41,277 nt of DNA from Spirochaetota bacterium. Its GTDB lineage: Bacteria; Spirochaetota; B62-G9; DRHN01. The stretch is taken from the NCBI GenBank assembly GCA_020342115.1, contig CP070841.1, positions 2,573,177-2,614,453 on the forward strand, written 5' to 3'. Shown here one piece after another: positions 1-41,277 of the stretch (position 1 is its first letter; the number at the start of each line of letters is the position of its first letter). The position numbers and the translations under genes are program-made. The notes under the pieces are model-generated. The model saw only the letters and a list, made by a program, of their open reading frames with translations, did not search any database and had not been told where the DNA came from.

Positions 1-2
1 TT

Positions 3-96
3 CATTTAGACGACGTAGGACTCTTCTTAAAAAAATTGTCCATTCCGTCTAAATGCATAAGACACACTTAAAAAGGTTAATTAATTTCATTTAAGC
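3..96. repeat. 85-bp palindromic repeat unit, locus 1
   Basis: A 53-nt element (3-55) starts with CATTTAGACG and ends with its exact reverse complement CGTCTAAATG. A 32-nt AT-rich spacer follows, and a second left arm (CATTTAAGC) begins at 88, exactly 85 nt after the first. The same architecture recurs at 2311-2485 and 17271-17450. No gene lies inside it. Confidence 0.75.
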
Positions 97-170
97 ATTG
101 TTTTACTTGCTGGAAAAAGATATAAGCAGGGACAAATTTTTTAAGGACCGATTTATTGGCATAAAAACCT

Positions 171-1328
171 ATGGATAAAAATTTAGTCATCAGTGATGAT
201 TATCCTCATGCAGAGGAGCTTGAAAAGATACTTATAAAGCTTCGTTCCTTGCTAGCTCTTAAGGAGAAGGATAAACAGCTAAAACGTAAAGATGAACTTG
301 AGAACTTGATCAAGGATGTCTCAGAAAAGAAAGAGCAGCTACAGGGTGAGGTTGAGTTTGCTAAACAGCTTAATCATTTCCTCGATGCCGATTCAAAGAA
401 ACAATTTATCACCGAACAGCTTCCGCGTTTTCTTGGTATAAGGCTCATGACGATATTTACCATTGATGACACAAAGAAGGAATTTACACTCTTTGTCTCC
501 AACCATGAGGATCTGAAACCGGGACTTAAGATTCCCTTTGACAAAAAGAGTGTCATGTACGATGTTCTGATTACTCGGAAACCGAAATGTTTCAGGAACT
601 TCGCAAAGTCAAAGTATATAAAATCAAAGAGGCCCAAGTATATATCCGGAACCTCCTGTACAGTGCCTTTAGTATCCGCCGAGCATATAATTGGAGTCAT
701 GAATGTGAATGATCCGGTTTTGTCATTAGATGATTATCAAAGCGGTAACCTCAAGGGGCGGTTAGCCAGGCTCTCACCTCATCTAGCTGTATCGATTCAT
801 AATACGATCCTCTTTGAAAAGGTTCGGGACCTTTCGATTCGTGACTCAATGACGGATCTCTACAATTTCAGGCACTTTCATGAGACACTGAGGATAGAGG
901 TTGAGCATGCCAAGCGATATGATGAACCTCTCTCCTGTATCATGATCGATATTGATGACTTCAAACTGATAAATGATACCTATGGACATCATGTAGGAGA
1001 TCTTGTTCTGAAAGCACTCGCAAGGAGTATAAGCATTGCAGTTCGCTCTTCTGATATCCCTGTCCGATACGGTGGAGACGAATTTGTCATTCTTCTCCCG
1101 CAAACAGATAAAAAATATGCAGGACGGATGGCTCAGAGGCTCATGGATCTGTTTTCCGGAAAAAAGATACGCATACCTGATAACGGGAGGAGTATAAAAG
1201 TAACGCTCAGCATGGGAATTGCAGGACTGCCTGATGATACACTTGACATGGAGGAGCTCATAAAGCTTGCAGATGCTTCTCTCTACAAGGCAAAGCGAGA
1301 AGGTAAGAATAAAATATCAATCACATAG
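171..1328 (+). CDS. GAF-GGDEF diguanylate cyclase
   Basis: This is a soluble, probably cytoplasmic, 385-residue protein predicted to make cyclic di-GMP from two GTP. A charged coiled coil occupies about residues 14-65 and a GAF-type sensor domain about 70-215. The GGDEF domain fills 222-385, with an intact GGDEF motif at 301-305. An RSSD sequence at 292-295, five residues before it, matches the RxxD inhibitory I-site, so product inhibition is expected. There is no transmembrane segment, so the signal is presumably an intracellular ligand or partner bound by GAF. The ATG has only a weak, distant Shine-Dalgarno (AAGGA near 143). The gene is monocistronic, convergent with dapF, and just downstream of a palindromic repeat. 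The active site looks functional, and what the GAF domain senses is unknown. Confidence 0.93.
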   Translation: MDKNLVISDDYPHAEELEKILIKLRSLLALKEKDKQLKRKDELENLIKDVSEKKEQLQGEVEFAKQLNHFLDADSKKQFITEQLPRFLGIRLMTIFTIDDTKKEFTLFVSNHEDLKPGLKIPFDKKSVMYDVLITRKPKCFRNFAKSKYIKSKRPKYISGTSCTVPLVSAEHIIGVMNVNDPVLSLDDYQSGNLKGRLARLSPHLAVSIHNTILFEKVRDLSIRDSMTDLYNFRHFHETLRIEVEHAKRYDEPLSCIMIDIDDFKLINDTYGHHVGDLVLKALARSISIAVRSSDIPVRYGGDEFVILLPQTDKKYAGRMAQRLMDLFSGKKIRIPDNGRSIKVTLSMGIAGLPDDTLDMEELIKLADASLYKAKREGKNKISIT

Positions 1329-1361
1329 TTGTTTTAGAAACCGAAAGGTTCAAAATAGCTT

Positions 1362-1440
1362 AGTTCTTGGTATATACTGAATACTACTGATACAAATATT
1401 TGCACACATACTTTCTATTGCTTCTAATTAACTAGGAACT
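1362..1440. repeat. inverted-repeat element B, copy 1
   Basis: The left arm AGTTCTTGGT (1362-1371) faces a right arm ACTAGGAACT (1431-1440), which has two mismatches to the perfect complement. The AT-rich core shares patches with the better copy at 25509-25604, such as a gapped match around ATACAA-TATTT. It lies between the convergent 3' ends of the GGDEF gene and dapF, where its stem could serve as a weak bidirectional terminator. Confidence 0.5.
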
Positions 1441-1455
1441 AATGGTTTCGGCATC

Positions 1456-2313
1456 TTACATATGGTGATATAATCCAGAAAATACCTCCCTTGCCGGTCC
1501 GGTGAGATAAACCCTGTTATCTTTTTCATTCCACTCTATTCTTAGGACACCTCCTCTGAGCCTTACGTCCACCGTTCGAGAGGTAAGATTGTTCAAAACG
1601 GAAGCCACGACACTGGCGCAAGCACCCGTTCCGCATGCCAGGGTCTCTCCGCTACCCCTCTCCCACACTCTCATATCGATGAGGTCTCTTGTGACAATTT
1701 TAACAAATTCTACATTCGTTCGATTCGGAAAGAGAGGATCCTGTTCAATATCGGGACCATGCTGCAGTACCTGCGTATCTGTAATCTCATCTGTAAATAT
1801 CACGAAGTGAGGATTTCCCATGCTTACTGCTGTACCTCTGTAGTTCATTACAGTGAGACCAACAACCGGCTCCTTATCCTCTTTCACAGGGATGGACTTT
1901 CCACTGAGTACAGGCTCGCCCATGTCGACTCTTACACCTGATATTTTGTGGTGGTCTTTTTCGTCTTTGATGATTGATAGATTTTTTAGTCCTGCGAGTG
2001 TTTCTATCTGAAGCTTTTTTCTTTTATGATAACCGTGATCGTAGACATACCTGGCAACGCACCTTATGGCATTGCCGCACATCTCTGCTTCACTGCCATC
2101 AGCATTAAACATTCGCATTTTGCATGCTGCCTTGCTGCTTGGGAGAATCAGGACAAGGCCGTCGCTCCCGACGCCGAAATGCCTTTGTGAGATTTTCTGA
2201 GCCAGGTCTTTATAATCAAGATTTTTAAAATCCAGTTCATTGGAATTCTTGATCAGATCGATATATACATAATCGTTACCTGCTCCTTCCATTTTGATGA
2301 ACGGTATCTTCAT
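1456..2313 (-). CDS. dapF: diaminopimelate epimerase
   Basis: DapF interconverts LL- and meso-diaminopimelate, the penultimate step to lysine and the source of the peptidoglycan cross-linking residue. The 285-residue length is typical. Both halves of the pseudo-symmetric fold are present, each carrying its catalytic cysteine: C79 in an EMCGNAIRC context and C227 in a TLACGTGAC context. The N-terminal AGNDYVYID signature is intact. The start codon lies inside the left arm of a palindromic repeat unit (2311-2363), and the closest Shine-Dalgarno-like stretch (AAGGGG) sits about 14 nt upstream, so the repeat supplies the translation start region. It follows gspDEF on the same strand after a 179-bp repeat-filled gap and is unlikely to be functionally linked to secretion. 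Confidence 0.97.
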   Translation of the reverse strand: MKIPFIKMEGAGNDYVYIDLIKNSNELDFKNLDYKDLAQKISQRHFGVGSDGLVLILPSSKAACKMRMFNADGSEAEMCGNAIRCVARYVYDHGYHKRKKLQIETLAGLKNLSIIKDEKDHHKISGVRVDMGEPVLSGKSIPVKEDKEPVVGLTVMNYRGTAVSMGNPHFVIFTDEITDTQVLQHGPDIEQDPLFPNRTNVEFVKIVTRDLIDMRVWERGSGETLACGTGACASVVASVLNNLTSRTVDVRLRGGVLRIEWNEKDNRVYLTGPAREVFSGLYHHM

Positions 2314-2485
2314 ATAGATGTCGTTAACCCCTTTATAACAATATTGATTTTCACATCTAAATGCTGATGATTATCTGTAAAATGTTATCTAATTTCATTT
2401 AGACGGAATGGATAATATTTTTAAAAATAGTCTTCTTCCGTCTAAATGCCTAAATTATTCTTTTAGATGTTATCTAATTTCATTT
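2311..2485. repeat. 85-bp palindromic repeat units, locus 2 (two units plus a partial)
   Basis: The better unit runs 2396-2480, with its 53-nt palindrome at 2396-2448 (CATTTAGACG ... CGTCTAAATG). A diverged unit lies exactly 85 nt upstream at 2311-2395: its left arm CATATAGATG is at 2311 and its right arm CATCTAAATG ends at 2363. A third left-arm start (CATTT) falls at 2481, again 85 nt on. A direct repeat (ATGTTATCTAATTTCATTT) at 2382-2400 and 2467-2485 marks the spacer. The dapF ATG is within the first unit. Confidence 0.75.
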
Positions 2486-2492
2486 TTCTCCT

Positions 2493-3704
2493 TTAACCGA
2501 AGAACTGGTTTATCTGGAATATGGGAAGTATGATTGCAAGCACAGCAAATCCGATAAAAATTCCCAGTATAACAATGACTATAGGCTCAATCAGAGAGGT
2601 GAGCACCCTTAGTTTCTCCTCGAGCTGGCTCTCCATATTGCTCCCTATCCGTTCCAGTACATCGGGAACCCTGTCTCCGACTTCACCGGCGTGGATCATG
2701 CCGAGGATTGAGCTAGAAAAAAGCTTGCCGGATGCCAACGCTCTGGAGAGCGTTTCACCTTTTTTTACCATCTCAATTGTATTGCTTATCGTTTTGCGAA
2801 AGATGGTATTTTTAAAAGACTCCTCTGTCTGTGTGAGAGCATCGATGATTCCAACCCCGTTTGCGAGCATGAGACCCATAGTGTATGAGAATCGAATATG
2901 GAAGGTATCAAGGAGTAATTTCTTAACACCTGGGAGTTTGAGCACGAGAGAGTCAAACTGATGTTTCCACCGACCCTGCATGTACATCCTTCTGCTAATT
3001 AGAAAGAGTACGCAGAGAACAATGAGAACGATCCACCATGCTGATGAGACAAAGTTAGAGATTCCTATGAGAATCCTTGTGGGAAGGGGAAGGACCTGTC
3101 CGAAATCACTGAAGAGCTGTGAAAAAGTAGGAACTATGAAGGATATGAGAAACACGATTATGATTATACCAAACAGCAGCATTAGTGATGGGTAGGTAAG
3201 TGATGAGCGGATTCTGCTGATAAACTGCTGGTTTTTCTCGTACATACCGGACAGCCGATCGAATACCCCCTCGAGTTGCCCGGAAACTTCCCCTGCATGC
3301 AGTGTGCTTACATACATCTGATTAAAATAATCGGGATATTCACTGAACGCTTTTGATACACTCTTACCCTCCTTCACCTTGTCCCTTATATTGATCATCA
3401 TACTTTTTGTTGTACCGTCATCGAGCTGCCCGATTACCCCTTCTAAAGCATTCACCACTGGAACGCCTGCACTGAGTAAAAAGGCGAGCTGTCTTGTGAT
3501 GAGAGTTGTTTCTTTTCGTTTGCTCGTGAAGGAGATTGAAAGACCTGATCTTTTCCTTGCGGGGCCGTGCATCTCGCGGATTGTTTCAAGATAGATGCCC
3601 TTCAGCTTCAGCTTTTTCCGTGCGGCTTCGGTGTCGGGTGCATCAACAATTCCTTTGGTAGCTTTTCCGCTTACACTTAATCCTCGGTACTCGTATACTG
3701 ACAT
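2493..3704 (-). CDS. gspF: type II secretion inner-membrane platform protein GspF
   Basis: GspF/PilC-type proteins form the inner-membrane platform that couples the secretion ATPase to pseudopilus assembly. The 403-residue product has the expected two repeated cytoplasmic T2SSF helical domains (about 70-195 and 270-395). There are three hydrophobic segments, near 168-195, 215-235 and 372-398. The N-terminal YEYRGLSVSGKATKG region is the usual start of the family. It overlaps gspE by one base, so the two are translationally coupled. The GspF versus PilC assignment rests on its neighbours: a short secretin and no pilin or PilT gene. No pseudopilin gene is found in this window. Confidence 0.9.
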   Translation of the reverse strand: MSVYEYRGLSVSGKATKGIVDAPDTEAARKKLKLKGIYLETIREMHGPARKRSGLSISFTSKRKETTLITRQLAFLLSAGVPVVNALEGVIGQLDDGTTKSMMINIRDKVKEGKSVSKAFSEYPDYFNQMYVSTLHAGEVSGQLEGVFDRLSGMYEKNQQFISRIRSSLTYPSLMLLFGIIIIVFLISFIVPTFSQLFSDFGQVLPLPTRILIGISNFVSSAWWIVLIVLCVLFLISRRMYMQGRWKHQFDSLVLKLPGVKKLLLDTFHIRFSYTMGLMLANGVGIIDALTQTEESFKNTIFRKTISNTIEMVKKGETLSRALASGKLFSSSILGMIHAGEVGDRVPDVLERIGSNMESQLEEKLRVLTSLIEPIVIVILGIFIGFAVLAIILPIFQINQFFG

Positions 3705-5449
3705 TACTCTCTTATAACCCTCAATACTTCGTCGAGTGAGGTGAGTCCTTTCAATACCTTTTCAAGACCATCTTCGATGAGTGTTTTCATACCCATCTCA
3801 TTACACCTCCCTCTAATATAGGTGGCGTCTCGCTTCTCAACAATGAGCTTCCGCACATCATCATTGACCTTTATTATTTCGTAGATTCCCACCCTTTCAA
3901 AGAACCCGGTGTTGTTGCATTTTGGGCATCCAGGAGCACTGTATATGCTCTTTCGTTTTAATAGTGTAGAGTAAGTGCCCTCTCTGGGTAAAATACCCTC
4001 ATCTTGAAATATTGAAGGGTCAAAAACGTAAGGCTTTTTACAGGACGGACAGAGGATTCTCACGAGTCTCTGAGAGAGAAATCCGGTGACTGTTGAAGCA
4101 ATCAGGTAGGGTTCTATTCCCATATCCAGCAAACGAACCACAGCGCTCGCAGCGTCATTGGTATGCACTGTGGAAAATACAAGGTGTCCTGTCATTGCTG
4201 CCTGAATCGCAATCTCCGCGGTCTCTCTGTCTCGTATCTCACCGACCATTATTACCTCTGGATCCTGCCGTAAAATGGACCTGAGACCCTGTGCAAAGGT
4301 GAGATTGATCTTGGGATTTACCTGGATCTGGCTTATACCTTTTATCCTGTACTCAACAGGGTCTTCTATGGTGATGATATTCTTCTCAGGAGTATTGATT
4401 TCCTTGATTGCAGCGTACAGAGTTGTCGTCTTTCCGCATCCTGTAGGGCCCGAAACGATTATTATCCCATGAGGGATTTTTAACATAGCTCTGAAGTTTT
4501 TTAAGAATTCTTCAGCCATACCAAGCTTCAGCAGGTCAAACCTTCTCTCATCCTTTACGAGCAGTCTCATAACAACCCGCTCTCCAACAACAGATGGAAC
4601 AGTAGACACTCTTATATCAACATCATTAGATCCGTATTTTACCTTGATCCTTCCATCCTGCGGAAGACGGTTCTCGGCAATATTCATATTTGCCATGATC
4701 TTCACTCTTGATATGATCGCCAGTTGATACCGTTTTGGCGGAGAGAGGGTATTATAGAGCATACCGTCTATGCGGTATCGAACCGTGACACCCTCCTCGG
4801 ATGGTTCTATATGTATATCGCTGGCACGCTCTTTCAGCGCCTCTGTGATCATAAGGTTTACAAGTTTTATGATCGGTGCTTCATTTGCGAGATCGAGTAC
4901 ATCTTCCTCTCGCTCCTGAGTTTCACCCAGGATCTTGATATTTTCACCCTCGCCTTTCATATCTTCGATAATCTTATCAGCACTCTCTGATTCCTCACCC
5001 GCGAGTATGTCTGCGATTCTAAGAATGTCGAGCTTCTTGGCAAGAACCAGTTTGACATTCTTGCCGGTCATTGTTTTTATATTTTCTATTGCTTCGAGCT
5101 GGGAGGTATCGTTGAGAGCAACTTCGACACTATCATCAGTTTCTCTCAATATGACGATGTTGTGCTTTCTTATGAAGCCGTACGGTATCTTTGTGGAGAG
5201 GACGACACTGTAATTTTTCAGAAGATCCCGTTTGTATTCAATGCCAAGCTGGAGTGAGAGAGCATGCAGCAGATCGTCCTCTGTTATAACATTCCTCTGA
5301 AGCAAAAACTCCCCAAGTCTGCTGGTTGTGTTCTTCTGCGCTATGAGCATACTATCGAGCTCTTCAGGCTTGACTTTATCGAGAGAAACAAGAATTTCAC
5401 CTAATTTGAGCCCCAGTAGACTTTTTTCTTTTGTTTTATCCCTTGGCAA
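3704..5449 (-). CDS. gspE: type II secretion ATPase GspE
   Basis: This cytoplasmic hexameric ATPase powers the secretion apparatus. The 581-residue protein has an N-terminal T2SSE_N region (about 10-150), a linker and the ATPase core. The core shows a Walker A GPTGCGKT at 334-341, Asp-box and Walker B segments (ITIEDPVEY, VIMVGEIRD), and a C-terminal four-cysteine zinc site (CPSC ... CPKC, about 470-515). All catalytic motifs are intact. PilB would be the main alternative. The adjacent secretin and GspF, and the absence of pilin genes, favour type II secretion. It lies 3 bp after gspD and overlaps gspF. Confidence 0.92.
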   Translation of the reverse strand: MPRDKTKEKSLLGLKLGEILVSLDKVKPEELDSMLIAQKNTTSRLGEFLLQRNVITEDDLLHALSLQLGIEYKRDLLKNYSVVLSTKIPYGFIRKHNIVILRETDDSVEVALNDTSQLEAIENIKTMTGKNVKLVLAKKLDILRIADILAGEESESADKIIEDMKGEGENIKILGETQEREEDVLDLANEAPIIKLVNLMITEALKERASDIHIEPSEEGVTVRYRIDGMLYNTLSPPKRYQLAIISRVKIMANMNIAENRLPQDGRIKVKYGSNDVDIRVSTVPSVVGERVVMRLLVKDERRFDLLKLGMAEEFLKNFRAMLKIPHGIIIVSGPTGCGKTTTLYAAIKEINTPEKNIITIEDPVEYRIKGISQIQVNPKINLTFAQGLRSILRQDPEVIMVGEIRDRETAEIAIQAAMTGHLVFSTVHTNDAASAVVRLLDMGIEPYLIASTVTGFLSQRLVRILCPSCKKPYVFDPSIFQDEGILPREGTYSTLLKRKSIYSAPGCPKCNNTGFFERVGIYEIIKVNDDVRKLIVEKRDATYIRGRCNEMGMKTLIEDGLEKVLKGLTSLDEVLRVIRE

Positions 5450-5452
5450 TAC

Positions 5453-7054
5453 TTACTCCTCTTTCTCGAACTTCTCCTGTTCGGCCCTCTTCTTTTGAGT
5501 GATTCTCTTGATATCGTCGTCCTGTGTGATGATATGGGGAGTTATGAATATCATCAGGTTTGTTCGGATCCTCTGCTCTATCTCTTTTCTAAAGAGAAGC
5601 CCCAGCAGGGGAATGTCTCCAAGAAGCGGCACCTTCTGCTCTATTTTTACGGCGTCGTCGCGGATGAGTCCTCCTATAACGATTGTTCTCTCATTTTTAA
5701 CGGTAATCTTAGAGGTAATCTCACGGTTGTATACTGAAGGGTTTTCAAGAAGAGCTGTTCCCTCAACGATTTTTTTAACCTGCTGATTGATATCCATGGT
5801 AATATAACCGTTCTTGTTAATGTGAGGTGTGAGTTTGAGGACGATACCAATATCTTTATAGTCATAGGTTGAGATGACATTGTTATTCTCATCGACCCTG
5901 GCGCTGGTAAGAAAAGGTATCTGTTCGCCTATGGATATTGTAGCCTCCTGATTGTTGATCGTTACGATCTCCGGTGTAGAGAGTATCTTGAAATCCGTTT
6001 CTTCTTTGGATGCATTGAGGAGTGCCCATACGCTGGGGATTGTTCCGTTCAGCAGTCCAACGGTGAGACCGGAAAGCCCTCCTGTCTGCAGGCTTTCTGC
6101 CATCATGCCTGTATTTGAAGAGACAACTCCGGTCATTCCGATACCGGTATCGATGAGCACGTTCCAGTCAAAACCGAGTGTCTGGTCATCATCGAGCGTG
6201 ATTTCCACAATGAGCGCCTCGACAAGAACCTGCTCCCTCTTTTGATCGAGGTCCTCGATAATTTCCCTTATTTTTTCATAATCCTGCGGGGCGCTTATGA
6301 TAATAATGGAGTTTGTTTCTTTGTTGGCAACCACCTTGAACCGTTCGGTGAAAGCGCCACCCTCTTCCGGCTGACCTGGTGTATCTTTCTTCACCGGAAC
6401 GGTGCTGGCAAGGTTGGAGAGTGTCTGTGCCATGGATTCTGCATTTGAGTTCTCGAGTTTGTATATGTGAATGTCGGAGACCTCGGTAGGAATGGGAGTA
6501 TCGAGGAGATTGATCATGGCGATTAAAAGGTTAATTGTAGAAACAGCACCATTAGCAATAATGACATTCGTTCTCTGGTAAGCAGTGAGAATGAGTTCAG
6601 TGGGAAAGAGTGGTTTTACCACATTTGCAACATTATGGGCTACTGCATTTCTCAGAGGTACAATCTGGGTAATAATAGGGTCCCCTGTCAGATCGAGGGG
6701 CTCAGTGCCGTAGTAAATACTGCCGCTGAGCTTCAGAGCCTCCTGTGCAGGAAAGATTTGAACGATATTATCGTTCTGCGGTACAGCAAGGAAACCGCGC
6801 GACTTCAGTATGGAGAGCACTATGCTGTATACCGCGCTGACAGGCACCTCTTCTGAGGAGACGAAGCTAATACTTCCCTTTACCTTCTCACTGAGCACGA
6901 AACTCTTTCCAGTAATCTCACTCATTGTTTGAAGGAAAACCGGTATTTCCACATTATCGAAATTGAGAGTTACTGTCTCATCCTGCGCAACGATGTTTCC
7001 CAATGGGCTAAGTAAAAGCAGCAGTGCGAGAATTATTGCAAAATGTTTTCTCAT
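5453..7054 (-). CDS. gspD: type II secretion secretin GspD (short form)
   Basis: Secretins form the outer-membrane gate of type II secretion. The 533-residue product is shorter than the 650-700 residues usual for GspD. A signal peptide spans about 1-23 (basic MRKH start, poly-Leu core). An STN/N0 domain follows (28-95), then N-domain repeats (about 125-265). The C-terminal secretin domain (285-520) carries the family's VIGGLIRDD and PLLGDIPLLGLLF sequences. The reduced N-domain repeats explain the short length. It is the first gene of gspDEF, preceded by a good AGGAG site on the minus strand and by a repeat-rich 322-bp divergent spacer. Confidence 0.92.
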   Translation of the reverse strand: MRKHFAIILALLLLLSPLGNIVAQDETVTLNFDNVEIPVFLQTMSEITGKSFVLSEKVKGSISFVSSEEVPVSAVYSIVLSILKSRGFLAVPQNDNIVQIFPAQEALKLSGSIYYGTEPLDLTGDPIITQIVPLRNAVAHNVANVVKPLFPTELILTAYQRTNVIIANGAVSTINLLIAMINLLDTPIPTEVSDIHIYKLENSNAESMAQTLSNLASTVPVKKDTPGQPEEGGAFTERFKVVANKETNSIIIISAPQDYEKIREIIEDLDQKREQVLVEALIVEITLDDDQTLGFDWNVLIDTGIGMTGVVSSNTGMMAESLQTGGLSGLTVGLLNGTIPSVWALLNASKEETDFKILSTPEIVTINNQEATISIGEQIPFLTSARVDENNNVISTYDYKDIGIVLKLTPHINKNGYITMDINQQVKKIVEGTALLENPSVYNREITSKITVKNERTIVIGGLIRDDAVKIEQKVPLLGDIPLLGLLFRKEIEQRIRTNLMIFITPHIITQDDDIKRITQKKRAEQEKFEKEE

Positions 7055-7135
7055 CCGCCATTCTCCTAGAAATCCGTCTATGTATTAATATAGTATAACA
7101 TTTCAAAATGAAAGAGTGGTAAATATTTAGTATCT

Positions 7136-7171
7136 GGTACACATACATCAATTAATTGATGTATTCGTACC
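7136..7171. repeat. 36-bp near-perfect palindrome
   Basis: GGTACACATACATCAATT is followed directly by its complement with two mismatches, leaving no loop. It sits in the divergent spacer immediately before inverted-repeat element B copy 2. It could be an operator for a dimeric regulator or part of the repeat element. No T-tract follows, so it is not an obvious terminator. Confidence 0.7.
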
Positions 7172-7176
7172 ATTAC

Positions 7177-7313
7177 ACCTGCGTTCTTCGAACGTACCAA
7201 GTTCTTGTACCTGGCAAGGTCATTGACGGCTACATTATATTACTATAAAAAATTGATTTACCAAATGCATTATCTGATTACGCCCGATTAATTCCAGTTA
7301 AATACAAAGAACT
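7177..7313. repeat. inverted-repeat element B, copy 2
   Basis: The first 20 nt (7177-7196), containing the mini-hairpin CGTTC-TTC-GAACG, are identical to 25486-25505. The left arm AGTTCTTGTA (7200-7209) and right arm TACAAAGAACT (7303-7313) are complementary except for one inserted base. The internal AT-rich core also aligns with the copy at 25509-25604. Confidence 0.7.
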
Positions 7314-7376
7314 AATTTCTGTTTCCATTTCTTGGAGAATGGCATATTATAGAAAAATTATAGGAGAAGCGATTTC

Positions 7377-8654
7377 ATGATCTCTCTGGATGCATTGCGC
7401 GAGCTTGAAAGCATGGATGGGAGTTTAAAGGTTGGGCTCATTGGTGCGGGATTCATGGGCAAAGGGATTGTTGAGGTTGTTGAAAGCGCTCCGGCAATGG
7501 AGGTCGTGGCAGTGGCTGATGTTGAGATTGAAAAAGCCTGCGAATGTTTCGAGGGAATTAATTTTACAAACTATAAAGAGATAAATCGCTTGGATGATGC
7601 CAGGAACATCGTGTTTCCGAAAGAAAGGATTGTGGCCTCTGACTACAGAGTGGTAACCGGGCTTGAAGGACTCGACTTTATAATTGAAGCAACAGGTGTT
7701 CCGGAGATTGGAGCTGAGGTTGCTCTTTTTTGCATTATGAGTGGAAAACGAATTGGTATGCTCAATGTAGAGACAGACTGTACTGCAGGGTACTGGTTTT
7801 CTGAGTTTGCGAAAAGAGCTGGAGTGGTATATACAGTGTGCACCGGGGATGAACCGGCGGCAATAAAGGAGCTCTGTGATTTCTCCAGAACCCTCGGGTT
7901 TAGTGTTGTTGCATGCGGCAAGGGAAAAAACAACCCTCTTGATGTTTCTGCTAATCCAGACTCTGTGTCTAAACGAGCAGCTGAGAAGGGTTTGAATCCC
8001 AGGATTTTAACAGAGTTTGTTGATGGAACAAAGACCATGGTTGAACTAGCCTGTGTTGCCAATGCATGCGGTCTTACAGTTGATTGCAGAAATATGCATG
8101 GACCACAGGCAGAAGTTGATGAACTCGTTCATACCTTCTGTCTCAAAGAGGAGGGCGGTGTCCTTGAGAGAGAGGGAGTCGTTGATTATGTGCTCGGGAA
8201 CGTAGCTCCCGGGGTATTCGCAGTTGTCAAACACCCGGGGAATATGGTAAATGCAACACTGAGGTACTTAAAATTGGGCGAAGGGCCTTGTTATCTTCTC
8301 TACAGACCCTACCATCTCACCAATATCGAGGTGCCTATTTCTATTGCAGCAGCGTGTCTATATAATCGGGCCTGCCTGCAGACCTCAACACCTCCCACTA
8401 CAGAGGTGATCACAATAGCAAAGCATGACCTCCAAAGAGGAGATAATATTGATTGCATAGGCGGGTTCACAGTATATGGAGGAATAGAGAGAAGTGATAT
8501 TTCAAGAAGGCAAAATCTGCTCCCTCTTGGTATTGCTGAAGGGGCAAAACTTACAAGAGATGTACCGAAGGGAGAACCGTTGACATTTGGCGATGTGGAA
8601 TTAGCAGATTCGCTATTATTACACATAAGAAGGATGCAGGAGAAGCATGTATGA
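7377..8654 (+). CDS. NAD(P)-dependent oxidoreductase with C-terminal SAF domain (DRL/DXR-II-like)
   Basis: The 425-residue protein begins with a Rossmann fold (GAGFMG at 23-28) of the homoserine-dehydrogenase type. A central catalytic domain follows, and a SAF domain covers about 350-425. This architecture is that of the family containing Brucella DRL (DXR-II), the alternative enzyme making methylerythritol phosphate from deoxyxylulose phosphate. The family also has many members of unknown substrate, so the reaction is not settled here. AGGAG at 7362-7366 supports the ATG. It overlaps the HAD gene by 4 bp, and an IspG-like gene follows, which makes an isoprenoid or isoprenoid-derived role an attractive inference. 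The fold is confident and the substrate is not. Confidence 0.8.
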   Translation: MISLDALRELESMDGSLKVGLIGAGFMGKGIVEVVESAPAMEVVAVADVEIEKACECFEGINFTNYKEINRLDDARNIVFPKERIVASDYRVVTGLEGLDFIIEATGVPEIGAEVALFCIMSGKRIGMLNVETDCTAGYWFSEFAKRAGVVYTVCTGDEPAAIKELCDFSRTLGFSVVACGKGKNNPLDVSANPDSVSKRAAEKGLNPRILTEFVDGTKTMVELACVANACGLTVDCRNMHGPQAEVDELVHTFCLKEEGGVLEREGVVDYVLGNVAPGVFAVVKHPGNMVNATLRYLKLGEGPCYLLYRPYHLTNIEVPISIAAACLYNRACLQTSTPPTTEVITIAKHDLQRGDNIDCIGGFTVYGGIERSDISRRQNLLPLGIAEGAKLTRDVPKGEPLTFGDVELADSLLLHIRRMQEKHV

Positions 8655-9424
8655 TTAAGGTTAAACCGGCACTGAATAGTCGAGTAAAGGGAGTTTTTTT
8701 TGGCTACAGTAGTGTTATAGAGTGGCTCATCTGCAGTGAGGAGACCTTTAGTAAAGGTGTTTCATTGATAAGGGAACTACTTCTTACCAAAGGCATAGAT
8801 GTTAAAATTGATGAGCTTCATACCATGCTTATTTCTGGGCAGGAGAACTACTGCAATTGGTGCATGAAGAATAACTACAGAGAGCTCAAATCGGAGGAGA
8901 TCTGGGCTTCCTTCCTATTAGAGATAATATGCCGGCAAAAGAAGGACAAGGATGCCGTACAAACAGTAAGCGAAAAACTCAGCAGTATCTATGATTACTA
9001 CCGGTATAAAAGAAGACCTGTAAAAGGTATAGTAGAGATACTGAGTACACTCAGCTATGCTGGATATATAACCGCCCTTGTTTGCAATACCATCTCCAGA
9101 TCACTCATCCCTGATAGATTGCGAAAGTTCAATATAGAGAGGCATTTTTCAGCTACTGTTCTTTCGGTAGATGTCGGAAGTAAAAAACCTGCATCCGAGA
9201 TCTTTGAGAGAGCATTGAGGGAGACAGGGCTTGATGCATCTGAATGCATGCATGTGGGAGATTCTATGCTGGAGGATGTTTCAGGGAGCAAGGGGGCAAT
9301 GTTTTACCGCTCTGTATTTATACGGTCAGAGTTATCCGAGCAGAAGGATATGAACTACAGGGGAGATGTACATCCCGACTGTACTATTGAGTCTCTGGGA
9401 GAAATCTTTCAGATTATGGAATGA
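8651..9424 (+). CDS. HAD-superfamily protein lacking the motif-I nucleophile
   Basis: The 257-residue protein has a HAD-like core with an inserted helical cap (about 25-125). Motif II is near ALVCNTISRS, motif III is the lysine in GSKKPASEIF, and motif IV is VGDSMLEDV. In motif I, where phosphatases have DxDGT after a hydrophobic strand, the sequence is GVFFGYSSVI: the nucleophilic Asp is Gly and the second Asp position is Ser. Motif IV being kept suggests a real HAD fold with lost or altered chemistry. The gene is coupled to the oxidoreductase by an ATGA overlap and is followed 6 bp later by the IspG-like gene. It may bind rather than hydrolyse a phosphorylated intermediate. Confidence 0.8.
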   Translation: MIKVKPALNSRVKGVFFGYSSVIEWLICSEETFSKGVSLIRELLLTKGIDVKIDELHTMLISGQENYCNWCMKNNYRELKSEEIWASFLLEIICRQKKDKDAVQTVSEKLSSIYDYYRYKRRPVKGIVEILSTLSYAGYITALVCNTISRSLIPDRLRKFNIERHFSATVLSVDVGSKKPASEIFERALRETGLDASECMHVGDSMLEDVSGSKGAMFYRSVFIRSELSEQKDMNYRGDVHPDCTIESLGEIFQIME

Positions 9425-9430
9425 ATTGAA

Positions 9431-10219
9431 TTGGATATTAAAATTGAAAGGCGAAAGACAAAAGAGATAAAAGTAAAAAACCTCACCATTGGAGGGGGAA
9501 ATCCGGTTGTCATTCAGGAGATGACCTGGGTGCCTGCATCGGATGTCGAAGGAACAGTAAAGCAAATCCGAAAAATGGAGAGTGTGGGTCTCCGCCTGGT
9601 GAGAGTTGCTGTTCCAGATCAAGAGTCTGCGCTGTCAATAAGAAAAATAAAAAGTAAAATTAAAATTCCCGTTGTTGCAGACATACAGTTTGACTCCAGA
9701 CTTGCAATGCTTGCTATTGAAGCAGGTGTGGACAAGCTCAGAATAAACCCGGGCAATATCGGGAATAGAAAAAAACTTTCTGCTGTGGTTTCTGCTGCAA
9801 AGGAGAGAGCGGTTCCCATTAGAATAGGTGTAAACTCAGGTTCACTTGACAAATCAGTCATCAAACAGTTCGGTGGAAAAACTATCCAGGCTATGGTCGA
9901 GAGCGCTCTTGGAGAAGCGGCTCTTCTTGAGAGGCTTGGTTTTTACGATATAGTTATCTCTCTCAAATCAACCGAAATCGACCTGGTCGTTGGTGCAAAC
10001 ATAGAGATAGCAGAGAGGGTTTCATATCCACTGCACCTGGGAGTGACAGAGGCCGGGTTTGGGCAAGATGGCATGCTGCTATCTTTGAGTGGGCTCTCTC
10101 CACTCTTAATGGATGGTATCGGTGATACAATACGTATTTCGCTCACGAACAGGGACCGCCTGGAAAACATCATCCTCTGTCAGAAAATTTTAGGGGCGCT
10201 TCATATTCCATGGGTATAA
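9431..10219 (+). CDS. IspG-like TIM-barrel protein without the iron-sulfur domain
   Basis: Residues 5-262 align along the whole N-terminal TIM barrel of IspG (GcpE), including the KLRINPGNIG, VPIRIGVNSGSL, PLHLGVTEAG and GIGDTIRISL blocks. Canonical IspG continues for another 100 or so residues with a C-terminal domain holding three cysteines and a glutamate that bind the [4Fe-4S] cluster. Here the frame ends after LGALHIPWV, just before the expected CPTC motif. I read the other two frames downstream and found no CPTC remnant, so this is not a simple frameshift. It starts with TTG. Without the cluster it cannot do standard IspG reductive chemistry. It could be a substrate-binding paralogue, or it could work with a separately encoded cluster protein. 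Confidence 0.82.
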   Translation: MDIKIERRKTKEIKVKNLTIGGGNPVVIQEMTWVPASDVEGTVKQIRKMESVGLRLVRVAVPDQESALSIRKIKSKIKIPVVADIQFDSRLAMLAIEAGVDKLRINPGNIGNRKKLSAVVSAAKERAVPIRIGVNSGSLDKSVIKQFGGKTIQAMVESALGEAALLERLGFYDIVISLKSTEIDLVVGANIEIAERVSYPLHLGVTEAGFGQDGMLLSLSGLSPLLMDGIGDTIRISLTNRDRLENIILCQKILGALHIPWV

Positions 10220-10249
10220 CTGTCACTGGTATAGATACAGGAGAGGGTG

Positions 10250-11221
10250 ATGAAAAGGTTTAACCTTTTAGTGAGAAAATACCTGCTCATCTGGGCCCTA
10301 TGTGCCATGGTAATAGGGTATCTGGCAGGGAGGTATAACAATGAACGAGTTCTTTCTCTCCAGTTTCTAGTTACTCCGCTTTTGTTCCTGATGGTTTTCA
10401 TCATGGTTTTTTCCTCCAGTCTTTCCTCTTTTGCAAAGTTAAAGCTTTATCTGTATCCCATGGGAGGTAGTTTTATCCTCTTTCTTATCTGTCCGTTTCT
10501 TTCATATCTAATCATACAAATTATACCCGATTCATTTCAATATTTAGGGACTGGAATACTCATTTCATCCACTGTCCCCCCTGACGCTATGCTGTCTGCA
10601 TGGACTGGCTTTCTGGAGGGCGATATCCTTCTCACTCTTATCATACAATCCTTTACCTTTATCATATGGATTTTTCTGGTACCCTTCGGATTTTCCCTCT
10701 TCTTTGGTTCGAGCGCCCATTTTTCCCTTTTACTCCTGATTAGGAACCTCTTCTTTATGATCGTTATTCCCTATTTACTGGCAGGTATTCTTAAGATGAT
10801 TTTGAAAAGGGTGGTGTTTATAACTGAAGACCTAATGGAGAGGCTGAAACCCACACTTTCAACAGCTTCCGGTATTATTGAACTTTTCATAATTTTAATT
10901 TCAGTTGCGCTGGGAGCTGAGATCATTACTGCCAATCCTGTTATCATAGGTTGGGGTGTCCTTACAGCTGCTTTCTACTATTCAGCTGCATTTATTGTTT
11001 CCATCTACTTCACACGGCTCTTAAGGCTGTCATATGAGAAAGCAATTCCGCTCATCTATGAAAACGGTTCACGGAATCTCTCAATTGCAATGGTTGTGGC
11101 CATAACATCCTTCAAGGATCAGGCTATCCTGGGTGTTGCTGCATCCATTCTTGCACAGTTTCCTATTTCAGCACTCTTTTATGCAATATTGAGAAGGCAT
11201 TCAATAAGCCATATAGACTAA
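10250..11221 (+). CDS. BASS-family (bile acid:sodium symporter-like) membrane transporter
   Basis: The 323-residue, highly hydrophobic protein has about nine or ten predicted membrane spans and no signal peptide. The STVPPDAMLSAW stretch and the late GSRNLSIAMVVA segment resemble the discontinuous-helix motifs of the BASS/ACR3 superfamily, which moves organic anions with sodium. The ATG at 10250 is chosen over the upstream GTG (10247) because AGGAG at 10239-10243 is then 6 nt away. It follows the IspG-like gene by 30 bp on the same strand and may export or import a product of that cluster. The substrate is unknown. Confidence 0.72.
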   Translation: MKRFNLLVRKYLLIWALCAMVIGYLAGRYNNERVLSLQFLVTPLLFLMVFIMVFSSSLSSFAKLKLYLYPMGGSFILFLICPFLSYLIIQIIPDSFQYLGTGILISSTVPPDAMLSAWTGFLEGDILLTLIIQSFTFIIWIFLVPFGFSLFFGSSAHFSLLLLIRNLFFMIVIPYLLAGILKMILKRVVFITEDLMERLKPTLSTASGIIELFIILISVALGAEIITANPVIIGWGVLTAAFYYSAAFIVSIYFTRLLRLSYEKAIPLIYENGSRNLSIAMVVAITSFKDQAILGVAASILAQFPISALFYAILRRHSISHID

Positions 11222-11307
11222 CTGCTGTAAGCCTTATAGCCTGTCTCGTTAATCCATTTGACATATGCTACATCATAAATTATGTTTTTCGATATTTACT
11301 AGCGTTT

Positions 11308-13959
11308 ATGAGAAAGGCAATGGAGCTTGAGAAAAGATACAATCCTGAGCATGTGGAGAGCAAGTGGTATAGGTTCTGGGAAAAGGAGGGATTCTTCCAT
11401 TCAGAGATTGATAATACCAGAGCGCCGTATACGATTGTTATTCCGCCACCCAATGTGACAGGTGCGCTCCATATGGGGCATGGCCTGAACAACACCATAC
11501 AGGACATCCTCATTCGGTGGAGAAGAATGCAGGGAATTAATACACTATGGGTGCCTGGTACAGACCATGCTGGTATTGCAACTCAGAACGTAGTAGAACG
11601 ACAGATTGCCACTCAGGGAAGGACCAGACAGGAGGTTGGTAGACAGAAGTTTATAGAGCTTGTGTGGAAGTGGCGCGAGCAATATGGAGGCAGGATAATC
11701 GATCAGCTCAAGCGTCTTGGAGCGAGCTGCGATTGGGAACGGGAGAGGTTTACCATGGATGAGGGGCTCTCCCGAGCAGTAAGAGAAGTTTTTGTAAGGC
11801 TTTATAATGAAGGGCTCATATATAGGGGAAAGTATATAATAAACTGGTGTCCACGATGCCAGACCGCACTCTCGGACGAAGAGGTTGAGCATAAAGCGCA
11901 GCAGGGCTTTCTTTATTATGTCAAGTACCCTCTCAAGAATAAAGATGGGAATCTCGTGGTTGCAACCACGAGACCTGAAACCATGCTTGGCGATACTGCA
12001 GTTGCAGTGAATCCTGATGACAAGAGGTATAATAAGTTTATAGGAAAAACAGCTATTCTTCCTCTCGTAGGCCGAGAACTCCCGGTGATTGCCGATCGAT
12101 ATGTAGACATGGAATTTGGAACCGGAGCGTTGAAGATTACCCCTGCGCATGACCCGAACGATTTCGAGATAGGTATCAGACACAACCTCCCGTGTGTGAA
12201 TATCTTGCATGAAGATGCAACGATAAATGAGAACGGTATCGCTGACTGTATTGGCATGGACCGCTATGAGGCAAGAGAGGTTGTGGTAGAGGAGCTTAAG
12301 AAGAAGGGTAATTATGTGAAGCAGGAGCCCTACACTCATGAGATTGGTCACTGCTACAGATGTCATACGGTAATAGAGCCCTACCTCTCTGAACAGTGGT
12401 TTGTAAAGATGAAGCCGCTTGCAGAGCAGGCAATACGTGTGGTGAAGGAAGGGGAGATTCGCTTTTATCCCAAACGGTGGGAAAAGGTGTATATGAACTG
12501 GATGGAAAACATCAAAGACTGGTGCATATCACGTCAGATATGGTGGGGGCACCGTATTCCGGTGTATTATTGCAGGGAATGCAGCGAGATGTTTGCCTCT
12601 GTGGATGAGCCGAGTGGCTGCCGGTCCTGTAGTAGTAGCAAGATATATCAGGATGAGGATGTGCTCGATACATGGTTCTCCTCGCAGCTTTGGCCCTTTT
12701 CGACTCTTGGTTGGCCAGAGCTTACAGATGAGCTTGGTTACTATTATCCAACAGCAGTACTTATAACAGATCCCGGTATCCTCTTCTTCTGGGTCGCACG
12801 TATGATTATGAGCGGATTGAAATTTATGGAAGATATTCCGTTCAGGGATGTGTACATACACGGCGTTGTGATGGATGCAGAAGGGAGGAAGATGAGCAAA
12901 TCTCTTGGAAACGGTATAGACCCTCTCGAAGTTGTTGAGCAGTATGGAGCCGATGCTATGAGATACACCATCGTCAACATCACTCCCTTCGGGCAGAATC
13001 TGCTGCTCTCGATGGACAAGTTCAATACAGGGGCACGCTTTGCAAACAAGATATGGAATGCATCACGCTACATATTGATGAATATTGAAGGGATTGAACT
13101 CTGTGATGTGAAGGAGCAGGATCTCGACACAACGGATAGATGGATTTTAACCCTCTTTGAGTGGGTCGTGAGGGATGTGAACAGATACCTCGATGAGTAT
13201 AAGCTCAACGATGCCTCTTCTCTCATCTATGAATTTTTCTGGCATGAGTTCTGTGATTGGTATATCGAGATGTCGAAGCTCAAGCTATACAGTGATGATA
13301 AGCGCAAGCAGTCGCACGCTGCATCAATGCTTATCAGGATTCTCGATGGATGTATGAGATTGCTGCACCCGATCATGCCCTTTATAACAGAGGAGATATG
13401 GCAGCGATTGCCCCTTAAAAGAGAGAACAAAAGCATAATGATTGCTTCTTATCCGGTATGCCAAGAGGATCATGTATATGCCAAGAGCATCAAGCCTGTT
13501 GAAATCCTCAAGGAGATTACCTACAATGTTAGGAATATACGGGGGGAGCTTCATGTGCCTCCGGAGCTAATGGCAGATGTTCTTGTAAAAACAGCAGATA
13601 ATATGGTGGGCAGGGTAATAGAGGAGCATGGAGAGGTTATTCGCTTTCTGGCACGGCTTAAAAAAATTGATGTTGGAAGAGACCTCGAAAAGCCGCCAGG
13701 GAGCGCATCTTCGGTTGGAAACGGATATGAAGTGTACCTTCCACTTGTCGGGTTAATCGATATTGATAGAGAGAGATTAAGACTCCAAAAGGAGCTTGAG
13801 AAACTCACCGTGGAAATTGAGAGGTCTGAGCGCAAGCTCAATAAAGCTGAATTTATAAAGAAAGCTCCTCAATCTGTTGTTGAGAGAGAGAAGGAGAGGC
13901 TCGAATCTCATAAAGAAGCCCACGAGCGAGTTAACGGAATACTGGAATCATTGAATTAG
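11308..13959 (+). CDS. valS: valyl-tRNA synthetase
   Basis: ValS charges tRNA-Val and edits mischarged threonine. The 883-residue class I synthetase has the HIGH-type HMGH at 55-58 and KMSKS at 528-532. It also has the CP1 editing domain (about 200-360), the anticodon-binding domain (about 610-770) and the C-terminal coiled coil typical of ValS (about 815-883). The start is ambiguous: ATG at 11308 lacks a clear Shine-Dalgarno, while ATG at 11320 gives the family-typical MELEKRYNP start but has only AGAAAGG two bases upstream. Two further genes follow at 21 and 18 bp, so it probably heads an operon. Confidence 0.98.
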   Translation: MRKAMELEKRYNPEHVESKWYRFWEKEGFFHSEIDNTRAPYTIVIPPPNVTGALHMGHGLNNTIQDILIRWRRMQGINTLWVPGTDHAGIATQNVVERQIATQGRTRQEVGRQKFIELVWKWREQYGGRIIDQLKRLGASCDWERERFTMDEGLSRAVREVFVRLYNEGLIYRGKYIINWCPRCQTALSDEEVEHKAQQGFLYYVKYPLKNKDGNLVVATTRPETMLGDTAVAVNPDDKRYNKFIGKTAILPLVGRELPVIADRYVDMEFGTGALKITPAHDPNDFEIGIRHNLPCVNILHEDATINENGIADCIGMDRYEAREVVVEELKKKGNYVKQEPYTHEIGHCYRCHTVIEPYLSEQWFVKMKPLAEQAIRVVKEGEIRFYPKRWEKVYMNWMENIKDWCISRQIWWGHRIPVYYCRECSEMFASVDEPSGCRSCSSSKIYQDEDVLDTWFSSQLWPFSTLGWPELTDELGYYYPTAVLITDPGILFFWVARMIMSGLKFMEDIPFRDVYIHGVVMDAEGRKMSKSLGNGIDPLEVVEQYGADAMRYTIVNITPFGQNLLLSMDKFNTGARFANKIWNASRYILMNIEGIELCDVKEQDLDTTDRWILTLFEWVVRDVNRYLDEYKLNDASSLIYEFFWHEFCDWYIEMSKLKLYSDDKRKQSHAASMLIRILDGCMRLLHPIMPFITEEIWQRLPLKRENKSIMIASYPVCQEDHVYAKSIKPVEILKEITYNVRNIRGELHVPPELMADVLVKTADNMVGRVIEEHGEVIRFLARLKKIDVGRDLEKPPGSASSVGNGYEVYLPLVGLIDIDRERLRLQKELEKLTVEIERSERKLNKAEFIKKAPQSVVEREKERLESHKEAHERVNGILESLN

Positions 13960-13980
13960 TTAATTCACCTTAAGAGGATC

Positions 13981-15516
13981 ATGAAAATCTTGCCTTTTAG
14001 TAAAATAATCTTATCATCCATTCTTCTATCTGTTCTCTTTCTTTTTTCAGAAAGCATGGGAGATGGGGACACAAGCCTGTACTATAGAGACTACGACTCC
14101 CTCTATGACTTCAAGAATAAAATGCTGCAGCTCGATATTGAGTGTCATAGCGGAACCCCCCTCATACTGGAGTTTGTAATCACCAAAGGCAAGGATATAG
14201 GTATCAAACGAATTGACTTCGATTTTGAGAGCGATGGTGTGATAGATCTCACTCTCGAAAAAATTCATGGGGAGGTAATCTTTCGTGGTGTTCCATACTC
14301 GAAGAAAGGCACCTACAAAGCATCTCTGTATTTTGAGACGGTTTATGGGACTTTCATGAGAGAGTATATCATATCCTATACAGATTTTATCTGGGGAAGG
14401 GATAACTTTAGCTTTGCCAACGATGGGAAGTTTGAGAATATCATAGAGTTCGTTTCTGATACTGTAGTCGAGTGGGCAGAGGATCGTTTCGGAGCACTCA
14501 ATCAGGAACAGAAAATTATGGTTCTCTATCTGATGTACGGTATATATAAGGGGAGTATTGGGAGATGTTATGGGTTCTCTAGTGGGGAGTCCTACTATCT
14601 ATCCAAACCTGAACGTTTACCTGCCCCGTATGCCACTACCTATGAAATCGATGAAATGGATCGAAGAATAATACAGGGGATGGACTGGCGACAGAATGAC
14701 ATCGTGTTCTCAACGGTTATTTCTGGGGCCATAGACCTCTATGGGGAGCAGGATTCTTCGAGTTTGAGAGAGGTATTAGAGAGGATAAAGAGCACCATAG
14801 CCTCCGGGAACAGCATCATTATACCCTACATCTCACAAAAGATGCACCATTCTATGGCTGCCTACGGCCATTTCGAGAATCTGTTCAGAGACAGCGTTAC
14901 TCTTCTTGTCGCGAATAACTGGGAGAGGGAGCAGAACAGCAATGTATACAGTGAAGATGCTGAAAATATCGTTATACAATTTTCGAGGAATTCTCACAGG
15001 ATTACATGGTATGATTTAACAAAGCGCAGGCATCGATACCCGGAGAAGATCTTTGCTCTTACCTATGATGAGAACTACAGGCTCGCGCCGGATGATTTCT
15101 TATACCTGATAGAGAAGACAAAGAGGGATATAGTCGAAAATGACAGATTCATCCTCATAATAGAGCAGGTTGAGCACGCCTATATGGTAAATGATGAGGG
15201 GAAGAAAAAGGGATACAGCAAACCCAAACGCCTAAATGAATTTGAGGAAGTTTCATATAGAAAGATTGATTACAATTATATATTTGAAATTCCAAAAGAA
15301 GGAAATTACAGCCTTGTGCTGAAAAAGAAGCGGTTCAACAAAGAGAGAAAGGTTTACTACAGGGTTAACATCTTCGGCCTCTTCCCTCGAGATGGGAAGT
15401 TAGAATCCTTTGTCATGAGAGATGTCGATCTCCAAGGAGAAGTCGAGAAAGTTTTTACTGTAGATGGACAAGCCGGCAACATTGTTGAGGCCGAGGAACA
15501 GTCGAATACTCAGTGA
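13981..15516 (+). CDS. secreted protein with PKD-like and papain-like cysteine peptidase pattern
   Basis: The 511-residue protein begins with an export signal (about 1-28, a long hydrophobic run after a lysine). A PKD/Ig-like segment follows at roughly 50-130, with an acidic FDFESDGVIDL turn. Then comes a domain with Cys196 in GRCYGFS, His289/His290 in KMHHSMAAYG and Asn312/Asn313 in LLVANNWE. This order and spacing are those of papain-like (C39-like) hydrolases with a Cys-His-Asn triad. The C-terminal 130 residues are charged and unrecognised. AAGAGG sits 3 nt before the ATG. It lies between valS and a radical SAM gene, so modification or processing of a secreted substrate is possible. Peptidase activity is an inference. 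Confidence 0.55.
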   Translation: MKILPFSKIILSSILLSVLFLFSESMGDGDTSLYYRDYDSLYDFKNKMLQLDIECHSGTPLILEFVITKGKDIGIKRIDFDFESDGVIDLTLEKIHGEVIFRGVPYSKKGTYKASLYFETVYGTFMREYIISYTDFIWGRDNFSFANDGKFENIIEFVSDTVVEWAEDRFGALNQEQKIMVLYLMYGIYKGSIGRCYGFSSGESYYLSKPERLPAPYATTYEIDEMDRRIIQGMDWRQNDIVFSTVISGAIDLYGEQDSSSLREVLERIKSTIASGNSIIIPYISQKMHHSMAAYGHFENLFRDSVTLLVANNWEREQNSNVYSEDAENIVIQFSRNSHRITWYDLTKRRHRYPEKIFALTYDENYRLAPDDFLYLIEKTKRDIVENDRFILIIEQVEHAYMVNDEGKKKGYSKPKRLNEFEEVSYRKIDYNYIFEIPKEGNYSLVLKKKRFNKERKVYYRVNIFGLFPRDGKLESFVMRDVDLQGEVEKVFTVDGQAGNIVEAEEQSNTQ

Positions 15517-15534
15517 GTATTCACAGGATTATTC

Positions 15535-16563
15535 ATGAAGCAGGAAGTTCCAAAACCCATCTCCGGTGGTTTGATACTTTCATACCGATGCTCGTGTGAG
15601 TGTCTGCACTGCATGTATGCGTGTTCACCAAGGTGGGAAGCAGATTGGATTTCAGAGAATGATCTGGAAATGGTGTTGAGCAAGCTTTCAGGCAGGATTG
15701 CTGCGTCTCCTTATGGCCCGAATAATGTATCCCTCAATAGCGGGCTGCACTTCACAGGGGGGGAGCCTTTTCTCAACTTCGAGCTTCTGTTAAACGCAGT
15801 GATTATTACTGAAGAATACGCTATACCTTCCACCTTTGTAGAGACAAACTGTTTCTGGTGTACGAGTGACAGAGACACCAGGGAAAAACTAAGCACTCTA
15901 AAAAGTAAAGGGTTGAAGGGGATTCTCGTTTCTGTAAATCCCTTCTACCTCGAGTGGGTTCCCTTTGAAAGAACGAAGAGGGCTGTTCAGATAGGGTATG
16001 AGCTCTTTGGAAATAATATGTTTGTATACCAGCTCGATTATTTCAGGCGGTTTGTCAGTATGGGTATAGAGGGGAGAGTTTCCTTCTACAGGTATTTAGA
16101 GCAGAATAACGGTGACTTTTTACACGATGTTGAATTTTTTTTCATGGGAAGGGCGGCATACGATCTGGGTGAAAGGCTTGCTAAGGTTGTTCAGCATTAT
16201 GAGCCACAGTCGCTATTTGGAAGACAGTGTGTAGGTGGATTTTTGAGACCGTGGCACAATCATTTCGATAACTACTGCAACTATGTACCCGGGTATTGCG
16301 GGGGGATATCTTTTGGAGACTGCCGCGATCTCGATAATTTGCTTACCGAAGGGTTAGATCTAGACGATTATCCGGTTTTAGCATACCTGGTGTCTGAAGA
16401 CATAAAGGGTCTTTTTGAGTTTGCACAAGATCTCGGATACATGGAGAGTGGTAAGGGGTATCTTTCAAAATGTCATCTCTGTGTCGATATCAGGAGGTTT
16501 CTAGTCACCGCAGGTGAGTTCAGAGAACTGCGTCCCAAAGAGTTTTACCAGCAGCTAAAATAG
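15535..16563 (+). CDS. radical SAM protein
   Basis: The 342-residue enzyme carries the [4Fe-4S]-SAM motif CX3CX2C at C19, C23 and C26, with extra cysteines at 21 and 30. FTGGEPFLNFELL matches the GGE SAM-contacting motif. Several later cysteines (CVGG, NYCNYVPGYCGG, FGDC and CHLC) suggest an additional metal or auxiliary cluster region, loosely SPASM-like. The start has an AGGA about 10 nt upstream. It follows the putative cysteine peptidase by 18 bp and meets the barrel gene tail to tail with a 9-bp overlap. The reaction is unknown. A peptide or protein-modifying role is suggested only by the neighbouring secreted protein. Confidence 0.85.
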   Translation: MKQEVPKPISGGLILSYRCSCECLHCMYACSPRWEADWISENDLEMVLSKLSGRIAASPYGPNNVSLNSGLHFTGGEPFLNFELLLNAVIITEEYAIPSTFVETNCFWCTSDRDTREKLSTLKSKGLKGILVSVNPFYLEWVPFERTKRAVQIGYELFGNNMFVYQLDYFRRFVSMGIEGRVSFYRYLEQNNGDFLHDVEFFFMGRAAYDLGERLAKVVQHYEPQSLFGRQCVGGFLRPWHNHFDNYCNYVPGYCGGISFGDCRDLDNLLTEGLDLDDYPVLAYLVSEDIKGLFEFAQDLGYMESGKGYLSKCHLCVDIRRFLVTAGEFRELRPKEFYQQLK

Positions 16564-17139
16564 GACCGTGTAGTTCACGCCAAGATTTAACTTAATGAGA
16601 TTAAGAATTGAGTTAATACCGCTTGCAATTCCTTGAACAAACAGGGCTCCAACCAGTTCTGAAGGACTGGACACATCGGATGATGGTATTGGTGTAGCCG
16701 AAGGGTAGATGTCAATGCCGAAGTTGAAACCGAGTTTCCCGGCCCCGAGAGGAATAGGCTTAAAGACAGCTCCACCGGTGAGCGCGATATTTACATCAAA
16801 CTGAGGCGTGGCAAAGTAATATTCTCCGGTTGGATCGTGGGCATCTGTGAGTTTTCCTGCAAACCCCAATCCGCTGTAGAAAGGGCCGAACTCAATCAAT
16901 CCGAATCCAAGAATATAGGAATCGTTGTAGTTCAAATTATGAGAATATTTTATCTCGGCCCCGGCACCAAAGGTGTCTATATTGTACATGGCCCGTATAC
17001 TTGGGGTTATGAAAAATCCGGAAGGGATTGAGACTGAGCCATCTACTTTAAAATCAAGATGGAAATTACTATCTGTGATTGCGGAACGTGCTCCCAGGAG
17101 AAATAAAAGAACTGTTATTAAAATGATCGTTCGTTTCAT
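16555..17139 (-). CDS. putative small outer-membrane beta-barrel protein
   Basis: The 194-residue protein has a clear signal peptide (about 1-22). The rest is made of alternating hydrophobic/polar strands rich in Gly, Tyr and Phe, such as YILGFGLIEFGPFYSGLGFAGKL, consistent with a beta-barrel of roughly eight strands. It ends in Phe (YTVLF), the classic C-terminal signal for outer-membrane insertion. I do not recognise a family. It stands alone on the minus strand upstream of a repeat-rich region. Confidence 0.6.
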   Translation of the reverse strand: MKRTIILITVLLFLLGARSAITDSNFHLDFKVDGSVSIPSGFFITPSIRAMYNIDTFGAGAEIKYSHNLNYNDSYILGFGLIEFGPFYSGLGFAGKLTDAHDPTGEYYFATPQFDVNIALTGGAVFKPIPLGAGKLGFNFGIDIYPSATPIPSSDVSSPSELVGALFVQGIASGINSILNLIKLNLGVNYTVLF

Positions 17140-17270
17140 GCTATCCCTCCGGATTATGAAAGAATATTTGATCTTTTAACGTTTCTCATTCTGCTGAGTG
17201 ACGCTGCGCGAAACTCAAAGCAGCGCATCAAACATATCCCTGTAGTGAAGTTTTAAACCTTATATAAGTT

Positions 17271-17450
17271 CATTTAGATGAAGTAAGATCTTTCTTTAGA
17301 GTAAAAATTTACACATCTAAATGCGAAAGACATTCTTTTAAATATTGACCTGCACCATTTAGATGAAGTAAGATCTTTCTTTAGAGTAAAAATTTACACA
17401 TCTAAATGCGAAAGACATTCTTTTCAACACTACCCTGTTTCATTGAGATT
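17271..17450. repeat. 85-bp palindromic repeat units, locus 3 (tandem pair)
   Basis: Two units begin at 17271 and 17356. Their 53-nt palindromes (17271-17323 and 17356-17408; arms CATTTAGATG and CATCTAAATG) are identical. The first half of each 32-nt spacer is identical and the rest diverges. A third left-arm remnant (CATTGAGAT) lies at 17441, again 85 nt on. This is the cleanest example of the family. Confidence 0.85.
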
Positions 17451-17545
17451 ATTCCTGACAACAGGAAAAACGATAACCACATAAAAGGAAAATGTCAAGA
17501 GAGCCAGTCTGGAGGACTGGTCTAGAGGACCGACCAAAAGAGCAC

Positions 17546-17573
17546 TTGACCTCAGCTGTGAGCTACATATATT
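17546..17573 (+). promoter_or_regulatory. sigma-70-type promoter for tpx
   Basis: TTGACC (17546-17551) and TATATT (17568-17573) are separated by 16 bp. The start codon lies 26 bp downstream with AGGAGAGG at 17587-17594. The position and match are good. No operator is obvious apart from the stem-loop just upstream. Confidence 0.6.
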
Positions 17574-17599
17574 CTTAGTAAAAAATAGGAGAGGTTTCG

Positions 17600-18103
17600 A
17601 TGGCAGAGATTACACTGGAAGGGGAAAAGATTCATACATCCGGGAAGCTCCCAAAAGTTGGGAAAAAGGCACCCGATTTTTTACTCGTAAAGGGAGATCT
17701 GAGCGATGTTACACTGAAGGATTTTTCGGGGAAGAAAAAAATTCTCAATATTGTACCGAGTCTCGATACCGGGGTGTGTGCAGCTTCTGCAAAAAGGTTC
17801 AACGAAGTTGCAAAGGAGCTTAAGGATACAGTTATCATCACCATCTCAAACGATCTTCCCTTCGCTCAAGAGAGGTTCTGTGGAGCAGAAGGAATAGACA
17901 ATGTGGTTACGCTTTCACAGCTCAGAAACAGGACATTTGGTAAGAAGTACGGGATTGAGATAGTGGATGGGCCGATGGCAGGACTATTAGGCAGGGCTAT
18001 TGTGGTGCTGGACAGCCAAGATACGGTGATATATACAGAGCTTGTCCCTGAGATTACTCAGGAGCCTGACTACGAAGCCGCAGTTGAGGCTGTGAAAAGC
18101 TAG
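17600..18103 (+). CDS. tpx: thiol peroxidase (atypical 2-Cys peroxiredoxin)
   Basis: Tpx reduces hydrogen peroxide and alkyl hydroperoxides using thioredoxin. The 167 residues match the family length. The peroxidatic Cys60 sits in the PSLDTGVC motif and the resolving Cys94 in ERFCGA, the spacing of the Tpx subfamily. The C-terminal GLLGRAIVVLD block is conserved. It has its own promoter and a strong AGGAGAGG site. It ends 1 bp from the oppositely oriented EIIA gene. It indicates a need to survive oxygen or peroxide exposure. Confidence 0.96.
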   Translation: MAEITLEGEKIHTSGKLPKVGKKAPDFLLVKGDLSDVTLKDFSGKKKILNIVPSLDTGVCAASAKRFNEVAKELKDTVIITISNDLPFAQERFCGAEGIDNVVTLSQLRNRTFGKKYGIEIVDGPMAGLLGRAIVVLDSQDTVIYTELVPEITQEPDYEAAVEAVKS

Positions 18104-18104
18104 G

Positions 18105-18923
18105 TTATAGGGTTTCTATTGAACCCTTCATAGAAGAAATATCGAGTGTAAAAATCAACGCACCCGAATGGGTGTCCAGATCACCCATAATATCCTCTAT
18201 TCCCTCAATAAGGGGTTGAACATCGTTTTCCGGGACAATGGTCATTATTGTTTTACTCATATCTTTATGTTCTCCAAGGAAATTTAAAAAATCACCAAAG
18301 AGAGGGACCTTTGAAAGAACATCACTGATTCCTACTGAGTCCATTACAGATGCCCCCCTAATTCCTCTTTCGAGAAAGAGCTGAACGATATCATCGAGAA
18401 ATCGTCTTTCATAGAGAACAATGAATAAGAGTTTGTTTTTTTCTTTCTCTTTCTTTTTTGGAAGTTCTCCGGTTATGTGTCTGAGAAAAACTTCCCTCAG
18501 TACTGTCGGATTTCCGGCTTCAAGCATCTCCTTTACTGCATTTTTGTTTTTTGCTACACGTGAGACCTGAGCAAGCAGTTTAAGATATTCCTGAGAGCGC
18601 TCTTCAGGTCCTACTATGATGAAGAAGAGGCGGGATTTTTTGCCATCAAGGGCTTTGAAATCCACCCCCCGCTTTGAGACTGCAATACCAAGCACAAAAG
18701 AGCTTAATCCCTTAATTCTTGTATGAGGAATTGCAATTCCTTTCTCCAATCCTGTTGACCCCTGCTGTTCTCGAAATTCGAGTGCCTGCAGAAGTTCCTC
18801 ATAGCTTTTTTCCTTTACAGTCACCGAGATCAGTCTTGCAATCTTGGAAAGGCATTCCTGTTTGTTTTTTGCGGTGAGGGTTACGGAGCATGCCTCCTCT
18901 TTCAAGGCTTCGAATATATCCAT
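18105..18923 (-). CDS. PTS EIIA (PtsN-like) domain fused to a PII-like domain
   Basis: Residues 1-150 form a type-2 PTS EIIA domain with the phosphorylatable His67 in GIAIPHTR. After a lysine-rich linker (about 156-163), residues 164-272 show a strand-helix-strand pattern like PII/CutA-type trimeric sensors. It starts LLFIVLYERRFLDDIV, has a flexible mid-region in the T-loop position, and then a second strand-helix-strand half (KTIMTIVPENDV ... ALIFTLDI). No sugar permease is nearby. The gene lies 16 bp behind a CPA2 cation antiporter, so a regulatory role on that transporter is likely, as PtsN regulates potassium transport elsewhere. The EIIA assignment is firm and the PII-like one is moderate. 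Confidence 0.8.
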   Translation of the reverse strand: MDIFEALKEEACSVTLTAKNKQECLSKIARLISVTVKEKSYEELLQALEFREQQGSTGLEKGIAIPHTRIKGLSSFVLGIAVSKRGVDFKALDGKKSRLFFIIVGPEERSQEYLKLLAQVSRVAKNKNAVKEMLEAGNPTVLREVFLRHITGELPKKKEKEKNKLLFIVLYERRFLDDIVQLFLERGIRGASVMDSVGISDVLSKVPLFGDFLNFLGEHKDMSKTIMTIVPENDVQPLIEGIEDIMGDLDTHSGALIFTLDISSMKGSIETL

Positions 18924-18939
18924 CCTGTATTATCCTCCA

Positions 18940-20163
18940 TCACAAGTCAGCCCCATGCTTTAATCCAAACTTTGAGATAATAGGACCGACAAGTTCATTT
19001 ATAAATACACTGAGTAGCACAATATTCACGATAATAGACAACTCGGGCAATGATGAAGAGGCAATTTGATATGTTTGGATAAACAGTGCGAGTCCAATAG
19101 CCACACCTGCCTGAGGGAAGAGACAGAATCCAAGGAAGTTTCTGATTTTTTTGGGTACTTTTGTAATGGTTCCTGCGAGTGTGATGCCAGAGAATTTTCC
19201 CATGAATCGACTGGCTATGTATATAATTCCTAGCATTACCACTGTTCCGTTAGCAAAGATGGAGATGTCGAGCTGTGTTCCTGCAAGTATGAAGAAGAGT
19301 GCAAAGATTGGTGGTGTCAGTGGTTCAATTATGGTGAAAATTCTACGGTTTTTTGGAGAAAGATTAATAATTGTTGCCCCCATAGCCATATTAGCGATAA
19401 GTAGAGAGAGATGAAATATCATACTCAATGAAGAAACGAGAAAAAGGATTGAAAGCGATATAAGCATAATCTCATTGATTCTATATTTTTTAATAGTAAG
19501 CATGTGAATGAGAAATCCTCCGGTAATCCCGATTACAAGGGAAAGTGCAAGCTCTAGAATTGAAGAGAAGATCTCTCCTTTTACAGCAACACCTGTGAGA
19601 GCAGGCGAGACTAAGGCAAATGTTATACTGAAGAGGATGACGCACATCGCATCATCAAAGGCAACTACACCGTAGAGATAATCGATAAATTTGCCCCTTG
19701 CCCTGAGTTCTTTGATGATGACAACCGTTGCAGCTGGTGCAGTAGCAGCAGAAATAGCACCGAGTAGAAAGGCAATTGGAGTGTTTACTCCGAAGAGGAT
19801 GAGAAAAGATGTAACGAATATATAGGCAAAAATTGCCTCGAAGAGAGTGAGCACTAATATATTCAGGCCTGTCTGTTTTATCTTGGTAATGCTAAACTCT
19901 CCACCTATGGTCAGGGCGATGAGCCCCAGTGCGATTTCAGTAATGCTGGACAGGCTTGTTCCCATCTGGGCATCTATGATTCCTGTGACTGAATTACCGA
20001 GAACGAGTCCTGCAAGTATATACCCTGTGATGGCTGGAAGCCTTATTGTTTCAAAGAGCTTGCCCAGAAAGTATCCAACAAGAAGAAGAATACCCACGCT
20101 GAGAATGGCATGCTGGTGAAAAATTTCCAGAGCAGGTCCTAGAAGCTGAATAAGGGACTGCAT
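18940..20163 (-). CDS. CPA2-family cation:proton antiporter
   Basis: The 407-residue protein has about 12 membrane helices and no C-terminal RCK/TrkA domain, so it is the bare transport module. Family signatures are TGYILAGLVLG near the N-terminus, the SAATAPAA unwound-helix region and the acidic pair in VVAFDDAM, a likely ion-binding site. Na+/H+ or K+/H+ exchange is expected. It is the first gene of a two-gene operon with the EIIA/PII-like protein, which may replace the missing cytoplasmic regulatory domain. Confidence 0.88.
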   Translation of the reverse strand: MQSLIQLLGPALEIFHQHAILSVGILLLVGYFLGKLFETIRLPAITGYILAGLVLGNSVTGIIDAQMGTSLSSITEIALGLIALTIGGEFSITKIKQTGLNILVLTLFEAIFAYIFVTSFLILFGVNTPIAFLLGAISAATAPAATVVIIKELRARGKFIDYLYGVVAFDDAMCVILFSITFALVSPALTGVAVKGEIFSSILELALSLVIGITGGFLIHMLTIKKYRINEIMLISLSILFLVSSLSMIFHLSLLIANMAMGATIINLSPKNRRIFTIIEPLTPPIFALFFILAGTQLDISIFANGTVVMLGIIYIASRFMGKFSGITLAGTITKVPKKIRNFLGFCLFPQAGVAIGLALFIQTYQIASSSLPELSIIVNIVLLSVFINELVGPIISKFGLKHGADL

Positions 20164-20252
20164 ATACTATTCCTGGCTGTATTATTAAACAAGTTAAAGA
20201 AATATTTAAAGCAAGTGCTTAGTCAAGTAATACTTTGACTGTCGCTTAGTAT

Positions 20253-20300
20253 ATAATACAATTTCTTTTTTGAAGAAAACAACTTAACCACCAAGAACTA
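20253..20300. repeat. inverted-repeat element B, half copy
   Basis: The right arm CACCAAGAACT (20289-20299) and the inner patch TATAATACAATT upstream match copy 3 at 25509-25604. The left arm is absent. It lies between the antiporter start and the tRNA gene. Confidence 0.45.
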
Positions 20301-20346
20301 ATTTGATTTTTTCCATTATGTTTTTTACTTTATATTTTGAAAACAG

Positions 20347-20434
20347 GGAGAGATGTCCGAGAGGCCGAAGGAGCACGCTTGGAAAGCGTGTGTACCTCAA
20401 AAGGGTACCGTGGGTTCGAATCCCACTCTCTCCG
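20347..20434 (+). tRNA. tRNA-Ser (GGA)
   Basis: This 88-nt tRNA has a perfect 7-bp acceptor stem (GGAGAGA with TCTCTCC) and the discriminator G expected for serine. It has the long variable arm of class II tRNAs, a GGTTCGAATCC T-arm, and the anticodon GGA in the loop CTTGGAAAG. The 3' CCA is not encoded. It reads UCC and UCU codons. Confidence 0.96.
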
Positions 20435-20464
20435 ATACCAGTCTATAGTACAGAGCCGTATTGG

Positions 20465-20638
20465 CAGTGCCTGATTGATATTGTCTGAGAAGCCGCGGTT
20501 GCATCTTAAAAAACCTGTGTTACAGTGCCTGATTGATATTGTCTGAGAAGCCGCGGTTGTATCTTAAAAAGCCTGTGTTACAGTGCCTGATTGATATTGT
20601 CTGAGAAGCCGCGGTTGCATCTAAAAAAGCCTGTGTTA
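20465..20638. repeat. three 58-bp tandem repeats abutting the SRP RNA gene
   Basis: Units start at 20465, 20523 and 20581, each 58 bp, with only a few differences (for example GCATC/GTATC and the A-run length). Each opens with CAGTGCCTGATTGATATTG and ends AAAAGCCTGTGTTA. The SRP RNA begins at the next 58-bp step (20639) with the same CAGTGCCTG. So the repeats duplicate the 5' border of the RNA gene. Confidence 0.85.
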
Positions 20639-20763
<125 letters not shown>

Positions 20764-20837
20764 TGAGACAGGCTTTTTAATAATAAACTAAGGCGCAACA
20801 TAAAGCATCAATCAGGCACTGTAACACAGGCTTTTTA
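20764..20837 (+). repeat. SRP RNA downstream flank with inverted copy of the 58-bp repeat junction
   Basis: Immediately after the SRP RNA comes GAGACAGGCTTTTTAA, a T-run that may end transcription. At 20807-20837 lies the exact 31-nt reverse complement of the upstream repeat junction at 20565-20595, and it also ends in CAGGCTTTTT. The SRP gene is therefore bracketed by inverted repeats related to its own ends. Confidence 0.75.
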
Positions 20838-20908
20838 TACGTCTTGCAATAGCGTGCAAATTGGGTTATTTTAATAAAGTGATTTGTTAGCCCTATCAGA
20901 AGGTCTCA

Positions 20909-22489
20909 GTGTCAATGTCTTATATTGTATCGGCGAGAAAGTACAGGCCACAGGTCTTTGAGGAGCTTATTGGCCAGGAGCATATTGCAAGCACCATCAA
21001 GAATGCAATAGTAAAAGGAAGGATCGGTCATGCCTACCTGTTCAGCGGTCCCAGAGGGGTGGGTAAAACATCTGCAGCGAGGATCTTTGCTAAAGCACTC
21101 AACTGTGAAAGTGGACCTACACAAAAGCCGTGTAACAAATGTGTATTCTGTACGGAAATAACAGAGGGTAGAGCGCTGGATCTTGTTGAGATAGATGGTG
21201 CATCGAACCGCAGGATCGATGAAGTAAGACAGATTAGAGAGAATGTTCGCTTTTCACCATCGTCAGCACGATACAAGGTCTATATTATTGATGAAGTTCA
21301 TATGCTTACTCCCGAAGCATTCAATGCCCTTTTAAAGACCCTGGAAGAACCTCCATCACATGTGGTTTTTATTTTTGCAACAACTCAGCTCAACAAGGTT
21401 CCTCAGACCATAAGATCACGATGTCAGCAGTTTGTGTTCAAGAGGGTGCCGATCCCTCTTATAATAGATGTTCTGAAAAGGATCATAAAAGATTTTTCAG
21501 TAAAGGCTGATGATAAAGCGTTGTTCTGGATTGCAAAAAATGCTTCGGGTTCTGTAAGGGATGCGGAATCGATCCTTGATCAGATGATCTCATACTCAGA
21601 GGAGAAGATAAAGGAGGAGGATGTCTTTTATGTGTTGGGATTGCCAGGGTATGATATATTCCACAGTTTTTTAGAGGCGATCTCAAAGCAGGATTCGAAA
21701 CAGTGCATTGCACTTCTTGAGCGCATTATAGCCGATGGATATGAGGTAAATGCCATAATCTCCGGAATGATAGAATATTTCAGAAACCTCCATATCCTTT
21801 CTGTTGACCAGGATACCCATGATCTTATCGATCTTCCAGATAGTGAGATCGACAGGATGAAGGAATTTTTAGAAAGCTATACTACAAAAGATATCAACAA
21901 CATACTTATCCTGCTTTCAAAGGTATACCTTGATGTGAGAAACTCGGGGCTTGCTCGAGAACTTTTTGAGATTACACTTATGAAACTCGTGCACTATAAA
22001 GAGATCATTCATCCTCCGACTCTCATACGCAAGCTCGAAGCACTCCAGAAGGTTGTGGGAAATGGTGAAGACAGGGAAACAGGAGATGCGGAGCCACTTT
22101 TTAACAGAACAGAAGAAGAGAGTCATGTTGATCTGGAAGGTGGGAACGGGGATGATATTGCAAAGAGAGTCGTCGGCCATTTTACGAAAAAACGCAGGGC
22201 GATTGCAGAGTTTCTGGGCAGGGCAAAAGACTATAGTCTTCAAAATAACATCTTAACCATACATTACGGGCGGGAACAGAAACTGAGCTATGAGCATGTG
22301 AGTGAAGATTCAACGAGACGTTACATAGAGAATGAGATTCGAGATTTTCTCGGGAAAGATATGAGGGTGAGTATTACTATCGATACGGAGAAACGGAAAA
22401 AGAAAGGAGAAGAGATTTCCCCCGGAGTGTCAAAGGTTTTAAAAGTATTCAAGGGAGAAATTGTATCTAAAAATAATTCTGGAGGATAA
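20909..22489 (+). CDS. dnaX: DNA polymerase III clamp-loader subunit gamma/tau
   Basis: DnaX is the AAA+ motor of the clamp loader. The 526-residue protein has Walker A GPRGVGKT at 47-54, the four zinc cysteines C66, C75, C78 and C81, and a DEVH Walker B at 129-132. A sensor-1 region with the SRC (RSRCQQF) arginine finger and the collar domain (about 225-365) follow. The C-terminal tail of about 150 residues is shorter than in E. coli tau, as in many bacteria. Start candidates are GTG 20909 (AGAAGG five bases upstream) or ATG 20915. It overlaps ybaB by one base. Confidence 0.96.
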   Translation: MSMSYIVSARKYRPQVFEELIGQEHIASTIKNAIVKGRIGHAYLFSGPRGVGKTSAARIFAKALNCESGPTQKPCNKCVFCTEITEGRALDLVEIDGASNRRIDEVRQIRENVRFSPSSARYKVYIIDEVHMLTPEAFNALLKTLEEPPSHVVFIFATTQLNKVPQTIRSRCQQFVFKRVPIPLIIDVLKRIIKDFSVKADDKALFWIAKNASGSVRDAESILDQMISYSEEKIKEEDVFYVLGLPGYDIFHSFLEAISKQDSKQCIALLERIIADGYEVNAIISGMIEYFRNLHILSVDQDTHDLIDLPDSEIDRMKEFLESYTTKDINNILILLSKVYLDVRNSGLARELFEITLMKLVHYKEIIHPPTLIRKLEALQKVVGNGEDRETGDAEPLFNRTEEESHVDLEGGNGDDIAKRVVGHFTKKRRAIAEFLGRAKDYSLQNNILTIHYGREQKLSYEHVSEDSTRRYIENEIRDFLGKDMRVSITIDTEKRKKKGEEISPGVSKVLKVFKGEIVSKNNSGG

Positions 22490-22812
22490 TGATGGGATTA
22501 AATATGAACTTTTTGCGCCAGGCACAGGAGCTGCAGGAGCGGATAAAGAAGCTGCAAGATGAGCTGGTTAATAAGTATGCAACAGGAAGCTCAGGAGGAG
22601 ACATGGTGAAGGCTACGGTTAATGGGAAACATGAGGTTATCGAAATTAAGATATCTAAAGAGATCATTGATCCGAAGGATATGGAGATGCTGGAAGACCT
22701 CGTCGTTGCGGCAGTAAACGATGGCATGCATAAGATTGATGAAACCATAAAGACGGAAATGGCTAAGGTGACTGGGGGTTTGAATATTCCTGGTCTTGAG
22801 GTGCCCTTTTAA
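22489..22812 (+). CDS. ybaB: YbaB/EbfC nucleoid-associated protein
   Basis: This small DNA-binding nucleoid protein has 107 residues, the family's usual length. It has an N-terminal helix rich in Glu/Lys/Gln (FLRQAQELQERIKKLQDEL) and the central TVNGKHEVIEIKIS strand pair. The upstream GGAGG (22481-22485) fits the second ATG (22492) slightly better than the first. Its position between dnaX and recR is the standard one. Confidence 0.94.
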   Translation: MMGLNMNFLRQAQELQERIKKLQDELVNKYATGSSGGDMVKATVNGKHEVIEIKISKEIIDPKDMEMLEDLVVAAVNDGMHKIDETIKTEMAKVTGGLNIPGLEVPF

Positions 22813-23409
22813 TTGAACGAGCAGAGTACAATCCAAAGACTTATAAACGAGTTGTCCAAACTTCCCGGTATTGGGCGGAAAACAGCCGAGAGATTGGCCT
22901 TTTACCTGCTTAAAGAGAGTGATAATGTGGGCAGAGGCCTTGCAGAGGCAATTCTCGAGGTCAAACAAAAAGTGAAGTTCTGTTCGGTGTGTGGAAATCT
23001 TACCGAAGGTGACCCCTGCGGGATCTGCTGTGATCCTCGCCGGAACAGGAAAATCGTCTGTGTTGTCGAAGAGCCCAAGGACATTTGGGCATTTGAGAAA
23101 CTCAGAACCTACAATGGTGTGTACCACGTTCTGATGGGCGTCATCTCCCCTCTCGACGGGGTCGGTCCGGAGAAACTTCGTATTAAGGAGCTTCTGAAGA
23201 GAATCGAAGCCTCGGAGACTGAGGAGATAATAATTGCTACAGATCCAAATGTAGAGGGTGATGCAACTGCGCTCTATCTATCGAAGCTCATCAAGCCTCT
23301 CGATATATCGGTTACAAGGATCGCAAGCGGACTACCTGTTGGAGGAGACCTCGAATATGCCGATTCTGTAACACTCTCAAAAGCCCTTTCTGGAAGAAGG
23401 CCCCTGTAA
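22813..23409 (+). CDS. recR: recombination mediator RecR
   Basis: RecR works with RecO/RecF to load RecA at gaps. The 198 residues comprise a helix-hairpin-helix (LSKLPGIGRKTAERLAF), a four-cysteine zinc site (C57, C60, C69, C72) and a TOPRIM domain (VVEEPKDIWAFE ... ATDPNVEGDATA). A C-terminal Walker-like tail with GLPVGGDLEYAD completes it. Translation starts at TTG right after the ybaB stop. Its own stop codon lies inside a perfect 20-bp hairpin (23406-23451). Confidence 0.95.
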   Translation: MNEQSTIQRLINELSKLPGIGRKTAERLAFYLLKESDNVGRGLAEAILEVKQKVKFCSVCGNLTEGDPCGICCDPRRNRKIVCVVEEPKDIWAFEKLRTYNGVYHVLMGVISPLDGVGPEKLRIKELLKRIEASETEEIIIATDPNVEGDATALYLSKLIKPLDISVTRIASGLPVGGDLEYADSVTLSKALSGRRPL

Positions 23410-23451
23410 ATTTCAGCGCTATGAGCTAACACTCATAGCGCTGAAATTTAC
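23406..23451. repeat. perfect 20-bp stem-loop over the recR stop codon
   Basis: The sequence from 23406 to 23425 pairs perfectly with 23432-23451 around the loop CTAACA. The stem contains AGCGCT-like GC pairs in the middle. No T-run follows on either strand, so it is not a typical intrinsic terminator. Confidence 0.85.
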
Positions 23452-23453
23452 CC

Positions 23454-23549
23454 TGAGTTTGAGCTCTGAGTTATAGTTCATTTGAACCATAACTCATGGG
23501 TTGAATCTCAGAGCTGTAGCTCAGAGATTCAAATCAGTGCTCAAACTCA
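23454..23549. other. predicted three-way-junction structure
   Basis: An 11-bp outer stem (TGAGTTTGAGC 23454-23464 with GCTCAAACTCA 23539-23549) encloses two hairpins. One is at 23467-23496 (12-13 bp with one mismatch, loop ATTT). The other is at 23501-23532 (9 bp TTGAATCTC/GAGATTCAA plus an inner AGCT/AGCT). The arrangement could be a structured 5' leader for the small gene at 23587, or folded single-stranded DNA of a mobile cassette. I know no named RNA family that it matches. Confidence 0.65.
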
Positions 23550-23586
23550 ATGTTCTTGCCCACCTTTATTGAAGGAGAACGGTTTT

Positions 23587-23835
23587 ATGAAGGGTATAGT
23601 TGATGGTGATGCAGGTATATGCGGATTTAGTGCTCACATAGAAACAGAAGCTCCGGATGTTTTTGGACCATGCACTGTCACTTTAGCGACAGAGTGTAAA
23701 AATCTGCAAGAGCTTGGGAATCAATTTGAAATAGACATAATGGATACCTTGAAAAGGGGCTACAATTCCACTTTTTTCAAGAGAGTGTTTGAACTCACAC
23801 CTCCTATTCATGGTGAATGTGCAGGGTATTTCTGA
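23587..23835 (+). CDS. small Cys-containing protein, probably interrupted by a stop in a hairpin
   Basis: The start at 23587 is chosen because AAGGAG (23572-23577) lies 9 nt upstream. The frame further upstream is the hairpin region. The 82-residue product (MKGIVDGDAGICGFSAHIE ...) resembles a small uncharacterised family of about 95 residues, possibly DUF6951, that usually ends in a xGxALPKDVxIxIxKE-type tail. Here the frame stops at TGA 23833, inside a perfect 15-bp hairpin. Reading on in the same frame gives 35 more sense codons ending GGVALPKDISIRIRKE and TAA at 23941. So the gene looks disrupted by a palindromic insert, or is recoded at the TGA. Function unknown. Confidence 0.6.
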   Translation: MKGIVDGDAGICGFSAHIETEAPDVFGPCTVTLATECKNLQELGNQFEIDIMDTLKRGYNSTFFKRVFELTPPIHGECAGYF

Positions 23836-23858
23836 GTTCCAAAGGAACTCAGAAATAC
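23826..23858. repeat. perfect 15-bp hairpin at the stop codon of the small gene
   Basis: The stem GTATTTCTGAGTTCC (23826-23840) pairs exactly with 23844-23858 around the loop AAA. The in-frame TGA (23833-23835) is in the 5' arm. A second short hairpin, GTGATC/GATCAC, follows at 23861-23876. No T-run follows. Confidence 0.8.
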
Positions 23859-23951
23859 TAGTGATCTCTGGGATCACCGGAAGAAGGTTTCAGGTGGTGT
23901 TGCACTGCCCAAGGATATCAGTATTAGAATAAGAAAGGAATAACTACATAC

Positions 23952-24542
23952 ATGGATACGCTGCTTGCTGTATACGGAAGTCCAAGGAAAGGAGGAAACA
24001 GCGATACTCTCATGGGGTACTTTCTCGAAGGTGTGGAGAGGTCACAGTATAAAACCGAACGGGTATTTCTCAGAGATCTCAATATACTCCCGTGCACAGG
24101 TTGCAAAGGCTGTGAAAAAACAGGTAAGTGCGTGCTCGAGGATAACATGGGCGGGCTTTACGATAAACTGCTTACCTATAATCGTATTGTCATGGCCTTC
24201 CCGGTATTTTTCCTGGGACCCCCAGCAATAGTGAAAACATTTATCGACAGAGTGCAGGCCTTATGGACCAGGAGGCATGTGCTGGGTTCTGTCGGTGATA
24301 ATAAAGCCAAGAGGGAGGGCTTTTTACTTTCGGTAGGTGGTTATAAAAAAAGTGAGAGGATATTTAGCTGCAGCGTCACCATTGTGAAGGCCTTTTACTC
24401 TGCCTGTGGTTTTAGATACAACGGGGCGCTCCTCTATCCAGGTGTTGATAATCTTCATGATGTGAAGAGGAGAGAAGATATAAAAAAAGATGCGCTGCGG
24501 GCTGGCAGTGAGTTTGTAGGGAGGAGCTATTCGAACGTATAG
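23952..24542 (+). CDS. iron-sulfur flavoprotein (NADPH-dependent FMN reductase fold)
   Basis: The 196-residue protein has a flavodoxin-like fold that starts with the FMN-phosphate loop GSPRKGGNSDTL (9-20). The compact cysteine motif CX2CX2CX5C at C48, C51, C54 and C60 is the [4Fe-4S] signature of the Isf family of anaerobes. The later MAFPVFFLGPPAIVKTFIDR segment is conserved in the same family. It probably shuttles electrons or reduces oxygen/peroxide. It follows the disrupted small gene and is tail-to-tail with the next gene, with a 16-bp overlap. Confidence 0.85.
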   Translation: MDTLLAVYGSPRKGGNSDTLMGYFLEGVERSQYKTERVFLRDLNILPCTGCKGCEKTGKCVLEDNMGGLYDKLLTYNRIVMAFPVFFLGPPAIVKTFIDRVQALWTRRHVLGSVGDNKAKREGFLLSVGGYKKSERIFSCSVTIVKAFYSACGFRYNGALLYPGVDNLHDVKRREDIKKDALRAGSEFVGRSYSNV

Positions 24543-25324
24543 TAACCCACATCTTTCAGTTCATCCGGCAGGCATATCTCATGCTCTTTATAGTTATCCA
24601 GAATATCCTGATTGAAAACCTTGTAGAAATCACCATTTGTGAGGTTCAGGATGTCCTCATAGGTGATATTCTTGAAGTAAAAACCCTTGCGGTTTCCATA
24701 CGGGATAACCTCAGGTTTGTCGGTGATTAGATAACAATGACCTTCCGTTGTTTCATAGAGCTTGAGTGATCTGCTTGAGCCGATGAGAACGTTTTTTGTT
24801 TTAAGCGCTATTTTCAGGATGAGGTTGTTAGAATAGAGTATTGAATCGCTTATTACCATTGTGATAGACTCTGGGCCATACTCTGTTATGTAAGCACTGA
24901 AGAGCTTATTAAGCTTGAGGCCGAAATTCGGTTTCTCACCTGAGAATGAATGTTTGTTATAGTTCATGGCACCGTTGTATTCTAGTTTAGTATATTCTTT
25001 CTTCAAAGGCAAGCTTCTTGTTTGCGTTTGAGGATTTTTTATACTTTCCAGTTTTTTTCTGATCTCAAGTAGTTTGTTTGAAAAGCTTCTGATCGTCTTG
25101 TTGAAGTCAGTATAGAGAAGCTTCAGCTTAAGTGCTAATTCCTCTGTTTGTTTCTGAGTGACGATCGTTTCCTCTAGAATGTTGTACACACTCGCCATCT
25201 CCTCCTGATTGAGGTTTTCAACAATGGGGAAAAGTGGGAGGATCTTTTCCTGCAGCTCGTCATTGAGTCGATATTTTCTCAATAACTCAATAACTTTCTT
25301 CTGGACTTCGTTCTTTGTCATCAT
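24527..25324 (-). CDS. hypothetical protein with N-terminal coiled coil
   Basis: I do not recognise this 265-residue protein. Residues 1-100 are helical and charged, with likely coiled coil at about 55-95 (EELALKLKLLYTDF ... LEIRKKLESI). Residues 120-265 look alpha/beta, with strands such as ITMVISDSILYS and NVLIGSS followed by GHCYLITDKPEVIPYG. There is no signal peptide or membrane segment. Its start faces a repeat-rich 317-bp spacer. It overlaps the flavoprotein gene at the 3' end. Base composition matches its neighbours. Confidence 0.6.
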   Translation of the reverse strand: MMTKNEVQKKVIELLRKYRLNDELQEKILPLFPIVENLNQEEMASVYNILEETIVTQKQTEELALKLKLLYTDFNKTIRSFSNKLLEIRKKLESIKNPQTQTRSLPLKKEYTKLEYNGAMNYNKHSFSGEKPNFGLKLNKLFSAYITEYGPESITMVISDSILYSNNLILKIALKTKNVLIGSSRSLKLYETTEGHCYLITDKPEVIPYGNRKGFYFKNITYEDILNLTNGDFYKVFNQDILDNYKEHEICLPDELKDVGYYTFE

Positions 25325-25641
25325 CAGCTACCCGGTTAAAGGCTTGATATATCTTTGCATTATTTGTTTATTTTTTCAATAACTTTTTTGCATAATCTGC
25401 GCGAAGTTTCATTCAGATTGTAAAAGGTACTTTTCAGATTTTATAAAAAGTTGTATCATTAGTTTCTGGTGAGAAATACACCAGAACCTGCGTTCTTCGA
25501 ACGTATTTAGTTCTTGGTGACTACTTTATATACTTATAATACAATTATTTACAAAATGAATTATTTTATTTTCTCTGATTAAATAGAGTTAATCACCAAG
25601 AACTCATTAGGTACTTATTGTAGCGAACTCAAACAGGAGGA
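25325..25641. other. divergent intergenic region with element B
   Basis: This 317-bp spacer lies between the minus-strand hypothetical gene and the E2-like gene. It carries an 8-bp stem-loop (TTCTGGTG/CACCAGAA at 25464-25486) and inverted-repeat element B. The AGGAGG (25635-25640) of the E2-like gene is at its end. No promoter pair was convincing. Confidence 0.5.
25486..25604. repeat. inverted-repeat element B, copy 3 (best copy)
   Basis: The element has perfect 12-bp arms, AGTTCTTGGTGA (25509-25520) and TCACCAAGAACT (25593-25604), around a 72-bp AT-rich core. Just before it lie the 20 nt (25486-25505) shared exactly with 7177-7196, which contain CGTTC-TTC-GAACG. No coding potential. Confidence 0.75.
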
Positions 25642-25647
25642 ATGATC

Positions 25648-26352
25648 ATGGCAGACAGTGATCTCAGAGAACCTGAATACACAGAAGAGGATGCATCTCC
25701 AATCCGTAAGGTCATTGCAAAGAGACTACTTGAGAGCAAAGTTACAGCTCCTCACTTCTATATCACAGTCGACGTGGATATGAGTAATTGTATAGCTTTG
25801 AGAACAGAGCTCAACAGCAAGGGGGACCGCAAGATCAGCTTTAACGATATCATTATAAAAGCAGTTGCCCTGGGATTAAAGAAATATCCCAAGTGCAATG
25901 TTTCATGGGTTGATGAAAAGATCAGGTACTTCAAGAGTATACACATCAGTCTTGCCGTTGCTGTGGAGGGGGGCCTGCTTACGCCGACAGTAAGAGATTG
26001 TGATAAAAAGAGTATCTTCGAGATCAATGAAGATACAACCGCTCTTATAGAGAAGACACGAAGCAGGAAGCTCAGACCGAGTGAGTGGATGGGAGGGGTT
26101 TTTACTGTTTCAAACCTGGGTATGTTCGGAATCGAGGAGTTTATTGCTATTATCAACCCTCCGCAGGCTATGATACTTGCAGTAGGAGCGATCAGGGATG
26201 TCCCTGTTGTGAAAGATGGAGAGGTAAAGCCTGGTAAACGGATGAAGCTCACGATCTCAGGCGACCACAGGGCTTTGGACGGTGCTATTGCAGCTGAGTT
26301 TCTCGCAGAGCTCAAAACTATGATAGAAGATCCGAAAAACAGGCTTCTTTAG
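25648..26352 (+). CDS. stand-alone 2-oxoacid dehydrogenase E2-type acyltransferase catalytic domain
   Basis: The 234-residue product is the catalytic domain of dihydrolipoamide acyltransferases. It starts at SPIRKVIAKRL and ends with the active-site SGDHRALDGA (His207, Asp211). The CAT-like trimer fold is complete, but there is no lipoyl domain and no peripheral-subunit-binding domain. I chose ATG 25648 because AGGAGG is 7 nt upstream; the ATG at 25642 is only 1 nt from it. No E1, E3 or lipoate genes are near. It may be an orphan acyltransferase, or may work with a separately encoded lipoyl protein. Confidence 0.88.
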   Translation: MADSDLREPEYTEEDASPIRKVIAKRLLESKVTAPHFYITVDVDMSNCIALRTELNSKGDRKISFNDIIIKAVALGLKKYPKCNVSWVDEKIRYFKSIHISLAVAVEGGLLTPTVRDCDKKSIFEINEDTTALIEKTRSRKLRPSEWMGGVFTVSNLGMFGIEEFIAIINPPQAMILAVGAIRDVPVVKDGEVKPGKRMKLTISGDHRALDGAIAAEFLAELKTMIEDPKNRLL

Positions 26353-26785
26353 GGCTGAAAAGAACTCTTGACTAAAGATATCTACTTTCCTTTTGATTAT
26401 GGTTTGATTTGATGTAATGATCAAACTATTAAATCACCTTTATCTAACCATAGCGATAACTGATATTACAAAATAACGTTTATTCTGCTGCCTCTGGTTT
26501 CAGGGAGGCAATGGAAGCAACTCCCCTTACCTATTATTAACTTGTAGTAGATTAAACTTGATCTGACATTCAACGATAGAAGAATTAAAAACTAATAGAG
26601 AAGAGTGTCAGATCGAATCTTGACTAATATCGCTAATCCTAATTCAATTGAAGAATGTGGTTAACTGGAATAGATTGATAGAGAAAAATCAAAACTAGAT
26701 ATGCTAAAGGTGGTATATTATAGATGAGTGCTTTTGGCTATTGCATTACAGATGTTTCTGAAAACTTCTTTAATAATATCATTAT
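26353..26785. other. intergenic region with an inverted repeat
   Basis: This 433-bp AT-rich region has no gene I can support. A 12-bp inverted repeat (GATCTGACATTC 26560-26571; GAGTGTCAGATC 26603-26614, one mismatch) is the only notable structure. A weak GTTTGAT/ATCAAAC stem follows the E2-like gene. Confidence 0.5.
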
Positions 26786-28498
26786 ATGATTCAAACATTG
26801 AACAAATATACTATCTCACAGTTTAAAAAATTGCTTACTAAATATGGTATTACCATAGATGGTGAAATAGAAAGGATATTTGATGTTTACTACTACCATA
26901 TACAATATGAGGACAATTCTGATCTTTACATAACAAAATTCGGAGTTCCATTTTATGAGAACCTGAGTCCTGATAACTTTCTCACGGATGAAAACTGGTT
27001 CAAAAACAATGCCATTAGATTGTCAGGGACGAGTGCTACCTATAAGATTAGGACGAAGGAAGTATACGGACGGTATAAGGAGGTTGTTATTAAATATAAT
27101 CGAATGGGACAGGATATTCCTGGATCTGATGGATCGGAAGATTTAATGAGCGCAGAATTCAACAGCCCCTTTGAGGAGTTTTCACTTGTAATGGAGTTGA
27201 AAGGCTTAAAACTCGAATCGCCCTGCGGAGTCATAACCCAAAAACCTCTTGCTATATATGTTCCTGGTGAGAGATTCGATCCTTGGCGCATGGGAAGGAA
27301 AGAGTATAAAATGAAGAAAAAACTCGAGACGCATCATGAGGTTGAGCTTGATATGTTTCGCTCATATGTGGTCGTTTACGAATGGATAAATGGGATAGAT
27401 GCAGCATTTGCATGTCGAGAGGGAATATTGGAAGAAGAGCAAATGGTTGCCTTAACACTAAAGGCAGAGAAGGAGATGAAGGACAAGGGATTCGTCGTCA
27501 AGGATAGGAAACCTCATCATATAATTATCAGACCTGACTGGCATGGGAAACTTGCCTACAATGAAAATGAGAAAGTCCGGTGTGGGATAGTCGATTATGA
27601 ATTGCTTGCCCGAACACCTGAAAGAGAAGAGACAATGAAGAAGATCAAGCGTTTAAGTTATCTGGCCAAGCAAAAAGACAGATTTACAAAAAAAAGTGGA
27701 ACCCGTTTCTTACCCCATTTGAAACAGGTTAATATTTTGGGGGTAGATTATGTGTATGGTCATGCGGAGAGTACCCATGGCGCTCTCTGGGTGGTAGGGA
27801 GAGATGCGGATCTGTTCGATTATTTCCTTCCAGAGCGATGGGAGCATACGCCAAGAACAAAACTGTCGGCACACCATGAAATCCATCACACCTTAACAAA
27901 AGATAACATTCACCTTGTCTGGAAGGTGTCAAAGGTTGGAATGCTGCCCGACGTGGATCCGTTTGTAGAGGAGGAGAGAAAGATACTGGAGCATGGGTTC
28001 AACAGTCCTTTTGAGGAAATTAGTTTCGCTATAGAACTGAGCAAAAAGGGTATAAGAACCGTTTATCCGAGAGCGATTTACATGTTCGGGAAAAAAACGG
28101 CTATTTCTGACTCCGTTTTGGATAATAGCAGATATATGAGTCATCGACAGTATAGTATGCCGGACGGTGACCCTATCTTGAAAAAGGACCATAACTATAT
28201 AATTATCTGGGGATACTGGAATGGTCCTGATGAAAAGCTCGCAGAGAAGGATGGAGATTATTTGGAGGGAATAAGTGCGCTTCGAGCGTATGGGAAGGGG
28301 ATCATCACACGAGAAGAATACATTGCTCTTCTGAGAAGAAAAGAAGAGAGATTGGCAAACATTGGTATCGAGGACCTTCATTTAAGGGGCACTCATGTCC
28401 TGCTGTCTCTGGATAGTGCCGGAATGCTCATATGTGATGCTGAGGGTGTGCCTGATATGAGAATCTGTAATTTTGAGCTCTTGAAAAGAAAACAATGA
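26786..28498 (+). CDS. unknown protein with two tandem kinase-like domains
   Basis: The 570-residue protein is an internal duplication. Both halves contain NSPFEE (126-131 and 406-411). Each also has a lysine-bearing strand (VVIK, K103; LVWK, K380) and a hinge-like stretch before a conserved acidic residue (YVVVYEWING, YIIIWGYWNG). Half one then has a catalytic-loop-like segment KDRKPHHIIIR (D240) and GIVDYELL (D270), much like the DxKPxN and DFG-type aspartates of protein or small-molecule kinases. Half two has EDLHLRGTHVLL (D530) and RICNFELL, with Asn562 in place of the metal Asp. I infer one possibly active and one degenerate kinase-like lobe. There is no signal peptide. Substrate and role are unknown, and no known family was recognised. 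Confidence 0.6.
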   Translation: MIQTLNKYTISQFKKLLTKYGITIDGEIERIFDVYYYHIQYEDNSDLYITKFGVPFYENLSPDNFLTDENWFKNNAIRLSGTSATYKIRTKEVYGRYKEVVIKYNRMGQDIPGSDGSEDLMSAEFNSPFEEFSLVMELKGLKLESPCGVITQKPLAIYVPGERFDPWRMGRKEYKMKKKLETHHEVELDMFRSYVVVYEWINGIDAAFACREGILEEEQMVALTLKAEKEMKDKGFVVKDRKPHHIIIRPDWHGKLAYNENEKVRCGIVDYELLARTPEREETMKKIKRLSYLAKQKDRFTKKSGTRFLPHLKQVNILGVDYVYGHAESTHGALWVVGRDADLFDYFLPERWEHTPRTKLSAHHEIHHTLTKDNIHLVWKVSKVGMLPDVDPFVEEERKILEHGFNSPFEEISFAIELSKKGIRTVYPRAIYMFGKKTAISDSVLDNSRYMSHRQYSMPDGDPILKKDHNYIIIWGYWNGPDEKLAEKDGDYLEGISALRAYGKGIITREEYIALLRRKEERLANIGIEDLHLRGTHVLLSLDSAGMLICDAEGVPDMRICNFELLKRKQ

Positions 28499-28960
28499 CC
28501 TATCGTATTTAAAAGTATAATCATTTAATAATATTAGAAATATTTTTTATTTGTAAGAAAAAAATGATGATTAAACATGTCAAGGCTATCGGTTACAAAG
28601 AGGAGCATTTTATAGGTTGGTGAGGTTTGTAGACAGGGAATAGAGAGTAAAAATAGTGTGAAGATGTTTTTATGGCGATTGTTCTATGCAGGTTCGTAGT
28701 CGTGTTTGCACTCATCCAATGCTTTTATCCCTACCCGGATTGACAGAACCCCCATTATGATATAATTTAGAATGATATAATTTAGATTATAAGAAAACAG
28801 TAAACGACTGGTAAATTCGGGATAAACTGTAATTCTATCAAAATAACTATTACTCACTTATATAGAAGAAAAAACTGGTGGTTTTATTTTTTACATTGGA
28901 TTGCTCCTCTTAACCGTGGAAACATCAGATGCTATCAGTTAGATTTAGTAGTTCGAGTTT
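28499..28960. other. intergenic region upstream of the first kinase
   Basis: This 462-bp region has no supportable gene. It holds a 15-bp tandem direct repeat (ATGATATAATTTAGA at 28757-28771 and 28772-28786) rich in TATAAT-like sequence, which may be the promoter region for the kinase. I found no sigma-54 -24/-12 site here. Confidence 0.5.
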
Positions 28961-30907
28961 TTGAAAAATTCTATATTTTTCCAGAAAAATATGAAAATCT
29001 CACTAAGGACAAAAATGATTGTAAGTTTTTTAGCTGTTATTATTATTTGCGGATTAGTTGCCACCATTGTTGGAATTCGCTTAATCGCTACCGGCATAAT
29101 CATGCAGGCTCAGGCTAAAGTGGAGATTGACATGAACTCTGCAAGGCACATATATCAGGACAAAGTAAAAAACATTAAAGAGATAGTGCGTTTCACTGCT
29201 GTGAGGTTTTTCATAAAAGATGCTATTTTAAAAAATGATGTCGAAACACTTGCAAGGGAACTGGAAGATATAAGAAAGATGGAATCGTTAGATATATTAA
29301 CCCTTACGGATAAATCTGGGCGTGTTATAGTCAGGGCCCGCAATCCATCAATCTATGGTGACAGTCAAATTCATGATGATCTAGTAGGATGGGTATTATC
29401 GAAGAAGGAAATAATAGCAGCAACAGTGATAGTTCCAAGAGAAGAACTCATAAAGGAAGGTGATGTTCTAGCTGACCGGGCCTATTTGAAATTTATCCAT
29501 ACACCGAAGGCAAAACCAAGGCTTGAAACTGAAGAGACATCGGGGATGATGATTAAGGCTGCTGCACCTGTTTTCCATGATGGAAACCTGATTGGAGTAT
29601 TATATGGAGGGGATTTACTTAATCGAGACTATGAGATCGTTGATAGCGTGAAAGAAACAGTCTATCGAGGACTAAAATATAAGGGAAAGGATATTGGATC
29701 ATCAACGATCTTTCAATGGGACCTGCGCATCTCAACAAACGTTGAGAGAGAGAATGGAAGCCGGGCAATTGGAACCCGAGTATCTCAGGAAGTATACGAG
29801 CAGGTATTGGTTAAGGGGTTATCATGGATAGATAGAGCATTTGTGGTGAATCACTGGTACATAGCAGCATATGAGCCAATAAGGGATATTAATAATGAAA
29901 TAGTCGGTATTCTCTATGTTGGAATTTTAGAAGATAAGTACACAGATATGAGAAAAAGGGCTTTCGCTCTTTTTATAGGGATAACACTTGCTGGGATAAT
30001 TACAGCTACCATAGTATCATATTTTCTAGCTAATGGGGTATTAAAACCAGTTGAACAATTAGTATTTGCCTCTCAACAGTGGGCAGCTGGTGAACTGGAC
30101 TATCGAGTTAAAATCACACCGAAAGACGAGATAGGAGAACTTGGAAAGACGTTTAACCTTATGGCCTCATTATTGAAAGAAAGGGATGAGAAGTTAAAGG
30201 ATTACACTGAACAGCAGATAATAAAATCTGAAAGGCTGGCTACTCTGGGACATCTGGCTGCTGGAGTGGCACATGAGATAAATAACCCGCTTGGCGCTGT
30301 CTTGATGTACGTTCATTTAGCTTTGGAGGATTTGGAATCACAAGACATCCTTCGTGAAAATCTAAATAAAGCAGTAAAAGAAGTCACGCGATGTAGGGAC
30401 ATTGTTAAGGGGTTACTCGACTTTGCCCGCCAAACCGAACCCAGATTTGAGGAGAGGGATCTGAATGAAATTTTAGAACGGACTCTTTCATTAGTTGAAA
30501 ACCAGTCATTATTTCAGAATGTTAAGATAACCAAGACCATTTCTCCTTCTCTGCCAAAGGTAATGATGGATGCAAGCCAGATTCAACAGGTGTTCACAAA
30601 CATAATTATAAATGCTGCTGAGTCAATGGAGGGAAAGGGTGAGCTGAATATTGCTACAAGAGTGAACTCTGAAAAAGAGTCTGTCGAAATTGAATACAAA
30701 GACACAGGCTGTGGGATACCCCGGGAGAATCTCAAGAGGTTATTCGATCCATTCTTCACTACCAAAGAGATAGGTAGCGGTACCGGACTTGGTTTATCTG
30801 TCAGTTATGGAATCATCACCAGGCATAAGGGCGCTATAGAAGTAAAAAGTGAGCCTGGAAATGGAGCCACCTTTATTATCAGATTACCTCTTAAGCGGAA
30901 GGAGTGA
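28961..30907 (+). CDS. Cache-HAMP sensor histidine kinase (kinase 1)
   Basis: The 648-residue inner-membrane sensor has TM1 at about 18-44 and an extracytoplasmic single-Cache-type domain at 45-330, including VLYGGDLLNRDYEIVD and RAIGTRVSQEVYE blocks. TM2 lies at about 334-358 and HAMP at 358-410. HisKA carries the phospho-His438 in GVAHEINNPL, as in NtrB-type kinases. The HATPase domain has intact N (NIIINAAES), G1 (DTGCGIP) and G2 (GSGTGLGLS) boxes. The start is uncertain: TTG 28961 or ATG 28991 (MKISLRTKM), neither with a good ribosome site. It is paired with the NtrC-type regulator 3 bp downstream and is paralogous to kinase 2 at 33044. Confidence 0.92.
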   Translation: MKNSIFFQKNMKISLRTKMIVSFLAVIIICGLVATIVGIRLIATGIIMQAQAKVEIDMNSARHIYQDKVKNIKEIVRFTAVRFFIKDAILKNDVETLARELEDIRKMESLDILTLTDKSGRVIVRARNPSIYGDSQIHDDLVGWVLSKKEIIAATVIVPREELIKEGDVLADRAYLKFIHTPKAKPRLETEETSGMMIKAAAPVFHDGNLIGVLYGGDLLNRDYEIVDSVKETVYRGLKYKGKDIGSSTIFQWDLRISTNVERENGSRAIGTRVSQEVYEQVLVKGLSWIDRAFVVNHWYIAAYEPIRDINNEIVGILYVGILEDKYTDMRKRAFALFIGITLAGIITATIVSYFLANGVLKPVEQLVFASQQWAAGELDYRVKITPKDEIGELGKTFNLMASLLKERDEKLKDYTEQQIIKSERLATLGHLAAGVAHEINNPLGAVLMYVHLALEDLESQDILRENLNKAVKEVTRCRDIVKGLLDFARQTEPRFEERDLNEILERTLSLVENQSLFQNVKITKTISPSLPKVMMDASQIQQVFTNIIINAAESMEGKGELNIATRVNSEKESVEIEYKDTGCGIPRENLKRLFDPFFTTKEIGSGTGLGLSVSYGIITRHKGAIEVKSEPGNGATFIIRLPLKRKE

Positions 30908-30910
30908 TAG

Positions 30911-32278
30911 ATGTACGGCCAGGCAAATATTCTGGTCATCGATGATGATGAAGCCATGCGAGATTCATGCAAGCAGGCGCTCTCAAGGGATGGAAATAGG
31001 GTTGAAGTTGCCAAGGATGGTTTAATAGGGCTTGACATGCTGAAGAAAGAGGCCTTCGACCTTGTCATACTTGATCTGAAGATGCCAGGTTTAGATGGTA
31101 TGGACGTTTTAAACGCTATTAAGAAAGATGACCCTGAGTCTATTGTGATCGTCATTACCGGATATGCAACCATCGAGTCAGCTGTAGAGGCCATGAAAAG
31201 AGGTGCCTATGATTTTGTTCCTAAACCTTTCGAACCGGATAGCCTCCGCATGATAGTCAAAAGGGCACTTGAAAAGAGAAAACTCGCACTTGAGAATGTA
31301 CTTCTGAAGGATGAGTTAATGGAACATCTAGGTTCTAAAGCTATTATTGGTCAGAGCAAATCGATGAAGAAAGTTGAGGATCTTGTGCTCAAGGTAAGTC
31401 CTACGGATAGCACTGTTCTCATATTGGGAGAGAGCGGCACAGGCAAGGAACTTATCGCAAGGGCGATACATTACCATAGTAGTAGAAAGGATAAGCCGTT
31501 TGTGGTAGTAGACTGTGGTAGTTTGGTAGAAAATCTCTTTGAAAGTGAACTCTTCGGGCATATCAAAGGTTCTTTTACCGGTGCAACTGAAACTAAATAT
31601 GGTCGGTTCGAGTTGGCAAACGGGGGAACACTCTTCTTCGATGAAATAGGAAATATCGGTATGAATATTCAAACAAAATTACTGAGAGTCCTCCAGGAAA
31701 GAGAGATAATGAAGGTAGGGAGTTCACAGGTTATAAAAGTGGATGTGAGGTTGATTGCTGCCACCAACAAAGACCTTCAGAAAGAAGTAAAGGATGGGAT
31801 ATTCCGTGAGGATCTATTTTATCGACTGAGTGTTGTACCCATTGCTTTGCCCCCTTTACGGGAAAGAAGAGAGGACATTCCCCTTTTAGCCAACGAGTTT
31901 TTAAAAATATATAACAATAAAAGAAAAAAGAATATTAGGGCCATTACTAACCGAGCTATGAATGCATTAGTTGAATATGATTGGCCGGGTAATGTGAGAG
32001 AGTTGGAGAATGCTATTGAGAGAGCGGTCGTACTAAGCGAGGGCGACCTGATAGAACCAGAAGATCTATTTTACTATGGACTGGCTGTTGATAGTACTTC
32101 AAAAACAAAAACTGGTGAAACTCTGCTCCTCATAGATGTGGAAAGAGAGCACATTATTAAAACGTTTAAAAGGTTTAATGGTCAAATAAGCAGGGCAGCA
32201 GAAGCCCTGGGAATTGACCGTAAAACCCTCAGGTTTAAACTAAAGAAATATGGAATAAGTCAGGATAGCATGGGGTAA
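30911..32278 (+). CDS. NtrC-family sigma-54-dependent response regulator
   Basis: The 455-residue activator has a receiver domain (1-120; phospho-Asp55, Lys105) and an AAA+ domain (about 145-380). The AAA+ domain carries Walker A GESGTGKE at 173-180 and the sigma-54 contact loop GSFTGA at 220-225, a common variant of GAFTGA. A C-terminal Fis-type helix-turn-helix (GQISRAAEALGIDRKTLRFKL) completes it. A GGAAGGAG-like site overlaps the end of kinase 1, so the two are translationally coupled cognates. A terminator and then a sigma-54 promoter lie just downstream, making that promoter its likely target. Confidence 0.95.
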   Translation: MYGQANILVIDDDEAMRDSCKQALSRDGNRVEVAKDGLIGLDMLKKEAFDLVILDLKMPGLDGMDVLNAIKKDDPESIVIVITGYATIESAVEAMKRGAYDFVPKPFEPDSLRMIVKRALEKRKLALENVLLKDELMEHLGSKAIIGQSKSMKKVEDLVLKVSPTDSTVLILGESGTGKELIARAIHYHSSRKDKPFVVVDCGSLVENLFESELFGHIKGSFTGATETKYGRFELANGGTLFFDEIGNIGMNIQTKLLRVLQEREIMKVGSSQVIKVDVRLIAATNKDLQKEVKDGIFREDLFYRLSVVPIALPPLRERREDIPLLANEFLKIYNNKRKKNIRAITNRAMNALVEYDWPGNVRELENAIERAVVLSEGDLIEPEDLFYYGLAVDSTSKTKTGETLLLIDVEREHIIKTFKRFNGQISRAAEALGIDRKTLRFKLKKYGISQDSMG

Positions 32279-32390
32279 AACTCCCCATTGATGGGGAGAA
32301 AGTGCCATATACATGAAATGATGTGTAATAATGAATAAGGCATTACGATCATCATAAATCAATAAGAAAAAATGTAAGTCCTTGTTATAT

Positions 32391-32424
32391 AGCCACTTAG
32401 AGAAATTCCTAAGTGGCTTTTTTA
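32391..32424 (+). terminator. intrinsic terminator after the NtrC-type regulator
   Basis: AGCCACTTAG (32391-32400) pairs perfectly with CTAAGTGGCT (32409-32418) around an 8-nt loop, followed by a run of seven T (32418-32424). It separates the kinase 1/regulator operon from the sigma-54-controlled genes that follow. Confidence 0.9.
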
Positions 32425-32439
32425 TTTATAGGAAATGTT

Positions 32440-32455
32440 TGGTATATAAATTGCT
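32440..32455 (+). promoter_or_regulatory. sigma-54 (-24/-12) promoter
   Basis: TGGTATATAAATTGCT fits the consensus TGGYRYRNNNNTTGCW at every fixed position, with GG (32441-32442) and GC (32453-32454) separated by the required 10 bp. Transcription would start near 32466, 17 bp before the GTG of the receiver gene. The NtrC-type activator encoded just upstream is the obvious candidate activator. Confidence 0.75.
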
Positions 32456-32482
32456 CTAACAACTTTAGAGGTAGTTTGAAGA

Positions 32483-32911
32483 GTGGATATAAGTAGACGG
32501 GTCTTGATTGTGGAACCTGATAATAAGTATGCTCTGGAACTGGTGGCACTCCTTGTGAATGAAGGCTACGACTTAGAAATAAGCAGGAGCTTTACTGATG
32601 CGGTACAAATGGTTAATGATGTGAACTTTGATTGTGTCATTATGGATGTTGATCTCCCGGATATCAGAGGCTATGAGGCGGTCCCGATCATGAAAGCAAT
32701 AGACCCAAAAATTCAAATTATTATGACTGCACATAAGAATACCAAGGAATTAGAGGCTAAAGTGCGCAGTCAGGATGTCTATTACTATTATATAAAATCT
32801 TTCGACCGTCACGAATTGAAATTAGCAGTTTATGGTATTTATAAAAAACTGGGAAAAATTAAGGAGGTGAGAAAAGAGGATGGGTCTCCGTATACCACGG
32901 GAACAGATTGA
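32483..32911 (+). CDS. single-domain receiver protein
   Basis: The 142-residue receiver has the phospho-acceptor Asp55 (CVIMDVDLPD), a Thr switch residue (IIMTAHK) and the conserved Lys in YYIKSF. The N-terminal acidic pocket reads VEPDN instead of the usual double Asp, which may weaken magnesium binding. There is no output domain, so it could be a phosphorelay shuttle. It starts at GTG 32483, right after the sigma-54 promoter. It is the first gene of the second signalling operon. Confidence 0.85.
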   Translation: MDISRRVLIVEPDNKYALELVALLVNEGYDLEISRSFTDAVQMVNDVNFDCVIMDVDLPDIRGYEAVPIMKAIDPKIQIIMTAHKNTKELEAKVRSQDVYYYYIKSFDRHELKLAVYGIYKKLGKIKEVRKEDGSPYTTGTD

Positions 32912-33043
32912 CATTTAATTATGGTATTTTTTATCAAAATTAAGATTGGTTACGTCTAAATATATGAAATGCAGCAAAGTATGTAATGTGATTTGATCAT
33001 GCATTTTTGATATATTGAGCAATCTAATTATGGGAAATTTTAT

Positions 33044-35026
33044 ATGGATGAGAGCAAGCGAGGATTATTTTATTCGACCAGGTCAAGACTAATTGTGAGT
33101 TTTTTAAGTATCTCTCTTCTCGTCGGTCTAATTTCCCTTATAGTTGGAATAAAGCTCCTTTATAAAACAGTATTAAATGAAGCAACTACACGTATAACCC
33201 TCGATCTAAATGCCGCCAGGGAGATTTATCATTCAAATATAAACACAATACACAATGTTCTCCTCACAGCCTCATTAGATGGAGAATTACAGTTACTCAT
33301 TGAGACAAAGCAAATAGACAAAATTGCTCAGAAGCTAGAAAATATTTCAGATCAAATCGGACTAGACTTTGCAGGCATAGCTTTAAATAGTGAAAAGCCT
33401 TTATTTCATATTGGTAAACTTTCAACTGATGAAAATGATAATAAATTACAGAATCCAATAATTACTTCTGTGTTTAAAAACGGCTCATCCGTCTCCGGTA
33501 CAGTAATATTCACAAAGGAATTTTTAATGGCGGAGAACCCCGAGTTAGTAGAGCGTGCAAGAATTGAAATCATTTCCACACCGATGGCTGCTCCCAGAAT
33601 GGAAAAAGTAGAAACTTCAGGAATGACAATAGCTTCCGGGATTCCACTCTATAATAATGGTGAGATCGAAGGAGTATTATATGGTGGAATTCTTCTCAAT
33701 AAAAACAATGCTATAGTTGACAGGGTACGAGAAACAGTGTTTCAGGAGGAGACCTATAAAGGAAAGAGTATTGGTACAGCAACAATTTTTTTTAAGGACT
33801 TAAGGATTTCTACAAACGTAATTAACTCTGAAGGAGAGCGTGCTATTGGGACGAGAGTTTCAAAAGAGGTGAGAGACCGTGTTCTCATTGAAGGTAAACG
33901 GTGGACTGACAGGGCATTTGTCGTCAATGACTGGTATATTACTGCCTATGAGCCGATTATCGATATCTTTGGTGAAAGAGTTGGAGCTCTTTACGTAGGT
34001 GTATTGGAAGAAAAATATATCGACCTAAGGCGAAATATCATATCTGTTTTTATTTTTATCACAATTACTGGAATAATTGTTGCGATAGGGCTTGGTTACC
34101 TTATGGCAAATAAAATTACCCAGCCAGTACGTCAGCTCATCCGGGTCAGTAACGAAGTTTCCAACGGAAATCTCGAACCAGAGTTTGGACCAATATTGAA
34201 AAGCGAAACCGGGGTTTTACAGAAAACATTTGCTGAAATGCTCTCATCTCTCCGGGAACGTGATAATCTCCAGAGAGCGGAAAGTGAAAGAAAGCTAATT
34301 CTCTCAGAAAAACAATCGAGTATTGGCAGACTTGCAGCAGGTGTTGCGCATGAGATCAATAATCCCCTCACAGGTGTACTCACATTTACTCATCTTCTTC
34401 TTCGTCGTAAAGATATAAGCAACGAAGTGCGGTCTGACCTGGAAACTATTGCTCATCAGACGGATAGGGTTAGGAAAATTGTGAAGGGGCTTCTGGATTT
34501 TTCCCGACAAACAAAACTTGATTCAGAACCAACAGATATCAATCGACTTGTTGAATCTACAATTACTCTTGTAAAGAACGAGGCGCTTATAAAAGGAATC
34601 AACCTCGAGTTTAAACCCACTGAAGGAATTCCAGTGCACATTGTGGATCGAAATCAATTACAGAGTGTTATTCTGAATATCATAATAAATGCATTTGATG
34701 CTACAAAACCAGGAGGAAAAGTTATTGTCACAACTGGCATGGGAATTTCAACAAATAAAGCGGAATTAAAAAGTATCGAAATAGTCATATCTGATAATGG
34801 ATGTGGTATTCCCACTGATAACCTCGATAAACTTTTTGATCCATTTTTCACGACTAAGGAGACTGGAAATGGAACAGGGCTTGGACTAGCTGTGTCATTT
34901 GGTATTATTGAAAGACATGGTGGGAACATCCGAGTTCAGAGTGAAGTTGGAAAGGGGAGTACCTTTACCATCTGTTTGCCAATGGAGCATTTTGATGAAA
35001 AGACGAAAAATACTCGTCGTAGATGA
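33044..35026 (+). CDS. Cache-HAMP sensor histidine kinase (kinase 2)
   Basis: The 660-residue paralogue of kinase 1 has the same order: TM1 (about 17-40), Cache-type sensor (45-325), TM2 (332-355), HAMP (355-408), HisKA and HATPase. The phospho-His436 is in GVAHEINNPL. The ATP lid and boxes (NIIINAFDA, DNGCGIP, GNGTGLGLA) are intact. The sensor halves share VLYGGxLLN, STIF/ATIF, RISTNV and RAIGTRVS blocks with kinase 1, so the ligands are probably related. Its end overlaps the next receiver gene by 32 bp. A ribosome site is not obvious at the ATG. It is expected to phosphorylate the receivers that follow. Confidence 0.93.
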   Translation: MDESKRGLFYSTRSRLIVSFLSISLLVGLISLIVGIKLLYKTVLNEATTRITLDLNAAREIYHSNINTIHNVLLTASLDGELQLLIETKQIDKIAQKLENISDQIGLDFAGIALNSEKPLFHIGKLSTDENDNKLQNPIITSVFKNGSSVSGTVIFTKEFLMAENPELVERARIEIISTPMAAPRMEKVETSGMTIASGIPLYNNGEIEGVLYGGILLNKNNAIVDRVRETVFQEETYKGKSIGTATIFFKDLRISTNVINSEGERAIGTRVSKEVRDRVLIEGKRWTDRAFVVNDWYITAYEPIIDIFGERVGALYVGVLEEKYIDLRRNIISVFIFITITGIIVAIGLGYLMANKITQPVRQLIRVSNEVSNGNLEPEFGPILKSETGVLQKTFAEMLSSLRERDNLQRAESERKLILSEKQSSIGRLAAGVAHEINNPLTGVLTFTHLLLRRKDISNEVRSDLETIAHQTDRVRKIVKGLLDFSRQTKLDSEPTDINRLVESTITLVKNEALIKGINLEFKPTEGIPVHIVDRNQLQSVILNIIINAFDATKPGGKVIVTTGMGISTNKAELKSIEIVISDNGCGIPTDNLDKLFDPFFTTKETGNGTGLGLAVSFGIIERHGGNIRVQSEVGKGSTFTICLPMEHFDEKTKNTRRR

Positions 35027-35396
35027 TGACAGAACCGTGCTCGACAGCTGTAAGCGTGTTCTTGAGGCAGAAGGTTTTAAAGTCGTTCTCGCTTCAAGTG
35101 TAAAAAAAGCAATAGATATTCTGGAAGCTGAATATTTTGATCTTATGATCCTTGACGTGAAGATGCCAAAACATGATGGAATGTATCTTCTCGAAAAAAT
35201 TAAAGAGAAGTGGCCATTGGATAGGTGGCCTGAATTACCTGTTGTTGTGATGAGTGGTTATCCAACTAACGATACTATTTCAGAAAGTTTGGTCAGGGGA
35301 GCTGCAGATTTCCTTTCAAAACCATTTACACCAGATGAGCTCATTACTTCGACGAATATTATTTTACAAAGGAGTAAAAACCATGGAAAACAATAA
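34995..35396 (+). CDS. single-domain response regulator
   Basis: The 133-residue receiver has the acidic residues in VVDDD, phospho-Asp54 (MILDVKMP), the Ser switch in VVMSGYP and Lys in FLSKPF. The start is at 34995 (MKRRKILVV) with GGAG at 34984-34987. Longer in-frame starts only add kinase-overlapping sequence. It overlaps kinase 2 by 32 bp and the next receiver gene by 14 bp, indicating translational coupling. No output domain. Confidence 0.9.
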   Translation: MKRRKILVVDDDRTVLDSCKRVLEAEGFKVVLASSVKKAIDILEAEYFDLMILDVKMPKHDGMYLLEKIKEKWPLDRWPELPVVVMSGYPTNDTISESLVRGAADFLSKPFTPDELITSTNIILQRSKNHGKQ

Positions 35397-36009
35397 AGTT
35401 CTTGTGATCGATGACGAACAGATTGTTCTTGACAGTGTAAAGAAGATTCTATCCAAAGATCATTATGAGGTTGATACTGCGTTAGAAAGTAGAATTGGCC
35501 TTAAAATGGCATTACAAAATGATTACGACATTGTGCTTACTGATATCAGGATGCCGGAAATAGGGGGAATGCGAATACTCAGAGATATTAAACGTAATAA
35601 GCCGCTAGTCCCTGTGATCATTATAACCGGATACGCAACTGTTCAATCGGGAGTACAGGCAATGAGACTAGGGGCAACAAATTATATTGAAAAACCTTTT
35701 ACTCCTGAGGAATTAATAGAAGCAGTTCTAATAGCCAAAGATACTGCTGTAGAAGAAATTGATATGGAACAGAAAATCATTCATGAGGAAGAAGTGATTA
35801 AGGTTCTTGAACGGGGAATTAAAGATGCTAATTTTACTGAAAGTATATACCAGAATGGAGTAGATGCTCTTGAGAACTATAATTTAACAGGACCAGAAAA
35901 ACTTGCGATTCTGACGGGTGATATTGCTTGGATTGAACATCATGTAGGTAGATTACCAGATGAACAAAAACAATGGCTCTTTGATCGCCTCAGTGGTGAA
36001 ATATGGTAA
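35383..36009 (+). CDS. response regulator with C-terminal helical domain
   Basis: The start at 35383 is supported by AAGGAG about 9 nt upstream and the standard MENNKVLVIDDEQ opening. The 208-residue product has a receiver domain (1-122, phospho-Asp54 in VLTDIRMP, Lys in YIEKPF). A helical tail at 125-208 ends LAILTGDIAWIEHHVGRL ... RLSGEIW. The tail is not a DNA-binding domain I recognise. I have an impression of similar tails on receivers near redox enzyme operons, but cannot verify it here. It lies between the stand-alone receiver and the receiver-channel fusion. Confidence 0.85.
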   Translation: MENNKVLVIDDEQIVLDSVKKILSKDHYEVDTALESRIGLKMALQNDYDIVLTDIRMPEIGGMRILRDIKRNKPLVPVIIITGYATVQSGVQAMRLGATNYIEKPFTPEELIEAVLIAKDTAVEEIDMEQKIIHEEEVIKVLERGIKDANFTESIYQNGVDALENYNLTGPEKLAILTGDIAWIEHHVGRLPDEQKQWLFDRLSGEIW

Positions 36010-36062
36010 AAACATCCGTTTGAGTAATAAATTTAACTTTGAAAAATGGAGGTCTAAACTGT

Positions 36063-37325
36063 ATGTCAGAAAAGATGCTTGTGATTGATGATGAAGATGT
36101 TGTACTTGAATCGTGCCGTAAAATATTCACAGCCGAAGGTTTTGATATTGTCACGACGAATAGTGCAGAAGAAGGTCTCAAACTTATAACAGATTCATCT
36201 TTTGATGTGGTTCTATGTGACTGGAAGATGCCCGGTTTTGACGGAATGGATGTGGTTGAGGAAGTAGACAGGCGTTCTCCTGATTCGACAATTGTTATGA
36301 TTAGCGGATACCCTTCAGTGGGGAGGGCAACTGAAGCAATGAAACGGGGAGCCATGGATTATGTTTCTAAACCCTTCAGTCCTGAAGAAATAATCCAGGT
36401 AGTAAAAAAGGCTGTAAGTCGTAAAATAACAGAAGAGAAAAAGGCGTTAGGAAGATTTGAAAAAATTGTTAAAAATCTTCAATTTCCTGTACCAAGTGTT
36501 GAGGATAATGCACCTCAAACTATAGCAGAAACTGTAGCTCAATCCGTGGGGGTTAAAAAAGTCACCTCTCCTTGGCTTTCAGTTGTCGTGCTTGGTATCC
36601 TGGCTGGTGCATATATAGGATTCGGTGGTCTTCTTTCAACTACAGTCACCTTTGACATGGCAGAAAATTTTGGTATTGGGTTCACTAAATTTTTAGGTGG
36701 GGCTGTTTTTAGTGTGGGTCTTATGCTTGTTGTAATAGCAGGAGCTGAACTTTTTACGGGTAATAACTTGATGATAACAAGCATACTTGCAAGAGAGATA
36801 AGCTTTGGTAACATGATTAACCGGTGGATTGTTGTCTACATCACAAACTTTGTCGGATCTATCATTCTTGCTTTTATATTCTTCTACTCCGGATTGTGGA
36901 AGACTGCCGGAGGGGAACTTGGAGCTACAGCAGTGAAAATTGCATATAGCAAGGTAAGTCTTGGATTTGGCGAGGCACTGGTCCGGGCTATTGGATGTAA
37001 TTGGCTTGTGTGTCTGGCAGTATGGATGGCACTGGCTTCCCGTCAGATTATTGGAAAGATATTTGCAATTTTTTTCCCCATCATGGCTTTTGTTGCGATA
37101 GGATTTGAGCACTGTGTTGCCAATATGTACTTTGTTCCAGCAGGTATTTTTCTTCATACATGGGCTGGGATCCCTACTCCAGAAAAAGTAAATCCACATA
37201 TTCTTAGCTGGGGGAGTTTTGCTGTGCGAAACCTTATTCCTGTTACTATTGGCAATGTGATAGGCGGGGGCTTATTTGTTGGTATGAGTTACTGGGGGGC
37301 ATATCTGAAACCTAATAAAACATAA
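36063..37325 (+). CDS. receiver domain fused to a formate/nitrite (FNT) channel
   Basis: This 420-residue protein starts at ATG 36063, with GGAGGT at 36048-36053; the upstream TTG has no such site. Residues 1-122 are a complete receiver: acidic D9/D10, phospho-Asp53, Ser81, Lys103. A linker (123-150) leads into a full FNT domain at 150-415. FNT signatures are TIAETVAQSVGVKKV, LAGAYIGFGGLLS, AELFTGNN, CNWLVCLAVW and GFEHCVANMYF. The last contains His350, equivalent to the pore histidine of FocA. Six membrane segments are expected, and channels of this family are pentamers. No internal Met precedes the FNT start, so a separate channel is unlikely. Phosphorylation could gate or assemble the channel. 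This is inference. Confidence 0.92.
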   Translation: MSEKMLVIDDEDVVLESCRKIFTAEGFDIVTTNSAEEGLKLITDSSFDVVLCDWKMPGFDGMDVVEEVDRRSPDSTIVMISGYPSVGRATEAMKRGAMDYVSKPFSPEEIIQVVKKAVSRKITEEKKALGRFEKIVKNLQFPVPSVEDNAPQTIAETVAQSVGVKKVTSPWLSVVVLGILAGAYIGFGGLLSTTVTFDMAENFGIGFTKFLGGAVFSVGLMLVVIAGAELFTGNNLMITSILAREISFGNMINRWIVVYITNFVGSIILAFIFFYSGLWKTAGGELGATAVKIAYSKVSLGFGEALVRAIGCNWLVCLAVWMALASRQIIGKIFAIFFPIMAFVAIGFEHCVANMYFVPAGIFLHTWAGIPTPEKVNPHILSWGSFAVRNLIPVTIGNVIGGGLFVGMSYWGAYLKPNKT

Positions 37326-37417
37326 ATACATAAATAGACAGACTCTGCTTGTTTAAATGAAAAAAATATTATTGATAAGCCTAGATACATATATCGATTG
37401 TGGAAGGTGGAAAAGTT

Positions 37418-37705
37418 ATGATGGAACGCATTATTGTTTTTGTTAATCCACCGCAATATGGTCAACTAATACCTGAATTGTATGATATACAGATTTTTAA
37501 CGCATCTGAAAATAAGATTGAGATAATTGTTGATGTGCTTGAAAATTTAGGTTTTACCTCCGTAAGACAAGTAGGACAATCAGAAAAAGGAAGTTCCTAT
37601 AGAAAACCTGATATCCTAGCAGAGTATTTTGTTGGAGGAGAGAAAGTGGAATATGATTGTTTCTGGGATAAAAAAGAAAAAGTCGAATTGGTACTAGAGG
37701 GATAG
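37418..37705 (+). CDS. small hypothetical protein
   Basis: The 95-residue protein is not recognised. It looks alpha/beta: IIVFVNPPQYG, then a helix KIEIIVDVLENLGF and strands SVRQVG and VEYDCFWDKKEKVELVL. GGAAGGTGG at 37402-37410 favours ATG 37418 over the upstream GTG. It follows the receiver-channel fusion by 92 bp on the same strand, with no terminator seen between, so it may be co-transcribed. Confidence 0.55.
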   Translation: MMERIIVFVNPPQYGQLIPELYDIQIFNASENKIEIIVDVLENLGFTSVRQVGQSEKGSSYRKPDILAEYFVGGEKVEYDCFWDKKEKVELVLEG

Positions 37706-37822
37706 AGAAAAGAGCTGCAATATTCTAATTTGCTGAAAATAGGGCTGGGTAAGATTAGTTATTATGAGCCCAATTATTCAGCAATTTCTGGTGATTCAGT
37801 TATTAGAAAAGGAGGATGTAAA

Positions 37823-38791
37823 ATGTTTAAAGAAAACAAATTAATAGCTTATGGACCAGTTCCTTCTCGAAGACTGGGTCAGAGCTTGGGAATCAATAAT
37901 ATACCCCCAAAGGTATGTACATATTCTTGTGTCTATTGTCAGATTGGTAGAACATCTCAATTACAGATTTCCAGGGAGGATTTTTACAGTCCTAAAAAGA
38001 TATTCAACCTAGTAGAGAAAAAGGTCAAAGATACCAAATTAAAGGAAGAGTACATAGACTATTTGACATTCGCTTCGGATGGCGAGCCAACATTGGATAG
38101 AAACATTGGAGAGGAGATTGAACTTTTAAAATCACTTGGTATCAGAATTGCTGTGCTTACCAATGCTTCCTTATTATGGAAAAAGGAGGTTAGAAGTGAC
38201 CTGAAAAGTGCAGACTTGGTATCGGTGAAAATCGATACTGTGAATGAAGAAATTTGGCAAGAGATAAATAGACCTCATGGCTCATTACATTTGAAAAAAA
38301 TACTCGATGGTATTATTAAATTTTCAAAAGAGTACAGGGGTGAGCTCATAACAGAATCTATGATAATTAAAAGTATGATTTTCAGACCTGAAGAGATAGA
38401 AAGAACCGCAAACTTCATAGTTAGAATAAATCCAGAGATATGTTATCTCACCGTTCCGATAAGGCCCCCTGCTGAGGACTGGGTACGATCTCCCACTGAA
38501 TTTGAACTTTTTAACGCTTATCTTCTCTTCTTGCAAAAAGGTATCAATGTAGAGTATCTCTCTGGGTATGAAGGAAATGCCTTTATTTGTACGGGAAATG
38601 TAGAAGAAGATTTGCTAGGTATCACTGCAGTACATCCCATGAGGGAAGATGAAGTAAAGGAATATTTAAAGAATGCACACAAAAGCTGGAAAGTGATTGA
38701 AACACTGGTACATGATGGAAAATTAAAAGAGACAATATATGGATCGAGTAAATTCTATGTAGGAGATTTATTACATAAGTATAAAAATTAA
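37823..38791 (+). CDS. radical SAM protein (COG0731-like)
   Basis: The 322-residue protein begins at 37823, 7 nt after GGAGG. It carries the cluster motif CX3CX2C in KVCTYSCVYCQIG, preceded by the GPVPSRRLGQSLGIN sequence typical of a broad group of archaeal and bacterial radical SAM proteins annotated only as Fe-S oxidoreductases. FASDGEPTLD is the GGE-equivalent. The C-terminal 80 residues resemble a winged-helix-like tail (VHPMREDEVKEYLKNAH). The substrate is unknown. It sits between the signalling operon and pta. Confidence 0.85.
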   Translation: MFKENKLIAYGPVPSRRLGQSLGINNIPPKVCTYSCVYCQIGRTSQLQISREDFYSPKKIFNLVEKKVKDTKLKEEYIDYLTFASDGEPTLDRNIGEEIELLKSLGIRIAVLTNASLLWKKEVRSDLKSADLVSVKIDTVNEEIWQEINRPHGSLHLKKILDGIIKFSKEYRGELITESMIIKSMIFRPEEIERTANFIVRINPEICYLTVPIRPPAEDWVRSPTEFELFNAYLLFLQKGINVEYLSGYEGNAFICTGNVEEDLLGITAVHPMREDEVKEYLKNAHKSWKVIETLVHDGKLKETIYGSSKFYVGDLLHKYKN

Positions 38792-38838
38792 ATCAAAGAT
38801 CACGATACTGTATTATTTTTAATAATAAAGGTTACTAT

Positions 38839-40935
38839 ATGGAAAGGAAAATCTATATCACATCCACGGAACGTCGTAGTGGTAAGAGCCTTGTGACCAT
38901 TGGGTTGATGAATGCCTTCCAAGGGATAATCCCCAGGGTGGGCTATATGAAGCCTGTCGGTCAAAGATATCAGAAAGACAGCACCATTGATGCGGATGCA
39001 TTTCTTGTACGCGATATATTCGGACTGAGAGATAAGCTTTCAGATATTAATCCTACAACTATGGACGAAGCAAGGAAGGACAAAGACAGGCTGTTTGCAA
39101 GAATATTCGATGCCTATAAGAAACTCTCTGATGGAAAAGACATAATCATTTTTGAGGGCACAGATTATACTAGTACTATTTCAGCTCTGGAGTTTAACAT
39201 AAACGCCGAGCTTGCCCATAACCTAGCGGCACCGGTGCTACTTGTGGCCAGCGGAGTACAGAAGAAATTCCCACAACTCGTTGATAATATTATGGAGGTT
39301 ACGAAATCGTTTAGAGAGATGAACTGCAACCTGATAGGGGTGATAGTAAACTGCTTCGAGACAGACCGCTTTACACATGACACTGAGAAGCTCCGGACGA
39401 TTTTAGAAGATCAGGGAATTTCACTTTTTGGTACCCTTCCTCCCAATCTCGTCCTCTTCAAGCCGAGATTGAAAGAAGTGGCAGAAAGACTGGGGGCCAC
39501 GATTGTACATCAGGGTGATGACATGTCTAAGGTTGCCACTGATGTAAAGGTTTTGGCCATGACCCCTGAAAATGTTCTTGGTAACATCGCGGATAATGAT
39601 GGGTGCCTATTGATTACTCCTGGAGACCGGGCCGACAATATTCTCGCGGTTATGAGTGCCCAGCGATCACCATACTATCCTTGTTTTTCCGGCATTATTC
39701 TTACTGGAGGAATGCTTCCGGGACCAAATGTCCGCAAACTGTTTAAAGGCCAGAGAGACATTGGGCTCACAATACTCTCGGTTGCAGACGATACTTACAA
39801 AACTGCCATGAAAGTCAACGGGATCAAGGGAGAGTTGACCAAGGATGACCAGGAAAAGATTGGGCTTGTGAATCGACTCATAAATTTACATGTGGATATC
39901 GAACGGATATACAAAAAGCTCGGTGCAGTAATTACGGATATTGTTACTCCGAGGATGTTCCAGTACAGAATCTTAGAGATGGCTAAAGCGAAGAAACAGC
40001 GAATCGTATTACCTGAGGGCACAGACTCTCGGATCCTTCGGGCCACTTCAGAGATCTTAGACCGTGACATCTGCAATATCACTCTACTTGGGGATGAGGA
40101 AAATATCCAGAATCTTTCCCGCCGTAGCGGTATAAATCTGGATGGGGCTACTATCATAGACCCTAGAAAGGCCATTAAGAATATACTGGAAGATTACGCT
40201 CAGACTCTTTATCAGCTTCGCAAACATAAAGGTGTAACTCTGGAGATGGCTCGAGACCTCATGCTGGACCCTGTCTACTATGCCACCATGATGGTATACA
40301 AAGGGGATGCAGATGGTTTTGTATCAGGAGCGACCCACTCCACCGCCGATACTCTGGGACCTGCTTTAAGGGTTATCAAAACAAAACATGGTGGTTCTCT
40401 AGCTTCGAGTATATTTTTCATGTGTCTGCCTGATAAAGTACTTGTTTACGGAGACTGTGCAATTATAGAAAACCCGACTGCAGAGCAGATGGCTGATATT
40501 GCTATCGCAAGTGCAGACACTGCCAGGACTTTTGGTATAGAGCCTGCTGTGGCCATGCTCTCTTACTCGACAGGGGTATCCGGAAAAGGAAAGGATGTGG
40601 ATAAGGTACGTAAGGCCACTAAGATTGCACAGGAAAAAAGGCCAGACCTCCCGATCGATGGGCCGATTCAGTATGATACAGCAACCTCAGAAGATGTAGC
40701 CCGAATCAAGGCACAAGATTCCAGTGTGGCTGGTAGGGCGACAGTATACATATTTCCTGATCTGGATGCAGGAAATACAGCGTACAAAGCTGTTCAAAGG
40801 GCAGCTAATGTTCCAGCTATCGGACCTATTATACAGGGGCTAAAAAGACCTGCCAATGATTTGAGCCGGGGGGCTACGGTATCCGATATCATTTATACCA
40901 TAGCCATTACTGCAATTCAGGCTCAAAGCACCTGA
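38839..40935 (+). CDS. pta: phosphate acetyltransferase, long form
   Basis: Pta interconverts acetyl-CoA and acetyl phosphate. The 698 residues match the long three-domain form. It has an N-terminal BioD-like P-loop domain (STERRSGKS near 9-17), a DRTGG regulatory domain (about 215-330, with TPGDRADNIL) and the catalytic PTA_PTB domain (about 375-698). The catalytic domain includes LPEGTDSRIL, SGATHSTADTLGPALRVI and a YDTATSEDVA block. Acetate kinase is not in this window. Together with an FNT channel upstream it suggests fermentative acetate/formate flux, and acetyl phosphate could in principle also feed receivers. Confidence 0.96.
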   Translation: MERKIYITSTERRSGKSLVTIGLMNAFQGIIPRVGYMKPVGQRYQKDSTIDADAFLVRDIFGLRDKLSDINPTTMDEARKDKDRLFARIFDAYKKLSDGKDIIIFEGTDYTSTISALEFNINAELAHNLAAPVLLVASGVQKKFPQLVDNIMEVTKSFREMNCNLIGVIVNCFETDRFTHDTEKLRTILEDQGISLFGTLPPNLVLFKPRLKEVAERLGATIVHQGDDMSKVATDVKVLAMTPENVLGNIADNDGCLLITPGDRADNILAVMSAQRSPYYPCFSGIILTGGMLPGPNVRKLFKGQRDIGLTILSVADDTYKTAMKVNGIKGELTKDDQEKIGLVNRLINLHVDIERIYKKLGAVITDIVTPRMFQYRILEMAKAKKQRIVLPEGTDSRILRATSEILDRDICNITLLGDEENIQNLSRRSGINLDGATIIDPRKAIKNILEDYAQTLYQLRKHKGVTLEMARDLMLDPVYYATMMVYKGDADGFVSGATHSTADTLGPALRVIKTKHGGSLASSIFFMCLPDKVLVYGDCAIIENPTAEQMADIAIASADTARTFGIEPAVAMLSYSTGVSGKGKDVDKVRKATKIAQEKRPDLPIDGPIQYDTATSEDVARIKAQDSSVAGRATVYIFPDLDAGNTAYKAVQRAANVPAIGPIIQGLKRPANDLSRGATVSDIIYTIAITAIQAQST

Positions 40936-41036
40936 ATTTTCACCGATGCGCTATGACACTGTCAATTTATTGCTCTCGATGCTTGCGAAAGGAAAATTTA
41001 AGAATTTATTGTAGGTTCCTGTTGCTGTAGTTACTT
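40936..41036. other. spacer after pta
   Basis: I see no gene, terminator with a T-run, or repeat in this stretch. The rest of the 342 bp after pta is occupied by a decayed receiver gene. Confidence 0.4.
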
Positions 41037-41277
41037 TATTTGGCCCAGTTTCTTACGATTAGAAGCCTCATCGACGGAGTTGGTAATCTCATCTGGGGTG
41101 AAGGGCTTGGCGATGTAATCCACGACCCCTTATTTAAACGCCTTAATAGGTCGCTCAAAGGCTGGGAAGTCGGTGATCATAGCGATTGCTGAGTCTCAGA
41201 TTTACCTTACGGGTGTAATATTTGAAATCCCGAAAGCCTCCACCTTCACCGATTATCTGAAGCACCTTCTCAGGCTC
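41037..41277 (-). pseudogene. degenerate response-regulator receiver fragment
   Basis: On the minus strand, translation gives a receiver C-terminal half: AMITDFPAFERPIKAFK, an in-frame stop at 41130-41132, then GVVDYIAKPFTPDEITNSV, which contains the conserved Lys-Pro-Phe. Further upstream the reading is broken by more stops (near 41206-41213) and the phospho-Asp region is not recognisable in frame. It therefore looks like a decaying gene running off the right edge. Confidence 0.7.

Follow-up and report, generated by a model that had tools for sequence, protein, structure and literature searches.

IspG is an iron-sulfur bottleneck in the MEP pathway. In the IspG dimer, the barrel of each chain is capped by the cluster domain of its partner. 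The one-piece enzyme is dimeric (PMC11218510). Only one-piece forms, with two or three domains, were described in a survey covering 4,400 species, in which IspG was called "evolutionarily rigid" (PMC10663253). In the same survey, 181 species lacked only Dxs, and most of these cases were left unexplained (PMC10663253). For the DXP reductoisomerase step, the closest described system is Brucella DRL (DXR-II, PDB 3UPL/3UPY). Residue 229 is Thr in DXR-II, Leu, Ile, or Val in DLO1, and Pro, Ser, or Ala in DLO2, and the tested members of DLO1 and DLO2 did not complement a DXR-defective mutant (PMC3847144).

The window, the whole stretch of 41,277 nucleotides analysed here, comes from a Spirochaetota bacterium whose genome (G000) is a single contig of 3.53 Mb with an estimated completeness of 90%. 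This genome was compared with seven other genomes of its order, five from its own family and two from a sister family (G000 to G007; n = 8 for the order), and with 52 other genomes of the phylum; the related genome G008 was used for the DXS comparison. The following features are central to the analysis.

7377-8654, plus strand: DRL / DXR-II-type oxidoreductase (Pfam DRL_cat plus SAF; match to 3UPL)
8651-9424, plus strand: HAD-superfamily protein (Pfam HAD_2, E=3e-17)
9431-10219, plus strand: IspG-A, the TIM-barrel half of IspG without the cluster domain (Pfam GcpE, E=3e-91)
10247-11221, plus strand: BASS/SBF-type transporter (orthologues pass Pfam SBF; synteny)
G000:C1:3480390-3481397, minus strand, outside the window: IspG-B, 335 aa (C-terminal half of GcpE)

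The ORF positions agree with the first-pass annotation of this DNA, which had described four genes with a 4-bp overlap between DRL and HAD and a 6-bp gap between HAD and IspG-A; a scan for promoters and terminators yielded nothing above chance. The gene order PilQ, DRL, (HAD), (IspG barrel), BASS, and ValS is kept partly or wholly across the other genomes of the order, and the DRL(-HAD)-IspG-A adjacency is found in both of its families (G000, G002; G006), so the neighbourhood is conserved in relatives. Judged from sequence, the cluster very probably encodes two steps of the order's own MEP pathway, with DRL standing in for DXR-I and IspG acting as a heteromer of IspG-A and IspG-B. Farther downstream, on the plus strand, the window carries a gene for a 511-aa protein with no Pfam match (13981-15516), and the product of the next gene (15535-16563) weakly matches radical SAM peptide epimerases of the YydG type.

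A probable division of IspG between two genes

The GcpE match of IspG-A covers profile positions 1 to 248 of 343, which indicates that the cluster domain is truly missing and agrees with the first description of this protein as a barrel-only IspG relative. GcpE matched two genes in the whole genome, namely, the window's barrel gene and, at a distance of 0.9 Mb, a gene for the C-terminal half. The product of the latter, IspG-B, has the C-terminal end CPGCGRC...GCNVNGPGEA. A canonical one-piece ispG is therefore not present in this genome; the [4Fe-4S] domain, with its three Cys and one Glu, sits in IspG-B and not in the same polypeptide as the IspG-A barrel, so that only the pair meets the definition of IspG. 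The pair was found in seven of the eight genomes of the order, with no other IspG beside it, and G007 (88% complete) had no IspG match whatsoever. Elsewhere in the phylum, one-piece IspG was the rule (two-domain, or three-domain in a few families), and the few divided matches lay at contig ends or in neighbouring frames. A scan of genome contigs with IspG-B returned what were apparently one-piece IspG genes (75 of 80 loci checked by ORF), with no member of the order among the matches.

N145 and S262 (T. thermophilus numbering) are substrate or catalytic positions of IspG. All residues were mapped on T. thermophilus IspG, and those other than N145 and S262 are named according to PMC11218510. 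The eight substrate/catalytic residues R56, R110, R141, N145, K204, E232, R260, and S262 were all retained by IspG-A in 7/7 genomes, and none of the cluster ligands was present in it in any of the seven. Conversely, IspG-B retained all four ligands, C297, C300, C343, and E350, in 6/6 sequences and had lost the substrate site, R110 being matched in one of the six sequences and S262 in another. Both residue sets were present in 29/29 one-piece relatives. Compared with two-domain IspG (GcpE; PDB 3NOY, 4G9P, and 2Y0F), the barrel active site is thus found residue for residue in IspG-A and the [4Fe-4S] site in IspG-B, but the two halves lie on separate genes and IspG-B has an additional degenerate barrel. 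An enzyme that is normally in one piece appears to be split over two genes here, each with half of the active site.

It could instead be supposed that IspG-A and IspG-B are paralogues that act separately, each in a role of its own, since 0.9 Mb separates their genes in the genome of the window and several relatives carry them in different operons. This is highly improbable, however, given that the active-site residues are complementary in all genomes, that no other IspG occurs in the genomes carrying the pair, and that in G003 and G004 the genes lie side by side in divergent orientation. In addition, the genes in G001 follow the order IspG-A, ispF, ispD, ispE, and IspG-B, as joined from two contigs that share an exact 141-bp overlap inside ispE. 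Gene content, the complementary loss of residues, its conservation, and this linkage are features of the genomes themselves; a physical complex of the two proteins, and the reactions proposed for it below, would be consistent with the residues, the fold, and the linkage.

The N-terminal 240 residues of IspG-B correspond to a diverged IspG barrel (hhalign probability 97.3, 214 columns). Its AlphaFold model (pLDDT 85.0) has a fold like that of two-domain IspG, and its ten best PDB matches were all IspG structures, with TM scores of up to 0.76. The two halves together also resemble the three-domain IspG (A-A*-B) of Bacteroidota, Chlamydiae, and others in that each active site is served by a live barrel, a second barrel, and a cluster domain, with a similar summed length, but here they do not form a single polypeptide, and IspG-A is without the barrel insertion of the three-domain forms. 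A derivation of IspG-B from the A*-B half of a broken three-domain enzyme was rejected because hhalign favoured two-domain barrels over A* and because IspG-A does not branch with the three-domain forms. By these comparisons, the arrangement is like the three-domain enzyme in logic, not in descent.

The most likely origin is the duplication of a two-domain IspG gene, after which the copies lost opposite halves; the dead barrel of IspG-B would, by this account, have been kept as a dimer scaffold. Such complementary decay is possible where both chains of a homodimer contribute to an active site, because one good site would be left. No description of a split IspG was found in the titles and abstracts of the open-access literature searched, and word searches found no mention of one in a 2026 review; the arrangement is thus new to the literature searched. 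The split is clean, order-wide, and testable, and it provides two naturally separable parts for testing the cooperation of barrel and cluster domain, as well as a new engineering handle.

The DRL oxidoreductase and the other MEP genes

The first gene of the cluster had been assigned to the DRL type, and its DXR-II character is supported by strong matches to DRL_cat (E=1e-64) and SAF and by the diagnostic residues; NCBIfam agreed with Pfam on these domains, on HAD_2, and on the truncated GcpE match. The protein aligned with Brucella DRL (3UPL) over 410 residues (positions 16 to 421) with 300 bits (phmmer). The two proteins thus share full-length homology, the same domain order, and the substrate- and dimer-interface residues of PMC3847144, although the window's DRL is far diverged in sequence. 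Retained residues include K191, K193, T229, E174, F178, R320, Y322, G121, H250, F291, and P330, and every residue assigned to fosmidomycin binding or the dimer cavity is present (PMC3847144); two DXR-II sites differ (V351 to T and G248 to N). In the tree, the DRLs of the order formed their own clade (support 100/99) inside a 100/99 group with Brucella, Priestia, and others. The protein, which carries T229 as well as further DXR-II residues, did not branch with unrelated SAF dehydrogenases; DLO1-like (I229) sequences fell in the same group, so that the tree places it within a wider DXR-II/DLO1 group.

DRL is encoded in all eight genomes of the order, in G005 and G007 only as contig-end pieces, and the identity is 53 to 64% for the full-length copies and the G007 piece. 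The first-pass annotation had left the presence of a canonical dxr to be checked: DXR-I was found in none of the eight genomes, compared with 49/52 of the others in the phylum. In the window's genome, DRL is therefore the one candidate for a DXP reductoisomerase, and, in contrast to the Brucella case, it is the sole putative DXR across an entire order. The step from DXP to MEP would fall to it instead of to DXR-I.

IspD, IspE, and IspF were found in 8/8 genomes of the order and IspH in five, including the window's; four of these five have a gene for a polyprenyl synthase next to that for IspH. The three genomes in which IspH was not found are all incomplete. These genes place the cluster in the MEP pathway proper. 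In the proposed model, DRL would turn DXP into MEP, IspD, IspE, and IspF would then yield the cyclic diphosphate MEcPP, and IspG-A would bind MEcPP through its conserved Arg, Lys, and Asn residues and Glu232. IspG-B would close its [4Fe-4S] cluster over the IspG-A barrel and reduce MEcPP to HMBPP, from which IspH would make IPP and DMAPP.

The clustering had originally been read as the mark of an undescribed pathway derived from MEP-type chemistry, in which DRL, HAD, barrel, and transporter would jointly act on an MEP-like metabolite outside the isoprenoid intermediates. The four genes are indeed clustered and conserved, HAD and BASS are without a known MEP role, DXS is missing, and the plasmid relatives of DRL lie in E1/E2 operons. 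Nevertheless, the proposal is now very unlikely: IspG-A retains every MEcPP-binding residue and lies beside ispFDE in G001, and the IspD-E-F-H set is otherwise full, with a gap that DRL and IspG-A/B exactly fill. As the genome has neither DXR-I nor another IspG, it needs DRL and the IspG pair to complete that set. The simplest reading is an ordinary MEP pathway with unusual parts, namely, a DXR-II and a split IspG, not a new MEP-like pathway; of the novelty claimed at first, only the absence of DXS remains.

The relatives of DRL on Sinorhizobium, Pseudoroseomonas, and Aminobacter plasmids are directly followed by E1-alpha, E1-beta, and E2 genes of an acetoin-dehydrogenase-like complex, whereas the DRL gene of the window overlaps the HAD gene. 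These plasmid operons could possibly serve to break down methylerythritol phosphate by way of DXP, with acetyl-CoA and triose phosphate as products.

The HAD protein had been called a pseudoenzyme. This holds for the window copy, in which motif I reads FGYSSV and the DxD is absent, but not for the family, as the nucleophile Asp is preserved (FDYGGV or LDYGGV) in four orthologues from other genera, in which only the second Asp of the DxD is replaced. In G002 and G005, no HAD gene separates DRL from the gene that follows it, so HAD is dispensable for the gene order. A HAD protein of Plasmodium, HAD1, is reportedly tied to the early MEP pathway as well, which provides an analogy only, and the window's copy differs in having lost the catalytic motif. 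HAD1 is linked to fosmidomycin sensitivity (PMC6234871).

The assignment of the fourth gene to the BASS type is supported by its orthologues, two of which (62 to 69% identity) exceed the Pfam SBF (BASS) cutoff; the window copy itself is below the threshold, with weak matches only (acr3 and PanS). The gene is 51 to 68% identical over seven genomes and is conserved beside DRL, HAD, and IspG-A and, in G006, beside IspG-B. HAD and BASS may perhaps function in regulation or substrate supply.

The source of DXP

Canonical DXS (PF13292) was absent from 8/8 genomes of the order, with best E values per genome of 1e-5 to 5e-11; where examined, these best matches were transketolase or E1 proteins, that of G000 (4e-10) being the N half of a transketolase. 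The related genome G008 had a match of 3e-108. The first step of the pathway is consequently unfilled. The order shares an MEP pathway with no detectable Dxs with the species lacking only Dxs (PMC10663253) but differs from them in that DXR-I is also missing, IspG is split, and a specific candidate for the Dxs step can be named, as follows.

G000:C1:2821825-2824095 (L119 3326-5596), minus strand: fused E1 alpha/beta thiamine enzyme, 756 aa (E1-type match)

This enzyme could tentatively be assigned to DXP formation in place of DXS. One full-length orthologue was present in each of the eight genomes (73 to 77% identity), no comparable copy was found in the 52 other genomes of the phylum, and G001 and G006 had no E1-type match besides it. 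Furthermore, E. coli aceE (E1) mutants produce DXP and rescue the loss of dxs (PMC3424233), and the fused E1 scored 68 bits against the DXS structure 7BZX, compared with 32 bits for a control E1-beta, a difference that is suggestive only. Against this assignment, no DXS-like active-site residue was identified, and in 7/8 genomes of the order the gene after it resembles mannitol-1-phosphate dehydrogenase, a partner that points to another sugar-phosphate role. Nor did the tree, which was itself weak, support a specific relationship of the enzyme to the E1 proteins encoded beside DRL on alphaproteobacterial plasmids. The fused E1 is the best, although unproven, candidate for a DXS replacement.

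Equally tentative is a supply of DXP from another source, be it a split transketolase, a shunt derived from methylthioadenosine or deoxyadenosine, or uptake. A TktN/TktC/RpiB cluster is present in G000, G001, and G002, mtnA (methylthioribose-1-phosphate isomerase) directly follows ispH in G000 (L112 6063-7124) and lies 4 kb from it in G007 of the sister family (L211 9783-10817), and a RuBisCO-like gene occurs in five of the eight genomes. None of these sources, however, is universal across the order. The split transketolase with RpiB was rejected as a DXS replacement because it is confined to the three genomes named. The RuBisCO-like gene adjoins two alcohol dehydrogenase genes in G000 (L225 6762-10119), G003, and G005, which looks like sugar (sugar-acid) catabolism; with this context, its limited distribution, and only the weak link of mtnA to ispH, the methylthioadenosine-isoprenoid shunt was likewise rejected.

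The fullest version of the fused-E1 reading, in which the order's MEP pathway was rebuilt at both entry and exit, with a fused acetoin/pyruvate-dehydrogenase-type E1 for DXS, DXR-II for DXR-I, and an obligate two-gene IspG heteromer arising by complementary decay of duplicates, is doubtful as a whole. Whereas the supply of DXP is unexplained for most species that lack Dxs, this order offers a specific enzyme for testing. E1-type dehydrogenase loci vary widely in number within the order, with 17 matches in G000 and one each in G001 and G006.
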